Shown: piece after piece, positions 1-61,614 of the stretch
Layout: the number at the start of each line of letters is the position of its first letter
Numbering within the stretch: position 1 is the stretch's first letter
Source: Nitrospinaceae bacterium
GTDB taxonomy: Bacteria > Nitrospinota > Nitrospinia > Nitrospinales > Nitrospinaceae
DNA: 61,614 bases
Direction: 5' to 3'
Assembly (NCBI GenBank): GCA_028278405.1
Contig: JANQEK010000008.1
Span: forward strand, 1 to 61,614
Position numbers and translations under genes: made by a program
Notes under the pieces: generated by a model
What the model was told of the DNA's origin: nothing
The model's input: the letters and a program-made list of their open reading frames with translations, nothing else
The model's database searches: none

Positions 1-38
1 GGGATTGTTTTCAATGAAATAGGGCCGGAATAAACAGG

Positions 39-67
39 TTGCGAATTAATTCCTGGTGGACTAACAT
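39..67 (+). promoter_or_regulatory. Weak candidate sigma-70 promoter for the PpiD-like gene
   Basis: A TTGCGA hexamer (39-44) and a TAACAT hexamer (62-67) are separated by 17 bp, leaving a leader of about 45 nt before the ATG at 118. Both hexamers depart from consensus. The rest of 1-117 holds no gene I can recognise; a GGGAG about 10 nt before the ATG is the likely ribosome binding site. Confidence 0.25.
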
Positions 68-117
68 AACCAGCTTAAATTTTAACATCTTTTTGCAGGC
101 CGTGGGAGTGTAAATCC

Positions 118-2061
118 ATGCTCAACTTCATTCGAAAACAGTCCGATACCTGGCTGATCAAAGCCATCCTCTGGCTCATCGTTCTCGCCTTTGTGGCCAC
201 AATTTTCTATTCCTGGGGAGCGGGAGGCAAGATCGGAGAAGCCAACCGAACCGTCGCAACCGTTAATGGGATAGAAATCAAAGCCAGCGAATTTGAGCGG
301 GCCTACAGCAATATCGTGAATTTTTACCGCAACCAGTTTCGCGACCAGTTTTCAGAGGAAATGGTGGCCAAACTGAAATTAAAGGAAAACGCTCTGGATG
401 CTCTTATCCAGAACCGACTGGTACTTCTGGAAGCGAAAAAAATGAACCTTACGGTCAGCGATCAAGAGCTGGCGGACAGCATCGCCAAACGGCCTGAATT
501 TCAAAGAGACGAAAAATTCAGCAGCAACCTCTACAAAAACTATCTCCGCTTCAGCCGCATCAGCGCCAAGGATTTTGAAGACAGTCAGCGGAAAACCCTT
601 CTCCGGGAGAAGCTTGAAAAAATAATCAAGGCTTCCACACAAATATCGGAAAGCGAAATACAGGAAGCTTACAAAAAAGAAAATGAAAAAATAAAGTTTA
701 AGTACATTGGTTTTTCGAAAGATTTTTTCAAACCGGCCAATCGTCCTTCAGACGAGGAAATTCAAAAATACTTCGATGCACACAAAAGTCAATTCGAAGT
801 GCCCGAGCAAATCAAGGTTCAATACGTCAAACTGACTCCCAAGCGGGTGGAGGATGTTATCGAAATCTACGAAGAGGATGTTCAGGATTACTACAAAACC
901 AACCAGGCCAAGTTTTTCATCAAGAAGCAATATAAAGCCAGCCATATCCTCATTAAAAGTGACGAAGCACTCCCGCCCGGAGAAAACTTGTCCTCTGAAG
1001 AAAAAGAAAAGTTGCTGGACGAGGCCGACGAGAAAACCAAAATAAAAGCAGAAGAAATTTTGAAGCAAATCAGAGAAGGCGCCGATTTTGGAGAGATGGC
1101 GAAAAAGCATTCAGACGACCCGGCTTCTGGAAAGAATGGCGGCAGCCTGGGACAGTTTTCCCGGGGATTGATGATTCCTGAATTTGAAGCGGCGCTTGAC
1201 AAACTGAAACCCGGAGAACTGGGAGGACCTGTTAAAACCGTATTTGGTTTTCATATCATCAAACTGGATGAAGTGAAAGAAGAGCGCTTGAAGCCTTTGA
1301 CGGAAGTACAGGAGGAAATCAAAAAAACCCTTAAAGAAGATAAGTCGCGGAGACGTATCCGAACCATCGCAAAAAAGATTCGAAGAGAGGCCGGAGCCGC
1401 TAATGACCTGACCCAGGCCGCTCAGAAGTATAAAGCTGAAACCAATACCACCAAATTCATATCGGGGAGAACCCATAATGTTCCAGAAATCGGCAACGTT
1501 CCTGAATTTTTCAACGTGGCTTTTTCGCTGGCGGGCGAGCAATTAAGCGAACCGGTGAACACAGCGGAAGCTTCATACCTGCTCAAAGTCACCGCCAGAA
1601 AAGATCCCTACATTCCCCAATTGAATGAGGTTCTAAGTGCAGTGACCCAGGCGGTGGTTGAGGAAAAGAACAAATCCGCCACACAAGATCAATTCAAGGC
1701 CCTTGGTGAGCAGCTAAAGAATACGAAGAACCTGGAACAACTGGCTAAGAAAGTGAACATGACCGTGGAGGAAACCCCGTTCATCAACCAATCGGATTCC
1801 ATTCCCGGCATCGGCAACATCCAATCCATCAAAGACGCGGTGTTTCCTCTCAAGCCGGGGGAAACCACAACCGGCGAAAGCCGGGGTATTTACTACCTGA
1901 TCCAAATGGTGGAGCGTGAAGCCGCCGACAAGCCGGATGCGGACAAAATGAAAAAAATCTATGCCCGCCTCAAGAACGAAAAGTCCCGGCTGGTGTTCCA
2001 GGAATGGATGGAAAACGTCAAGGAAAAGGCCGATATCCTGATCGACCGAACCTTCCTGTAA
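118..2061 (+). CDS. PpiD/SurA-type peptidyl-prolyl cis-trans isomerase, membrane anchored
   Basis: This protein of 647 residues has one N-terminal membrane segment (about residues 14-34) followed by a SurA-N-like region. A parvulin (PpiC) rotamase domain lies at about residues 268-385, recognisable from KASHILI, the KHSDDPASGKNGGSLG loop and FGFHIIKL. A second substrate-binding-like region follows to the C-terminus. This is the PpiD architecture: an inner-membrane-anchored periplasmic foldase acting on newly exported proteins. The length matches E. coli PpiD (about 620 residues). It runs convergently into thiDN with a 16-bp gap. The family is secure; whether it works as PpiD or as the main SurA of this organism cannot be decided here. 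Confidence 0.88.
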   Translation: MLNFIRKQSDTWLIKAILWLIVLAFVATIFYSWGAGGKIGEANRTVATVNGIEIKASEFERAYSNIVNFYRNQFRDQFSEEMVAKLKLKENALDALIQNRLVLLEAKKMNLTVSDQELADSIAKRPEFQRDEKFSSNLYKNYLRFSRISAKDFEDSQRKTLLREKLEKIIKASTQISESEIQEAYKKENEKIKFKYIGFSKDFFKPANRPSDEEIQKYFDAHKSQFEVPEQIKVQYVKLTPKRVEDVIEIYEEDVQDYYKTNQAKFFIKKQYKASHILIKSDEALPPGENLSSEEKEKLLDEADEKTKIKAEEILKQIREGADFGEMAKKHSDDPASGKNGGSLGQFSRGLMIPEFEAALDKLKPGELGGPVKTVFGFHIIKLDEVKEERLKPLTEVQEEIKKTLKEDKSRRRIRTIAKKIRREAGAANDLTQAAQKYKAETNTTKFISGRTHNVPEIGNVPEFFNVAFSLAGEQLSEPVNTAEASYLLKVTARKDPYIPQLNEVLSAVTQAVVEEKNKSATQDQFKALGEQLKNTKNLEQLAKKVNMTVEETPFINQSDSIPGIGNIQSIKDAVFPLKPGETTTGESRGIYYLIQMVEREAADKPDADKMKKIYARLKNEKSRLVFQEWMENVKEKADILIDRTFL

Positions 2062-2077
2062 GAGTTACCTTAAGAGA

Positions 2078-3466
2078 CTAGCGCACCCGCCAGGTATCCT
2101 TCTCACGTCCGGTATGATTGGCCTGGACCCAGCGGTTGATCTTGATGACTTTTTCCACCAGTTCACCGATATCCTGTGCCAATACGCGAATCATCTCCTC
2201 TTTTCCCTGCCCTCCCAGATCAAAGATAATATCCGGTACGTAGCCACAGTCTGTGATCGCTTGATGTGTTCCCCACTCCAATGAGGACCCTTCTTTCTGC
2301 TTGATACTTTTAGGTTCTTTAGCACGATCGAACGAGGCAATCTTGAATTTCAGTTTCCTGCAGGCCTTGAGAATGGAATCTGTAAACTTGATGTTCATCA
2401 CCGCACGCATTTCAGGATTAAAATGCATAGCCGTCAATACGATTTTCGCGACATGTTGCGAAGCACCGAACCGGGGTGCGGCCACTGTAAAAATATCGTC
2501 GCCAATTCTACTGATGCGTCCCGGAATGGCGGCGACATCTCCAGGTCCCTGAGCTCCGGGGAGACCGATACCGATATTTGACTGCACTTCCGGAATCAAC
2601 CGGCCAATCCGGTTTTCCTTCAACAGTTCTATCGCGGCAGATAATTTCGGAATCACTTCGAATCGATTTTGTATTTTGAACAGGGAAGCCATCGGGTCTA
2701 CACTTCCCAGGCCATTCTCTCCCCCGACACCGTTGGCAATCCCCTCGGTCACCCATCCTTTGCCCTTTTGAATTGCCAGGGACATCTCCATGCCAAGAGC
2801 CAAACCAGAAGCGATAGCCGCAGACAGAACGCATCCGGTCCCATGTGCATCCTTCTTTCCAATTCGCGCTCCTTCAAAAACCTCGTGTCGTTTCCCGTCG
2901 AAAAAGAAATCATCAGCACTGCCTTTGGCATGTCCGCCTTTGATCAATACATTCTTAACACCTAACTTACAAATCACCTTGGCGGCTTTCAAACGATCCT
3001 GCGGACTCTTGATACGTACTCCTGACAAAATTTCCGCTTCAGGTATATTCGGCGTTACCAGAAGCGCCAGCGGCAAAAGCTTCTCTTTGAGCACTTCCAC
3101 TCCTTTTTTGGAGAGCAAAGTTTTTCCGCTTGAGGATTTTAGAACCGGGTCCACCACCAGATTTTTAACGCGCGCTTTCTTTAACAGACGGGCGACGCAC
3201 TCTACCAAATTCTCGTTGCCCAGCATCCCGGTCTTAACCGCGGCAGGCTTGCCGTCTGCCAGCACGGCTTTCAGTTGTTCTTCCACTTCCTCTACAGAAA
3301 GATCAAAAACGGCCTGTACGCCTTTGGAGTTTTGAGCAGTGATAGAAGTGATCACCGACGTTGCAAACAACTTATGAGCGGAAATAGTTTTGATGTCCGC
3401 CTGGATACCGGCGCCGCCGCTGGAGTCGGAACCGGCAATCGTCAATACGGATGGAACCTGTTTCAT
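2078..3466 (-). CDS. thiDN: Bifunctional hydroxymethylpyrimidine (phosphate) kinase / ThiN-type thiamine-phosphate synthase
   Basis: The N-terminal ribokinase-fold half (residues 8 to about 260) is ThiD: it has the AGSDSSGGAGIQADI signature, VKTGMLG and the HGTGCVLSAAIA anion hole. ThiD phosphorylates HMP and HMP-P. The C-terminal half (about 290-455) matches ThiN, which couples HMP-PP to thiazole phosphate in place of ThiE; visible motifs are SNIGIGLPGA and RFGASQHVA. ThiDN fusions are best known from archaea and a few bacteria. It is last in the fis-glmU-glmS operon, 110 bp behind glmS. An in-frame TTG lies 6 nt upstream at 3472; the ATG at 3466 is chosen, with AAGG about 11 nt before it. 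Confidence 0.88.
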   Translation of the reverse strand: MKQVPSVLTIAGSDSSGGAGIQADIKTISAHKLFATSVITSITAQNSKGVQAVFDLSVEEVEEQLKAVLADGKPAAVKTGMLGNENLVECVARLLKKARVKNLVVDPVLKSSSGKTLLSKKGVEVLKEKLLPLALLVTPNIPEAEILSGVRIKSPQDRLKAAKVICKLGVKNVLIKGGHAKGSADDFFFDGKRHEVFEGARIGKKDAHGTGCVLSAAIASGLALGMEMSLAIQKGKGWVTEGIANGVGGENGLGSVDPMASLFKIQNRFEVIPKLSAAIELLKENRIGRLIPEVQSNIGIGLPGAQGPGDVAAIPGRISRIGDDIFTVAAPRFGASQHVAKIVLTAMHFNPEMRAVMNIKFTDSILKACRKLKFKIASFDRAKEPKSIKQKEGSSLEWGTHQAITDCGYVPDIIFDLGGQGKEEMIRVLAQDIGELVEKVIKINRWVQANHTGREKDTWRVR

Positions 3467-3576
3467 AGTCAAACTGGCCTTATCATCGAAATTCAGCAGG
3501 CATTCAAAGATCTTGCCGATCGCTGAATTGAAAGGTTGATTAAATCAAGCGTTGAGGAAATAGTCCGGGCAACAGC

Positions 3577-5397
3577 CTAACCCACGGTGACGGATTTGGC
3601 AAGAGAACGGGGCTTGTCCACGTTTCTTTTCAGGGAGGTAGCTGTGAAATAGGCGAACAACTGGGCAATCACCATCTGAATCAGGGGAGCAATGACTGGT
3701 GGTACTGGCGGCAGAATCAACTCTTCGCTGAACAGCTTCTGGTTCCGGTTGCCCTCGTCGAAGTGGATTCCCAATACAAATCCATCGCGGGCGCGGATTT
3801 CCTCCACGCTGGCCAGGGTCGATTCGTACAGGACTTTTTCGGAACTGGGTGGGATGAACACAATCGAATTGATGTCCGAGTCGATCATAGCCAGGGTGCC
3901 GTGCTTCAGAAACCCGCAAGGCATCCCTTCGGCATGAACATAGGCAACTTCTTTCATTTTGAGCGCAGATTCCAAAGCGATGGGGTAATACATTCCACGC
4001 CCCAGATAAAGCCAGTTTTTGACATTCCGGTGGTTGTGGGCAACCCGGTGAATAAAACCGGACCGTTCATTTAAAATATTTTCAATAATGCCGGGCAGAG
4101 AACGAAGGGACTCCATATGTTCGCCACACATCTTTTGCGTCATTTTTTTATTTTTGACCGCCAGTTTCAAAGCCGTGCGGGTCAACAAAATCATTTGTGC
4201 CAAAGCCGCTTTGGTGCTGATCACACAAATTTCCGGTCCCGATCCCTGCAACACAGGGCAGTCCACCATCCGCGACAGAGTCGATCCCATCACATTCACA
4301 ATCGCGCCGGTTTTGGCTCCGCGCGACTTGGCATGCTTGAGAGCGGATATGGTGTCATAGGTTTCACCGGACTGGGAAGCGGCGAGCACAAAGCTGTCTT
4401 TATCCACCGGGGACAAGGAAATAAATTCATCCGAACTGATAGCCGGGATATATCTCCCTGACATTGAGGAAAAAATATAGTTGGCGTACATGGTCACATA
4501 GTAGGTCGTCCCGACACCCACCAGTTGCGCATTTTTACTTTTATGGATCAAGCCCACAAGTTGGTCGATGGTTTTCTCATCGACTTCCAGGGCATTGATC
4601 ACCGTCTGCGGCTGCTCGTAAATCTCCTTGAGCATGTAATGCGGATACCCCCCCTTTTTGGAGGTTTCGCTATCCCATTCAATGCGCATGATCGGCTTGT
4701 CAACTTCTTCTTTGGTAACGAAGTTTTTTACGGTATAGCCGTCTTTGGAAACAATGGCGTATTCGTCATCATCGATGATCACCGCATTTTTGGTCTGGTC
4801 GATAAATGCGTTGAAATCCGAACCGATGTATTTCACTTCGTCTCCGATGCCCAGCAACAAAGGCGATTCCCTTTTGGCACAATAAATCTGGTCCGGCTCA
4901 TAATTGCTGATAAAGGCCATTGCGAAAGTACCTTCCAATTGACCGAGGGTACTCAAAAAACTGGATTCGACATTGCCCGTTTTTTTGTAAAAGTTTTCCA
5001 GCAGGTGCGGAATAACCTCTGTGTCGGTATCCGACTGGAATCGGTGCCCTTCTCTTTTAAGGCGGTCTCTCAGCTCTTGGTGATTGGAAATGATGCCGTT
5101 GTGGATAACGGCGAAATTATTGTCACAGGACAAAAAGGGATGGGTGTTGTTGCGGGTGACCTGTCCGTGCGTGGCCCAGCGGGTATGGGCAATACCGAGA
5201 TGGGAAGAGTGCCGTAAAATGTTTTCTTTCTGGTAAACATCGCCCACTCCACCCACATTCTTTTTGACGATGATGCTTTTTCGATTCATCAGCGCCACGC
5301 CGCAGGAATCGTAACCCCGGTATTCCAGGTTACGAATACCGTCGAACAAAACGTTCGATATATCTTTCAGGCCGACGGCCCCGGTAATTCCACACAT
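3577..5397 (-). CDS. glmS: Glutamine-fructose-6-phosphate aminotransferase (isomerizing)
   Basis: GlmS makes glucosamine-6-phosphate from fructose-6-phosphate and glutamine, the entry to UDP-GlcNAc for peptidoglycan and lipid A. The 606-residue length is standard. The start MCGITGAVG exposes the Cys nucleophile after Met removal, and the type II glutamine amidotransferase domain covers about residues 2-220. Two SIS sugar-isomerase domains follow (about 285-420 and 455-596), and the C-terminus LAKSVTVG is the conserved tail. It lies 12 bp after the GlmU-like gene, so it belongs to the amino-sugar operon. No glmS ribozyme-like leader is expected or seen in that short gap. Confidence 0.97.
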   Translation of the reverse strand: MCGITGAVGLKDISNVLFDGIRNLEYRGYDSCGVALMNRKSIIVKKNVGGVGDVYQKENILRHSSHLGIAHTRWATHGQVTRNNTHPFLSCDNNFAVIHNGIISNHQELRDRLKREGHRFQSDTDTEVIPHLLENFYKKTGNVESSFLSTLGQLEGTFAMAFISNYEPDQIYCAKRESPLLLGIGDEVKYIGSDFNAFIDQTKNAVIIDDDEYAIVSKDGYTVKNFVTKEEVDKPIMRIEWDSETSKKGGYPHYMLKEIYEQPQTVINALEVDEKTIDQLVGLIHKSKNAQLVGVGTTYYVTMYANYIFSSMSGRYIPAISSDEFISLSPVDKDSFVLAASQSGETYDTISALKHAKSRGAKTGAIVNVMGSTLSRMVDCPVLQGSGPEICVISTKAALAQMILLTRTALKLAVKNKKMTQKMCGEHMESLRSLPGIIENILNERSGFIHRVAHNHRNVKNWLYLGRGMYYPIALESALKMKEVAYVHAEGMPCGFLKHGTLAMIDSDINSIVFIPPSSEKVLYESTLASVEEIRARDGFVLGIHFDEGNRNQKLFSEELILPPVPPVIAPLIQMVIAQLFAYFTATSLKRNVDKPRSLAKSVTVG

Positions 5398-5409
5398 AAA
5401 ATTGGTTTC

Positions 5410-6615
5410 CTATCGGCTGGGCACAGAATAATGAGCAGGCAGAACCTTACCCGGCGGAACACTGGTGCCGGGCTCAATGGAGTTTCCTGCTCCAATAGCC
5501 ACATCATCACCAATGAATGCACCCAGTTTCAAAATACCGGTATCCCTGGATTTCTTCTGATGTTTGACCTTAATGGTGCTCCAGTCCAGATTCCGGTTAA
5601 CGGTCATCATTCCGGCACCGATATCCACATTCTCTCCCAAAACGCTGTCCCCAATAAACGACAGGCGGCCGATATGTGAATTTTGCTGCACCACACAGTT
5701 TTTCAATTCCACCCCATAACCCACAGAACAGTTGTCCCCCAGGGCGGTGTAGCTGCGGATCAGTGAATTGTTTCCGATATAACAGCCCTTACCGATGGAA
5801 CAAGGCCCTTCCAGTACCGCTCCGGCTTTGATGATAACGTCATCTTCAATATGCACCGTTCCCTGAATGGTCACATTCGCTTCCAGTGTCACTGTTTTGG
5901 ATATCTCAGAATGGCCCCATGAATCCATGATGATTCGGTTTGCCCTTAAAATCTCCCAGGGATACACAATGTCCAGCCATTCATCTTCCCACATCGAGGC
6001 CCGCAAACCCTCATTCTCCACCAGCACCTTGATCGCCTTTTCCATGGAGCGGTTATTTTTTTCCAACAAACCAAAGAAGCTTTCGGGAAGAATATAGACT
6101 CCGGACAAAACATAATTGCCAAGATTGTCGCCCTTTGGCTTTTCAACGATCTTGGTGATGTTCATATTCGCATTCAGAAACACGTTGCCGAACATCTCGT
6201 TGGAAGGCGGCAGGCAGATGGAAGCCACCGGCCCCTTGAAGGCGTGGAACGATTGTTGGGTTTTGGTGAAGATGTTTTCTGCGGTTACAATATCGCCGTA
6301 AATCAGCAGAAAATATTCTCCCGGTAAAATTTTATCCTTGATCCGCAACACCGCATCGCCGATTCCACCGGCTCGACTTTGCACCATGTACTGAAGGTTC
6401 AAGCCGTTGTGGACGTGCTCGCCAATCCGCTCAACAAGTTTTTCCTTCTGATGCCCCACAACAACAAAAATGTCGTTGATTCCAGCTTTCTGAAGCAGAT
6501 CGAGGTTGTGATCAAACAGATACTTCCCGGCCACACTGATCATGGGATTGGGACGGGTATCGGAAAAGGGTTTGAGGTTGTCGCCTTTGCCGGCGGCAAG
6601 GATAACGGCTTTCAT
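5410..6615 (-). CDS. Two-domain sugar-1-phosphate nucleotidylyltransferase / left-handed beta-helix acetyltransferase (archaeal GlmU type)
   Basis: The 401-residue protein has an N-terminal nucleotidyltransferase fold (1 to about 225) and a C-terminal hexapeptide-repeat beta-helix (about 245-400). The layout is that of archaeal bifunctional GlcN-1-P acetyltransferase/UDP-GlcNAc pyrophosphorylases. The acetyltransferase part keeps the GDSVLGENVDIGAG signature. The nucleotide-binding loop reads LAAGKGDNLKP, where GxGTRL/M is usual, so the conserved Thr-Arg is replaced by Asp-Asn. YGD and VEKP motifs remain. It sits between a stand-alone GlmU pyrophosphorylase domain and glmS. I infer that it supplies the acetyltransferase step, with its own pyrophosphorylase activity doubtful. 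Confidence 0.82.
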   Translation of the reverse strand: MKAVILAAGKGDNLKPFSDTRPNPMISVAGKYLFDHNLDLLQKAGINDIFVVVGHQKEKLVERIGEHVHNGLNLQYMVQSRAGGIGDAVLRIKDKILPGEYFLLIYGDIVTAENIFTKTQQSFHAFKGPVASICLPPSNEMFGNVFLNANMNITKIVEKPKGDNLGNYVLSGVYILPESFFGLLEKNNRSMEKAIKVLVENEGLRASMWEDEWLDIVYPWEILRANRIIMDSWGHSEISKTVTLEANVTIQGTVHIEDDVIIKAGAVLEGPCSIGKGCYIGNNSLIRSYTALGDNCSVGYGVELKNCVVQQNSHIGRLSFIGDSVLGENVDIGAGMMTVNRNLDWSTIKVKHQKKSRDTGILKLGAFIGDDVAIGAGNSIEPGTSVPPGKVLPAHYSVPSR

Positions 6616-6664
6616 GGTTTAACTTTCGAATTCGATTGATTGGGGGAAATGATGGTGCCCGTCG

Positions 6665-7402
6665 TCAGGCTTTCACGATCTTTTCGGCTTTTTCTAAGTC
6701 TTCGGAAGAGTTGATACCTAAAATTTCATCCGCGTCCCGGGTCGTATGGCATACCACCTCGTGCCCGTTCTGAGAGAGAATCCCGACCGTATCGGTCAAA
6801 TAATACTCCCCCTGCGCGTTGCTGGTGTCAACGGAAGCTAACGCTTTGAAAAGAAGGCCCTTATCAAAACAATAAACGCCAGAGTTGTATTCGTCAATAG
6901 TTTTTTCCTGTTCGCTCGCATCCCGAACCTCTACGATGCGCAAAACCGCCCCCTCCGGATTGCGCACCACACGGCCAAAATCCTTCTTTTCCTTGGTTTT
7001 AAGGCTCAACAGAGTGCACCCGGCACCGGTATCGCGATGCTTCTGAAGCAGGGTTTGAAGGGTCGAGGATTGGATCAAGGGCATGTCCCCGCACAGGATA
7101 AGAACATCTCCCTCAAAATCCTCCAAAATGGTTTGAGCCTGCAGAACCGCGTGCCCTGTACCCAGTTGCTCCGTCTGCTCGACAAACTCAATGGGACGGT
7201 TGGCACAGGCATGTTTGACCTCCTCAGCCTGATGCCCCACCACGACCACCACTCGTTGGGGATCCAGGGCAACTGCCGTATCCAGCACATGAATCAGCAG
7301 TGGACGCGACGCCAGAGCATGCAAAACCTTGGCGCGGTCGGATTTCATCCGGGTGCCTTTACCCGCGGCCAGAATGACTACAGCTAGCTTTTGCTTTGGC
7401 AT
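6665..7402 (-). CDS. glmU: Stand-alone GlmU-type UDP-GlcNAc pyrophosphorylase domain
   Basis: At 245 residues this matches only the N-terminal uridylyltransferase half of bacterial GlmU. It has an intact LAAGKGTRMKS nucleotide loop, the acceptor-proximal KVLH, EQLGTGHAV, LCGDMPL and a final catalytic-region EYYLTD. The C-terminal beta-helix acetyltransferase of canonical GlmU (about 450 residues) is absent, and there is no trace of it before the next gene. The following gene carries a beta-helix domain and may supply that step. Its start overlaps the end of fis by 19 bp, which suggests translational coupling. The symbol refers to homology with the N-half only. Confidence 0.85.
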   Translation of the reverse strand: MPKQKLAVVILAAGKGTRMKSDRAKVLHALASRPLLIHVLDTAVALDPQRVVVVVGHQAEEVKHACANRPIEFVEQTEQLGTGHAVLQAQTILEDFEGDVLILCGDMPLIQSSTLQTLLQKHRDTGAGCTLLSLKTKEKKDFGRVVRNPEGAVLRIVEVRDASEQEKTIDEYNSGVYCFDKGLLFKALASVDTSNAQGEYYLTDTVGILSQNGHEVVCHTTRDADEILGINSSEDLEKAEKIVKA

Positions 7403-7650
7403 TTAATATTATAGTCTTGGATTTTTTTGCGAAGGGTGTTGCGGTTGATTCCAAGAATGTTGGCGGCCTTGGTCCGGTTGCCCTCGGTTTCTTGAAGCAC
7501 GATTTCCAACAGAGGTTTTTCAACCCCACCTATGATCAAATCGTGAAGTCCTCCGTTTTGCCGAACGTCCATATGCGATACGTACTTTTTAACGCTGGTA
7601 TCCAACCATTTTTCAAGAAAAGTCTGGATTTTTTTATCAACCTTCGGCAT
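7384..7650 (-). CDS. fis: Fis-family DNA-binding protein
   Basis: This 88-residue protein ends in a Fis/NtrC-type helix-turn-helix (about residues 45-82: GNRTKAANILGINRNTLRKKI), preceded by a short dimerisation region. There is no receiver or AAA+ domain, so it is a Fis-like nucleoid or regulatory protein rather than a truncated enhancer-binding protein. It is first in the operon, and its last codons overlap the glmU-N start. A good promoter (7707-7735) lies about 50 nt upstream. Whether it autoregulates the operon is not visible. Confidence 0.85.
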   Translation of the reverse strand: MPKVDKKIQTFLEKWLDTSVKKYVSHMDVRQNGGLHDLIIGGVEKPLLEIVLQETEGNRTKAANILGINRNTLRKKIQDYNIKCQSKS

Positions 7651-7706
7651 AGATGTTCAACCGGCAAAGTGAGGTTAAGGATCGTGTCATGGTGCGGAGA
7701 TGGCGC

Positions 7707-7735
7707 ATCGTAACAAAACCGCTTGAAGAGGTCAA
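7707..7735 (-). promoter_or_regulatory. Candidate sigma-70 promoter of the fis-glmU-glmS-thiDN operon
   Basis: On the minus strand TTGACC (7735-7730), a 17-bp spacer and TACGAT (7712-7707) precede fis. The predicted start lies near 7700, giving a leader of about 50 nt. It is divergent from the mtaB promoter, with about 40 bp between the two -35 boxes. Confidence 0.55.
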
Positions 7736-7774
7736 GGACGGGTTCCAGCCTATCCGGTCTAAATCAATTTTCAG

Positions 7775-7804
7775 TTGATAAAAAACAAGCGGATGGCATA
7801 AGAT
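7775..7804 (+). promoter_or_regulatory. Candidate sigma-70 promoter for mtaB
   Basis: TTGATA (7775-7780), an 18-bp spacer and TAAGAT (7799-7804) lie about 44 bp before the GTG start at 7848. It is a near-consensus pair in an AT-rich stretch between two divergent genes. Confidence 0.45.
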
Positions 7805-7847
7805 GGAAAATCATTTATTGAATGCCTAAGCCAACAGGGAAATTATT

Positions 7848-9170
7848 GTGAAAGTCGCCTTCACCACGCTCGGTTGTCGAACCAACCAGAATGACACCGC
7901 TGAAATGCAGACGGTCCTTGAAAAAGAAGGATATTCTATCGTCGGCTCCCAGGAGCAGGCGGACGTCTATGTCATCAACACCTGTACGGTAACCGCCAAA
8001 AGTGATTCCAGCTCGCGTCAGGCCGTGAAAAAGTCTTTGGCAATCAACGATGAAGCAATGGTCATTTTTACAGGATGTTACGCCCAGAACAGCCCGGAGC
8101 AGGTAACCCGGATTCCGGGCCTGGATGTGGTTCTGGGGAACGCCAACAAACTGGAAATTGCCGAGGCAATCAAATCTCAAATCAATCGCCTTCAGCAGGA
8201 AGATACTTTTGGTCAACCGCTGGTGCACATGTCCGACATCACCCAGAAGTGGGATTTCAAGACCATCCCCGTTTCCGATTTCCACGGTAAGACCAAAGCG
8301 TTTATCAAAGTACAAACCGGGTGCGACGAGGCTTGCTCCTTCTGCACAGTGGTACGAGCCCGAGGACGGTCCATCAGCGATTCGCGGAAGAATATTCTCA
8401 ACAACGTACGTCATTCACTGGAAACCGGTTTTCGGGAAATCACCCTCACCGGGATCAACCTGGGCACCTATGGAATGGATTCCAATCCTCCGGAAACATT
8501 TTCTTCGCTTGTGGAGGAAATCCTTGACCTTCCGGGTGAGTATCGCGTGCGCCTCAGTTCCATCAATCCCATGGAAATCGACGATCGTTTGATTGAGCTC
8601 ATGGCGGAACGGGACAAACTGTGTTCGCATTTCCATATCCCGCTTCAAAGCGGCGATGACACAATGCTTTCCCGCATGCGCCGGAACTACAATGCCCGGC
8701 AATATCGGGAAACGGTGGAGAGGATTGTCGAACGGAACCCGGGACTGGGATTGGGAGCGGATATTATTGTCGGCTTTCCCGGAGAAACCGACGAGATGTT
8801 TGAAAATACCCGACAAATGGTCGAAGACCTGCCCTTCACCACCCTGCATGTGTTCTCCTATTCTCCCCGCGAGGGGACCGAGGCCGCCGGATTCATCAAT
8901 GACGTCCCCAAAACCGTAAAGAAGGAGCGCAATAAAATCCTGACCGAACTGGGAAATCAAAAAGCCCGGCAATTCCGGGAGAGCCTGCGAGACCAAACCG
9001 TCCCAGTGCTGGTTGAGAACAGCCGCGACCCTCAAACAGGACACTTGCGGGGTCATTCCGACACCTATATCCCGGTATTATTCGAAGGGGGCGATAAATG
9101 GATGAACCGCATCGTTCCCGTCCGCATCACTGAAATTTCGGAACAACAGGTTTCCGGATGCCTTTCGTAA
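7848..9170 (+). CDS. mtaB: MtaB-type tRNA (t6A37-C2) methylthiotransferase
   Basis: This radical-SAM enzyme adds a methylthio group to threonylcarbamoyl-adenosine 37 of ANN-decoding tRNAs. The N-terminal UPF0004 domain carries the auxiliary-cluster cysteines C10, C46 and C77. The radical-SAM cluster motif is C159-x3-C163-x2-C166, followed by RARGRSIS. A TRAM-like tail ends the protein. The 440-residue length and the opening MKVAFTTLGCRTNQ match MtaB/YqeV better than MiaB or RimO. The start is GTG with a weak ribosome binding site. smpB follows 112 bp downstream on the same strand. Confidence 0.9.
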   Translation: MKVAFTTLGCRTNQNDTAEMQTVLEKEGYSIVGSQEQADVYVINTCTVTAKSDSSSRQAVKKSLAINDEAMVIFTGCYAQNSPEQVTRIPGLDVVLGNANKLEIAEAIKSQINRLQQEDTFGQPLVHMSDITQKWDFKTIPVSDFHGKTKAFIKVQTGCDEACSFCTVVRARGRSISDSRKNILNNVRHSLETGFREITLTGINLGTYGMDSNPPETFSSLVEEILDLPGEYRVRLSSINPMEIDDRLIELMAERDKLCSHFHIPLQSGDDTMLSRMRRNYNARQYRETVERIVERNPGLGLGADIIVGFPGETDEMFENTRQMVEDLPFTTLHVFSYSPREGTEAAGFINDVPKTVKKERNKILTELGNQKARQFRESLRDQTVPVLVENSRDPQTGHLRGHSDTYIPVLFEGGDKWMNRIVPVRITEISEQQVSGCLS

Positions 9171-9282
9171 CATTACCCACACTTTCGAAATTTGACTGTT
9201 AAACTGGGAGGGGCCGTTATTCGCAATCGGCCGACCCACTATTCCAGGATTTTTCCGGGCGAAACAACAGGCGTCATCAACT

Positions 9283-9762
9283 ATGAATAAAAAAAGCCAA
9301 CAGACAGATGGAATTAAAATCATCTGCCAAAACAAAAAAGCCCGGCACAATTATCATATTGAGGACACGCTTGAAACAGGGGTCGTCCTACAGGGCACAG
9401 AGGTCAAAGCTCTGCGAGAAGGGAAAGCCAGTATGGCGGACTGTTATGCTGTGGTGGACCGTGAGGAAGTCTTTATGCTGCATTGCCATATCAGCCCGTA
9501 CACCCCGGCGCATGCTTTTAATCACGACCCGATGCGAAAGCGCAAACTCCTGCTCCATAAAAAGGAAATCGCAAAACTGATCGGCATCAGCCGGGAAAAA
9601 GGCCTCAACCTGATTCCTCTGAAACTGTACTTCAAAAACGGTAAGGTCAAAGTGGAGCTGGCCATCGCCAAAAGTAAAAAAGCCCATGACAAGCGGGAAA
9701 CCATCAAGAAGCGGGAGGCCGACCGCGAAATCTCCCGCGCCATGAAACGGGGCAAACCCTAG
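9283..9762 (+). CDS. smpB: SsrA-binding protein SmpB
   Basis: SmpB binds tmRNA and delivers it to stalled ribosomes for trans-translation. The 159-residue length is typical. Conserved family stretches are ARHNYHIEDTLETG, LQGTEVKALREGKA, the HISPY segment and the basic C-terminal tail (KKREADREISRAMKRGKP). The tail inserts into the ribosomal mRNA channel in studied SmpBs. The last 4 bp overlap tail-to-tail with the EamA gene on the other strand. No tmRNA gene is recognisable nearby. Confidence 0.96.
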   Translation: MNKKSQQTDGIKIICQNKKARHNYHIEDTLETGVVLQGTEVKALREGKASMADCYAVVDREEVFMLHCHISPYTPAHAFNHDPMRKRKLLLHKKEIAKLIGISREKGLNLIPLKLYFKNGKVKVELAIAKSKKAHDKRETIKKREADREISRAMKRGKP

Positions 9763-10652
9763 TCTTTGCGAAGAACCATGACGACCCCGAAAATAGCGGT
9801 ACAGGCACCGATATAACCCCATAATCCGATGATTTCAGGGGGCACCCAACCCGGTGCTACAAGAGGCAGGATGTGCATAACAATCAGCGTGATAAACGGG
9901 TTAAGTGAAATCACAACGCTGATCAGCCACAGGGGAATATAATTGACCGCTTCCGCCAGACATCCATAGGCCAGCAGAGTGTTCACACCCAGGAAAATCA
10001 TCAATACCCAACTGCCAATATTGGAATTGTTGAAATCGGTCCAGACAGCAACGGGAATCAACATCAGCGCAGCGGTGCCATAGACCAGTAGATTCAGCTG
10101 CTGTGCCTGATAGGATGCTGCCAGTTTTTTCTGAAACACCATGTATCCCACCCACAACAAGGCGGCTGCCTGTATGTACCAGGAAGCCTCTGTATAAACC
10201 TCGACCCCCCATTGTTGGCTCTGATCCCTGTAAAACAATACGAAACCAACAACAGCAATCACTAAACCGATGCCCTGATTCCGACTGAATCGTTCCTCAA
10301 ACAAAACCACCCCCAGGATTACCAGGAGCACCGGCGCGGTCTGAATGAGAATACCAGCGTTCGATGGACTACTGGTTTCGATGCCTTTTAGAAAATAATA
10401 ATAATTTCCGGCCAGAAACATTCCCCCGAGAATCCCAAACCCCGGCGGCGATTGGATGATCAGTTCCGGCTGCTTCTTTTGGAATTTCAAGAACAGGAAC
10501 AGCACCAGAAAGGCGAAGGTAAAACGGAACCAGACGATGCTGCCCCCGGAAAATTCCTTGAGGGCGATTTTCATCAGGATGGGCAGGAAACCCCACAGCA
10601 GTGCGGTGACCGATGCATAAGCAAGGCCCCGGACGTAATTCGACTTCTGCAT
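9759..10652 (-). CDS. EamA/DMT-family membrane transporter
   Basis: The 297-residue protein has about ten hydrophobic segments in two EamA repeats, each opening with a typical motif (LLWGFLPILMKIAL in the first; AALLWVGYMVFQKKLA in the second). The drug/metabolite transporter family exports amino acids, nucleotides or drugs; the substrate cannot be read from sequence. It starts 7 bp after hisH, so it is probably the last gene of the ispA-dxs-hisB-hisH operon. Confidence 0.85.
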   Translation of the reverse strand: MQKSNYVRGLAYASVTALLWGFLPILMKIALKEFSGGSIVWFRFTFAFLVLFLFLKFQKKQPELIIQSPPGFGILGGMFLAGNYYYFLKGIETSSPSNAGILIQTAPVLLVILGVVLFEERFSRNQGIGLVIAVVGFVLFYRDQSQQWGVEVYTEASWYIQAAALLWVGYMVFQKKLAASYQAQQLNLLVYGTAALMLIPVAVWTDFNNSNIGSWVLMIFLGVNTLLAYGCLAEAVNYIPLWLISVVISLNPFITLIVMHILPLVAPGWVPPEIIGLWGYIGACTAIFGVVMVLRKD

Positions 10653-10659
10653 GGTCCGG

Positions 10660-11274
10660 TCAGTTCAGGCGGGCAAATTTCTCCAGCATCGACAACCCCT
10701 GCTTCTGACTCTTTTCGGGATGAAACTGAAAGGCGTGAATATTTTCGTGCTGGATCCCGGACACGAACTCCACCCCGTATTGGGTGGTGGTGGCGATCAC
10801 ATCCCGGTTTTCGGGAACGACGTAATAGGAGTGCACAAAATAATAATAGGGGTGGGCATCCATTGAATCGAACAGCGGTGATGGTTTGTTGAGAGTCAGC
10901 GTATTCCATCCCATGTGCGGGACTTTTAAATCGGAATCCTCCGGAAAGTGAAACCGCTTGACTTTCCCCGGGAGAATTCCCAGCCCCTCCACGGTCCCGA
11001 ATTCAATACTCTGTTCGAACAGCAGTTGTAAACCGAGACAAATGCCTAGAAACGGCTTGCCGGATTGAATCGATTTGCGAACCACCTCTACCAATCCCAG
11101 ACGATCCAGATTATCCATGCAGTCCTTGAACGCCCCGACTCCGGGGAGAACCACCGAATCGGCATCCAGGATCGTTTGAGGCTGGCTGGACACTATTGCA
11201 TCGGCGCCCACAGCTTCCAGAGCCTTTTGCACGGAACGCAAATTGCCCATGCCATAGTCGATGATGGCGATCAT
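10660..11274 (-). CDS. hisH: Imidazole glycerol phosphate synthase, glutaminase subunit
   Basis: HisH releases ammonia from glutamine and passes it to HisF in histidine synthesis. The 204-residue class I amidotransferase keeps the triad C79 (in FLGICLGLQL), H185 and E187 (FHPEKSQ). PGVGAF forms the oxyanion-side loop. Its ATG directly follows the hisB stop, which points to tight co-expression. HisF is not in this window. Confidence 0.96.
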   Translation of the reverse strand: MIAIIDYGMGNLRSVQKALEAVGADAIVSSQPQTILDADSVVLPGVGAFKDCMDNLDRLGLVEVVRKSIQSGKPFLGICLGLQLLFEQSIEFGTVEGLGILPGKVKRFHFPEDSDLKVPHMGWNTLTLNKPSPLFDSMDAHPYYYFVHSYYVVPENRDVIATTTQYGVEFVSGIQHENIHAFQFHPEKSQKQGLSMLEKFARLN

Positions 11275-11859
11275 TTAAAGAGAGCCTTTGGTCGACGGAA
11301 TCGTGTTGGATCTGGGGTCCAGGGAGCTGGCCTGGTCCATCGCCTTGGCAAACGCCTTGAAAGAAGCTTCCACGACGTGATGCAGGTTGTTCCAGTAGGG
11401 AGAATTAAAATGCAGGGTGAGTCCGCAGTTGGCGGAAACCGCCTGGAAAAACTCCGGAACCAGTTCGACATCAAACTCACCCAGTTTCGCCTTGGGAAGG
11501 TCGATATTGAACACAAAGTAAGAACGACTCAGGTCCACCACGCAATTGACCAGCGCTTCATTTAAAGGCACGCTGGATTGCGCAAACCGACGGATTCCCT
11601 TCTTGTCTCCAAGGGCTTTTTCAAAGGCTTGACCCAATGTGATACCCAGATCTTCCACCGTGTGATGAAAATCAATGTGGGTATCGCCTTCTGCTTTTAC
11701 CGTGAGATCAAAATAACCGTGGCGGGACAACTGGGCCAACATGTGATCCATGAACGGAATCGGGGTTTGGATATCCCCCTGCCCTGTTCCGTCTAGGACC
11801 AGGCTGACTTCAATTTGAGTTTCGCTGGTAACACGTTTGATTTGAGAGCATCTATCCAT
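11275..11859 (-). CDS. hisB: Imidazoleglycerol-phosphate dehydratase
   Basis: This is the single-function HisB dehydratase (194 residues) with the two metal-binding HHxxE motifs HHTVEDLG and HHVVEASF. There is no HisB phosphatase domain. The frame is open for 36 codons upstream, but that region lies inside dxs. The ATG at 11859 gives MDRCSQIKRVTSET, the usual N-terminus, and overlaps the end of dxs by 8 bp, so translational coupling to dxs is likely. Confidence 0.95.
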   Translation of the reverse strand: MDRCSQIKRVTSETQIEVSLVLDGTGQGDIQTPIPFMDHMLAQLSRHGYFDLTVKAEGDTHIDFHHTVEDLGITLGQAFEKALGDKKGIRRFAQSSVPLNEALVNCVVDLSRSYFVFNIDLPKAKLGEFDVELVPEFFQAVSANCGLTLHFNSPYWNNLHHVVEASFKAFAKAMDQASSLDPRSNTIPSTKGSL

Positions 11860-13873
11860 TGACCGGCTGTATTTCTTTCCCTTTATCCTTTTTGCCATTG
11901 GAGGAAGGTGCTTGATTTCCTCCGTTTTGGCCGTTTCCGCCGTTTCCATGGATTTCTTTTTTACCATTACCGGAAATCGGGACGGCCCCGAGAACGGTAG
12001 TATTATAAAACTCTTGAACCGTGTTGAAAAGGCTTTCCGGGTCCAAATTCAAATCTTTTCGAACCAGCGCCGGAGCCCCATGCTCAATGACTTTATCGGC
12101 CGCGCCGATACATTTCAGCAGGACGTTTTTCTCCGGGACATGCTCGTTGACTTCTTCCAGAACCGCCGAGCCGAAGCCGCCCTGCAGGGCATGCTCTTCC
12201 AGTGTCACCATACATTTTGTAGAACGCGCATAACGGCAAATCAGATCGGTATCCAAAGGCTTCACAAACCGGGCATTGATTACAGCCACGCTGAGGCCCT
12301 CACCTTCCAGAGACTTGGCAAGCTCTTGAGCCGGTTGCACCATATGACCGTAAGCGATCAACGCAATATCGTTCCCATCCTGAATCACTTCACCCTTGCC
12401 GATTTCCAGCTCTTTCATTTCCGGATCTATGGGCACGCCCAAGCCAGCTCCTCGCGGATACCGTACGGCAGCGGGACCGGGATGATAAACACAGGTTTTC
12501 AGCATATGGCGCAATTCATTTTCATCTTTCGGAGCCATGATGACCATATTGGGCAGCGTCCGCAAATAGGCGATGTCGTACAGCCCCTGGTGAGTTGCAC
12601 CATCCTCGCCGACAATGCCGGCCCGGTCCATAGCAAACGTCACCGGAATGTTCATGAGACAGATGTCATGAACCACCTGGTCGTACGCTCTTTGCAGAAA
12701 CGTGGAATAAATGGCAATAACCGGCCGCAATCCTTCCAGAGCCAGGCCGCCGGCAAAATCAACGGCATGCTGTTCGGCCATACCGACATCGAAGGTGCGG
12801 TCTGGAAAAGCCTGCCCGAATTTACTGATTCCCGTACCTGAAGGCATGGCGGCGGTGATGCCGACAATCTTTTCATCTTGTTTTGCCAAATCGATCAGGG
12901 CATCTGCAAACACAGCCGTGTACGCCGGATTGGATTTCTTTTTCAGAAAGGCGCCGGTTTTGATGTCAAAAGGCGATGCGCCATGCCAGATTTCAGCCTT
13001 TTCCTCGGCCACCTGGTAACCCTTGCCCTTACGTGTGATCACGTGGACCAGCGTCGGACCCTTGGCGCCTTTAAGGTCCTCCAGGTTTTCAATCAAGGCC
13101 TCGGTATCGTGCCCGTCCAGCGGACCCACATAACGAAATCCCAGGTCTTCAAACAACCGCCCAGGGATGAAGACACCTTTGATGGCGTCGTCAATTTTAT
13201 GAGCAAAATTCGATATGTTTTTTCCAACTCCGGGAATTGATTGCAGCATCTCGTCGATTTGCCCCTTGATTTTCCGCATGACCTGCCCGGTCATGATCTG
13301 GCTCAAATGCGCCGACATACCGCCGACGTTGGTGGAAATCGACATTTCGTTATCATTCAGGATAACGATCATGTTGCTTTTCAGATGACCGGTGTGGTTC
13401 AGACCCTCAAAAGCCATGCCTGCAGTCAGCGACCCGTCGCCGATCACCGCAACCACTTCGTTGTCTTCCTGTTTGAGGTCGCGCGCTTTGGCAAAAGCGA
13501 TTGCGGCGGAAATCGAGGTCCCGCCATGACCACAGTTCCAATGATCGTGCTCGTTTTCTTCGCGCTTGGTGAACCCGCTCAACCCTTCGTGTTGCCGGAG
13601 GGTATGGAACTGGTCCCGCCTGCCGGTCAACAGTTTATGAACATAGCTTTGATGACCCACATCCCAGACAAACTTGTCCCGGGGGCTGTCAAATACGTAA
13701 TGCATGGCCATCGTCAATTCCACGATGCCCAGGTTGGAGCCCAGGTGTCCGCCGGTTTTGGATATTGTCGATAAAAGAGTCTCCCGTATTTCGGTTGCCA
13801 AAACAGGGAGATCCTCCTTCTTGATTTTCTTCAAGTCCTGAGGACTGTTGATTCCATCTAAGAGCCTGCTCAT
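11852..13873 (-). CDS. dxs: 1-deoxy-D-xylulose-5-phosphate synthase
   Basis: DXS condenses pyruvate and glyceraldehyde-3-phosphate, the first step of the MEP isoprenoid pathway. The transketolase-like protein shows HLGSNLGIVELT, the thiamine diphosphate motif GDGSLTAGMAFEGLN...N, the catalytic-region DRAGIVGEDGATHQG and a C-terminal transketolase domain. At 673 residues it exceeds the usual 620-640. The excess is a Gly/Asn/Lys-rich low-complexity tail over the last 45 or so residues. It follows ispA by 12 bp and overlaps hisB by 8 bp. Confidence 0.96.
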   Translation of the reverse strand: MSRLLDGINSPQDLKKIKKEDLPVLATEIRETLLSTISKTGGHLGSNLGIVELTMAMHYVFDSPRDKFVWDVGHQSYVHKLLTGRRDQFHTLRQHEGLSGFTKREENEHDHWNCGHGGTSISAAIAFAKARDLKQEDNEVVAVIGDGSLTAGMAFEGLNHTGHLKSNMIVILNDNEMSISTNVGGMSAHLSQIMTGQVMRKIKGQIDEMLQSIPGVGKNISNFAHKIDDAIKGVFIPGRLFEDLGFRYVGPLDGHDTEALIENLEDLKGAKGPTLVHVITRKGKGYQVAEEKAEIWHGASPFDIKTGAFLKKKSNPAYTAVFADALIDLAKQDEKIVGITAAMPSGTGISKFGQAFPDRTFDVGMAEQHAVDFAGGLALEGLRPVIAIYSTFLQRAYDQVVHDICLMNIPVTFAMDRAGIVGEDGATHQGLYDIAYLRTLPNMVIMAPKDENELRHMLKTCVYHPGPAAVRYPRGAGLGVPIDPEMKELEIGKGEVIQDGNDIALIAYGHMVQPAQELAKSLEGEGLSVAVINARFVKPLDTDLICRYARSTKCMVTLEEHALQGGFGSAVLEEVNEHVPEKNVLLKCIGAADKVIEHGAPALVRKDLNLDPESLFNTVQEFYNTTVLGAVPISGNGKKEIHGNGGNGQNGGNQAPSSNGKKDKGKEIQPVNG

Positions 13874-13885
13874 ATTAAATCCATA

Positions 13886-14806
13886 TCAAAAGGTGCGTTG
13901 GACGAAAAAACGGGCAATCTCGCGCAGAGGATCGGCTCGTTCGTCAAATTCTTCCAGGCATTCCAAAGCCTCATCCACCAGTGATTCGGCTTTCTTTTTG
14001 GAATCCTCCAAACCAAACAAAGCCGGGTACGTGGCCTTGTCCTTATCGATATCACTACCGATATCTTTTCCCAGTTCTTTTTTATCACCCACGATATCCA
14101 GGATATCGTCAATAATCTGAAAGGCCAGACCGATATGTGCACCATATCGGGAAAGCGCTCCCAGTTGGGAATGCGAAGCGCCGCTCAATATTGCTCCGCT
14201 GCGTACGCAGGCCTTGAAAAAGAAGCCTGTTTTATAAATATGGATGTACTCCAAAGTTGAAGCATCAACTTCTTTTCCTTCTGATTCCAAATCCACCACT
14301 TGACCGCCGATCACTCCCGTAGAGCTCATCGCCTTGGCGATTTCCTGCGAGGACCTGAGAATGTTTTTGTGGGAAATGGCCTCCATCTGATGAGGATTGG
14401 TCATCAACACAAAAGCCTGGGTCAACAACGCGTCGCCGGCCAGAATGGCAATCGCTTCACCAAAAACTTTGTGGTTGGTCGGTTTCCCTCTCCTCAGGCT
14501 GTCATTGTCGAGAGCGGGGAGATCGTCATGAATCAACGTGTAGGTATGAAGGAACTCGACCGCCACTGCAAATGGCAAGACATCGTTTCGGTTCCCTCCT
14601 ACGGCCTCCGCTGCAGCAATGAGAAGGCTGGGCCGTAACCTCTTCCCTCCAGCAAACAAACTGTAGTGCATGGATTCATGAATACTTTGGGGGTATCCAC
14701 TTTTTTCCGGCAAAAACTGAGGTATAGCTTTATCGATAAATTCTTTGCATTCCCCCAGGTATTTTTTGGCGAGTACTCTTTCTGTGGATTGGGTCACCGG
14801 CACCAT
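13886..14806 (-). CDS. ispA: Geranyl/farnesyl diphosphate synthase (short-chain polyprenyl synthase)
   Basis: This 306-residue all-helical prenyltransferase carries the first aspartate-rich motif DDLPALDND and the second DDILD. SLFAGGKRLRP and RRGKPTNHK substrate-binding segments are also present. The family builds C15 (or C20) diphosphates from IPP and DMAPP; exact chain length cannot be assigned. It is first in an operon with dxs, so two isoprenoid enzymes are co-expressed with hisB and hisH. No xseB-like gene precedes it, although that is common elsewhere. Confidence 0.93.
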   Translation of the reverse strand: MVPVTQSTERVLAKKYLGECKEFIDKAIPQFLPEKSGYPQSIHESMHYSLFAGGKRLRPSLLIAAAEAVGGNRNDVLPFAVAVEFLHTYTLIHDDLPALDNDSLRRGKPTNHKVFGEAIAILAGDALLTQAFVLMTNPHQMEAISHKNILRSSQEIAKAMSSTGVIGGQVVDLESEGKEVDASTLEYIHIYKTGFFFKACVRSGAILSGASHSQLGALSRYGAHIGLAFQIIDDILDIVGDKKELGKDIGSDIDKDKATYPALFGLEDSKKKAESLVDEALECLEEFDERADPLREIARFFVQRTF

Positions 14807-15303
14807 TTAAGCCCCTAAAGTATCGTAATATAAAATGTTAGCACACATTCTACCTCAGTCAACCTTTATTCAAAACCGAAGCTTGCCGCCTCCTCTCCAA
14901 GGCCTTAACCTTGCGAATATCCACAGCATTCGTGTCGCGATTTTGTGCCAATCCTTACATCTTTTTGCAGTGAACGAGAAAACTTCTCAACCTCTCGCCC
15001 GGTAAAAAATGAGCAAAACGCCTGAACAGACTAATCTTTTTTCGAAGAGTGCAAGCACCCCAAAAGAGGTTGATGGCGATTTTCTCACCAAACTTAAACT
15101 TGGGATACTCTTCCATATGATCCGATTCCTCAATAAATCAGTTTCTTTGCTTGAGCGAAACACTTAAAATGTCGAAAAGACATAACGTATTGACAAAACA
15201 GGAAAATCCCTTTTTCATAGATTAAAGACTTTTGTTTCGAAAAATCGCTGACTAAATCTATGCCGCTCCCCAACCCGCTTGCTCCAATCCCAAGGAGTGC
15301 TTT
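14807..15303. other. Intergenic region between ispA and nhaD
   Basis: These 497 bp separate divergent genes. The ispA promoter candidate lies at the left end. A perfect TTGACA at 15190-15195 lacks a good -10 at normal spacing (TTTCAT or TTCATA), so an nhaD promoter is only possible. A 53-codon ORF (15009-15170, +) starts MSKTPEQTNLF but has no ribosome binding site and no family I know, so I do not call it. No RNA gene is recognisable. Confidence 0.6.
14835..14862 (-). promoter_or_regulatory. Candidate promoter of the ispA-dxs-hisBH operon
   Basis: On the minus strand TTGACT (14862-14857), a 16-bp spacer and TAACAT (14840-14835) lie about 29 bp before the ispA ATG. A TG immediately before the -10 gives an extended -10 character. 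Confidence 0.4.
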
Positions 15304-16638
15304 ATGGAATCGATGACCACCACATGGGTGGGTTATCTCTCTTTGATGATATTTGTTCTGGGTTATTCCCTGGTCGTCATCGAAGAAAAAATTCATATGA
15401 GAAAATCCAAGCCCGTTATCCTGGCGGGTTGTCTCATGTGGTTTTTCATCGGTCTCTATGAATCCCTGAACGGCCACAGCAACAGCGAGGCTCACGACTA
15501 TGTAAAGCATCTCATCGCAGAAATAGGAGAGCTATTCTTTTTTCTGCTTGCCGCCATGACCTATATCGATACTCTGGCCGAACGAAATGTTTTCAACTCC
15601 TTGCGCTCATGGCTACTGAGAAAAGGATTGGGATTCCGTTCCCTGTTCTGGGCAACCGGAGTTATAACCTTTTTCCTGTCTCCTTTGGCTGACAACTTGA
15701 CCAGCGCTTTACTGATGTCTACTGTCGCTCTCGCAGTAAGCGGCGGTAATTCAAAATTCATCGTTCTTTCTTTTATCAATATTGTCGTTGCCGCCAATGC
15801 GGGAGGCGCCTGGAGTCCGTTCGGCGACATCACCACATTAATGGTCTGGACTTCGGGAAAAGTTGAAACTGTACAGTTCGCTTATCTCATGCTTCCTTCG
15901 TTGATCAATTGGATTGTACCGGCGTCATGCATGTTCTTCTTTGTACCCGACGAAACCCCTGAAAGTCCTTCAGAGGAAATTCATTTAAAACCGGGCGCCA
16001 AAGTGATTATCGTAATGGGTATCTGCACCATCGCTACCGCCGTTAGCTTTCACCAGTTCTTTCACTTACCTCCGTTTCTGGGCATGATGCTCGGCCTGGG
16101 CGCACTCATGATGTTTGGATATTATCTGAAACGCTGGGGCGACAAACCTTTGAGAAAAGAATTGGGCATTCCCGAAGGGCGCGAAGTGGAACACCGCCAT
16201 TTCGATATTTTTGATAAAATTGCAGCCATCGAATTTGATACCCTGTTGTTCTTCTTCGGTGTACTCACTGCTGTCGGCGCTCTGCAATACCTCGGTTATC
16301 TTGCTCTGATCAGTAAAAATTTGTACGAGACCATCGGGCCCACCTGGTCCAATATTATCGTGGGCATCCTTTCCGCGATCGTCGACAACATTCCCATCAT
16401 GTTCGCCGTATTAAAAATGGACCCCGCGATGGGCATCGACCAGTGGCTGTTGATCACACTGACTGCTGGAGTGGGGGGCAGCCTTTTATCCGTCGGTTCT
16501 GCCGCCGGAGTGGCGGTGATGGGTGTCGACCGGAAAAATTATACATTCCTCTCTCACATGAAATGGTCGTGGGCCATTGGCCTGGGCTACGCGGCGAGCA
16601 TTCTTTCCTGGTATTGGGTCACGGGAAGCCTGCGTTGA
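15304..16638 (+). CDS. nhaD: NhaD-family sodium/proton antiporter
   Basis: The 444-residue protein has about twelve membrane segments of the ion transporter superfamily. It carries NhaD landmarks such as LSPLADNLTSALL, NAGGAWSPFGDITTLM in the first half and IVDNIPIMFAVL plus GGSLLSVGSAAGVAVMG in the second. NhaD extrudes sodium (or lithium) in exchange for protons, which suits a saline habitat. AAGGAG lies 7 nt before the ATG. It ends 12 bp from the convergent comF gene. Confidence 0.9.
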   Translation: MESMTTTWVGYLSLMIFVLGYSLVVIEEKIHMRKSKPVILAGCLMWFFIGLYESLNGHSNSEAHDYVKHLIAEIGELFFFLLAAMTYIDTLAERNVFNSLRSWLLRKGLGFRSLFWATGVITFFLSPLADNLTSALLMSTVALAVSGGNSKFIVLSFINIVVAANAGGAWSPFGDITTLMVWTSGKVETVQFAYLMLPSLINWIVPASCMFFFVPDETPESPSEEIHLKPGAKVIIVMGICTIATAVSFHQFFHLPPFLGMMLGLGALMMFGYYLKRWGDKPLRKELGIPEGREVEHRHFDIFDKIAAIEFDTLLFFFGVLTAVGALQYLGYLALISKNLYETIGPTWSNIIVGILSAIVDNIPIMFAVLKMDPAMGIDQWLLITLTAGVGGSLLSVGSAAGVAVMGVDRKNYTFLSHMKWSWAIGLGYAASILSWYWVTGSLR

Positions 16639-16650
16639 TTCACTTTGAAT

Positions 16651-17406
16651 TCAAGCTCTCGCCAGGGTGAAGACCTGCACGCGCCCGGCTTTCGCTTTCT
16701 TCAATACCCGCGTCACTTCGTTCACTGTCGCACCGGTGGTGAACACATCATCGACCAGCAGAATATTTTCATCAGACACCGCATCTGGACCCACCACTTC
16801 AAACGCACCCCGCACATTCTGATAGCGTTCCTCCCGACTCTTACGAGTCTGTGGAAGCGTGTCCCGGGTACGTTTCAGGGGCCGGGTCAAGAGAGGCAAG
16901 CCCAGAATTTCCGCTATCTTATGTGCCAGAACAAATGATTGGTCGAACCCACGCTCTTTGAGTTTTTTAACGTGTAAAGGCACCGAGGCCACAGTGTACC
17001 CCTGGTATTGCTCCCGGCAAGTCTCAAAATAATCCCGTAGAAAGGGTTCGATCTCACCGATCACCCCCGGTTGGTTGCGGTATTTATAAAAATGAATCAG
17101 CTCTTTTAAAACCGAATCGTACAATCCGAGAGAACGAGCCCGATCAAAACGAAACCCTCCCTTGCGGCACCAACCGCATTCGAATCCCTCTACCGGATAA
17201 TCGTAATCGATGTCTGCAGGAATTCCACAGGTGTCGCAAATCGGATCGTCGATCACGAAGAGATCTTCCCGGCACAACCCGCACAAATAGTCCCCTCCGT
17301 TTTTTCGGCTGAGACCGCAACCAACACAACTGCGCGGAAACACGATGTTCACGATTGATTCACAAACTCGGGACACGTGGGGGTTTTGGAGGAATTGGTT
17401 TATCAT
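16651..17406 (-). CDS. comF: ComF-family phosphoribosyltransferase-like protein
   Basis: The 251-residue protein starts with a double zinc ribbon (CVGCG...LCGLC, CDTCG...CGWC; about residues 27-80) and ends with a type I phosphoribosyltransferase fold. The PRPP-loop motif is LLVDDVFTTGATVNE. ComF proteins take part in handling transforming single-stranded DNA in competent bacteria. They are also widespread in species not known to be competent. No other competence gene is nearby. Confidence 0.9.
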   Translation of the reverse strand: MINQFLQNPHVSRVCESIVNIVFPRSCVGCGLSRKNGGDYLCGLCREDLFVIDDPICDTCGIPADIDYDYPVEGFECGWCRKGGFRFDRARSLGLYDSVLKELIHFYKYRNQPGVIGEIEPFLRDYFETCREQYQGYTVASVPLHVKKLKERGFDQSFVLAHKIAEILGLPLLTRPLKRTRDTLPQTRKSREERYQNVRGAFEVVGPDAVSDENILLVDDVFTTGATVNEVTRVLKKAKAGRVQVFTLARA

Positions 17407-17514
17407 GTCATTCGCCAGGACTTTGTGATAAAGTTTTTTGCTTTGGTAGGATTGCGCATTATATCACGCAAGCTGAAACCCCAACCTGATGCCCCTAACC
17501 CATTGAATTTAAAG

Positions 17515-18705
17515 ATGAATAAGGAAATCACCCAATTGACCGAACGCCATGTGGCCGCCACTTATGGACGTTACCCAATTGCTCTCATTAAGGGCAAGGG
17601 GATGCATGTCTGGGACGCATCGGGAAACAAATATCTCGACTTTGTCGCCGGGGTCGCAGTGGACAGCCTCGGGCATTGCCCGCCCCGGGTAGTGCAGGCA
17701 ATCCGTAAACAGGCCGGACAATTGCTTCACGTTTCCAACTGGTTTCACATTGAACCGCAGGCGCGGCTCGCGGCGGAAATCACCCGGTTGAGTTTTGGCA
17801 ACAAAGTTTTTTTCTGCAATAGCGGAACCGAGGCCAACGAAGGCGCCATTAAACTTGCTCGACGGTTTTATGTCGATCAGGGACAAAAAAACAAAACTGA
17901 AATCATCACCACCTATAAAGCGTTTCACGGACGAACTTTGGGTGCAATGAGCGCCACTCCGCAGGAAAAAATTCAAAAAGGATTCGGTCCGCTGGTGCCG
18001 AGTTTTAAATATGTCCCGTTCGATGATATCGCGGCCATGAAAAAAGCGATCACCGCCAAAACCTGCGCGGTGATGGTGGAACCCATTCAGGGCGAAAGCG
18101 GCGTCAACATCCCTGACAAAAAATATTTGAAAGAATTGCGAAAGCTTTGCACCAAGCGGAATGTCTTGTTGATTCTGGATGAAATTCAAACCGGGTTCGG
18201 GCGAACCGGCCACTTGTTCGCGTATCAGGGATTCGGAGCGAAACCGGACATTATGACACTCGCTAAGGGTCTCGGCGCCGGAGTACCCATCGGCGCGCTG
18301 GTGATGACGAATCGAGTGGCGAAATCGCTCGGACCGGGAACCCACGGCAGTACCTTCGGTGGTAATCCGCTGGTGTGCGCGGCCGCTCTGGCATCGGTCG
18401 ACATCGTGGGTCAAAAGGATTTCCTTAAAAACGTGCGCGATACCGGAAAATATTTTCTTTCACGGCTGAAGGAATTGTCCCGAAAATTTTCGATCATTAA
18501 AGAAGTCCGGGGTATGGGACTGATCCTGGCGATCGATATCGACGGCTCATCCGCCGCCGTGGCCAAGGATTGTATGGAGCAAGGAATTCTGGTAAACAGT
18601 ATTCAGCCGGGGACCCTGCGGTTCATCCCCCCCCTGATCGTGTCGCAAAAAAACATCGACACTTTGATCCGGGTCCTGACCAAAAGCCTGGCCCGACTTT
18701 CATAA
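17515..18705 (+). CDS. argD: Acetylornithine aminotransferase (class III aminotransferase)
   Basis: This PLP enzyme makes N-acetylornithine in arginine synthesis, and many family members also act in lysine synthesis. Motifs include FCNSGTEANEGAIKLAR, HGRTLGAMS, the ILDEIQTGFGRTG active-site segment, the PLP lysine in TLAKGLGAG, and HGSTFGGNPL. The open frame extends 46 codons upstream into the comF start region. The ATG at 17515 (MNKEITQLTERHV) gives the standard length of 396. ornithine/GABA-type relatives cannot be excluded. Confidence 0.9.
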   Translation: MNKEITQLTERHVAATYGRYPIALIKGKGMHVWDASGNKYLDFVAGVAVDSLGHCPPRVVQAIRKQAGQLLHVSNWFHIEPQARLAAEITRLSFGNKVFFCNSGTEANEGAIKLARRFYVDQGQKNKTEIITTYKAFHGRTLGAMSATPQEKIQKGFGPLVPSFKYVPFDDIAAMKKAITAKTCAVMVEPIQGESGVNIPDKKYLKELRKLCTKRNVLLILDEIQTGFGRTGHLFAYQGFGAKPDIMTLAKGLGAGVPIGALVMTNRVAKSLGPGTHGSTFGGNPLVCAAALASVDIVGQKDFLKNVRDTGKYFLSRLKELSRKFSIIKEVRGMGLILAIDIDGSSAAVAKDCMEQGILVNSIQPGTLRFIPPLIVSQKNIDTLIRVLTKSLARLS

Positions 18706-18738
18706 CGAACGTTACCTATTCAACAGAAGGTGATGTCC

Positions 18739-21613
<2,875 letters not shown>

Positions 21614-21621
21614 TGCGAATC

Positions 21622-21652
21622 GAATGTCCCCAAACGGCCAATAGCGGACTTT
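21622..21652 (+). repeat. Degenerate copy of a short intergenic repeat
   Basis: GAATGTCC at 21622-21629 followed by CGGCCAATAGCGGACTTT at 21635-21652 resembles the two halves of the element at 22169-22213, with the middle deleted. It lies directly behind tgt. Confidence 0.45.
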
Positions 21653-21717
21653 CGGATGTGGTACAAATTTTAGGTCAGATCACCGGAGTTACCTTCGGGA
21701 GGCCCCGATTCTACTCA

Positions 21718-21918
21718 TTATTTATGATATTTGATTCCCAACGAAATTAAAATAATCGCAACAACAAATATGGAAAAGCTTATAAAGGTAATATGTTCCT
21801 CATCATACATTAACTTAAAGCTTATGGAAGCAATTCCAACACCTAGAACGTGTAAAATTGTTGATAAATATTTATTTTTCTTTGGCCTATGGCCAGGCCC
21901 TTGAGGAGCATACCCCAT
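21718..21918 (-). CDS. Small two-helix membrane protein
   Basis: A 66-residue protein with a polar start (MGYAPQGPGHRPKKNK) and two hydrophobic segments at about residues 17-36 and 43-61. AAAGGAG lies 7 nt before the ATG, a strong ribosome binding site that makes this short frame convincing. The base composition is much more AT-rich than in flanking genes, as for the ankyrin gene nearby. I recognise no family. It could be an orphan or transferred gene. Confidence 0.6.
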   Translation of the reverse strand: MGYAPQGPGHRPKKNKYLSTILHVLGVGIASISFKLMYDEEHITFISFSIFVVAIILISLGIKYHK

Positions 21919-22168
21919 GAATAATCTCCTTTTAATATAGTAAAAATTTCCCTATCTATATTTAGATACCTGTTTGATAGAGAAAATTCCTTGGTTCCCC
22001 CACGACTAGGGCGATAACCAGTGGGAAATTTTGAGAGATTTTTGATTATTTGATGTCGGGGTAGGACCAGCCAGAGGGGAATGTTTGAATAGCATGAATA
22101 AGCAGGAGTATGATTTGACGAAGCCAGTTTACATTTTCGCTGCAAACCGTTTCACTTACTCTTCATCA
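21919..22168. other. AT-rich intergenic stretch
   Basis: It holds the ribosome binding site of the 66-residue gene. A 100-codon minus-strand frame across 21843-22145 has no ribosome binding site, a mixed composition and overlaps the better gene, so it is not called. No RNA or promoter could be supported. A short repeat begins at 22169. Confidence 0.5.
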
Positions 22169-22213
22169 GAATGTCCACTTTGGGTCGTCCGAAGTCGGCC
22201 AGAAGTGGACATT
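22169..22213 (+). repeat. Short palindromic intergenic repeat element
   Basis: AATGTCCACTT (22170-22180) and AAGTGGACATT (22203-22213) are perfect 11-bp inverted arms around a 22-nt loop beginning TGGGTCGTCC. Related copies lie at 21622-21652 and 23598-23616. The form resembles REP-type or MITE-like elements. It sits just behind the ankyrin remnant. Confidence 0.65.
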
Positions 22214-22225
22214 TGGATTGGAAAT

Positions 22226-22424
22226 TTATTTCTTGTCCTTAAATTCTTTAAATAAGGCTTTAAATTCCGATGGGCATTTGCCCTGGCCCCGACTAGAAAT
22301 ATCCAAAAGACTTATACCCCAATAATTGCGCTTATTCATGTCGGCACCGTTTTCAAGAAGCAATCGAGCAATATCAAGGCGGCATTTTAGAACATAATTG
22401 GACAATAAAGGTGATTCACTTTGC
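22226..22424 (-). pseudogene. Remnant of the 3' end of a second ankyrin-repeat gene
   Basis: A frame different from that of the upstream ankyrin gene encodes about 65 residues with a clear ankyrin helix pair (ESPLLSNYVLK, LDIARLLLENGADMN) and a charged C-terminal tail ending FKEFKDKK. It begins at the point where the complete ankyrin gene stops and has no start of its own. It is therefore the tail of a truncated tandem copy, or the original tail cut off by a frameshift. The first reading is favoured because the upstream protein ends with a typical LLNAAGAK cap. Confidence 0.55.
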
Positions 22425-23480
22425 CCCTGCCGCATTGAGCAGTTCGGAAATGGTTTCGGTACTTGAGACACTGAGCGCCGTTTCTCCCTTATAATTTCTT
22501 ATGTTTACGTTCGCACCCTTTTCCAGCAAAACCTTTACCACGGTTTCACTCCCAAACCAAGATGCCGCCATCAAAGCTGTCCTGCCATTTTTATCCTGAT
22601 GGTTGACTGCGGAGCCTCTTTTCAGCAAAGTCCTTACCACTGCCTCATGTCCCCAACGAGATGCCATTATTAGCGCTGTTCGGCCGTCCTTGGTTTGAAG
22701 GTTGATTTTGGCGCCATTCTCTAACAAGGCCTTTACTACTGCTTCGTGCCCATACCAAGACGCGTTCGTTAAGGCCGTTCCGCCATAATTATCCAAATGG
22801 TTTATTCTGGCACCTTGTTTCAGTAGCATTTTCACCATTCCCACATACCCGCTCCCGGATGCTTCCATTAAGGGCGTTTTACCAGCGTTATCCTTTTGAC
22901 TGGCTTTGGCGCCTTTTCCCAGTAACAACTTCACTATCTTTTCATTTCTTCCATAAGCTGCTGTAAATAGGGCCGTTTTACCAGCGTTATCTTTTTGACT
23001 AACTTTGGCGCCTTTATCTAATAGCATCTGCACCGTGGTTCCGCTCCCAGACCTTGAAGCTGCCATTAAGGCCGTGTACCCATCCTTACTTTGTGTGTTA
23101 ACTTCTGCACCATAATCCAATAGGATTTTCACCACATCATCATGCCCATAGTCGGATGCCAATATCAAAGCCGTCCATCCATTATTCCATTGAAGATTTA
23201 TTTTTGCTCCATTCTCTAGCAAGATCCTAACTAATGCCTCATTCCCTCGTGTGGAGGCTAACATTAAAACGGTCCAGCCACCCGCAACTCGAAGGTTAAC
23301 ATCGGTACCTTGGTCTAGCAGGTCTTTGACTTTTTCGATGTCGCTGGCAGATATAGCACCCATCAATTCTTCATTCTTTGTAGGGGCTGCTTGAGACGAA
23401 ATGGATGGAGTTAATATTCCGAAGAATATTAGAAATATAAGAAAATATAAATTTAAAGGGAAAATCTGGATTGGTTTCAT
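22416..23480 (-). CDS. Secreted ankyrin-repeat protein
   Basis: The 354-residue protein has a signal peptide (about residues 1-32, ending SSQAA) and then nine consecutive ankyrin repeats of 33 residues with a partial cap at the C-terminus. Repeats show the TALMAAS...G...VVKxLLxxGAxVN pattern, and two neighbouring ones share an identical QKDNAGKT junction, so recent internal duplication is likely. Ankyrin solenoids bind proteins, and export suggests a periplasmic or extracellular partner. The gene is AT-rich and lies in a repeat-marked patch. Catalase-associated AnkB-like proteins share this architecture, but no catalase gene is adjacent. Confidence 0.85.
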   Translation of the reverse strand: MKPIQIFPLNLYFLIFLIFFGILTPSISSQAAPTKNEELMGAISASDIEKVKDLLDQGTDVNLRVAGGWTVLMLASTRGNEALVRILLENGAKINLQWNNGWTALILASDYGHDDVVKILLDYGAEVNTQSKDGYTALMAASRSGSGTTVQMLLDKGAKVSQKDNAGKTALFTAAYGRNEKIVKLLLGKGAKASQKDNAGKTPLMEASGSGYVGMVKMLLKQGARINHLDNYGGTALTNASWYGHEAVVKALLENGAKINLQTKDGRTALIMASRWGHEAVVRTLLKRGSAVNHQDKNGRTALMAASWFGSETVVKVLLEKGANVNIRNYKGETALSVSSTETISELLNAAGAK

Positions 23481-23597
23481 ATGGTTTTTCCACTTAACTT
23501 TACCTGCTCCCTCAGATTAATGCCCGGAAGCGGGAGTGGCAATAGGTTTTCGGGGGAGATGTGTGGGATTTTTAATAAGGACTTCTTCTTGGTAGGC

Positions 23598-23616
23598 GAA
23601 TGTCTGCTTTGGGTCG
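23598..23616 (+). repeat. Half copy of the short intergenic repeat upstream of the ankyrin gene
   Basis: GAATGTCTGCTTTGGGTCG differs from 22169-22187 at only two positions and has the same orientation. The right half is replaced by a near-palindrome around AATCAATTAG. With the 22169 copy it brackets the ankyrin gene and its remnant. Confidence 0.5.
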
Positions 23617-23667
23617 ATTCTAATCAATTAGATTCCTAACTGAGACACCACCTGCGAATCAACCGGT

Positions 23668-24066
23668 TCAAATTTCGCCTCGCGCGGAGCGGTCACCGGG
23701 ACGGGGCTCGTCGATGATTCCCTTGATCTTGAATTCCCGAATGATGTAGCCCGACCGTTCGGGAAGCGTTTCCTGAAACAGAGCTTTCAGTTCCATCACC
23801 TTTTCGCGGTCCAGTATATCCAGCAAAAATTCGAACTGCGCTTCCGGATAATATACAGTCAGGTCGAGCCCGGCTTTTTGATACTGGTATTGATACCCCG
23901 ACCGCATGGGATTGTTCCGGATCGGTTTGTATTCGACATGACCCAGTGCGATCACTTCGGCAATGGGAGCCCACCCTTCCCCGCTCTCTTTCAAGGCCTG
24001 TTTCACTCGGGACAACAGCTCGCCGGGGTCCATCAATTCGTAAGTGTAACTGCGCGGTCGTTTCAT
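23668..24066 (-). CDS. Conserved-looking hypothetical protein
   Basis: A soluble 132-residue protein without signal peptide or membrane segment; it starts MKRPRSYTYEL and ends in a basic, Arg/Gly-rich tail. A central aromatic stretch (YQYQYQKAGLDLTVYYP) precedes an amphipathic region. It starts 12 bp behind the methyltransferase gene, so the two probably form one transcription unit. I do not recognise the family, and no function is claimed. Its composition matches the chromosome rather than the AT-rich patch next to it. Confidence 0.7.
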   Translation of the reverse strand: MKRPRSYTYELMDPGELLSRVKQALKESGEGWAPIAEVIALGHVEYKPIRNNPMRSGYQYQYQKAGLDLTVYYPEAQFEFLLDILDREKVMELKALFQETLPERSGYIIREFKIKGIIDEPRPGDRSARGEI

Positions 24067-24078
24067 CGGATGTTCAAC

Positions 24079-24924
24079 TCAAACGGAAGCCGGCACCGCC
24101 CGCAGCGCCATAAACAATGGGATCTCCTGCCGCGCCCGATTCTCCGCTTTGGCGCGCTTGCCCGGTTCGCTGGTTTTATGTGATGTCCACTCTTCCAATC
24201 CATTCACACACAAACCCGCTTCGGCCATTGCCTCAAAGTAACTCTGCAGAGGACGGTGATAAGTGACGGTAAAGGAGTTGGCCTGGGCAAACGGCGGCGT
24301 CAGAATGGGAATGGCCGATTCAGAACCATACAGATCCACCCGGCGGTATTGTATTTTTTTCTGCTCGTCCCAGCCCCAATGGGTTTGCCGCGGAATGCGG
24401 AAACAGGGGTGTGTCGTAACCATCACGAACCGTCCGCCCGGTTTCAGCCATCGTTTCACATTGTGCATGACGGGCGGAAGAGACTCGATGTTCTGCAACG
24501 CCAGCAGGCAGACCACGGCATCGAACGTTTTTCCCTGAAGCGCCCGGTCATCCTGTGCATCACCCTGCTCATAACGTATGGACGCGTCCGACCGCGATTG
24601 CGCGAAACGGATCATCTCTTCCGACGTATCGAGACCGGTCACCTTCATCTTTCGCTGCGACAGATATCGGGAAAACACTCCCTGACCGCAAGCCAAATCC
24701 AGAACCGTTTCGCCCTTCTTCAGCTGCATCAGCTGCATAGCGCCTGGGAAAATGACGGCTTTCTGGTACTCGCTTCCCTTCAGTCCCACCAAGGCGTCGT
24801 ACCATTGCGCGGCCTGGTCCCACACGGCGGAAGGCTTCTTCGACGCCGGTTTCCCTCTGCGAGGCGAAGTTCTTTTTGTTGTCCCGGACCGTCGGGTCTT
24901 TTTGGTTTTCACGTTTCGCTGCAT
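24079..24924 (-). CDS. Class I SAM-dependent methyltransferase with basic N-terminal tail
   Basis: The 281-residue protein has a Rossmann-type methyltransferase core (about residues 65-185): motif I VLDLACGQGVFSRYL, acidic loop LDTSEEMI, QGDAQD and LKPGGRFVMV. The family methylates many small molecules; the substrate is unknown. An unusual Lys/Arg/Ser-rich tail fills residues 1-32 and could bind nucleic acid or be disordered. Nothing suggests an export signal. Confidence 0.85.
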   Translation of the reverse strand: MQRNVKTKKTRRSGTTKRTSPRRGKPASKKPSAVWDQAAQWYDALVGLKGSEYQKAVIFPGAMQLMQLKKGETVLDLACGQGVFSRYLSQRKMKVTGLDTSEEMIRFAQSRSDASIRYEQGDAQDDRALQGKTFDAVVCLLALQNIESLPPVMHNVKRWLKPGGRFVMVTTHPCFRIPRQTHWGWDEQKKIQYRRVDLYGSESAIPILTPPFAQANSFTVTYHRPLQSYFEAMAEAGLCVNGLEEWTSHKTSEPGKRAKAENRARQEIPLFMALRAVPASV

Positions 24925-24944
24925 CTTCTTTTCACAACTAGACC

Positions 24945-24973
24945 TTGCCCTATCGGAAAGGAAACCGTATAAT
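24945..24973 (+). promoter_or_regulatory. Candidate sigma-70 promoter of the 25033 lipoprotein gene
   Basis: TTGCCC (24945-24950), a 17-bp spacer and a perfect TATAAT (24968-24973) lie 59 bp before the ATG. It is divergent from the methyltransferase gene. Confidence 0.5.
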
Positions 24974-25032
24974 TTTTATGTCTGTTTACTTCGCTTGAAT
25001 CCGCTGTCAATCTTACCACACGAGGACTTTCC

Positions 25033-25503
25033 ATGAGTAGCAACAAACCGTTTCCGAGAAACTGGATCATCACATTTTGGATGGCCGCGTCGTTGACCCT
25101 GGTTTGGGGATGCGCTTCCGATTCTGCAAAGAGCATTGAACGGTTGGACAAAACTCTCCGCGTTTACAACAATGCGTTTGAAAGCAAGGCCGAAGACGGA
25201 GGTTCTGCCTATGTTCTTAATGATTTCCGAATGGACTACCTTCTGAAATACGGTGAAATTCAGAACAGAGTCTCCTTCTTCCAGGCCCAGACACTGAATG
25301 TGGCCTACTTTAAAGGCGGCAAGCCGTTGGAAATCAGCACTGAGGACCCTGAAAAGGAAATCGACGAAGCAGTGGTTACCATGCGGTATAAATTGGCTAT
25401 CTCCCCCAGCAACCGGCTGAAAACGTTTATTCACGAACAGCGCTGGAAACTTAAGGGAGAAAAATGGCTGCTGGAACCCAACTTGAAACCATTTATCAAT
25501 TAA
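25033..25503 (+). CDS. Putative lipoprotein of unknown function
   Basis: The 156-residue protein opens with a basic and hydrophobic leader ending in TLVWGC, a passable lipobox with the lipidated Cys near residue 27. The remainder is a small, charged domain rich in beta-strand-like segments, ending LLEPNLKPFIN; the overall look resembles small NTF2-like lipoproteins, but this is only impressionistic. GAGGA sits 6 nt before the ATG. It ends 9 bp from the convergent sfsA. No family is recognised. Confidence 0.7.
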   Translation: MSSNKPFPRNWIITFWMAASLTLVWGCASDSAKSIERLDKTLRVYNNAFESKAEDGGSAYVLNDFRMDYLLKYGEIQNRVSFFQAQTLNVAYFKGGKPLEISTEDPEKEIDEAVVTMRYKLAISPSNRLKTFIHEQRWKLKGEKWLLEPNLKPFIN

Positions 25504-25512
25504 ACCCCAAGA

Positions 25513-26214
25513 TCACACCACCACCTCAACCGGGCGATCGAGAGTCACTGAAGATCCTGTCACCTTGCAATTGAATCCGTAAAGCTCCACCCCCGCCTGT
25601 TTGGCTTCTCGCAATCGTATGCCGAATTCGGGATCAATGACATCATTCGAAGTGATGCTTCGGGTATCCGACCTCTGGGACACAAACACAACCGCCGTCC
25701 GGTTTCCTTTACGTTTCAGCTCTATCAACTCTTCTACATGCCTGCGGCCACGTTCAGTGGGCGCGTCCGGAAATTTTCCCACGGTTTGTTCCACAAGACT
25801 CACGGATTTGACTTCCACCCACATGGGTCCACCAGGATAATTCAGTTGAAAATCAAACCGGCTCTTCCCGACCTTGACCTCGGAAGAAAAGTCTGTGTAA
25901 CCGGAAAATCCCGTCAACGTTTCATTATCCAGCGCATCGCCGACCAGTCGGTTGGCGAAGACCGGGTATACTGAAACCCAAATACGCCCGTGTTTTACCA
26001 GGGCCAAAGTGTAATCCGTTTTACGCTTTGCACCGGGGTTATGGATCAAGCGAACGCGTCTCTGAGGAATCATCAAACCGGGCAACCGACCGGGATCCGG
26101 AACGTGCGCGGACACCTGCTTGCCTTCAATTTCGACATGTGCAAGGTAACGGTTCGGCCGCTCGAGAAAAATTCCGTCGACCACCCGTTTGCCCAGCTTC
26201 ATGGTTGGATTCAA
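25513..26214 (-). CDS. sfsA: SfsA-family nuclease/regulator
   Basis: SfsA has an N-terminal OB-like region and a C-terminal nuclease-like fold; the E. coli protein was first linked to maltose gene expression. Visible family motifs are VPDPGRLPGLM, the FANRLVGDAL segment, RFDFQL and VEVKSVSLVE, then PDAPTERGRRHVEEL. The 233-residue length is typical. The frame starts with TTG at 26214; an ATG at 26202 (MKLGKRVV) is a good alternative. It follows nuoM by 46 bp on the same strand, so it may be read through from the nuo operon. Confidence 0.9.
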   Translation of the reverse strand: MNPTMKLGKRVVDGIFLERPNRYLAHVEIEGKQVSAHVPDPGRLPGLMIPQRRVRLIHNPGAKRKTDYTLALVKHGRIWVSVYPVFANRLVGDALDNETLTGFSGYTDFSSEVKVGKSRFDFQLNYPGGPMWVEVKSVSLVEQTVGKFPDAPTERGRRHVEELIELKRKGNRTAVVFVSQRSDTRSITSNDVIDPEFGIRLREAKQAGVELYGFNCKVTGSSVTLDRPVEVVV

Positions 26215-26260
26215 TTAAAAAGGAAAGATTTAAGATAAGCCTAAAATTTCGGGGGAAACC

Positions 26261-27799
26261 TTAGTGCCCGCCCCCATGACCGGAACCGTCGTCAAAATTC
26301 TTGAACTTCTTTTCCATATGAAGAACATGATCCACCGCAGGCGATACCCGGTCGACAATACCCTTGGGATACAATCCGATCACGACAACAAGGATACAGG
26401 CCGGAACCAACAAGCCTACTTCCCTTCGATCCAGGTCTTTCACCCCCTCATGCGTCTCTTCCACGGGCTCCTGCATGGCTCCCTGAAACATGAAGAGCAT
26501 ATAGATCGAAGCAAAAACGATAGCCAGTCCTGCGGCCAAAACAAACAGGCCGGACATGCCGGCAAGCAGGTGCGAGCCCCAGACACCCATAAGAATCAGA
26601 AACTCACCTACAAACCCGTTCAATCCGGGCAAGCCCAGCGCCGCCAGGGTAATGAGCATGAACATGGCGTAAAGGATGGGCATCGGCTTTTTCAATCCAC
26701 GGAATTTATCCAACTCGCGGGTTCCCAGACGTTTTTCAAGAATACCGACGATGATAAACAGAGCGGAAGCAATGATACCGTGGTTGACCATTTGTAAAAC
26801 ACTGCCCTCCACGCCCTGGCCGTTGAATGCAAAAATTCCGAGAGCGATGAATCCAAGATGGCTGATACTGGAATAGGCCACCAACGCCTTGAGATCCCTC
26901 TGCGCAACAGCGATCCACGCCCCATAAACGATACCTCCCGCCGCGGCGGTCCCGATCCACAATCCCCAGTTGGAAATGGTTTCGGGAAACAACGGCAGGC
27001 AAAAACGAATCAATCCGTACGCCCCGGCTTTCGACATGGCCCCGGTGATCAGGATCAATGCCGGAATCGGACAGGCAACATAGGTATGAGGCAACCAACT
27101 GTGAAATGGAAAGACAGGGATCTTGATCGCGAACGCCATGAAGAAACAGATAAACATGTAAAATTGAACGTCCGCCGGCATCTGTGTCTGCAACAGGGTG
27201 GGAATATCGAACGTCAATGTTTGTGTCAATTCATAATGAACGACCGTGACCCAGACAATCCCGACCAGCATCAATAAACTGCCCACCAGTGTATAAATTA
27301 CAAATTTGGTGGTCGCGTAAACCTTGTTACCTTCACCCCAGAAACCAATCAGAAAATACGCGGGCACCAGCATCAATTCCCAGAATACATAAAAGAGAAT
27401 TGAATCCATCGCCACAAACACGCCCAGGGTTCCGCTCTCCAGCGTTAAAATTAACGCGAGAAAGTATTGCAGGTTCTTCTTCTGACCACGGGAAAAATAT
27501 ACCGCCAGGACCCCCAACATCGACGTCAATACCACCAGCCACAGACTGATGCCATCAACTCCTACTTTGTAATAAATATGAAGAAGCGGCACCCATTCGA
27601 CGGATTGAACAAACTGCATCCCATGGTGATGGGAATCGAACATCGCCAAAAGAACGATCGATCCCACAAAAGTGAGGATGCTCGCTGCCGTGGCGATCCC
27701 GATAGCCTTTCCATTACTGTCACCCGTTCCCCTCATCACCATAATGACAAGGGCTGAGATCAGCGGAAGAAAGACAATACCTGTTAAAATAAAATCCAT
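26261..27799 (-). CDS. nuoM: NADH-quinone oxidoreductase subunit M
   Basis: An antiporter-like proton-pumping subunit in the membrane arm of complex I, 512 residues with about 14 membrane segments. It has the conserved FWELMLVPAYFLIGFWG segment with the key Glu, the KIPVFPFHSWLPHTYVACP loop with a broken helix, and lysines in mid-membrane segments. The C-terminus is rich in Gly and His (GSGHGGGH). It is the last nuo gene of the operon, 10 bp after nuoL. Confidence 0.97.
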   Translation of the reverse strand: MDFILTGIVFLPLISALVIMVMRGTGDSNGKAIGIATAASILTFVGSIVLLAMFDSHHHGMQFVQSVEWVPLLHIYYKVGVDGISLWLVVLTSMLGVLAVYFSRGQKKNLQYFLALILTLESGTLGVFVAMDSILFYVFWELMLVPAYFLIGFWGEGNKVYATTKFVIYTLVGSLLMLVGIVWVTVVHYELTQTLTFDIPTLLQTQMPADVQFYMFICFFMAFAIKIPVFPFHSWLPHTYVACPIPALILITGAMSKAGAYGLIRFCLPLFPETISNWGLWIGTAAAGGIVYGAWIAVAQRDLKALVAYSSISHLGFIALGIFAFNGQGVEGSVLQMVNHGIIASALFIIVGILEKRLGTRELDKFRGLKKPMPILYAMFMLITLAALGLPGLNGFVGEFLILMGVWGSHLLAGMSGLFVLAAGLAIVFASIYMLFMFQGAMQEPVEETHEGVKDLDRREVGLLVPACILVVVIGLYPKGIVDRVSPAVDHVLHMEKKFKNFDDGSGHGGGH

Positions 27800-27809
27800 C
27801 TTTTAAGCG

Positions 27810-29681
27810 TTACAAAAATACTACAAACAATAAAATGGTCACCATACCGGCGACCATGTTCAGCGCGTAAATACGGACCTTACCGGACTGCCAGATACTG
27901 ATGCCCCGGCTGGCTTCGCGCACCTGTTCGCCCACTTGATCGACCGAGAAATCGATTCCCTGTTTCTCGGCCCGTTCTTCCATGAACTTTCCAATTGCTT
28001 TCACCGGTTTCACAATCAGAAAATCGTATATTTCGTCCACGTAATATTTGTTGAACAGGGCTTCGTAAATCGGTGCCAGCATCTGTTTGGCAAATGCCAT
28101 TTGGTCTTTCCCGGTCATGTAAATGGCCACCGCAGCGAGAATACCTCCCAGAGCGGCCGCAATTGCAATAATCTCCAGCATGGCGTCGTCATGATGCATC
28201 GGCACCGCGCCGCCAAATACCGGGGACAAAAACTCATGAGCCCATGGCCCTAAAATTCCTCCCAGCAAAGAAAAGCCCGCCAACACCATCAAAGGCCCAG
28301 TCATCACCATGGGAGATTCATGCGGCTTGGCTCCCGGAGTCCTCAAATTTCCCATAAATGTGTAGAAAAACAGGCGAAAGGTGTAAAACCCGGTCATGCC
28401 AACCGCGAGAATGGCCAAACCCCAGAATATAATGTTTCCATATTCGCCATGATAAGCGTTCATGACGATTTCCTCTTTACTGAAGAAGCCGGCAGTCAGG
28501 GGAAATCCCGCCAGAGCGAGAGCTGCAATCAAGAAGGTAATAAATGTGATGGGCATCGCGTAACGCAGTCCGCCCATTTTGCGGATATCCTGTTCATCCG
28601 CCATGCTGTGAATCACACTGCCCGCACCCAGAAACAATAACGCTTTGAAGAAGGCATGCGTCATAAGATGAAACATGCCGACACTGAAAACGCCCACTCC
28701 CACAGCCAGAAACATGAAGCCGATCTGGCTCATGGTGGAATACGCAATGACCCGCTTGATATCGTATTGCACCATACCGATAGAACCGGCAAAGAGCGCG
28801 GTAATCACCCCGACGGCGGCGATCAAATACATAATGTAAGGCGCCATTATAAAAAGCGCGTTGCAGCGCGCCACCAGGTACACCCCGGCGGTTACCATGG
28901 TCGCCGCATGAATCAGTGCGCTCACCGGAGTCGGACCTTCCATCGCATCGGGAAGCCATGTATGCAGCGGTATCTGCGCCGACTTGGCAAACGCGCCTAC
29001 CAGCAAAAGAAAGGTAATCAATAAAACTCCATCCGCGTTCGGTAAAAACGTAGATGGCGCAGCTTTGAATACATCCACATAATTGAGAGTTCCGAAATAC
29101 TCAAAAATTATGAAGGCGGCGATCACCATGCCCACATCGCCAATGACGTTCATCACGAACGCCTTGCGTGCAGCCAGCACGGCACTTTTCTTTTCCGTCC
29201 AGAAACCAATGAGAAGATACGATGCCAGACCCACCAGCGCCCAGCCCACGATCAGGAAAAAGAAATCCGCTGCCAGGACCAGCAGGCACATGGCAAAGAT
29301 AAACAGGTTCATGTATGCAAAAAACCGCCGGAATTCCTTGTCGTGGTGCATGTAGCCGATCGAGTAGACATGAATAAGACATCCCACTCCCGTCACAATC
29401 AGCAACATGAATACGGACAGAGGATCGACCAGGATCGAAAGATTCAGGCTGAATCCTTCCGACACAACCCAGGGATAAAGTGTTTGAACATGGTTCAACC
29501 GGTCGCCCGGATTCTCTCCATAAAGCTGAGCCAGCATGAGCAGAGTCACCAGAAATGCGCCGCCCACAGTCGCACAGGCAAACCATCCCGCAATCAACTT
29601 GGGAATACGGTTTCCGAACCAGGACAGAACGAGAAATCCTGCCAGCGGAAGAAACAATATAAGCCAACTCAGTGAATACAA
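27810..29681 (-). CDS. nuoL: NADH-quinone oxidoreductase subunit L
   Basis: The distal antiporter-like subunit of complex I, 623 residues. It shows the FFLIVGWALVGLASYLLIGFW segment, KSAQIPLHTWLPDAMEGPTPVSALIHAATMV and a C-terminal extension for the long lateral helix. The start codon is TTG at 29681: AAGGGG in the last codons of nuoK lies 6 nt before it, and no ATG is near. It begins 3 bp after nuoK. Confidence 0.97.
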   Translation of the reverse strand: MYSLSWLILFLPLAGFLVLSWFGNRIPKLIAGWFACATVGGAFLVTLLMLAQLYGENPGDRLNHVQTLYPWVVSEGFSLNLSILVDPLSVFMLLIVTGVGCLIHVYSIGYMHHDKEFRRFFAYMNLFIFAMCLLVLAADFFFLIVGWALVGLASYLLIGFWTEKKSAVLAARKAFVMNVIGDVGMVIAAFIIFEYFGTLNYVDVFKAAPSTFLPNADGVLLITFLLLVGAFAKSAQIPLHTWLPDAMEGPTPVSALIHAATMVTAGVYLVARCNALFIMAPYIMYLIAAVGVITALFAGSIGMVQYDIKRVIAYSTMSQIGFMFLAVGVGVFSVGMFHLMTHAFFKALLFLGAGSVIHSMADEQDIRKMGGLRYAMPITFITFLIAALALAGFPLTAGFFSKEEIVMNAYHGEYGNIIFWGLAILAVGMTGFYTFRLFFYTFMGNLRTPGAKPHESPMVMTGPLMVLAGFSLLGGILGPWAHEFLSPVFGGAVPMHHDDAMLEIIAIAAALGGILAAVAIYMTGKDQMAFAKQMLAPIYEALFNKYYVDEIYDFLIVKPVKAIGKFMEERAEKQGIDFSVDQVGEQVREASRGISIWQSGKVRIYALNMVAGMVTILLFVVFL

Positions 29682-29684
29682 GCC

Positions 29685-29984
29685 TTACCCCTTCAATACA
29701 TTGATACGGTCCACATCCAGCTCATGCCGGGTGCGGAAAATCGTTAAAATGATGGCGAGACCAACAACCACTTCCGCCGCGGCCACCGTCATGATAACCA
29801 GCGCAAAAATCTGCCCGTCCAGCGACTTTAGAAAACTGGAATACCCGATCAGCAGAAAGTTCACCGCGTTCAGCATGAGTTCCACGGACATGAACATAAC
29901 CAGCGGGTTTTTGCGAACAACAAATCCCACCGCTCCTATGGAAAAAATGGCTGCGCTGACAAACAAAATAAATTCACTGCCCAT
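29685..29984 (-). CDS. nuoK: NADH-quinone oxidoreductase subunit K
   Basis: A small three-helix membrane subunit (99 residues) with the conserved glutamate in SVELMLNAVN and a second acidic position in AAAEVVVGLA. These residues are part of the proton channel next to NuoJ. An in-frame TTG at 29990 overlaps the end of nuoJ, but the ATG at 29984 has GAGG 8 nt upstream and is preferred. Confidence 0.96.
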   Translation of the reverse strand: MGSEFILFVSAAIFSIGAVGFVVRKNPLVMFMSVELMLNAVNFLLIGYSSFLKSLDGQIFALVIMTVAAAEVVVGLAIILTIFRTRHELDVDRINVLKG

Positions 29985-29986
29985 GA

Positions 29987-30577
29987 TCAAGTCCTCGTGC
30001 GCTTTCGCAAAGGTTTATAGGTAAATTTGGCCAGACTGATAATTCCTACAGCCGCCACCAGCAACAGCAGAGAAGCCAATTCAAAGGGAACGATATGATG
30101 AGAAAATAGCTCAATGCCGATGGCCTTGGCGCTTCCCAGTTCCGCCAACACTTCCGGAGTAACCCCTCCCTCCACCGGCTGGGTTTCTCCTACGGTCATC
30201 GCTAACAACAGCTCGCAGAACAAGGTCCCAACAAAACTCAAGCCCATGAAGTTCTGAAACGACAAATCCCGCTTCTCCTCTTTCGAACCCAGCAACGCAA
30301 TAATGAAGAGGAACAAAATCATCACCGCACCGGCGTACACCACCACCTGAACAACCGCCAGGAATTCCGCGTTAAACAGAAGAAACAATAAGGCGAGGCA
30401 CACCATGTTTCCGATCAGGTAAAGAGCGCTGTAAATGGGAGAAGCGCAAAGGACGACTCCCAGGCTCGCCAGAACAGCCGTCATGCCGATTACGAACACA
30501 AGGCTCTGCTGAAACAAACCGTATACCGTTTCACGGTCCAAGCTGAAGGACCACAGCTGGTCCAAAAATTCCATCAT
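29987..30577 (-). CDS. nuoJ: NADH-quinone oxidoreductase subunit J
   Basis: A five-helix membrane subunit of complex I, 196 residues. The conserved VVQVVVYAGAVMILFLFIIALLG segment contains the pi-bulge helix that links quinone reduction to proton pumping. It is separated from nuoI by 161 bp, the only sizeable gap in the operon, in which I see no gene. Its end touches the nuoK start. Confidence 0.96.
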   Translation of the reverse strand: MMEFLDQLWSFSLDRETVYGLFQQSLVFVIGMTAVLASLGVVLCASPIYSALYLIGNMVCLALLFLLFNAEFLAVVQVVVYAGAVMILFLFIIALLGSKEEKRDLSFQNFMGLSFVGTLFCELLLAMTVGETQPVEGGVTPEVLAELGSAKAIGIELFSHHIVPFELASLLLLVAAVGIISLAKFTYKPLRKRTRT

Positions 30578-30738
30578 GAGTTCACTCTCTTCTCCATACC
30601 GGGGAAAATGCCGGCTTTAAACGCAAAAACTCCCACCCTGTCCGGTTCCGCACAACATTTGCGAAACACCTGTATATTCAATCCGGCAGAATCCATCGCT
30701 GCCGTTTCTTTATCAATTATGAAAAAGAAGGCTCAGCG

Positions 30739-31236
30739 TTATTCCTTGTTCACGATTTTCGTGTTACCCAGGTAGTTCACGCTGAACTGGTTCGGCTCGG
30801 GATAGACCAAAAGATCATCTTTGGTCGCAATATATGTTTTCCGATCGTAATCGGCGAGCTCGTAATGCTCCCGCAGGACTACCGCGTCTACCGGACACGC
30901 CTCCTCACAGTACCCGCAGTATATGCAGCGCAGGAGGTTGATCTCGTACACCTCCGCGTAACGCTCTCCTTTGGACACGGGATTGTCGGGGTCGTTTTCC
31001 GCCGAAACCACGTGGATACAACTCACAGGGCAGTTTACGGAACACAGACTGCATCCGATGCATCGTTCCTGGCCATCTTCATCCCGGTTCAGGAAATGAC
31101 GTCCGCGGTAGCGGTCCGGCATCACCCGTTTTTGCTCTGGATATTGAAAGGTGACCGGCTTCGACAGCATATTTTTGAAGGTGACGCCCATTCCTACCAG
31201 CAGGTTGTACGCCCCTTTAATCACAGCTTGTATCAT
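30739..31236 (-). CDS. nuoI: NADH-quinone oxidoreductase subunit I
   Basis: An 8Fe-8S ferredoxin-like subunit (165 residues) that passes electrons toward NuoB. Two 4Fe-4S motifs are clear: CIGCSLCSVNCPVSC and CIYCGYCEEACPVD (about residues 61-75 and 105-118). A short amphipathic N-terminus anchors it to the membrane arm. GAGGTG precedes the ATG. It follows nuoH by 9 bp. Confidence 0.97.
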   Translation of the reverse strand: MIQAVIKGAYNLLVGMGVTFKNMLSKPVTFQYPEQKRVMPDRYRGRHFLNRDEDGQERCIGCSLCSVNCPVSCIHVVSAENDPDNPVSKGERYAEVYEINLLRCIYCGYCEEACPVDAVVLREHYELADYDRKTYIATKDDLLVYPEPNQFSVNYLGNTKIVNKE

Positions 31237-31245
31237 AGAAACACC

Positions 31246-32271
31246 TCAAGCGGTTACTGAATACACCTTGACCGCGCTATAGAACAACATAATCACCAGA
31301 GACGCCGGCAGCAGAAACTTCCAGCCGAATGTCATCAAGCGATCGTACCGGATACGGGGAAACGTCGACCGTAACCAGATGAACACACATAACAACAAGA
31401 AGACTTTAAATGCAAATATCAGAATCGGAATATCCAATCCGATGTAAGAATTCCACCCGCCCAGAAACAAAATCGTCACCAGGGCACTCATGGTGATCAT
31501 ATTGACGTACTCGCCCAGAAAAAACAGGGCGAATTTCATTCCCGAATACTCGGTGAAAAATCCGGCGACCAACTCCTGCTCCGCTTCCGGCAAATCGAAC
31601 GGCGCCCGATTGGTTTCCGCTACTCCGGCAATGAAAAATAATACGAACGCCGGAAACAGAGGAATCGCATTGGGAATAGCACTCTGGCTTTTCACGATTT
31701 CGTACAAATTCAACGACCCGCTCATTATCACCACGCACAGGGCCGTCAAGCCAAGCGTCAATTCGTAACTGATCATTTGTGCTGACGAACGCAATCCGCC
31801 CATCAGAGAATATTTATTGTTCGACGAGAACCCGGCGATGACGATGCCATAGATTCCCATCGATGAAACTGCGAAAATGAACAACAGACCGATATTGAGG
31901 TTCGCACCCCATAAACCGACGGTTTGTCCACCGATTTCGATCGGTTCCCCAAACGGAATGGCCGAAAACGTCACGATCGCCGTAAAGACCACAATCGCCG
32001 GAGCCAGGTAGAACAGAAATTTATCGGCCGACTTCTGGACAATATTTTCCTTAAACAACAATTTCACGACATCGACAAACGGCTGAATCAATCCGAATGG
32101 TCCCACCCGATTGGGTCCGCGACGTACCTGAAAGCGTCCCATCAGCCGTCGTTCCAACCAAACAAGAGGCGATACTACGGTCAACAGCCCTACGGCAATC
32201 ACCACAGCCTTAACAACGCCGATGATCAACCACCAGTACGGGTCCAGAAAATTAAGAATATCGTCGATCAA
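31246..32271 (-). CDS. nuoH: NADH-quinone oxidoreductase subunit H
   Basis: The membrane subunit that forms the quinone-access chamber with NuoB and NuoD, 341 residues and eight helices. The signatures ERRLMGRFQVRRGPNRVGPFG and AETNRAPFDLPEAEQELVAGF are complete. The start is TTG at 32271, preceded by GAGGG with about 7 nt spacing; no nearby ATG is in frame. Confidence 0.97.
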   Translation of the reverse strand: MIDDILNFLDPYWWLIIGVVKAVVIAVGLLTVVSPLVWLERRLMGRFQVRRGPNRVGPFGLIQPFVDVVKLLFKENIVQKSADKFLFYLAPAIVVFTAIVTFSAIPFGEPIEIGGQTVGLWGANLNIGLLFIFAVSSMGIYGIVIAGFSSNNKYSLMGGLRSSAQMISYELTLGLTALCVVIMSGSLNLYEIVKSQSAIPNAIPLFPAFVLFFIAGVAETNRAPFDLPEAEQELVAGFFTEYSGMKFALFFLGEYVNMITMSALVTILFLGGWNSYIGLDIPILIFAFKVFLLLCVFIWLRSTFPRIRYDRLMTFGWKFLLPASLVIMLFYSAVKVYSVTA

Positions 32272-32298
32272 TACAAACCCTCTCAGACTACCAAATAA

Positions 32299-34755
32299 CT
32301 ATTTTTTGATCGTCACCCGGCTTATCGCTTTTCCCGCCTCAGCCAGAGACATCACGTCCTGCTCATCTGAAACTTTCGGAAGCACCGCGCCTCCCGGATT
32401 ACATCGGTTTGAAATACGGACTTCCGCTTTCACTTCATGACCGTTGCCGGAAACGCTCACCTCATCGCCTTCCTGCACTCCCAATCCATTGGCATCACTT
32501 GCATGCAGATGCACTGTAGACGGCTGGAACTGATGCGCCAGATTCGACTCTGCATCAAGAATCTTGTCGTGACTGAACAGTACATCTGCGATACGCAGGA
32601 TCAATCCATCGCCCGTAGCGATCTCTTCGGATGCAGTCGCTCCGTTGCTGGACGGTACAACGGCCCGGTTTTTGCCCTCTTTGCGTATCGCGGAACGTTT
32701 GATTTCCTGATAGCCGCCGACTTTTTCTGCGATCTCCGCCGTTATTGCATGCACGTCTTTCGGCGCCGTTTCCTGCCCCAGTTCCTTGGCGATCATGGAA
32801 ACGATTTTCCAGTCCGCGGGATTGTCGGTCGTTAATCCTTTAGTGCGCAATTGCACCCGTCCGCCAATATTGGTGGTGGTCCCTTCGTCAAAACCGGGTC
32901 CGTTGGAAGGAAGAACGACTTGTGCCAGTTTTGCGGTTTCAGTTTCCATGATGTCGTGCACAACCAAAAGATCAAGTTTCCCGAGCGCTTCCTCCACGTT
33001 ACGACCACCGGGAAAATCGACCACCGGGTTGGAACGGTAAACTACCAGTGCTTTCAACTCTCCTGACCGGGCTTTTTCAATCATCTCCAAAGCCGACCAT
33101 CCCTTTTCGAGCGGCGCCGTATCTCCCCATTTAGCCTTGATGGCGTCACTGTTGGACAATGGCACCCCGCCGGGATAACAATCCGGAAGAACGCCCATAT
33201 CCATCGCGCCCATTGCATTGGTGACTGGAGCCGCGGGTATCGCGCCTACTGCGGTCTCCGCCAGTCCACCTGCCGTAGCGAGACATTGCTTTAAGGTATG
33301 AATGGCAGACCCGGTCAATGCGGCGGGATTATAAATGACGCAAACCTTTCCTGCGGTTTTGATTTTCTCGGCAACCAATTGCAATTGACTGGAAGCAACA
33401 CCTGTCGCCGATTCCAAATCCGATCCTGCCGATTGCCCCTGCAAGACCGCATTCAAACCGGCTAATAGGGCACCATCCGACCCGATGTTGTAGCGCACTG
33501 AAAGGGCTGCATATTTGTCCATCAACGTTTGCTGATCGTTCAGCACGATCATTTCAGTTCCCTGACGCTCTACCGCTTTTTTGAGACGCAAATCGAGAAT
33601 CGGCAACTCCTCCGTCGGATCGCTGGCAATCAACACCACCAGATCGGACGTTTCAACATCCAGCAAATCGAAATGCGTCACCGGCAGGCCCGGTGTGTCG
33701 ACATAGGTCTTATGGTCAATGTTGTTGGTGCCGATGTGCTCCCTGAATAATTTCTGATAGGAATACAAATCTTCGTTTAACCCGTAACCGGAGCCAATAA
33801 ACCCGACGCTGTTGGGTCCATGCGCCTCCACAATTTTCTTGAGAGATACCACCACTTCAGAACAGGCATCCTGAATCGCAACCACCTGCCCTTGTTTTCG
33901 GGGCTGGGCAATCCGGTTTTTGCTCTTCGTAAAATCGTAACCCCAGCGGGCCTTGTCACAAATCCAGCCGTCGTCGACCAGATCGTTGGGGCGGGTGGTA
34001 ATCCGTTTCATTTCGTTGAGCCGCGCGCCGAGCGTCATGTTGCAGTTACAGGCACAGTGGCCGCACAGGGTGCTGGAATTGGTGAGATCCCACGACCGCG
34101 CGGTAAAACGGAAATCGGTATTGGTGAGTGCACCAACCGGACAGATGTCGATGACGTTTCCGGAAAACCGGGTGTCATACGGCTGATCGTTGAAAGTGGA
34201 CACGCGGTTCTGGAATCCCCGGTTGCGCATGACCAGCGCCTGGTCTTTCTCAATGATATCGCTGTAGCGGGTACATCGCTGGCAGGCAATACAGCGTTCG
34301 CGGTCGATGGTAATCACCGGGCTGAGCGGCGTTGCCTTGTCACGATTGAAACGGTTGTAATCCATTCGCGTGTCCGGGGGACCAAACTTGAAGGTATTGT
34401 CCTGCAGCGGACACTCTCCACCCTTGTCGCACACCGGACAGTCCAGCGGATGATTGAGCAGTGTGAACTCCAGCACCCCTTTCTGTGCCTTTTCGACTTT
34501 TTCGGTATTGGTTTTAACCACCATGCCCTCACCGACCGTCAAGGTACAGGCGGTGGTCATCTTCGGCATCTTCTCCACCTCGACCAGGCACATGCGGCAA
34601 CAACCGAACGGACCGAGCTTTTCGTGATAACAGAAGACCGGGATTTCGATGTCCACCGTTTTGGCGGCATCCACTACTACCGTTCCCTTGGGAACGGTTA
34701 CGGTTTTGCCGTCGATGGTCAACGTGACCGTATCGGTTTGTGTAGCGGTATCCAT
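32299..34755 (-). CDS. nuoG: NADH-quinone oxidoreductase subunit G
   Basis: The large iron-sulfur subunit of the peripheral arm, 818 residues. It has an N-terminal 2Fe-2S domain (CYHEKLGPFGCCRMC...C), the HPLDCPVCDKGGEC cluster motif, and CIACQRC...CPVGAL. A further 4Fe-4S motif CGHCACNC...WICDKARW opens the molybdopterin-oxidoreductase-like domain, and a C-terminal molydopterin-binding-like fold follows. The extra CGHCACNC cluster corresponds to N7, present only in some bacteria. It begins immediately after the nuoF stop. Confidence 0.97.
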   Translation of the reverse strand: MDTATQTDTVTLTIDGKTVTVPKGTVVVDAAKTVDIEIPVFCYHEKLGPFGCCRMCLVEVEKMPKMTTACTLTVGEGMVVKTNTEKVEKAQKGVLEFTLLNHPLDCPVCDKGGECPLQDNTFKFGPPDTRMDYNRFNRDKATPLSPVITIDRERCIACQRCTRYSDIIEKDQALVMRNRGFQNRVSTFNDQPYDTRFSGNVIDICPVGALTNTDFRFTARSWDLTNSSTLCGHCACNCNMTLGARLNEMKRITTRPNDLVDDGWICDKARWGYDFTKSKNRIAQPRKQGQVVAIQDACSEVVVSLKKIVEAHGPNSVGFIGSGYGLNEDLYSYQKLFREHIGTNNIDHKTYVDTPGLPVTHFDLLDVETSDLVVLIASDPTEELPILDLRLKKAVERQGTEMIVLNDQQTLMDKYAALSVRYNIGSDGALLAGLNAVLQGQSAGSDLESATGVASSQLQLVAEKIKTAGKVCVIYNPAALTGSAIHTLKQCLATAGGLAETAVGAIPAAPVTNAMGAMDMGVLPDCYPGGVPLSNSDAIKAKWGDTAPLEKGWSALEMIEKARSGELKALVVYRSNPVVDFPGGRNVEEALGKLDLLVVHDIMETETAKLAQVVLPSNGPGFDEGTTTNIGGRVQLRTKGLTTDNPADWKIVSMIAKELGQETAPKDVHAITAEIAEKVGGYQEIKRSAIRKEGKNRAVVPSSNGATASEEIATGDGLILRIADVLFSHDKILDAESNLAHQFQPSTVHLHASDANGLGVQEGDEVSVSGNGHEVKAEVRISNRCNPGGAVLPKVSDEQDVMSLAEAGKAISRVTIKK

Positions 34756-36027
34756 TTAATGAGCCCCTACCGGTTGCTCGCTTTTCAGGGAAGCGATCAG
34801 TTCTTCATAATCCTCGGGAAAATACTGAATACTGCTGACCACGGGCGCGACAGCAGCATCCCCTAGCGGACAAAAACATTTGAACGCCATGTTGTCGCAA
34901 ATATCGTTCAGGAGTTCCACCTGTTCCGGCTTTCCTTTCCGGCCGATAATATCCGAGAGAATCTGGTACATCCAGCGCGTACCTTCACGGCACGGAGTGC
35001 ACTTACCGCACGACTCGTGCATATAAAAATGGGCCAGGCATAAAGCTTCGCTGACAACGTTGGTGGTGTCGTCCATCACGATGAGCGCACCGGAACCCAG
35101 CATGGTCCCTGCTTCCATGAGCGATTCGTAATCGTAAGGAACATCCGCCTTGGACGCCGGCAACATGGGTACGGAAGAACCACCGGGAATAAACGCTTTC
35201 AGCTTGTTACCGTTGCGAATTCCGCCGGCATATTTTTCAATCAGGTCGATGGTCGGTGTTCCCAGCGGAATCTCATAATTACCCGGCTTGTTGACGTGAC
35301 CGGATACACTGACCAGCTTTGTGCCCTTGCTCTTTTCGGTACCGATAGCCGCGTAAGCTTCGGCACCATTCAAAACGATAAAGGGAATCGCGCACAAGGT
35401 TTCAACATTATTGACGACCGTCGGCTTGCCATACAATCCTTCAACCGCGGGAAACGGCGGCTTCAATCGCGGTTCGCCCCGGTAGCCCTCAAGCGAAGTC
35501 AACAACGCGGACTCTTCGCCGCAAATATAGGCGCCTGCGCCCATATGCGTGTAGATATCGAGGTTGAATCCGGTTCCCATAATATTTTTGCCCAGGTACC
35601 CTTTGGCGTATGCCTCCTCGATGGCGGTGTCCATGAGTTCTTCATACTCCCAGAACTCGCCGCGCATATAAATGTATCCCGTTTCAATCTGACACGCGTA
35701 AGAGCACAGAATCATTCCCTCGATCAAAAGATGCGGATTTTTCATCAACAACTCGCGGTCCTTGCAGGTGCCCGGTTCCGATTCATCGGCGTTGCAGGCA
35801 AGATAACGCGGAAACACATCCTTGGCGAGGAAGCTCCACTTGAGCCCTGTGGGGAATCCTGCTCCCCCGCGTCCGCGCAGACCGGAAGCCTTGACCATTT
35901 CCACAAGCTCATCCGGCGTTTTCTCAAACGCTTTTTTGAGCGACTGGTACCCGTCGAGCGTTTTTTCATACACGTCGAGAGACGTCAGGTTCGGGGTATC
36001 AATGGCCTTAAAGAGTATTTCAGTCAT
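34756..36027 (-). CDS. nuoF: NADH-quinone oxidoreductase subunit F
   Basis: The NADH-binding subunit with FMN and one 4Fe-4S cluster, 423 residues. Motifs are GRGGAGFPTGLKW (FMN site), GAGAYICGEESALLTSLEG (NADH site) and ESCGKCTPCREG with a distal Cys in FKCFCPLGD (cluster N3). With NuoE and NuoG it forms the NADH dehydrogenase module, so this complex should use NADH rather than F420 or ferredoxin. Confidence 0.97.
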   Translation of the reverse strand: MTEILFKAIDTPNLTSLDVYEKTLDGYQSLKKAFEKTPDELVEMVKASGLRGRGGAGFPTGLKWSFLAKDVFPRYLACNADESEPGTCKDRELLMKNPHLLIEGMILCSYACQIETGYIYMRGEFWEYEELMDTAIEEAYAKGYLGKNIMGTGFNLDIYTHMGAGAYICGEESALLTSLEGYRGEPRLKPPFPAVEGLYGKPTVVNNVETLCAIPFIVLNGAEAYAAIGTEKSKGTKLVSVSGHVNKPGNYEIPLGTPTIDLIEKYAGGIRNGNKLKAFIPGGSSVPMLPASKADVPYDYESLMEAGTMLGSGALIVMDDTTNVVSEALCLAHFYMHESCGKCTPCREGTRWMYQILSDIIGRKGKPEQVELLNDICDNMAFKCFCPLGDAAVAPVVSSIQYFPEDYEELIASLKSEQPVGAH

Positions 36028-36033
36028 AAGTTT

Positions 36034-36510
36034 CTATTTACAGGACTCCAAAACCTGATCCACTTTTTCAGGAGTCATGTTGACATGATATTTATTATTA
36101 ACCTGCATTACCGGAGCCTCGCAACAGGCCGCCAGGCACTCTTCCTTCAACAAGGTGAATTTTTTATCCGGAGTGGTCTCGCCTTCCTTGATCCCCAGCT
36201 TTCTCGCGGTGTATTCCATCAAGTTGTCGCATCCGTTGAGGTGACAACTGATGTTGATGCAGAATTTAACGACGTACTTGCCGACCGGTTTGGTGTAGTA
36301 CATCGTATAAAAAGTGCAGACCGATTCAACGTAAGCCGGTGACACATCCAGGCGCTTGCCGATTTCGATCATCGCTTCCGGAGTGATATACCCTTCCTGA
36401 TCCTGCGCCAGCGTCAGCAACGGCAGCAGTGCGGAAACTTTTCGACTCTCAGGATACTTGGCCAGAATCTTTTCGATTCGGGTTTCGGAGGCTTCGGTAA
36501 AAGCAAACAT
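36034..36510 (-). CDS. nuoE: NADH-quinone oxidoreductase subunit E
   Basis: A thioredoxin-fold 2Fe-2S subunit, 158 residues, with the four ligands in CINISC (C-x4-C) and CLAACC (C-x3-C). It holds cluster N1a. Its ATG overlaps the nuoD TGA by one base (TGATG). Confidence 0.96.
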   Translation of the reverse strand: MFAFTEASETRIEKILAKYPESRKVSALLPLLTLAQDQEGYITPEAMIEIGKRLDVSPAYVESVCTFYTMYYTKPVGKYVVKFCINISCHLNGCDNLMEYTARKLGIKEGETTPDKKFTLLKEECLAACCEAPVMQVNNKYHVNMTPEKVDQVLESCK

Positions 36511-37712
36511 CAGCGATCCACCTCCCCCATCACAATGTCAATGCTTCCGATGATGGCAACCACATCAGCGATAAATGCGCCTTCCATCATTTTGCACATG
36601 CCGGGAATACCCATGAACGACGGCGCGCGCAGTTTTACACGATAGGGCGTATTGGTACCATCAGAAACAATATAAAATCCGACTTCCCCGCGCGCGCCTT
36701 CCGTAGGCACATACGCCGAACCTTTCGGCACTTTGACTCCGTCCGACACCAGCTTGAAATGATGAATCAACGATTCCATACTCGTGTGAAGGGTATCGCG
36801 CGGCGGCAATGAAATTTTGTTGTCTTCAACCTTATGGGGACCGTCCGGAAGATTGTCGAGCGCCTGCTTGATGATTTCCCGGCTTTGCCGCATTTCTTCC
36901 ACTCGCACCAGATAGCGATCGTAGATGTCGCCATGGTCCTGTGTCGGAACATCAAACTTGAATTCGTTGTAACGCGAGTATGGCCGCTTTTTGCGCCAGT
37001 CCCATTCGAGGCCGGAGGCGCGCAATACCGGTCCGCTCATACTCCAGTCCATCGCTTCTTCCCTGGTCATGGTGCCGATGCCGCGGGTGCGGTCGAGCCA
37101 GATCGGATTGTTGGTGAGCAGACTTTCGTACTCGTCAATTTTAGAGGGAACATGGTCGACGAATTTCCGGACCCCATCCAGCCATTGAGGTGTGGCATCC
37201 TGCGCCACCCCGCCGACCCGGATGTAGCTTGTCATCATCCTCACCCCGGAGATCATTTCGTTCAAATCGAGAATCATCTCGCGCTCGCGCCACGCGTAGA
37301 GGAACACAGTCATCGCTCCGATGTCCAGCGCGTGCGTCCCCAGCCAGACCAGGTGACTGCCGATGCGCCCCAACTCACACATGATGACACGCAGGTAATC
37401 CGCGCGAGGCGGAAGTTCCTTTAGACCCAGCAGTTGTTCAACGGTCAGACAGAACGCAAGGTTGTTTTGTGGAGGGCTGAGATAATCGAGCCGGTCGGTC
37501 ATGGGAATACAGTGCACGTAGCGTTTGTTCTCGGCGGTCTTTTCGATGCCGGTGTGGAGAAATCCGATATCCGGCTCGGCGGACTTCACGATTTCGCCGT
37601 CCATCTCCAGGACCACCCGGAACACGCCGTGCGTACTGGGATGCTGCGGACCCATATTGAGGGTCATCGTATCTTTATCGCGCTCGAGTAAGCCCTGTTC
37701 GGTTACGCCCAT
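36510..37712 (-). CDS. nuoD: NADH-quinone oxidoreductase subunit D
   Basis: The 49-kDa-type subunit at the quinone site, 400 residues, related to NiFe hydrogenase large subunits but without the metal-binding cysteines. TMTLNMGPQHPSTHGVFR and the C-terminal IIGSIDIVMGEVDR are hallmark ends. NuoC and NuoD are separate proteins here, not fused as in E. coli. The gene overlaps nuoC by 10 bp. Confidence 0.97.
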   Translation of the reverse strand: MGVTEQGLLERDKDTMTLNMGPQHPSTHGVFRVVLEMDGEIVKSAEPDIGFLHTGIEKTAENKRYVHCIPMTDRLDYLSPPQNNLAFCLTVEQLLGLKELPPRADYLRVIMCELGRIGSHLVWLGTHALDIGAMTVFLYAWREREMILDLNEMISGVRMMTSYIRVGGVAQDATPQWLDGVRKFVDHVPSKIDEYESLLTNNPIWLDRTRGIGTMTREEAMDWSMSGPVLRASGLEWDWRKKRPYSRYNEFKFDVPTQDHGDIYDRYLVRVEEMRQSREIIKQALDNLPDGPHKVEDNKISLPPRDTLHTSMESLIHHFKLVSDGVKVPKGSAYVPTEGARGEVGFYIVSDGTNTPYRVKLRAPSFMGIPGMCKMMEGAFIADVVAIIGSIDIVMGEVDR

Positions 37713-38245
37713 GGATCGGCTTTCACATCTTCTTGGGTTTTAATAAGCTCGCTTTTGTGGTCCGGGTTGTGGGAAAAGGCGACTTCTTCGACCGTCAACG
37801 GATAATCCTTGAGCAGAGGATGCCCTTCCCAACCTTCCGGCATAATCAACCGTTTCAAGTTGGGATGACCTGTTACGGTGAACCCGAACATGTCGAACAA
37901 CTCCCTTTCCGGAAAATCAGCACCTTTCCACAGATGAAGCACAGAAGGAATCGTCGGGTCGTCTTCCGGCAAACCCACATGAACACGAATGTGACGATCT
38001 TTAGTCAGGGAGAACAACTCATACACTGCGTCAAACCGGGGATCGCGGTCCTGCTCGAGATAATCCACTCCGGTGATATGCGACAGGTAATCAAAATCCT
38101 TGTTTTGCCTCAGATCCTCCATCACCGGCAAAAACTGCTCCACCGCCACGTGGACAACACATTCCCCGCCTGCTGCAATTTCCGAATGGGTGATTGCGGA
38201 ACCGAAGGTCGCTTCCAGCTGTTCTTTTATTTCTTCGTTGGTCAT
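37703..38245 (-). CDS. nuoC: NADH-quinone oxidoreductase subunit C
   Basis: The 30-kDa-type subunit, 180 residues, with the signature [38 protein letters not shown]. The frame is open further upstream inside nuoB, but the ATG at 38245 overlaps the nuoB TGA (ATGA) and gives a normal length. Confidence 0.96.
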
Positions 38246-38826
38246 GCCACCCTTTGCCTGGCCTTTTCGCTCCCGGCTTCTTTGAGAATTTTTTCCTGAA
38301 GCTTGATGACTCCATACAGGAGAGCTTCCGGACCGGGAGGACAACCGGGAACGTAAACGTCGACCGGCACCACGCGGTCGACCCCTTGCACGATGGCGTA
38401 GTTGTTGAAAATACCGCCGCAGGAAGAACAGGCACCCATTGCGATCACCCACTTCGGCTCGGGCATCTGGTTGTAGATGCGCTTCAAAACGGGAGCCATC
38501 TTCTGTGAAACTCGGCCGGAAACGATCATCAGGTCTGCCTGGCGTGGAGACGCGCGAAACACTTCAGCACCGAATCGGGCTGCGTCCCAACGTGAGTTGG
38601 CCATCGCCATCATTTCAATGGCGCAACAAGCCAGACCGAAGGTCGCAGGCCAAAGCGCATTCTTCTGCGCCCACCCAACCACCTTGCCCAGCTTCGTGGT
38701 CAGTATGCTGTCATAAACCGCGCCGGAAAATTCCGCACCCAGTTGGTCCAGTGCGTCTTTGGCGTTCAATTTCAGATTATTGATTTCGGTCTCTATGTTG
38801 TCGACCGCTTCATCCATCAATCCCAT
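38242..38826 (-). CDS. nuoB: NADH-quinone oxidoreductase subunit B
   Basis: The N2-cluster subunit, 194 residues, next to the quinone site. The tandem cysteines in [10 protein letters not shown], the Cys in GACSSCGG and [11 protein letters not shown] are the cluster ligands. The start at 38826 (MGLMDEAV) is chosen because GAGGAGG lies 6 nt upstream within nuoA; an ATG at 38817 overlaps the nuoA stop and is a second possibility. Confidence 0.97.
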
Positions 38827-39170
38827 TCCAAACCTCCTCGTCCCCAAATGAAGACGTAAGCGACGGCCAAAATGGCCACGAAAACCACCATCTCGATCAG
38901 TCCGAAAAGTTTGAGCTCGTCCAGCGCCACCGCCCATGGATACATGAACACCACCTCGATATCAAAGATGATGAACAACATTGCGATCGTAGCAAACCGT
39001 ACCGGGAATCGTCCTTTGGCTTCTTCCGAGGGCAGCATGCCGCACTCGTAGGGCAGGTTTTTCTCAACCGTGGAATTTTTCGGTCCGAGGACAGTGGAGA
39101 GCACAAGCACGCCAACCACGACGGCTAGCGCAACGATCGCAAATATGATGACGAACAGATATTCACTCAC
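38817..39170 (-). CDS. nuoA: NADH-quinone oxidoreductase subunit A
   Basis: A three-helix membrane subunit, 117 residues, with the conserved LPYECGM loop that contacts the quinone site and [22 protein letters not shown]. It is the first gene of the 13-gene nuo operon. Translation starts at GTG, with only a weak ribosome binding site, after a leader of about 160 nt. Confidence 0.96.
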
Positions 39171-39301
39171 AGAACTGTGTCCGTAATGGATAGGTTTCCC
39201 AATTGGAAATCCGGGGAATTGCTTTTAGAACAAGAACTTCAGCCCGCACACCGAGGTGGCCGGACCGCCCGGTTTTACTCAATCCGGTATTGTATCACTC
39301 C

Positions 39302-39324
39302 TACTTTTCCCACACGGAAAAGTA
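39302..39324 (-). promoter_or_regulatory. Perfect hairpin at the 5' end of the nuo transcript
   Basis: TACTTTTCC and GGAAAAGTA are perfect 9-bp arms around a 5-nt loop. The hairpin begins about 6 nt after the predicted start point. It could stabilise the mRNA or be an operator; no run of U follows, so it is not a terminator. Confidence 0.6.
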
Positions 39325-39336
39325 TTGGAGTTGGCG

Positions 39337-39365
39337 ATTATATTCGGCCCTTGGGAACCTGTCAA
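39337..39365 (-). promoter_or_regulatory. Exact-consensus sigma-70 promoter of the nuo operon
   Basis: TTGACA (39365-39360), exactly 17 bp, then TATAAT (39342-39337) on the minus strand, pointing at nuoA. The predicted start near 39330 gives a leader of about 160 nt. Both hexamers and the spacing are perfect matches. Confidence 0.85.
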
Positions 39366-39565
39366 TTATTCATTTATTCCGCGTTGCGGCCAATTTCCGC
39401 CGGACTCTGGAACGAAAAAATGCTGGTTTCTCAAGGCTTTATGAGCGATGTACGCGCCCTACTTTTTGCAGGAAAATATAGAATCAAATGGAGGGTCGTA
39501 TCTATGAAAAAACCAGGGTGTTCGCTTTTCACAAAGGAAAAGACAGACCCCACGGGAAAGGAAGC

Positions 39566-40900
39566 TTATTCCGGCACTTCAAGGTGGAGGCGGTAGATCA
39601 GGCCGGAGGGATTTTCTTCAGGGGACTCAATATCCGGCTTGGCGTAGTTGATGACTTCGAAGGTTACTGTGTTGGTCCCTTCTTTCAGATACTGATCGAA
39701 GTCGATGATGAAAGGGTTGGGATACTCCGATCCGCCGTATTCCTGCTTTAAGGAAACGTCGTTGACGGTGATGTGGCAGGTGTCGTCACTGCGGACATAC
39801 AATTCTGCGCGCTTGACCGATTGAGATCCGTTTTTAGGGACATCAAACTGCATGCGAAACTTGTGCTGGCTTCCGGTTTTGGCTTCTTCGAGAGTGATAC
39901 TGTCGCGAATCCACACCCATCGACTACCCTGAATGCCTCGCCACCGGCTGTTGAGTTCGCATAAGGAAGCCTTTCTCCAGTCGTCATTCTCCACATCATA
40001 ATATTGAGTGGCTTTGCCGCTGGTGAACACCTGGGTTTTGGTTTTGGGTCCGGAAACCTGTTGGGCCCCAGATTTGAGAGGAGAGCTTTCTTCCCACAAG
40101 GTTTCGTTCAGTGCGCGATAGTGTTCGTAAAGGCCTTTCTTTTTATTGATCAGCAACATGCTCGGCCGCTGATGGTTTCGCCCCAGATAGGGACCGAGAT
40201 CGGTAATGATGATCCCATGCTGTTCATCCACATCCATGGCAAAAAAGGAATGTGCCGGGATGGTTTTGTAAGTGTGAACCGTCATGGTTCCTTTATTGGG
40301 AACATCGGCTTCTGCTATTTCTTCCTGGATACTTTGTAAGAGCAATAGTGAGGTTCTTATTTCGTTTTTGAACGTTGCCTTATCGCCAATATGCCTGGTG
40401 ATGATCTCGACGATTTCCGATTCCGGATCCATGACCAGCAAGCGGACCTTGGTTCCGTTGAGCACTTTTTCTTTCAGCAGATCCCGGCTTCCGGTTGAAA
40501 TGGATAACAGGGAAGTTCCTCCAATAAAAATTTCGTGCTTAACCTCCTTGAATAGATTTTGGAAGGTATGCGCCTGACCGATCTCCGACCGATTTTTATA
40601 GATGCCGTTTATGCCCAATCGCACAGCATGGGGATTGACAATATCCTGCAAGGCTTCCTTGTATTCAGAGAAGGTGAGCTCGCGCAAAAACAATTCATAG
40701 CCCAACGACACCACGCCGATCATGGCGATCAACAAGGCAAACTCCTTGACCGGATGCAACCAGATGCTGTCCGGCGCAAACAATTTGGCCGAACTGATGT
40801 ACAGGGTGGCTCCCGCCACAAAAATGATGAGCGCGAGGAAAAGAATGCGGTCTCGTATCCAGGCACGGGCCTTTAGGCTTTTTTTATTGGCTTTATCCAT
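39566..40900 (-). CDS. Membrane protein with PLD-like (DUF5919-type) and lectin-like C-terminal domains
   Basis: Two membrane segments (about residues 18-40 and 50-70) are followed by a domain (about 85-280) resembling the DUF5919/phospholipase-D-like fold. It has a strand-turn EIFIGGTSLLSIS, VRLLVMDPESE, HSFFAMDVDEQHGIIITDLG and a HYRALNETLWEES end. No HxKxxxxD motif is present, so catalysis is doubtful. The last 140 or so residues look like a galactose-binding jelly roll of the glycosidase-associated kind (RAELYVRSDDTCHITVND, YLKEGTNTVTFEVIN, GLIYRLHLE). A membrane sensor is possible. It stands alone upstream of nuo; function unknown. Confidence 0.7.
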   Translation of the reverse strand: MDKANKKSLKARAWIRDRILFLALIIFVAGATLYISSAKLFAPDSIWLHPVKEFALLIAMIGVVSLGYELFLRELTFSEYKEALQDIVNPHAVRLGINGIYKNRSEIGQAHTFQNLFKEVKHEIFIGGTSLLSISTGSRDLLKEKVLNGTKVRLLVMDPESEIVEIITRHIGDKATFKNEIRTSLLLLQSIQEEIAEADVPNKGTMTVHTYKTIPAHSFFAMDVDEQHGIIITDLGPYLGRNHQRPSMLLINKKKGLYEHYRALNETLWEESSPLKSGAQQVSGPKTKTQVFTSGKATQYYDVENDDWRKASLCELNSRWRGIQGSRWVWIRDSITLEEAKTGSQHKFRMQFDVPKNGSQSVKRAELYVRSDDTCHITVNDVSLKQEYGGSEYPNPFIIDFDQYLKEGTNTVTFEVINYAKPDIESPEENPSGLIYRLHLEVPE

Positions 40901-41003
40901 GCATTTGATTTTACAGGAAATACAGGGGTTTCACAAGAAAGGAGATGATTAGAATAGGATGAGACGCACCCATTCAAGCCTGATTGATACTGAAGTTCCC
41001 CGG

Positions 41004-43307
41004 TTAACTGAGACCGGACTTGCGTCGCGTCCACCATTCCACGACCAGGAATCCCACAATCAACCCGTACGTCCACCAGCTGTTCCACAATGAAACCATG
41101 CGCGAACTCGATTTAACTTCCACTTCCGGATTGGGGAATGCCAGGTTCCCGATGTTCATCCCCGCTTCCAATACCCGGTGACTACCACCGGTTACTTTCG
41201 ACAGCGTTTGCAAAAGCGCTTCATTCACCAACGGCTTTTGAAATTCAATTTGCGGACTGAACACGATAAAACGTTTTTCTCCGGAAAGAACCTCGCCTCC
41301 GGAAACCAAAGCCACTTTCGCCGAGTAAAACCCCTCCTGGCCCGGTGCAAACTCGAACCGTCCCTCACCATGCTCATCGGTCTTCAGAGTTTCCCGGACC
41401 CGCTCCTGACCCTTCGGCAGGGAGTTCAACGCCAGCTCCACTTCGACACCGGGCATGGGATTGTAATCTTTCCCGCTGACTTTAAAGTGGATCACAACTT
41501 TTTCGTGCTCCCGGTATTTTTCCTTGTCGGTTTCAACCTGGATGGGGTTGGTTTCCGGTTCACTGGTCATCCAGGCAATCACGTTTTCCCAGAATTTCTG
41601 ATAATACCGTCCACTGCCACCCTCTCCCACACGCAGAAAGTTCCAGTTCCACGAGGAGTCCGTAGCGATAGCCATCGTCCGCCCTTCCTGCACCTGGCGC
41701 GTTACCAGTACCGGATAACTGGATTTACTTTTCCGCGTGGTGCTCAACACGTGCGAATCTTTTGCTGGTACCAGCCCAATATTGACGCCCTGAATCGGAG
41801 GCAGTGATTTCCAGGCCTTTGCATTCAGTTTCGGATCGTTCTCCAGCCGGAGCACCGGATGTTGAGCCAGCTTCGGCTGCATCCTCATCGGCAATTCTCC
41901 CAGCAAATACTTTCGGGATCCGGTCCGGATACGTATCGGAAGAATATCCTCAACCGGAGTGCGGTCGTATCCACCCCCTTCAAACGAAAGGTCTCCGCCA
42001 ATCATCAGAAACGCTCCTCCTTGTTCTACATACTCCTTGATGTTGGGCAGGTTCTTCTTGTCAATGAAAGGTGAAAACTTGAAGTTGTGAAAAATGACCA
42101 GATCGAACGATTTCAGATAATCGCTGAACAGGAGATTGGATGGAAACGGAATCAAACTCAATTCAGAAGTGGTAGCTCCCACATCGTCTGTCAAGGTCCG
42201 CAAGATGAAAAAAGATAGCAAATCCACTTTGGGATTGTTGGCGAGGGTTTCCCTCAAAAACCGCGAATCCCATGAAGGCCGTCCATTCAGGTGAAGCACG
42301 CGCACCCGGTCGCGGATTACCTTCACTTCAAAACTCCAACGGTTGTTAACCTCTACCGCTTCGCCCGCAAACACGGGAACGGAAAGCGTATAAATACGCT
42401 TACCAAGGGACGACGGTGTAAACTGGAGCTCCGCGGTGTATTGCGAGTCCTCTTTCTTCAATGAAATGATTTTTGAAACCAGAATTTTGTCGCCTTCTTT
42501 CAGCACCAGCGGAATATTCTTTTTACCGATGGCCCGCGAAGAAACGGTGACAGTAATATTCAAAGGTTGGTGAATAAATCCGAAATCCGTTGCGTCTATT
42601 TTTTCGATGGCCAGGTCCTTGAATCCCTGATTGCTTCCCGCCTGCAAGGTGTGCACGGGTCCGTTCAACCGGGTCAACATTTCCGTAAACTCCGGAGAAA
42701 TGTCTAAGGGATCCTGGGATAAATCGGCACCGTCGGAAAACAAAACAACTCCCTGCAATGATTTCCCTTCGTAATTTTTCATCACATCCAAAAACACCTG
42801 ATACAAGTCTGTATTCACCGCCTGCTCCCGGTAACCGGTCACAACGTTCGAAAACGAAACCGGATCGATCTTGTCCGAAGCAAAAAAGAAATCCACTTCA
42901 TAATCCTGCTTCAACATTTCAAAATATTCCCGGTTGCCTTCCATGACCTTGCGTACCAGATCCCCCCTGGGCTTCTCGGAAGGAAAGCTTTTAATCACCA
43001 TGCTTTTGCTGTCGTCGAGCAGAACTGCAATCGTATTCTTAAGGGGTTGGATTTTCTTGAACTCCAGTTGAGGCTGCAGGACCACTATTGCCACCAACAG
43101 CAGGACAAATACACGCAGAGTATAAAGAAAAACTTTCTTCCAGAGAGAACGAATCCGCGAAAGGCTGGCCCAGAAAAACCACAGGGATAAAACAATCAAC
43201 GCTCCCAGAAAAATAAAAGTGCCTCCCCATACATCCGAGGTCCAATGCAATTCCCAGGCGTTGTATTCGCCCCATTCTTCGCCCCACAATGTTGCCAGAC
43301 GATTCAC
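41004..43307 (-). CDS. Membrane protein with von Willebrand A and amidotransferase-like domains
   Basis: The 767-residue protein has two N-terminal membrane helices (about 28-48, 60-78). A von Willebrand A domain follows with the MIDAS motif D98-D-S100-K-S102 and the later FSDGADLS. A beta-sandwich region, a class I amidotransferase-like fold (about 340-560; VLHLNGRPSWDSRFL, EQGGAFLMIGGD), a second Ig-like region and a final membrane helix (about 738-758) complete it. Such proteins usually accompany MoxR ATPase and DUF58 genes; none is in this window. It overlaps the DUF4159 gene by 4 bp. A metal-dependent adhesion or assembly role in the envelope is inferred. Confidence 0.8.
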   Translation of the reverse strand: MNRLATLWGEEWGEYNAWELHWTSDVWGGTFIFLGALIVLSLWFFWASLSRIRSLWKKVFLYTLRVFVLLLVAIVVLQPQLEFKKIQPLKNTIAVLLDDSKSMVIKSFPSEKPRGDLVRKVMEGNREYFEMLKQDYEVDFFFASDKIDPVSFSNVVTGYREQAVNTDLYQVFLDVMKNYEGKSLQGVVLFSDGADLSQDPLDISPEFTEMLTRLNGPVHTLQAGSNQGFKDLAIEKIDATDFGFIHQPLNITVTVSSRAIGKKNIPLVLKEGDKILVSKIISLKKEDSQYTAELQFTPSSLGKRIYTLSVPVFAGEAVEVNNRWSFEVKVIRDRVRVLHLNGRPSWDSRFLRETLANNPKVDLLSFFILRTLTDDVGATTSELSLIPFPSNLLFSDYLKSFDLVIFHNFKFSPFIDKKNLPNIKEYVEQGGAFLMIGGDLSFEGGGYDRTPVEDILPIRIRTGSRKYLLGELPMRMQPKLAQHPVLRLENDPKLNAKAWKSLPPIQGVNIGLVPAKDSHVLSTTRKSKSSYPVLVTRQVQEGRTMAIATDSSWNWNFLRVGEGGSGRYYQKFWENVIAWMTSEPETNPIQVETDKEKYREHEKVVIHFKVSGKDYNPMPGVEVELALNSLPKGQERVRETLKTDEHGEGRFEFAPGQEGFYSAKVALVSGGEVLSGEKRFIVFSPQIEFQKPLVNEALLQTLSKVTGGSHRVLEAGMNIGNLAFPNPEVEVKSSSRMVSLWNSWWTYGLIVGFLVVEWWTRRKSGLS

Positions 43308-44068
43308 TTTGGATTGACCCTCCGCAGGCGTTCGAGAATGATCGGCAGATGCACCATGTCCTTTTTGTAATCCAGTGTCAGCGCGTACATAACGATGTTT
43401 ACACCCAACCTCAGGCTCAATTTCCTCTGCCGGTTGCCACCGCCGATCATATCGAAGTCCCAGTGCCCCAGTTTGCTTTTGGACCAGGCCCCACCAAGAT
43501 CGTTGGCGGAGTAGACCAGAACAGTACGCCCTTTGGTAGTAATCCCTTCCAGATACGGTTTGTTGACAACCCGACCCACCACCTGGTTGATCAGGTAAAA
43601 GGAACGAAAAATCGAATGGTCCCGGGAAATACGCTGCAGAGGAATACGCGGAAACAGACGGCTGATCATCCGTCGGACCGATCGGTCGAACTCGGAATTG
43701 GGTTTTGAAGAATTGTCGTCGATCAGCAGAAATCCGCCGTAAGTCAGGTGGTTCCGTAAGGCTTTCAGTTCTTTCTTACCGAATGGCTTGAAAGCCTTGC
43801 TGCCCCCCATATAGATGAACGGATATCGGTACAACCGGGCGTCCCCCGGTTTCAGGAATAAAGGAACCCGCTTGACCTCTACGGAGGTGCGCTTGGCCAT
43901 CTGCGCAAGCAGGCCTTCTACGGCGTGGGGCCTGGGGTTATAAGTGCCACCTTTATATTTGATTTGAGGGATGACGACCTTCGAGGCTTCGCCCAATGCG
44001 AATGCCTGCCCTGGAATCAGGATGCCCGCCTGGAGGCAGACCATTAGAATAAGGAGTTTCAATCGCAC
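43304..44068 (-). CDS. DUF4159 domain protein, exported
   Basis: A signal peptide (residues 1 to about 24, ending GQAFA) precedes a single domain matching DUF4159. Family features are VVIPQIKYKGG at the front, PFIYMGG, LRNHLTYGGFLLIDDN and a late GVNIVMYALTLDYKKD. The domain has an amidotransferase-like fold without an evident catalytic Cys. The start is GTG, and the gene overlaps the following von Willebrand gene by 4 bp, so the pair is co-translated. Confidence 0.8.
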   Translation of the reverse strand: MRLKLLILMVCLQAGILIPGQAFALGEASKVVIPQIKYKGGTYNPRPHAVEGLLAQMAKRTSVEVKRVPLFLKPGDARLYRYPFIYMGGSKAFKPFGKKELKALRNHLTYGGFLLIDDNSSKPNSEFDRSVRRMISRLFPRIPLQRISRDHSIFRSFYLINQVVGRVVNKPYLEGITTKGRTVLVYSANDLGGAWSKSKLGHWDFDMIGGGNRQRKLSLRLGVNIVMYALTLDYKKDMVHLPIILERLRRVNPK

Positions 44069-44158
44069 TGGATCATATCCGCAGAGGATTCATGAAAGAG
44101 CCTGTTCCTTTGCAATCATACCAAATTCCCGCGCGATGGGCCTTCCCATAAATTATTC

Positions 44159-44186
44159 TTGCGGGGGTTTCGAGGGGTGGTATAGT
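44159..44186 (+). promoter_or_regulatory. Candidate promoter of the PhnW-like operon
   Basis: TTGCGG (44159-44164), a 16-bp spacer and TATAGT (44181-44186) lie 36 bp before the ATG at 44223, in the divergent gap next to the DUF4159 gene. Confidence 0.45.
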
Positions 44187-44222
44187 CATATTCAAACAAT
44201 CGTTATTTTACCGGGAAAAGTG

Positions 44223-45317
44223 ATGAAACGAACTGTTTTGCTCAATCCGGGACCTGTCAATGTGACTGAGCGTGTCCGCCAGGCCCTGCTGAAACCCGAC
44301 CTGTGCCACCGGGAAAAGGAGTTTTCGGATCTGATGCAGTCGATCCGTTCCAAACTGGTTCACGCCTTCGGAATTCAAAACGAATTTGATGCCGTGCTGA
44401 CCACCGGCTCCGGAACCGCTGCACTGGAAATGGCCGTGTGCTCGTGTCTCAGCGAGGGGCAAACCCTGCTCGTGATCCGTAACGGCGTTTATGGAGACCG
44501 CATCGCCGCGATGGCGGAAGCCTACGGCTTCAACATCCAGTGCATCGACTCCCCCTGGGGCGAGCCTCCGGTGTTGGCCGATATCGAGCAGGCGTTGAAG
44601 CAGAATCCCAAAATAGAAGTGGTTGCTGTGGTGCATCACGAAACGACCACGGGACTGCTTAACCCGGTTCACGAAATAGGACAATTGGTCCGAAAATATA
44701 ATAAGCGATTTCTGGTGGACAGTGTCAGCGGCCTTGCAGGCGATGAACTGGATTTCAACCGCGCGGGCGTTGACTTGTGCGCGGGCACCGCCAACAAATG
44801 TATTCAGGGCCTGCCGGGTGTTTCCTTCGTGTTGGTGCGCCAAACCGAGTTGACGCGGCTGGAAAAAATTCCCGAGCGATCTCATTATTTCAATCTGCAC
44901 AAAAACCACCAGGCTCAGGAAAAAGGCGACACCTTGTTCACCCCGGCCGTGCAGACTCATTATGCGCTCGATACCGCGTTGGACGAACTTCTCGAAGAAA
45001 CCGTAAATAGCCGCATCAAGCGGTACAGCCAGGCGGCGGCGATGCTCCGTCAGGGATTCCAGGAAATGGGGTTGGAGTTTATTGTTTCCAAAGAATACTG
45101 GTCCAACACCCTTACCGCACTGAAACTGCCGGAGGGAGTTACCTACACCGCACTACACGATCGCTTGAAGGACAAAGGGTTTGTGATTTATGCAGGCCAA
45201 AAGAAATTGAGTGAAAGTATTTTTCGAATTGCCAACATGGGAGACATCACAACGGAAGAATTCCAACGCCTGCTCGACACGCTCAAGAATTGTCTTTCGG
45301 CTTCCACACCCTCTTAG
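44223..45317 (+). CDS. Class V aminotransferase resembling 2-aminoethylphosphonate-pyruvate transaminase
   Basis: The 364-residue PLP enzyme begins LLNPGPVNVT and has TTGSGTAALEMAV, VVHHETTTGLLNPV, LVDSVSG and the PLP lysine K192 in ANKCIQGLPG. The end FVIYAGQ...FRIANMGDI is as in PhnW. PhnW degrades 2-aminoethylphosphonate, but related enzymes work in phosphonate synthesis or on alanine/glyoxylate and isoserine-type substrates. No phosphonatase (phnX) or other phosphonate gene is adjacent, so the substrate is open. The frame extends 84 codons upstream; the ATG at 44223 with GGGAAAAG before it is chosen. Confidence 0.82.
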   Translation: MKRTVLLNPGPVNVTERVRQALLKPDLCHREKEFSDLMQSIRSKLVHAFGIQNEFDAVLTTGSGTAALEMAVCSCLSEGQTLLVIRNGVYGDRIAAMAEAYGFNIQCIDSPWGEPPVLADIEQALKQNPKIEVVAVVHHETTTGLLNPVHEIGQLVRKYNKRFLVDSVSGLAGDELDFNRAGVDLCAGTANKCIQGLPGVSFVLVRQTELTRLEKIPERSHYFNLHKNHQAQEKGDTLFTPAVQTHYALDTALDELLEETVNSRIKRYSQAAAMLRQGFQEMGLEFIVSKEYWSNTLTALKLPEGVTYTALHDRLKDKGFVIYAGQKKLSESIFRIANMGDITTEEFQRLLDTLKNCLSASTPS

Positions 45318-45324
45318 GATTGTC

Positions 45325-46008
45325 ATGAGTCTTTACGAATTGATGAAAAACTATGCGGAGAGTCACCGACTGCACCCCGCTCCGGCTTTGCCTGCAGGGG
45401 AGCTCGGTAAAAGCCTGGCACTGTTTCACAATTGCCTGATCGAATCGGGAATGGAGCATTCCGGAGAAATGGGCAACCGCATCGTTACGGCAGGTCCGGA
45501 AAGTCTTCGGACAATAGACTTGAGCCGTTTTGTGGTGGGATTTCTGCCATTCAACTCCGTATCCACTAAAACCGAAACGAACGAAATCCTGTTCGATCTG
45601 TTCTCTTTTCTTTGTTGGCTGGAGAAGAAAGATATTCACCATGGTCTGGCGGAAATTGATTTTCAGAAAACGGTTCAGGCTTTGACCGGAGCCCAGGACC
45701 GTTGCCTCCAACTCAGCCATTTTCTGGACGACGAAACCGGTCGTGTTCTTGAGGAACCGCCCCGTATTATTGAAACTATTAATGACGTTTTCCTGGTCAC
45801 GAAAATTGACGGGGATTACATTTATCTTCAGGGACAAAACCATGAAGATCCCGTTCGGGTGCGTCTGCCCAACGAAATCATGAATCTTGTCCGCCTCAAC
45901 GATAATCTCGATTTGGTTCTGGGAGACACATCGGAACGGTGGGTGGTATTGGAAGCGGGACAAGTTTTTCCTGAGTTTCAAACAGGACAGAATTTTTCAT
46001 CCATTTAA
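45325..46008 (+). CDS. Hypothetical soluble protein downstream of the PhnW-like gene
   Basis: A 227-residue protein without signal peptide or membrane segment. The N-terminal two thirds look helical (MSLYELMKNYAES...), and the last 75 residues look like a small beta-barrel (VFLVTKIDGDYIYLQG...VRVRLPNEIMNLVRLNDNLDLVLG). It lies 7 bp after the aminotransferase stop, with AGGA 6 nt before the ATG at 45325, and 12 bp ahead of the AsmA-like gene. Co-expression is likely. I recognise no family and propose no function. Confidence 0.75.
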   Translation: MSLYELMKNYAESHRLHPAPALPAGELGKSLALFHNCLIESGMEHSGEMGNRIVTAGPESLRTIDLSRFVVGFLPFNSVSTKTETNEILFDLFSFLCWLEKKDIHHGLAEIDFQKTVQALTGAQDRCLQLSHFLDDETGRVLEEPPRIIETINDVFLVTKIDGDYIYLQGQNHEDPVRVRLPNEIMNLVRLNDNLDLVLGDTSERWVVLEAGQVFPEFQTGQNFSSI

Positions 46009-46020
46009 AGGAGAATCACC

Positions 46021-46800
46021 ATGAAACGTGTAGCCATTGGAATTGCCGTTTTGACCGTCATCCTGGTTGCGGGCGTTCTTGTTCTTTATTCTTCTCTGGG
46101 AACGATTATCACTACTGCCGTTACCACCGCCGGACCGGAAATCGTCCAGGCAAAAGTAAGTCTGGATAAAACCGTCATCGATACTTCCACGGGAAAGGGT
46201 TCTCTGCATGGGTTGATCATCGGCAATCCAAAAGGGTTCAAAACGGAAAGCGCCTTCAAAATGGATAAAGTCGAAGTGACGCTGGATACGGATTCGATCG
46301 CCTCGGACACAGTCGTCGTCAAGGAGATTGATATTCTCGCTCCCGAAGTGACATACGAACTGGGAGGAAGTGGAAGCAATGTCAGCACCCTCCAAAATAA
46401 CGTCGAAGCCTTTGTCAAAAAGTATATTGGAGCTTCGGCATCCAATGAAAAAGCCCCGGCAAAAGAAAGCGGCACCAAAATGATTATCGATCACCTATAT
46501 GTGAAGGGTGGCAAAGTTAACGTCAGCGCGACTCTTCTGGGAGGCAAGTCGATGTCGGTACCGCTTCCCGACATCCACCTGACAGATATCGGCAAAAAAG
46601 CGGAAGGGGCAACTCCCGGAGAAGTGGTCCAATCCATTATCAGCGCCTTGAACAAGGCCATCCTTAAAGCCATCGCGCCCCTCAATCTGGATAAAGTGGG
46701 TGAAGTTGCGGGAGACGTAGTGAAGGGGGTTGGAGACACGCTTGAAAAGGGAACCAAAGGCGTGACAGATGCGGTGTCGGATCTTTTCGGAAAAAAATAA
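46021..46800 (+). CDS. AsmA-like exported protein
   Basis: The 259-residue protein has an N-terminal membrane anchor (about residues 4-26). A region typical of short AsmA-family members follows: SLHGLIIGNPKGFKTESAFKMDKVEVTLD, VVVKEIDILAPEVTYE. The C-terminal part is an amphipathic, Gly/Val-rich stretch. AsmA-type proteins are inner-membrane or envelope proteins, some now linked to lipid transfer; this one is far shorter than AsmA or TamB. AAAGGAG lies 7 nt before the ATG. Confidence 0.78.
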   Translation: MKRVAIGIAVLTVILVAGVLVLYSSLGTIITTAVTTAGPEIVQAKVSLDKTVIDTSTGKGSLHGLIIGNPKGFKTESAFKMDKVEVTLDTDSIASDTVVVKEIDILAPEVTYELGGSGSNVSTLQNNVEAFVKKYIGASASNEKAPAKESGTKMIIDHLYVKGGKVNVSATLLGGKSMSVPLPDIHLTDIGKKAEGATPGEVVQSIISALNKAILKAIAPLNLDKVGEVAGDVVKGVGDTLEKGTKGVTDAVSDLFGKK

Positions 46801-46918
46801 GATCCGGAATCGACAGGCAGCCGTTCATGGCGGTAAGGTGTTTCGGTTCAAGTGTCTGGCAGGCATGATTGTCCTGCTCGTCTCCTTAATACCTGAAAGT
46901 AAAGCGGATATCGGATTG

Positions 46919-46968
46919 GGGGACCCTCTCGTCCCCTAACATTTCCTTGAAAAAGGCCGGGAAATGTT
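46919..46968 (+). promoter_or_regulatory. Two adjacent hairpins before nuoN
   Basis: GGGGAC/GTCCCC (46919-46924, 46931-46936; 6-nt loop) is followed by AACATTTCC/GGAAATGTT (46938-46946, 46960-46968; 13-nt loop) and then TTAAAAA. The second may be a weak terminator of the AsmA-like transcript, or both may form a nuoN leader. The remainder of 46801-47041 shows no gene. Confidence 0.4.
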
Positions 46969-47041
46969 TTAAAAAGCCCTCTACACAGGACTGGAAAATG
47001 TTCCGATCCTGCCGATACTCCGAAACCCAAGGATTTCCCAA

Positions 47042-48568
47042 TTGACCGCTTCCATCAATTTTGAGGACATGAACTGGCAGGCGATTGCGCCGGAACTGAT
47101 TCTGGTGCTCACTGCATTCACCGTTTTGTTGATGGGACTGCTCAAGACCTTCAACAACAATACGTATTTATCGAAGGCATCCGCGATTGGCATCCTGACC
47201 GCTTTAGGTTATACCTTATACTTGTGGGGCCTGGCGCCCACCATCAGTGAAGGCACCAGCCCGGCAATGTTCAGCGGGTCGCTGTTGTTCGACCGGTTTT
47301 CACAGAGCTTCAATATCATCTTCCTTTTGATGTCCCTGTTCGCTGTCATGGCAGCAGTCCGTTATCCCAAGCCCAACAACGAAAACAAAGCCGAATATTT
47401 CTGCCTCGTGTTGATGACAGTGGTCGGCATGATGTTTTTAGCCAAATCCGGAAACCTGATCACTGCGTTCATCTCACTGGAAATTTTTTCTATTTCTTTA
47501 TATATCCTGTGTGGTTTTTCCGCCAAGCATGGCAAGGGAACCGAGCAGCCGGGCGACGACCAGCACCTGAACTGGGAGACGCTGGCATCGCAGGAATCCA
47601 CCGTCAAATACCTGCTGATGGGCGCGTTTGCTTCAGCGATTCTGGTCTACGGCATGGCGTTGATGTACGCGGGCACCGGCACCACGGAAATCCGGGAAAT
47701 CGGCCACCAGTTGGAGACCAACCCGTACAGCCTCAACAAACTGCTTTATATCGGAATGGGTCTCACGTTTTGCGGACTTGCGTTCAAGGTATCACTGGTA
47801 CCGTTTCATGCGTGGACACCCGATGTCTATCAAGGCGCACCGACACCCATCACAGGCTTCATGTCAGTCGCAACCAAAGCCGCGGCGTATGCGCTGATCG
47901 CCCGCATCTTTTTTATCGCGTTACCCAGCCTGGAAGAAATCTGGATGCCTTTTCTGTTTGGCGTTTCAGTCATCACCATGCTGGTCGGCAACACGGCGGC
48001 TATTTTTCAGAACGATGTCAAACGCATGCTGGCATACTCCGGTGTGGCGCATGCGGGGTATCTGTTGATCGGTATCGTCGCCAACAGTCAGGATGGCGTG
48101 GCGAGCATTCTGTTTTACCTGGGTGTGTACCTGTTTATGAACATCGGCGCCTTTGCTATCGTCTACATGCTGGAGGGCGAAGGCGAACAGTCTACTTCCA
48201 TAAACCGGTTTAAAGGACTGTCCAAGCGCAAACCGATGCTTGCCGCGGCGATGAGCTTGTTCATGTTATCACTGGCCGGCTTCCCACCCACAGCCGGATT
48301 CTTTGGAAAGCTTTACCTTTTTGTCGCCGCCATCAAACAAGGCTACGTGTTGATCGCGGTGCTGGCCGTAGTCGCCAGCATGATCGCCGTCTATTTTTAC
48401 CTGCGCGTCATCGCCATGATGTACTTTCAGGAAGGCGAATCCGAAGAAGCCATCAATACCAGCCGTGGCATGACCACAATCGTCACCGTCAGTTCTGTCG
48501 CTATCGTCACCATCGGCCTGTTCCCTTCGAAATTCATGCAGTGGGCGCTCTCCTCGATTCCGTTTTAA
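47042..48568 (+). CDS. nuoN: NADH-quinone oxidoreductase subunit N
   Basis: The third antiporter-like subunit of complex I, 508 residues. FLAKSGNLITAFISLEIFSISLYILCGF, KVSLVPFHAWTPDVYQGAPTPITGFMSVATKAAA and FQNDVKRMLAYSGVAHAGYLL are diagnostic of NuoN. It completes the 14-subunit set but stands alone, on the opposite strand about 8 kb from nuoA. The frame starts at TTG 47042, with AAGGA 9-10 nt upstream; the ATG at 47069 is an alternative with a too-close GAGG. Confidence 0.96.
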   Translation: MTASINFEDMNWQAIAPELILVLTAFTVLLMGLLKTFNNNTYLSKASAIGILTALGYTLYLWGLAPTISEGTSPAMFSGSLLFDRFSQSFNIIFLLMSLFAVMAAVRYPKPNNENKAEYFCLVLMTVVGMMFLAKSGNLITAFISLEIFSISLYILCGFSAKHGKGTEQPGDDQHLNWETLASQESTVKYLLMGAFASAILVYGMALMYAGTGTTEIREIGHQLETNPYSLNKLLYIGMGLTFCGLAFKVSLVPFHAWTPDVYQGAPTPITGFMSVATKAAAYALIARIFFIALPSLEEIWMPFLFGVSVITMLVGNTAAIFQNDVKRMLAYSGVAHAGYLLIGIVANSQDGVASILFYLGVYLFMNIGAFAIVYMLEGEGEQSTSINRFKGLSKRKPMLAAAMSLFMLSLAGFPPTAGFFGKLYLFVAAIKQGYVLIAVLAVVASMIAVYFYLRVIAMMYFQEGESEEAINTSRGMTTIVTVSSVAIVTIGLFPSKFMQWALSSIPF

Positions 48569-48629
48569 CACTTCAATAAACATCAACCCGGGTGTTGTGC
48601 CCGTCAGGATTTCCTGCGACAATTTGTGT

Positions 48630-49787
48630 ATGAGATATCTCATATACTTCATTGTCCTGTGTGCGTTGTGCGCATGCACGCCGGACGCCGCAAAAATTGA
48701 AGAACAGATCAAGCAATATCAGGCTCGCGTGGTTGTTGATCCTAATAATGCGGAAATTCATTACCAGTTGGGGCACGCCCATCTGACGCTCGGTCGATAT
48801 GAACAGGGGGCAAGCCATCTCAAAGATGCGGTGCGCCTCAGCAAAAAACATGCGCTGGCCCACCGTGATCTCGGCTGGGCATTGATCCAGCTTAAAGAAT
48901 ACCGTGCGGCGGAACCCTGGCTGCTCAAGGCACTGGAGATGAAACCCCGCGATCGCGCCACCCTCTCAAGCCTGAGCGCAGTGTACATTGGCCAAAAGCG
49001 GTACCGCGATGCGGTCGATCTGCTGAAACCGTTTACCGATACCGGACGTGGCACGGTGCCCATTCACAACAATATAGCGACCGCTTATCAGCATTTGGGA
49101 TTGTACCGTTTGGCAACCGACCAACTCCAAAGGACGCTGAAAAAAAACCCGGACTCGGCAGGATCGCATGCCAGCCTGGGAGTCCTTTTGGAGAAAACAG
49201 GTTATCCGCAACAGGCGATGACCGAATACCGGACCGCCTTGATGCTCGACCCCGGACACGGCTCGGCTCATTTCAACCTGGGCGTGGCATTGATGCGACA
49301 GGGAAAGAATGATGAAGCGTTGAATCATTTCCGCACAGCCCACCAGGCGCACCCCGATGATCCGGAAATTTTAGCGGGATTGGGCTGGACCTATCATCAG
49401 TTAAACGAGTACTCCCAAGCGATTCTTTATTATGAAAAGTCCGTACGGTTGGATCCTTCCAATTTACGAGCGCAACAGGCTCTCGGAGAATTGTGGGACA
49501 TCACGCAGCACTACGGTCGGGCGATCGACGCTTACGAAACAGCCGTCGGGCTGGATCCTGAGGGTCCGGACAATTATTTTCACCTGGGCCGATTGAATGA
49601 TCATTTTAAAGCAGGAGAAAAAGCCGTGGCCTACATGGCGCTGGCGGAAATGTTGTATCGAAAAAACCGCAACATGGAAATGACGGAACATTGCCGAAAA
49701 AATGTTTCGATCCTGGCAAGAAAATATAAAATTAAAAATAAAAAACTGCGCCGGTTAACCCGGGTTCGTCAGTCCGTGGCAGGTTAA
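48630..49787 (+). CDS. TPR-repeat lipoprotein
   Basis: The 385-residue protein opens MRYLIYFIVLCALCAC, a short lipoprotein signal with the lipidated Cys near residue 16. About nine tetratricopeptide repeats follow (for example IHYQLGHAHLTLGRYEQGASHLKDAVRL), then a basic tail. TPR solenoids hold protein partners together; an envelope scaffold is inferred. A GTG 11 codons upstream (48597) keeps the frame, but the lipobox spacing supports the ATG. It follows nuoN by 61 bp and ends 10 bp from the convergent dtd. Confidence 0.8.
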   Translation: MRYLIYFIVLCALCACTPDAAKIEEQIKQYQARVVVDPNNAEIHYQLGHAHLTLGRYEQGASHLKDAVRLSKKHALAHRDLGWALIQLKEYRAAEPWLLKALEMKPRDRATLSSLSAVYIGQKRYRDAVDLLKPFTDTGRGTVPIHNNIATAYQHLGLYRLATDQLQRTLKKNPDSAGSHASLGVLLEKTGYPQQAMTEYRTALMLDPGHGSAHFNLGVALMRQGKNDEALNHFRTAHQAHPDDPEILAGLGWTYHQLNEYSQAILYYEKSVRLDPSNLRAQQALGELWDITQHYGRAIDAYETAVGLDPEGPDNYFHLGRLNDHFKAGEKAVAYMALAEMLYRKNRNMEMTEHCRKNVSILARKYKIKNKKLRRLTRVRQSVAG

Positions 49788-49797
49788 ATCCTATGAA

Positions 49798-50235
49798 TCA
49801 CCGCTCGAGAATAAACGTGACGGGTCCGTCGTTGACCAACTCAACCTGCATGTCGGCGCCAAATCGTCCTTCCTGAACTTTTAGTTTCGATTCAACAAGA
49901 ATATCTACAAATTTTCTGTACAATCGCTTCGCCGCCTCGGGTTCGGCAGCATTATCGAATCCCGGCCGACGCCCGCGGGAGCAATCGCCTGCCAGCGTGA
50001 ACTGGGACACTACAAGCATGTCACCCTCTACATCCATGCAGGAAAGATTCATCTTCCCTTCATCATCAGCGAAGATTCTCAGGTGAAGTACTTTTTCAGC
50101 AAGAGCGTCTGCAGCGGTCTCCTCATCTCCTTTTTCTGCACCGAACAGAATCAGAAGCCCCCTGCCGATTTCTCCTACCACCTCACCCTGAACAGAAACG
50201 GAAGAGCGGAGCACTCTCTGCAATACGATTTTCAT
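49798..50235 (-). CDS. dtd: D-aminoacyl-tRNA deacylase
   Basis: Dtd hydrolyses D-amino acids (and glycine) from mischarged tRNA. The 145-residue protein has [30 protein letters not shown] and the C-terminal [11 protein letters not shown], which correspond to the SQxT and GPVT active-site motifs. The ATG at 50235 is chosen because upstream codons lie in a gap without family similarity. It is the last gene of a six-gene minus-strand operon. Confidence 0.94.
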
Positions 50236-50257
50236 AACAAAATGATTTTGGAAAGTT

Positions 50258-50440
50258 TTAACGGGCTTTAAAGAGACGCTTATCGGTACCGTGAGGTCCA
50301 ATCGTAACCTTCACCTTACCGTAACAGAGGGGACACCGTCCCTCGTAGGCATTGCCGCCTTTATTAATATAGGTGCGACGGTATACGTTACAGCATTCGA
50401 ACAGGATGCCGATATATTTTTTATCTTTCCGCAGCTTCAT
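50258..50440 (-). CDS. Small zinc-ribbon-like conserved protein
   Basis: A 60-residue basic protein with [20 protein letters not shown] followed by [11 protein letters not shown] and [12 protein letters not shown]. The CC and CPLC pairs could bind zinc. I recall similar small proteins in several deltaproteobacterial and Nitrospira-type genomes, which supports a real gene; no function is known to me. Its ATG overlaps the yjbQ TGA (ATGA). Confidence 0.75.
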
Positions 50441-50859
50441 GCCTGGCCCATAATTTGAACGATGACTTCCCTTTTACGGGGGCGGTTGTCGAAATCGCAT
50501 AATACGATCTGCTGCCAGGTTCCGAGTTGCAGTTGACCGGAAGAAATGGGAACGGTCAAAGAAGCCCCCATCAGCGCCGCGCGCACGTGGGAAAACCCGT
50601 TACCGTCCCCCCAACGCGCATCATGTTCGTAGTGCAGATCCATGGGTGCCAGCCGCTCGACGGCTTTTTTAAGATCACTGACGGCTCCGGATTCGAATTC
50701 GATACTGGTGACGCCTGCGGTGGAACCGGGCACAAACACCGTGGCCAGCCCATCGGTGATTCGGGAATTTTCGACCTCGCGCACCACCTCACCGGTAATG
50801 TCGACGATATCGCCGAATCCCTGAGTGTTCGTTTCAATGCGTTGGGTCTTCACCGTCAT
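50437..50859 (-). CDS. yjbQ: YjbQ/UPF0047 family protein (secondary thiamine-phosphate synthase type)
   Basis: A compact 140-residue protein with the family signatures GLATVFVPGSTAGVTSIEFE, HARWGDGNGFSHVRAALMGAS and LGTWQQIVLCDFDNRPRKREV. E. coli YjbQ shows weak thiamine-phosphate synthase activity, and conserved His/Asp/Glu residues suggest a hydrolytic or metal-binding active site. The ATG at 50859 overlaps the TerB-like stop (ATGA); a longer frame upstream lies inside that gene. Confidence 0.9.
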   Translation of the reverse strand: MTVKTQRIETNTQGFGDIVDITGEVVREVENSRITDGLATVFVPGSTAGVTSIEFESGAVSDLKKAVERLAPMDLHYEHDARWGDGNGFSHVRAALMGASLTVPISSGQLQLGTWQQIVLCDFDNRPRKREVIVQIMGQA

Positions 50860-51761
50860 GTTGATTTCAATTGCTTCAGGAATTTCTTTTTGGATTCCTT
50901 GAAAATCTGGTGAGGGATATGCATCGCCTTGGTAATACGCCGGACTTCTTCGTTTTCCGCATGTGAAATTTCGCCGTCGGCCACTGCGATGGCCCAAAAG
51001 CAATCGACCGCACTCACCCGGTCATTGTAAGACACGCGGCTGTTAAACTCCGTGACGACTTCATGAAAATCGAACCCATGTTTTGCCTGTTCCTCAACAA
51101 CCTCGAACAGCAGCTTCAACTCTCCAGCGGAAAACTCAAACCGTTCCTTTAGGATTTTCCGGAGTGCCTTTTTTTCTTCCTCATGAAAATGATCGTCCAC
51201 TTGCGCCACCGAAGCCAAAAGAGCGCCAAACAAACATAAAAAGTAAACATTGTCATTTTCGAGACCAATCTTCTGTCCCGATTTTTTCATTTCCAGTTCA
51301 AGCTTTTTTAAAATCGTGTTTTTGAAATATTGGTTCACAGCGGGATTTTTTTCATGCGCCGGCTTGAAAATCGTGGCCTGGAAAAAATTACGCACCCTTC
51401 CGAACGACCGCCTGGTAAACGATGTTTTTTTAAGCAGACGCACAAACTCTTCCACCAGTTCGTTTTCTTCGGTTTTCATATTGCGATGGGCATTGGCGAT
51501 GGATTCCAGTTCTGCGATGATCTCATCCTTCTCCTTTTTGGAGCTGAGCTCCGCTGCCAATTGTTTGAATAAGCGCTCCTGTTCATCTTTAGGAATCGGC
51601 GCCAACAGATACGGGTTGAGTTGCCGGATATCTTCTTTACCCAGGCCGAATTTCCTGTAAAACTTTTTAAGAACGTTTTTCTCCGACTCTGTCATTTGGC
51701 CGTCCGCCCAGGCAATCACCGCCAACACTTTTAAAAAAGTCAGATGCTTGAAAGAAGTCAT
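50856..51761 (-). CDS. Protein with two TerB-like (tellurite-resistance-B) helical domains
   Basis: The 301-residue soluble protein begins with a TerB-like bundle (FLKVLAVIAWADGQMTESEKNVLKKF) and has a second such domain at the C-terminus (DCFWAIAVADGEISHAENEEVRRI). A basic linker lies between them. The acidic AxADGxxxxxE pattern is the family mark and probably binds metal. TerB-like domains act in stress and envelope signalling. No other ter gene is nearby. It lies 17 bp after the FG-GAP lipoprotein gene. Confidence 0.78.
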   Translation of the reverse strand: MTSFKHLTFLKVLAVIAWADGQMTESEKNVLKKFYRKFGLGKEDIRQLNPYLLAPIPKDEQERLFKQLAAELSSKKEKDEIIAELESIANAHRNMKTEENELVEEFVRLLKKTSFTRRSFGRVRNFFQATIFKPAHEKNPAVNQYFKNTILKKLELEMKKSGQKIGLENDNVYFLCLFGALLASVAQVDDHFHEEEKKALRKILKERFEFSAGELKLLFEVVEEQAKHGFDFHEVVTEFNSRVSYNDRVSAVDCFWAIAVADGEISHAENEEVRRITKAMHIPHQIFKESKKKFLKQLKST

Positions 51762-51778
51762 ATTTTTCCTGTCACTTT

Positions 51779-53029
51779 TTATTCAAAGGTGTTCATCCAC
51801 AGCACACCCCGCCCTTCCCTTTTGGCGTACCCGAAAATATCCAGAAAGGAATCGTCATCAACATCGGCGAAGGTCAACGCGTGAAACTTGTCGTTGAAAG
51901 GCAGCCGGCGGCGGGACTCTTTCCAAAACCTCCATTTTCCCAGTCCCCTCAAGTAATGAATCCCTCTCGCACTCAATAAAATAATGTCCGGGATCTCGCT
52001 GCCATTGGCATCCAGCAGATAAACTGCTTGAAAAACGGTCTTGGGAGACTCCCGGAACGTGGCTTTTTTAAAATATCCTCTTCCGTGGTTGACCAAAAAA
52101 TAACTGGCTTCACCCGTCGCCGTTTTGCTTCGGTTGACGACAAGCAAATCGTTGTCGCCATCCTGATCGAAATCCGCCCAATCGGCATAAGCGCTTTGAT
52201 CTTTCACAGCGGGAAGCAGCTCCGAAGTCCGGTCCACAAAACGTCCCAGGCCATTGTTGGTCAACAGGGCATTTTGGCCCAGACTGTTCACCAGGAAAAT
52301 GTCCAGGGTGTTGTCGCCATCATAATCAGCAAAGGAGGTGCCGACGATCCCCGGTTTCAACGGCGGCATCAACAACTGAGTGGCATCACGGAACTGCCCT
52401 TTACCGTTATTGATCATAAACTGGGTCTGATACCGGTGAAGCTTTCCTTCATCGTTCAATACTCGCTGTCCTGTAAAAAACAAATCCACGTGCCCGTCTT
52501 CGTCGATATCCCTCATATCAACCCGGTCCATCCCCCGATTCACGAAGGGAAAAGGAATTTCTTTTTTCACATAGAAATAGCCCTTGCCGTTATTGAACAG
52601 CAATTTGGCCGCCAACCCGTCACTGAATCGGCCTACCAGGACCATATCCTGTACCCGATCGTGATCGACATCCTGCAAAGCCATGAACAAAATCTGATCG
52701 GAGGGCTGCCCCTCCCATCCAATCCGCTTGACCGGAACAAATTTTTTGCCCCCCTGGTTGTACCAGATGCGGATCACGGGTTGACCCCGATCTCCCTTTC
52801 GAAGCAAAACAAGATCCGGCAACAAATCCCGATTGACATACGCCAGTTGCGCTTTCAGTATCCCCGGTTTCAAATCCGGCAGAAACACCCGGGTCCGATC
52901 CCTGTACTTTTGAAGCTTTGGATCTTCTTTAAACAGCGATTTCTTGCCGCAGGCCGCACAAAATACCGCCAGCAGATACAGCAAAATCGAAAATCGCAAT
53001 ATAGTTTTTGTTAGGGAAATGGGTTTCAT
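51779..53029 (-). CDS. FG-GAP/VCBS-repeat lipoprotein
   Basis: The 416-residue protein has a lipoprotein signal ending FCAAC (Cys near residue 27) and then a series of beta-propeller blades with integrin-like calcium motifs. Examples are DIDEDGHVDLFF, DYDGDNTLDIFLVN, DFDQDGDNDLLVV and DVDDDSFLDIFG. It probably forms a calcium-bound propeller on the outer membrane or in the periplasm. Its ATG shares one base with the lipM stop (TAATG), so translation is coupled. Confidence 0.85.
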   Translation of the reverse strand: MKPISLTKTILRFSILLYLLAVFCAACGKKSLFKEDPKLQKYRDRTRVFLPDLKPGILKAQLAYVNRDLLPDLVLLRKGDRGQPVIRIWYNQGGKKFVPVKRIGWEGQPSDQILFMALQDVDHDRVQDMVLVGRFSDGLAAKLLFNNGKGYFYVKKEIPFPFVNRGMDRVDMRDIDEDGHVDLFFTGQRVLNDEGKLHRYQTQFMINNGKGQFRDATQLLMPPLKPGIVGTSFADYDGDNTLDIFLVNSLGQNALLTNNGLGRFVDRTSELLPAVKDQSAYADWADFDQDGDNDLLVVNRSKTATGEASYFLVNHGRGYFKKATFRESPKTVFQAVYLLDANGSEIPDIILLSARGIHYLRGLGKWRFWKESRRRLPFNDKFHALTFADVDDDSFLDIFGYAKREGRGVLWMNTFE

Positions 53030-53769
53030 TAAATATCCAGACAGACAGCTCCCAGTGTTTTTTGAAATCCTTCCTGCATAGCGGTGCCCACTTCTTCAAA
53101 AGTAAAATTTCGATCGCTTATCTGGTTCAACGCGGTGGTCGAATCCACCAAACGCTGATGTGTTGCTATTCTCTCGCTCTCGGTTTCAAATTTCAATAAA
53201 GACGTAAACAGATCGTGATCGGCTTCGATGACCAGGGACCCATGCTGTAAAAACGCCTTGGAAGTTCTTTTCTGCGCGCTTCCCACCAGCTTTTTTCCAT
53301 CCACGGTGATTTCACAGTGGTTGAGCGATGCGAAACAGGCCGGGGATCTGGCCGGACCGGGACGCTGCTTGTTCGCATTGATGTCGCCTGATATTCCCAA
53401 ACCTTTCAGACCCACCAACAGCGCCTCGCTGATCGCACCGAATGTCGCCTTCAAACCACGATTGAATGGAACCTGCGATACCGGTGCCACCACCGCATAA
53501 GTCAACTCCCGGTGATGCAGAAGAGCGCGTCCGCCGGTGGGCCGCCGGACAATAGCTATGTCCAATTCCCGGCAACGATTCATGTCGAGTTCTTTTTCGA
53601 CTTTTTGCGAATAACCGATCGTGATCGCAGGTTCAGACCATCCATAGAACCGCACGGTTGGTGAAATTCGACCCTGTTCGCAGTCAGCCAGCAACGACGC
53701 ATCCATCGCCATATTTTTTTCAGCCGGGTGGTGACCATCGGATATCCAACGCCATTCATCAAAAACCAT
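53029..53769 (-). CDS. lipM: Octanoyltransferase of the LipM type (lipoate-protein ligase fold)
   Basis: The 246-residue BPL/LPL-fold enzyme has RRPTGGRALLHHRELTYAV, the probable acyl-carrying cysteine C145 in SPACF, K160 in the DGKKLVGSAQKR segment and FLQHGSLV. Placement of the Cys matches LipM, which moves octanoate from acyl carrier protein to GcvH, better than LplA ligases, which lack it. AAAGGA precedes the ATG with 6 nt spacing. It is first in the six-gene operon. LipL or LplA activity is less likely. Confidence 0.82.
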   Translation of the reverse strand: MVFDEWRWISDGHHPAEKNMAMDASLLADCEQGRISPTVRFYGWSEPAITIGYSQKVEKELDMNRCRELDIAIVRRPTGGRALLHHRELTYAVVAPVSQVPFNRGLKATFGAISEALLVGLKGLGISGDINANKQRPGPARSPACFASLNHCEITVDGKKLVGSAQKRTSKAFLQHGSLVIEADHDLFTSLLKFETESERIATHQRLVDSTTALNQISDRNFTFEEVGTAMQEGFQKTLGAVCLDI

Positions 53770-53814
53770 GCTTTTCCTTTACCAAGATTTACCTTTTGAC
53801 TCCATGAGTCGCAT

Positions 53815-53844
53815 TCTATAGAATTTTTTGAGAGCCTGTTCCAA
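53815..53844 (-). promoter_or_regulatory. Candidate promoter of the lipM operon
   Basis: TTGGAA (53844-53839), an 18-bp spacer and TATAGA (53820-53815) on the minus strand, about 46 bp before the lipM ATG. Confidence 0.35.
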
Positions 53845-53912
53845 AGATTCAGCCGGACTTAAACCCCCGGCGGCGCTCTATTGTCAACCAAATCAGAGGA
53901 AATATCAAAAGA

Positions 53913-54953
53913 ATGCGTAATTGCTATTATTGGGTCGGGGGTTGTGCCCTTTTCGTATTAACGTTATCAAAACCGGCAGAGGCCTTCGAGTATTTGCAGG
54001 ACTCTCTGCATCAGAAAACGACTTGCGAAACCGCCTGCCACCTGCCGGAAAATATCCAACGGGCCCGTGTCGAAAAAAACCAAAAGGCCGAATGCACCTC
54101 CTGTCACCAGGGAGGGGTGCCGCTGGAAACGTTGAGTCCCTTCCGAAACCCGAACCCCTTTCTACTCCCGGAGAACCAACATCCGAACCGGCGAATGTTG
54201 TCGTCGCGTCCTCCGGTTCCTGCCGGAAAAACAGCAGTCTCCTCTAAAATCCGAAAATCGAAACAACACCCACAAATCCCGGGAATGGTTTTCATCAACG
54301 CCGGTGAATTTATCATGGGATCCAATGAGCGCTGGGATGACGAATCCCCGGAACATATCAATGAAACCGGCGCATTTTACATTGATCTCTATGAAGTGAC
54401 CAACCGGGATTATAAAAAATTTACGGATGGTACGAAACGCAAACCACCGCACCACTGGGCCCAGGGTAGAATCCCGAAAGGCAAGGAGGACCATCCGGTC
54501 ACCTATGTCAGCTGGTTTGACGCGAATGATTATTGCCAATGGTCCGGCAAACGCCTACCCAACGAACAGGAATGGGAAAAAGCCGCACGCGGAGAAGACG
54601 GCAACATCTACCCCTGGGGTAATCTCTGGACGCTGGATAAATCCAACAACCCGTACAAACATTCGACAGGAACCCAAAAAGTGGGATCGTATCCCGACGG
54701 CCGCAGTGTCTACGGATTATACGACATGTCAGGGAATGTCTGGGAATGGGTGGATGCCTATTACCTACCCCATCCCGGCAACACAATTCCGAAACCGGAG
54801 TATGGTAAAGACAAGCGCGTGCTGAAAGGGGGTTCCTGGTTCGACTGTTTGTCGTACGGATGCGGGCTCAGCGCACCGACGTTCAACCGTAGTTTTTTCA
54901 ACCCAGAGGTGAAAAACAACAGCTTTGGTTTTCGCTGCGCCAAAAATCACTAA
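53913..54953 (+). CDS. FGE-sulfatase-domain protein with N-terminal cytochrome-type motifs
   Basis: A signal peptide (to about residue 24, AEA) precedes a short region with C38-x3-C42-H43 and C61-x2-C64-H65. The latter is the standard haem c attachment motif. The formylglycine-generating-enzyme fold spans about residues 123-344 (GMVFINAGEFIMGS, EVTNRDYKKF, VSWFDANDYCQW, RLPNEQEWEKAARG, YDMSGNVWEW, LKGGSW). Near the end C312 and C317 form a C-x4-C pair like the copper-binding pair of true FGEs, shifted by one residue after GGS. A periplasmic redox or modification role is inferred; many FGE-fold proteins are non-enzymatic. Confidence 0.78.
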   Translation: MRNCYYWVGGCALFVLTLSKPAEAFEYLQDSLHQKTTCETACHLPENIQRARVEKNQKAECTSCHQGGVPLETLSPFRNPNPFLLPENQHPNRRMLSSRPPVPAGKTAVSSKIRKSKQHPQIPGMVFINAGEFIMGSNERWDDESPEHINETGAFYIDLYEVTNRDYKKFTDGTKRKPPHHWAQGRIPKGKEDHPVTYVSWFDANDYCQWSGKRLPNEQEWEKAARGEDGNIYPWGNLWTLDKSNNPYKHSTGTQKVGSYPDGRSVYGLYDMSGNVWEWVDAYYLPHPGNTIPKPEYGKDKRVLKGGSWFDCLSYGCGLSAPTFNRSFFNPEVKNNSFGFRCAKNH

Positions 54954-55009
54954 TCAGTCCAAGCTGATCCTAATCTTGCAACGAATCGAAATGACCGGGA
55001 CCCCAAGAG

Positions 55010-55120
55010 ATGCCCTCTCCCCATAAGGAAAGAAAACAACATGCCAGTCTTCCCCGGCGAATTCTCGTATGGGTACTCATCGTTGCGTTTTGGCTGCTTT
55101 ACTATTGGATGCGAAATTAA
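55010..55120 (+). CDS. Possible 36-residue single-helix membrane peptide
   Basis: A short frame starts MPSPHKERKQHASLP, a basic front, and continues RRILVWVLIVAFWLLYYW, a clear membrane helix with positive residues on the inside. The ribosome binding site is weak (AAGAG directly before the ATG). It lies 56 bp after the FGE-domain gene. The charge-then-helix layout argues for a real protein; length and start argue for caution. Confidence 0.35.
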   Translation: MPSPHKERKQHASLPRRILVWVLIVAFWLLYYWMRN

Positions 55121-55144
55121 TTTTAAATGGCGGGGTCAGGCTGG

Positions 55145-55945
55145 TTAACGGAGTTTATAGAATCGATGCCGATTGAGATTTTCATTACCGTTTATAAGAT
55201 CCAAACGGTTTTTGGAGGGGGCCAGATTCACCTGGCTCCTGGGTTTGGAAGAAAGGTAAACCCGTGTTTCATGAATCGGAGAAAGCGGCTCCTGTGCGTC
55301 CAAAGATTGAGAAGGTGCTGAGGATCTTGCCTCTGCCGGCAGCTCATGAGCGAATCCGGTTGCCCCGTGGTGAAACACATGAGGTTTCTGGCTCTTGAAC
55401 GGCTCAACCACCGGCGCCGGATGTTCAGAAGCTTTGGAATAAGGTTTTAAGGCAATAGCGGGAGAATAATATGACGCATCGTCAAGGTGAACGGTTTTCG
55501 TTAACGCCGCTGCCTCTGCAGCAACGCCAAATCCTTTTCCTCCCCGGACCCGCGATTTTTCAGCAAACGTCCACGAACTTGCATGAGCATTACCTTCCTT
55601 AGCAGATACTTTCTGCGCATCACTTTTATCCAGTAAAGCAGGCAGCAATTCATAGCGCTTGACCGCACGGTAAGCGCGATTCTGTGAAGGGTTTCTCATC
55701 CCCGGAGCAACGATGTGCTGCGTGGCTGGTGCTGATTTCGCAAACTGTCCGGCGGAATCCGAATATTCCTCGGCTGGCAATCCCGTGGATGAATTTCGCT
55801 CTTCAGGAAAAACGAGGTCGCTGCGCAGTTCTTCCTGAACGGTTCCTACCTCCACGGGTTCCCGAGCCTGTTGCGAACAGGCAAAACCGGCCAATCCGGC
55901 AAACATCATCAGTCCATAATGGATCCACGTCAATTTTCCCAACAC
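55145..55945 (-). CDS. Low-complexity putative lipoprotein
   Basis: The 266-residue protein has a leader ending FAGLAGFAC, a good lipobox with Cys near residue 23. The rest is rich in Ala, Ser, Pro, Lys and Glu without recognisable domains, and is probably extended or disordered. GTG (55945) or the following TTG starts translation; no ATG is in position. No family is known to me. It is transcribed away from the 92-residue gene. Confidence 0.55.
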   Translation of the reverse strand: MLGKLTWIHYGLMMFAGLAGFACSQQAREPVEVGTVQEELRSDLVFPEERNSSTGLPAEEYSDSAGQFAKSAPATQHIVAPGMRNPSQNRAYRAVKRYELLPALLDKSDAQKVSAKEGNAHASSWTFAEKSRVRGGKGFGVAAEAAALTKTVHLDDASYYSPAIALKPYSKASEHPAPVVEPFKSQKPHVFHHGATGFAHELPAEARSSAPSQSLDAQEPLSPIHETRVYLSSKPRSQVNLAPSKNRLDLINGNENLNRHRFYKLR

Positions 55946-56074
55946 ACGGCCTCAAAAATCCGAAAAATTTGACACTGCCTCAAAGAAAACCCCAGCTATT
56001 TATTAATTTAACGCATTGGCACGAAGATTGCTTTTATTTTTCAAGAGGAATTTAACCTTAGAGGATGAGCTTGA

Positions 56075-56353
56075 ATGAACTTATCGGATGAACGACTTAG
56101 AAGTCACTTGAATCCCTCTGCTGTCCGGATTTTAAAAAAGCGTCTGATTTCAGGAAAAATCACGCCGCAAGTGTTCAAGGACATCTTGAAACAGCAAATG
56201 ATCAAATACTTCTTCCAGACCTACCGGCATCCCCTAATAAAATCATGGGAAAGCTGTTGGGGGTCCGTCAAAAAAGAACGAAAGGGAAATCAAAGAACAA
56301 TTTCTCGACCCGGAAATGACAGTTCTGAAGCATACCATCACAAACACTTTTAA
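56075..56353 (+). CDS. Small hypothetical protein
   Basis: A 92-residue basic, soluble protein (MNLSDERLRSHLNP...) whose first 60 residues look helical (AVRILKKRLISGKITPQVFKDILKQQ). The tail is polar and low in predicted order. GAGG lies 10 nt before the ATG. There is no family I recognise. Its first half is more protein-like than the second, so a shorter ancestral protein is possible. Confidence 0.4.
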   Translation: MNLSDERLRSHLNPSAVRILKKRLISGKITPQVFKDILKQQMIKYFFQTYRHPLIKSWESCWGSVKKERKGNQRTISRPGNDSSEAYHHKHF

Positions 56354-56407
56354 CTTCCCTGCCGGCCACCTCATATTAATTTTTTTATTCTCTAAAAGCC
56401 GCTCTTG

Positions 56408-56437
56408 TTGCTACAATAGCCCTCATTCCGATATAGA
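56408..56437 (+). promoter_or_regulatory. Candidate promoter of the second MscS gene
   Basis: TTGCTA (56408-56413), an 18-bp spacer and TATAGA (56432-56437), 42 bp before the ATG at 56480. Confidence 0.4.
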
Positions 56438-56479
56438 GATATGCAATCCATATAACTTTTAACAAGTCCTTTGTAGACG

Positions 56480-57562
56480 ATGAATTGGGAAGATCTCACA
56501 CAACTGATTACTCAGAAGAATAGCTATATTCTGCAAGCGTTTCTGGTTGTATTCGCTTCGCTAATTCTGGATTTCATCCAGAGAAAAATCCTGAAGCATT
56601 TACATCTCAAAGCAGAAAAAACCAAGAGAGTCTGGGATGATGCGATCATTGATTCCATCAAAAAACCGATTTCCCTGATCATCTGGGCTGCGGGTATTTA
56701 CCTGGCAGCGGAAATTATCCAAGAGGCCACCGGTGCAATCATTTTCAATGCGGTGGGACCTGTACGGGACACGGTGATCATCGGCGCTCTGGCCTGGTTC
56801 CTGGTTCGCCTGATCCAACGCGGCGAACGGAAATTTATTGAAGGAGAAAAATCCGCTGACCCAACTACCGTTGACGCCATCGCCAAACTGTTAAAAGTTT
56901 CAGTCGTCATCACATCAGTCCTGGTGGTCCTGCAAACGTTGGGATTCAGCATTTCCGGAGTGGTGGCCTTTGGAGGTATCGGCGGTATGGCGGTGGGATT
57001 CGCTGCCAAGGATCTGCTGGCCAACTTTTTTGGTGGATTAACGATTTATCTCGATCGGCCTTTCGCTGTGGGCGATTGGGTCCGCTCACCGGACCGTGAT
57101 ATCGAAGGCGTTGTGGAAAACATCGGCTGGCGGCTGACGCGAATCCGTACTTTTGACAAACGCCCACTCTATGTTCCCAACTCCGTGTTCACCACCATCG
57201 CCGTGGAAAACCCGTCACGCATGCTCAACCGTCGAATCAAAGAGACAATCGGCATCCGTTATGACGATGCAGGAAAAATGGAAACGATTGTCGGTAAAGT
57301 TAAAGAGATGCTGGAGAACCACCCCGACATCGATACCACCAGAACATTGATCGTCAATTTTAATGCCTTTGCTCCCTCCTCTCTTGATTTTTTCATTTAC
57401 ACGTTTACCAAAACCACGAATTGGGTCCAATTTCACGAGATTAAACAAAACGTGATGTTGAAGATCATTGACATCATTGAAAAGGAGGGAGCCGAGTGCG
57501 CCTTCCCCACTTCCACCGTCCATCTCGCAGACAAGGACGTCCTCAAAAATCTGGACGCCTGA
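56480..57562 (+). CDS. MscS-family mechanosensitive channel
   Basis: The 360-residue protein has about four membrane segments. The last is the Gly/Ala-rich pore helix (VVAFGGIGGMAVGFAAKDLLANFFGGLTIYLDRPF), followed by the beta domain GDWVRSPDRDIEGVVENIGWRLTRIRTFDKRPLYVPNSVF and an alpha/beta end. This is a standard tension-gated channel that releases solutes on osmotic down-shock, of the YnaI-like length class. It contrasts with the pore-less MscS-like protein at 18739. Confidence 0.9.
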   Translation: MNWEDLTQLITQKNSYILQAFLVVFASLILDFIQRKILKHLHLKAEKTKRVWDDAIIDSIKKPISLIIWAAGIYLAAEIIQEATGAIIFNAVGPVRDTVIIGALAWFLVRLIQRGERKFIEGEKSADPTTVDAIAKLLKVSVVITSVLVVLQTLGFSISGVVAFGGIGGMAVGFAAKDLLANFFGGLTIYLDRPFAVGDWVRSPDRDIEGVVENIGWRLTRIRTFDKRPLYVPNSVFTTIAVENPSRMLNRRIKETIGIRYDDAGKMETIVGKVKEMLENHPDIDTTRTLIVNFNAFAPSSLDFFIYTFTKTTNWVQFHEIKQNVMLKIIDIIEKEGAECAFPTSTVHLADKDVLKNLDA

Positions 57563-57580
57563 AACCCGCGCCGTCTTTCC

Positions 57581-59092
57581 TCAGGCTTCTTTTTCCCGGT
57601 TTTTTTTGTAGAAGTAAACATACCCTGCAAGGAAAGCCATTAGCGCAAACAATGAAATCAGATAGGATATTTGAACTGCAGGAACGTACAACCATTCCAC
57701 CGATTTGGCCCAACTTGAAGCGGTATCGTACATGGGAATTATGACATCGGACAATGTGTCGCCCCATACCTTGACTTGCCAGATAGCAGAATGCTCGACA
57801 AACATGAACCCGTGAACAAAAAGACCTGCCAGAAAACCAAGGATAAGGGTCCAGCGGGGAGATAACCGATTGAACATATGTTGCATCCAAATACAGGAAA
57901 TCACCAGTAGGATCAGTATAGGAATGATTATAAACCGGGAAGAAACCCTCTCAATCGAAATAAAGGGAATAGGAATCAGAGTGAACAACTTAAACAGGCT
58001 GCCCAGGGAAAAGATGGTTAAAATCAACATCGGCCCATTGAGCACGCGATAACCGTCAAGCCCCCATTCCTTTTGCTTTGTCAGCCGCAGAAAAACCCCG
58101 AAGTATGCCAGGGCTGCCAATCCGATAATTCCGATGTAGTGATCTACTTCCCACCATGGGGCCTCTCCATTAGGTCCAAAACCCAAAGTCAGCATATTCT
58201 CCTGTCCTTTGACGGAAGTCAGCGCCTGCCAAAAAACCGAGATCGAGGGAAATCCCGAAACGAAATTATTTTTATAGGCAAAATAGGTGATCGCGGTAGG
58301 GATCATCCGATAGGATGAAAACATTATTGCCAACGCCACCCCTATCAAAACCGGCTTCCAATATTGCTTCTGAAACAGACATAAAAGAAACACAAACAGC
58401 AGGCACCATACAAATGTATGCACTCCGCCTAACAGAAGTATTCCGAACAAAACCCAACTCAACCGGGCCCCATGCATGGAGGATCGATCACCTTCTACCA
58501 ACCTGAAGACCCACAGAAGAAAAAAGGAAAGCAAAAAATAACTTATCCACGGCCAGTGGCCTATCGCAATATGGGATACGATATGTCCGTTCATGCTGAA
58601 TGGTAGAAGAAAAAATAAAAATGTCACAAGCGACCACTGATATCTTTGCTTAAGCCATAGACACCCCGTAAACCCCAGCGAATAAACAATGATAATCTGA
58701 GCCAGAAAGAACTCTTCCACACTCAGAAATTTCAGTAAAAATATAGTCGGAGACAAGTCGGTCTCAGGAATGGCCAGAAATTGATTGGTCCCTTTGTAGG
58801 AGTAAGGCATGAAATAAGGAATCGATTTCTCGAACAAAGCTTTTTGGATCACCCCGTAGTAATCAAAAAACTTCTGCCAGTCAAAATATTTGACATGCAC
58901 CCTACCGTAATTAATAAGCCAGGCCCAATGAAACACCCCTCCCAGGTAAGCCATGCACAAGACCAGATAATTTACGGTTTTTGAAACCAGGGTCTCCGAA
59001 GAAGGACGGAACAACAATTCGAAGAGCTTGTTCTTCAAATTCCCTTGAAACGTGCGAAATTTTTCTTTTAGTGGATTTATGGAAGCGTTCAT
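57581..59092 (-). CDS. Polytopic membrane protein, second of a tandem paralogous pair
   Basis: The protein of 503 residues has a soluble N-terminus of about 40 residues and roughly ten to twelve membrane segments. It aligns along its whole length with its upstream neighbour: both share YFMPY, KGTNQFLAIPETDLSP, EEFFLAQ, RYQWSLV/KYQWSLV, PWWEVDHYI, and SSWAKSVE/SAWAKSVE. The PETD in the first large loop recalls acidic motifs of GT-C glycosyltransferases, so a lipid-linked sugar transferase is possible but unproven. The start at 59092 (MNASINPLKEK) copies that of the paralogue. Confidence 0.75.
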   Translation of the reverse strand: MNASINPLKEKFRTFQGNLKNKLFELLFRPSSETLVSKTVNYLVLCMAYLGGVFHWAWLINYGRVHVKYFDWQKFFDYYGVIQKALFEKSIPYFMPYSYKGTNQFLAIPETDLSPTIFLLKFLSVEEFFLAQIIIVYSLGFTGCLWLKQRYQWSLVTFLFFLLPFSMNGHIVSHIAIGHWPWISYFLLSFFLLWVFRLVEGDRSSMHGARLSWVLFGILLLGGVHTFVWCLLFVFLLCLFQKQYWKPVLIGVALAIMFSSYRMIPTAITYFAYKNNFVSGFPSISVFWQALTSVKGQENMLTLGFGPNGEAPWWEVDHYIGIIGLAALAYFGVFLRLTKQKEWGLDGYRVLNGPMLILTIFSLGSLFKLFTLIPIPFISIERVSSRFIIIPILILLVISCIWMQHMFNRLSPRWTLILGFLAGLFVHGFMFVEHSAIWQVKVWGDTLSDVIIPMYDTASSWAKSVEWLYVPAVQISYLISLFALMAFLAGYVYFYKKNREKEA

Positions 59093-59121
59093 TCTCAAAA
59101 GCACACGATCACTTAATTTTT

Positions 59122-60642
59122 TTAAACTTCAACCGCTTTCTCCAAAGCTGAACGCTTCGTTTTGAAATATTGCGTCCAGGCAAAGAAAGCAATCAATGCG
59201 ACCAATGAAATCAGATAGGATCCTTGAACAATGGGAACATACAATGTCTCCACCGATTTGGCCCAAGCCGAAGCAGGTTCCAGATCTTGCAGTAACTCCG
59301 GAGCCAACCTGATGTTTGAAGTATGCTCATACCAGACCGAAGAATGTTCCATTAGAAAAATTCCCTCAAATGCTATCCCCGCAGCAGCAAGAATCTGAAC
59401 TCCCCACCCCGGCAGCAAACGGTCAAATGTCCTTTGCATCCAGATGCAAGACAGGGCCAACAAAACCAGGAGAGGAATGATCAAGAAGCGGGAAGGCGTC
59501 CTTTCAACAGAGATCAAAGGTAAAGGAAGTTGAGAGATAAACCCGAAAATGGCGCCGAAAGAAAAGACCATAATTAACAGCATGGGTATATTGAGGGTCC
59601 GGTAATCCGTCGCTGCCTCTCTATCTCTCCAGCGACGCCAAAGTCCGAAATAGATCAGGAACCCTAATCCCAGAATGGAGATATAATGATCCACCTCCCA
59701 CCAGGGCATTGAAGTGTTTTCGCCATACCTCATATCCTGTATGGCACCCTCACTTTGGTAAATCTGGGTCAACGCGCTCCAAAGTACGGAAAGAGAGGGG
59801 AAACCATGCATAAATGGATTTTTGTACTCCCAGAAAGTAATTATCGCCGGCAGTATCCGGTGCATGGAAAAAACCAGAGCCAGGGCCACTCCCCCCAACA
59901 CCGGCTTCCAATACCGCTTCTGAAACGGGGACACGAGGAGCAGGAACAACAAGCACCATACAAAAAGATGCAACCCTCCCAGTAAAAGAATCCCGAATAA
60001 TACCAGCGCCAGCCTGCCCGGCTGGCTTCCAGAGGCATCCCCTTCTACCAAACTCAACACCCAGTCCACATAAAATGGCAACAGGAAGTAGGCAATCCAG
60101 GACCAATGGCCCACCGCCAAATGTGAAGTGATATGTCCGTTGAAATTGAAGAGGAGAAAGAAAATGACAAACGAAACCAGCGACCATTGATATTTTCTTT
60201 TGAGCCATAAGCATCCCAAAAAACCCACAGAGTACATCACCAGCATTTGCGCCAGAAAAAACTCTTCGATGCTCAAAAAACCCAACAGCAGTACAGTCGG
60301 AGACAGGTCCGTTTCCGGAATAGCTAGAAATTGATTGGTCCCTTTGAAGATGTAAGGCATGAAATAGGGAACTGATTTTTCATACAGCGCATTTTGAATG
60401 ACTTGATAAAACTCAAAAAATTTCTGCCAATCCGCATACCGGTCCTGGACATTCCCAAAGAAAACGAACCAGGCCCAATGGAACATTCCAAACACATAAG
60501 CAATCCCTAAAACCAGATAATTCCCGGCTTTCGAAGTTAACTCGTCCGACGGAGGTCGGAACAGGAATTTAAAAAAACTGTTTTTAAAATCCTGCTGGGA
60601 TAAATATATCTTTTCTTTTAGTGAGTCGACTGGTGCGTTCAT
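59122..60642 (-). CDS. Polytopic membrane protein, first of a tandem paralogous pair
   Basis: A 506-residue protein (MNAPVDSLKEKIYLS...) with the same layout as the gene 29 bp downstream. PETD sits at residues 109-112 after two hydrophobic helices, and HWAW lies at the end of the first helix. A conserved lumen-side block PWWEVDHYISILGLG lies in the middle. The two clearly arose by duplication and have diverged moderately. No sugar-nucleotide or polysaccharide gene is adjacent to support the GT-C idea. Confidence 0.75.
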   Translation of the reverse strand: MNAPVDSLKEKIYLSQQDFKNSFFKFLFRPPSDELTSKAGNYLVLGIAYVFGMFHWAWFVFFGNVQDRYADWQKFFEFYQVIQNALYEKSVPYFMPYIFKGTNQFLAIPETDLSPTVLLLGFLSIEEFFLAQMLVMYSVGFLGCLWLKRKYQWSLVSFVIFFLLFNFNGHITSHLAVGHWSWIAYFLLPFYVDWVLSLVEGDASGSQPGRLALVLFGILLLGGLHLFVWCLLFLLLVSPFQKRYWKPVLGGVALALVFSMHRILPAIITFWEYKNPFMHGFPSLSVLWSALTQIYQSEGAIQDMRYGENTSMPWWEVDHYISILGLGFLIYFGLWRRWRDREAATDYRTLNIPMLLIMVFSFGAIFGFISQLPLPLISVERTPSRFLIIPLLVLLALSCIWMQRTFDRLLPGWGVQILAAAGIAFEGIFLMEHSSVWYEHTSNIRLAPELLQDLEPASAWAKSVETLYVPIVQGSYLISLVALIAFFAWTQYFKTKRSALEKAVEV

Positions 60643-60735
60643 TTATCAATCGGGAAGATCCATGCTGAGAGACATCTATTTCAAAAAACGAGACGCTTTA
60701 ACTCTAAGGAGGTAAGAATAGTAAAAACAACCAGT

Positions 60736-60763
60736 TTGATAGTACCTAAGCAGTATAAGGCAA
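60736..60763 (-). promoter_or_regulatory. Weak candidate promoter of the tandem membrane-protein genes
   Basis: TTGCCT (60763-60758), a 16-bp spacer and TATCAA (60741-60736) on the minus strand, about 95 bp before the first gene. The rest of 60643-60881 holds no supported gene. Confidence 0.25.
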
Positions 60764-60881
60764 ATTGATTGCCCTGCTCAGCTTTTAAATAAGTCCTTTA
60801 TTTTCAATTATTAGCTGTCCTCGCTCGAACGGCGATTTGCCTATAAATGAAATTGACAACCACGGGGGCGATTTGTAAACT

Positions 60882-61457
60882 GTGGCGGCTTTGAGAACTT
60901 TCATCGCTGTTAACGTTCCACCGGCAGTACTCGATACGATCACCCGTATCCAGAATCGATTCAAATCCCTGGGATTGCACGCGTCCTGGGTCAAGCCCGG
61001 AAACATTCACCTGACATTGAAATTTCTGGGAGACACCGATCCCGACCGAATCTCCGGTATTCAAAATAAATTGACCGAGACCCTGACACCCTGTGAACGG
61101 TTCAGGCTGTCCTTGAGCTCGGTTGGGGTGTTTCCGGGCACCCAAAATCCCCGTGTTTTGTGGGTAGGCCTTAAAGATGATGACGGAACGCTGAAGACGC
61201 TGCAGGCGACCATCGAAAAAACTCTGGAGAGTGTCGGGTTTCCTATAGAGCAGAGACCTTTTTCGCCGCATCTGACATTGGCGCGAATCAAATCGCCCAG
61301 GGGAAAAAAGGAATTGAAAAACGAATTGGATGCCGTGAACCAACAAGGCATCGACCCCCACCCCTTTGATGTGGGTGAAATTCATTTATACGAAAGCCAA
61401 TTGACGCCCAAAGGCTCCATCTATACTGTATTGGCGAACTTTAAACTGAATCCCTGA
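60882..61457 (+). CDS. thpR: RNA 2',3'-cyclic phosphodiesterase
   Basis: A member of the 2H phosphoesterase superfamily, 191 residues, once called 2'-5' RNA ligase. Two HxT motifs form the active site: H43-L-T45 and H130-L-T132. RTFIAVNVPP at the start and FSPHLTLARI are typical. It opens 2',3'-cyclic phosphates on RNA in studied homologues. The start is GTG. It stands directly before recA, probably in one transcription unit, with a 47-bp gap. Confidence 0.92.
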   Translation: MAALRTFIAVNVPPAVLDTITRIQNRFKSLGLHASWVKPGNIHLTLKFLGDTDPDRISGIQNKLTETLTPCERFRLSLSSVGVFPGTQNPRVLWVGLKDDDGTLKTLQATIEKTLESVGFPIEQRPFSPHLTLARIKSPRGKKELKNELDAVNQQGIDPHPFDVGEIHLYESQLTPKGSIYTVLANFKLNP

Positions 61458-61504
61458 CCCGAAGGATGGAAACCGGATCCATATTCAGCAAGGAGACGTG
61501 AATC

Positions 61505-61614
61505 ATGGCAGTAAAAGACGAACGAGAAAAAGCACTGGACCAGGCCTTTTCGCAAATTGAAAAACAATTCGGCAAGGGTTCCATCATGAAGTTAGGTCAG
61601 GCGGGAGTTCAAAA
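61505..61614 (+). CDS. recA: RecA recombinase, first 36 codons (cut by window end)
   Basis: The frame [15 protein letters not shown] continues to [15 protein letters not shown], the highly conserved N-terminus of RecA, and runs off the window. AAGGAG lies about 10 nt before the ATG. RecA forms filaments on single-stranded DNA for strand exchange and SOS induction. No clear LexA box is seen in the 47-bp gap behind thpR, so its promoter may lie inside or before thpR. Confidence 0.95.

Follow-up and report, generated by a model that had tools for sequence, protein, structure and literature searches.

Evidence for a split GlmU in Nitrospinota and for a conserved GlmU-like protein, a predicted pseudoenzyme, beside glmS

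The glmS locus and its two GlmU-like genes

The window analysed here is the whole stretch of 61,614 nucleotides of contig JANQEK010000008.1 (GenBank assembly GCA_028278405.1) from a Nitrospinaceae bacterium. On its minus strand a gene for a Fis-family DNA-binding protein (7384..7650) is followed by two GlmU-like genes, A (6665..7402) and B (5410..6615), by glmS (3577..5397) and by a gene for a ThiD-ThiN fusion (2078-3472). The Fis-family gene extends over the start of A and is found next to it in most of the order-level loci read as well; it probably represents operon context only. The ThiD-ThiN fusion (411 bits with PRK08573, under the cut-off of that model) also lies downstream of glmS in most of the order-level loci read. 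The glmS gene, the only one of the genome, encodes a protein of 606 aa that keeps Lys485, Glu488, His504 and Lys603 and belongs to the lineage linked to B, called GlmS2 below. An altered GlmS making another product was considered and rejected, because the isomerase residues are kept and this is the only GlmS in nearly every genome of the order.

Gene A codes for a standalone GlmU uridylyltransferase (N-terminal) domain of 245 aa with a GKGTRM loop and an intact active site. In profile searches it scores 277 bits with TIGR01173, aligned over approximately positions 2-238 only, while the cut-off for a whole GlmU is 366.85 bits; all GlmU models end near position 240 of the protein. Since the models match positions 2-238 only, A is without a beta-helix, as the original prediction had it, and it falls outside TIGR01173 both by the missing fused C-terminal beta-helix and by score. 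Sites in A, B and C are compared in E. coli GlmU numbering, and both this numbering and the residue roles are established for the family. Arg18, Lys25, Gln76, Gly81, Thr82, Asp105, Gly140, Glu154, Tyr197 and Asn227 are invariant in an alignment of A proteins (71/71), and these include the uridylyl active-site residues of GlmU (Arg18, Lys25, Thr82, Asp105, Glu154 and Asn227). The conservation supports the proposed function of A as a lone uridylyltransferase.

Four genomes (G015, G061, G072 and G083) yielded no A. The genome of G015 (1.7 Mb, 97% complete) lacks it at the B locus (L086, G015:C25), where approximately 60 bases separate fis from B, and no other GlmU N-terminal domain was found in this genome; its B has the most degenerate loop of all (AADEGVHL..TRHVSM). 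In G077 the A protein is longer, up to 355 aa (L158:1441-2505), retains part of the beta-helix (GlmU positions 2-327) and adjoins an intact B; it has the appearance of a stage on the way to losing the GlmU acetyltransferase domain. Truncated GlmUs of this kind also occur in the phylum of G080. In two Coatesbacteria (G084, L160:427-2316; G082, L161:437-2362) and in AUK292 (G081, L162:453-2351) a response regulator with an apparent HD-GYP domain is followed by the GlmU N-terminal domain in a single stop-free frame of 630-642 aa; this is either a genuine fusion of a signalling protein with GlmU or two genes overlapping in frame. A phosphohexomutase gene follows directly after this frame in L160.

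Gene B encodes a two-domain, ST0452/Arch-GlmU-like protein of 401 aa, a predicted pseudoenzyme in which both active sites are without catalytic residues. The archaeal type recognized by the original prediction is borne out by a TIGR03992 (Arch_glmU) score of 311.0 bits, over the curated cut-off of 292.1, with residues 1-392 and both domains covered, and by ST0452 (PDB 2ggo) as the closest solved structure (E 5e-54, across both domains). The AlphaFold model of B has a mean pLDDT of 67, is weak in the loop and was used for fold assignment only; a fold search with this model of moderate confidence gave ST0452 as its top hit and also matched GMPPA/GMPPB and VTC1.

The nucleotide loop of B (residues 4-17, VILAAGKGDNLKPF; 6565..6606, minus strand) is degenerate, Thr17 being replaced by Asp12 and Arg18 by Asn13 of B. 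This GKGDNLKP reading without Thr-Arg had been noted before and holds; further losses concern Lys25, Thr82, Asn169, His363 and Tyr366. It is not a sequencing error, because the loop Arg is missing in all 59 distinct homologues covering the loop, where Asn, His, Lys and others take its place. Positions 12 and 13 differ freely among species (Asp, Ser, Pro, Thr, Ala or Lys, and Asn, His, Lys or Gly, respectively). The Lys25 equivalent, just downstream of the loop (TRPNPM), is Asn23; it is lost nearly throughout the order of the window, except in G008, but most other families and phyla retain it. Ile takes the place of Thr82 in 59/59 homologues, and Leu that of Asn169 in the 28/28 proteins of alignment A2. 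The positions of Asp105, Gly140, Glu154, Gln76 and Tyr103 of the uridylyl site are kept, as are the metal-site residues Asp108 and Asp215. In the acetyltransferase motif (residues 316-324, GRLSFIGDS; 5644..5670, minus strand) His363 has become Arg317 and Tyr366 Phe320, which applies to 61/61 and 60/61 homologues, respectively; the Asn377 equivalent is mostly Asp, and the equivalents of Arg333, Glu349, Lys351, Asn386 and Lys392 are retained in essentially all homologues. We take His363 to be the general base of the acetyltransferase and Arg18, Lys25 and Thr82 to help hold the nucleotide. On these assignments B appears to retain much of its binding residues and to lose the reacting residues at both sites, and both active sites look dead. 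The losses in loop and site thus support the earlier view that B is unlikely to transfer UMP normally.

ST0452 of Sulfolobus tokodaii (TIGR03992; PDB 2ggo, 5z09, 5z0a) has the same two domains and is the best match of B in sequence and fold, but four residues that are present in it, namely the Arg of the loop, the Lys, the GTG Thr and the catalytic His, have been lost from B, the Lys almost exclusively in the order of the window. B therefore lacks the residues that characterize an ST0452-type enzyme. The loop of ST0452 (GERL) is itself without Thr but has the Arg; of the two loop residues to which attention had been drawn, only the Arg is thus the telling loss in B.

A sequencing or frameshift artefact was rejected as an explanation for B, whose open frame and motifs are kept in more than 60 genomes. 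Within-genus dN/dS values (NG86) range from 0.033 to 0.065 in B, compared with 0.12-0.15 in A and 0.05-0.09 in C, the acetyltransferase gene described below. B is the most constrained of the three and is under the strongest purifying selection, so that a decaying pseudogene (B values of 0.03-0.07) is likewise rejected.

A separate acetyltransferase and the division of GlmU

No match over the TIGR01173 cut-off was obtained in the 77 Nitrospinota genomes searched (61 + 16), including that of the window, for which the evidence consists of profile searches and fetched stretches; the full-length glmU that would have contradicted a split was thus sought and not met with in this set. The acetyltransferase active site is found instead in a third gene, C, which encodes a standalone beta-helix acetyltransferase. 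In the genome of the window (G000:C4:1-762, with AGHFNYIGDSIIG...VNLGAG) it is cut off by the contig end; it is full-length in G047 (L105:348-1169). C is present in 66 of the 77 genomes, in 30 of the 31 of high quality and in 24/24 genera. The GlmU acetyltransferase motif GHFNY.GDS...VN.GAG is conserved, and an alignment of 31 C proteins contains the equivalents of His363, Tyr366, Asn377, Arg333, Glu349, Lys351 and Asn386; the His motif is also present in 16/16 C proteins of another phylum, that of G080. The beta-helix of C scores highest with TIGR03992 and TIGR03991, not with TIGR01173, and stays below the cut-off of every specific model, which makes the gene easy to mis-annotate.

A phosphohexomutase gene adjoins C in 30 of 31 loci. 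The mutase is long (approximately 700 aa), divergent and phylum-wide (G000:C4:766-2790, L259; L105:1169-2449). No canonical GlmM over the TIGR01455 cut-off was detected in the Nitrospinota genomes tested, which suggests that the phosphoglucosamine mutase step is non-canonical as well. In G077 the run A-B-glmS2-mutase-C extends over contigs C43 and C46, which are joined by an exact end overlap of 127 bases, and in G083 (Tectomicrobia) B, glmS2 and C lie inside 6 kb of one contig.

Genomes outside Nitrospinota indicate which gene replaces the lost half of GlmU. In three Binatota genomes (G079, G080 and G085) B occurs alongside a complete GlmU of 491-519 bits, and the matches listed for them contain no C. 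In the phylum of G080 a full GlmU over the cut-off occurs in 30 of 59 genomes and C in 16 others (tblastn, with the His motif in all 16); the two sets show zero overlap among the matches listed (to approximately E 2e-11), and C is present in 10 of the 13 genomes with a truncated GlmU. Loss of the GlmU beta-helix is thus accompanied by C, not by B. Canonical GlmU (TIGR01173) is one bifunctional protein, with A corresponding to its N-terminal half and its acetyltransferase active site carried by C, whereas A and C are two separate genes. As C is a standalone acetyltransferase and B coexists with a complete GlmU in Binatota, GlmU very probably has been split into the single-function proteins A and C, with B as an extra component. 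A division of GlmU over two neighbouring genes had been predicted from the window: the split is well supported, but the neighbour B is probably not the other half.

The acetylation of GlcN-1-P originally assigned to B could still be defended if B worked without the usual His, by means of Arg317 or the substrate's own chemistry, while C acetylated something else. The retained equivalents of Arg333, Glu349, Lys351, Asn386 and Lys392 are in favor of this, as is the location of B between A and glmS in nearly the whole order. We nevertheless consider it unlikely, given the invariant replacement of His363 by Arg and the nearly invariant one of Tyr366 by Phe, the full site of C and its position next to the phosphohexomutase across the phylum, the complete GlmU alongside B in Binatota, and the association of C with truncated GlmU and its avoidance of full GlmU in the phylum of G080 (among the matches listed).

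No report of a split GlmU in Nitrospinota was found in the part of the literature covered, which is weak evidence for novelty.

Distribution of B and its link to GlmS2

B was found in 66 of the 77 Nitrospinota genomes. In seven of those without it (G046, G047, G048, G055, G057, G071 and G076) glmS is cut by a contig end or lies less than approximately 200 bases from one, and in the other four (G004, G020, G056 and G058) no glmS was recovered either. Outside Nitrospinota, B occurs in Binatota, Tectomicrobia, Coatesbacteria and AUK292, beside glmS where the contig permits. The co-occurrence of A and B, which the original prediction had proposed to survey, holds in 30/30 order-level loci first fetched, with A directly upstream of B; G015 is a later exception.

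In the tree, all GlmS proteins encoded next to B form one clade, GlmS2 (support 100/100, four phyla); they are 47-73% identical to GlmS of the window and 36-39% to E. coli GlmS. Genomes G073 and G075 have a second GlmS (GlmS1) that adjoins A (L260 and L264, as against L071 and L072). It groups with the E. coli enzyme, and so do the additional copies in G070 and G083; branches are long and the finer placing is unsure. In G073 and G075 the pairing of A with GlmS1 and of B with GlmS2 suggests two originally separate modules. We infer an ancestor with GlmS1 next to A and GlmS2 next to B, from which the order of the window lost GlmS1 while A moved beside B. GlmS2 is the sole GlmS in this order, with the exception of G059, which has a second partial match. 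In family f7 (G067-G069) both GlmS2 and B are present without being adjacent.

Possible role of B in UDP-GlcNAc synthesis

In the pathway we propose, GlmS2 would make GlcN-6-P, the non-canonical phosphohexomutase would act next, and A and C would carry out the two GlmU reactions, C forming GlcNAc-1-P and A converting it to UDP-GlcNAc. B would bind UDP-GlcNAc, GlcN-1-P or GlcNAc-1-P and, as a feedback sensor, control GlmS2, and possibly A or C too, via its beta-helix.

Regulators of this design are known in the same fold. GMPPA, which has no catalytic activity, inhibits GMPPB and is a binder of GDP-mannose (PMC11228364), and KONJAC1/2 (KJC1/2) upregulate VTC1 (PMC9168903). Both are paralogues, with nucleotidyltransferase and beta-helix, that regulate an enzyme of nucleotide-sugar synthesis; B shares this architecture and, like GMPPA, has lost the catalytic loop. 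The known systems are eukaryotic, concern GDP-mannose rather than UDP-GlcNAc and act on a paralogue, whereas B is linked to GlmS by gene order. In Bacillus subtilis GlmR (YvcK) binds UDP-GlcNAc and stimulates GlmS, and UDP-GlcNAc prevents this stimulation (PMC7525490). GlmR is a parallel to the proposed role of B in function only. The two proteins belong to different families.

A regulatory role is suggested by the pattern of kept binding and lost chemistry together with the precedents of GMPPA and KJC1/2, and by analogy with GMPPA or GlmR we tentatively regard B as a sugar-nucleotide-sensing pseudoenzyme partner of GlmS2, the likeliest of the readings considered. The Arg that invariably replaces the catalytic His could instead mean altered chemistry, and the replacement of Thr82 by Ile and of Asn169 by Leu could also abolish the binding of UDP-GlcNAc.

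Altered chemistry would make B an active enzyme, fed by GlmS2, for a reaction that involves another amino-sugar phosphate, another acyl group or another nucleotide. The very strong conservation of B, including the invariant Arg317 and the metal-site Asp108 and Asp215, would fit such an enzyme, as would the two GlmS lineages of G073 and G075, one by A and one by B. It is improbable in view of the order of the window, where GlmS2 as the only GlmS must supply the ordinary pathway, and of the free variation at loop positions 12-13, which fits a lost rather than a changed nucleotide chemistry.

That B serves mainly as a scaffold, with its beta-helix bringing A, GlmS2 and C together for channelling, would account for an A without an oligomerising beta-helix of its own and for the contiguous A-B-glmS2(-mutase-C) runs of several lineages, but is very unlikely, as f9 genomes have A by a different GlmS and apart from B, and Binatota have B though their GlmU retains its own beta-helix.

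Returning to B as a sensor, it is possible, if rather doubtful, that it founds a bacterial family of GlmU-derived pseudoenzymes in Nitrospinota, Binatota, Tectomicrobia and Coatesbacteria, which would sense intermediates of the UDP-GlcNAc pathway and exert feedback control on a GlmS lineage dedicated to them; such a family would be the bacterial equivalent of GMPPA, directed at the first step of the pathway.

GlmU is generally considered a bifunctional enzyme present in nearly all bacteria, and a drug target. In Nitrospinota, a phylum that includes major marine nitrite oxidisers, GlmU is absent from the genomes searched and two separate proteins very probably provide the cell-wall sugar precursor; the arrangement of A and C recurs in another phylum. 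Annotation by TIGR03992 would describe B as a bifunctional GlmU-like enzyme although both of its sites look dead. If B does sense UDP-GlcNAc and control GlmS, bacteria would have another way, beside GlmR and RapZ, to regulate carbon flow into the cell wall.
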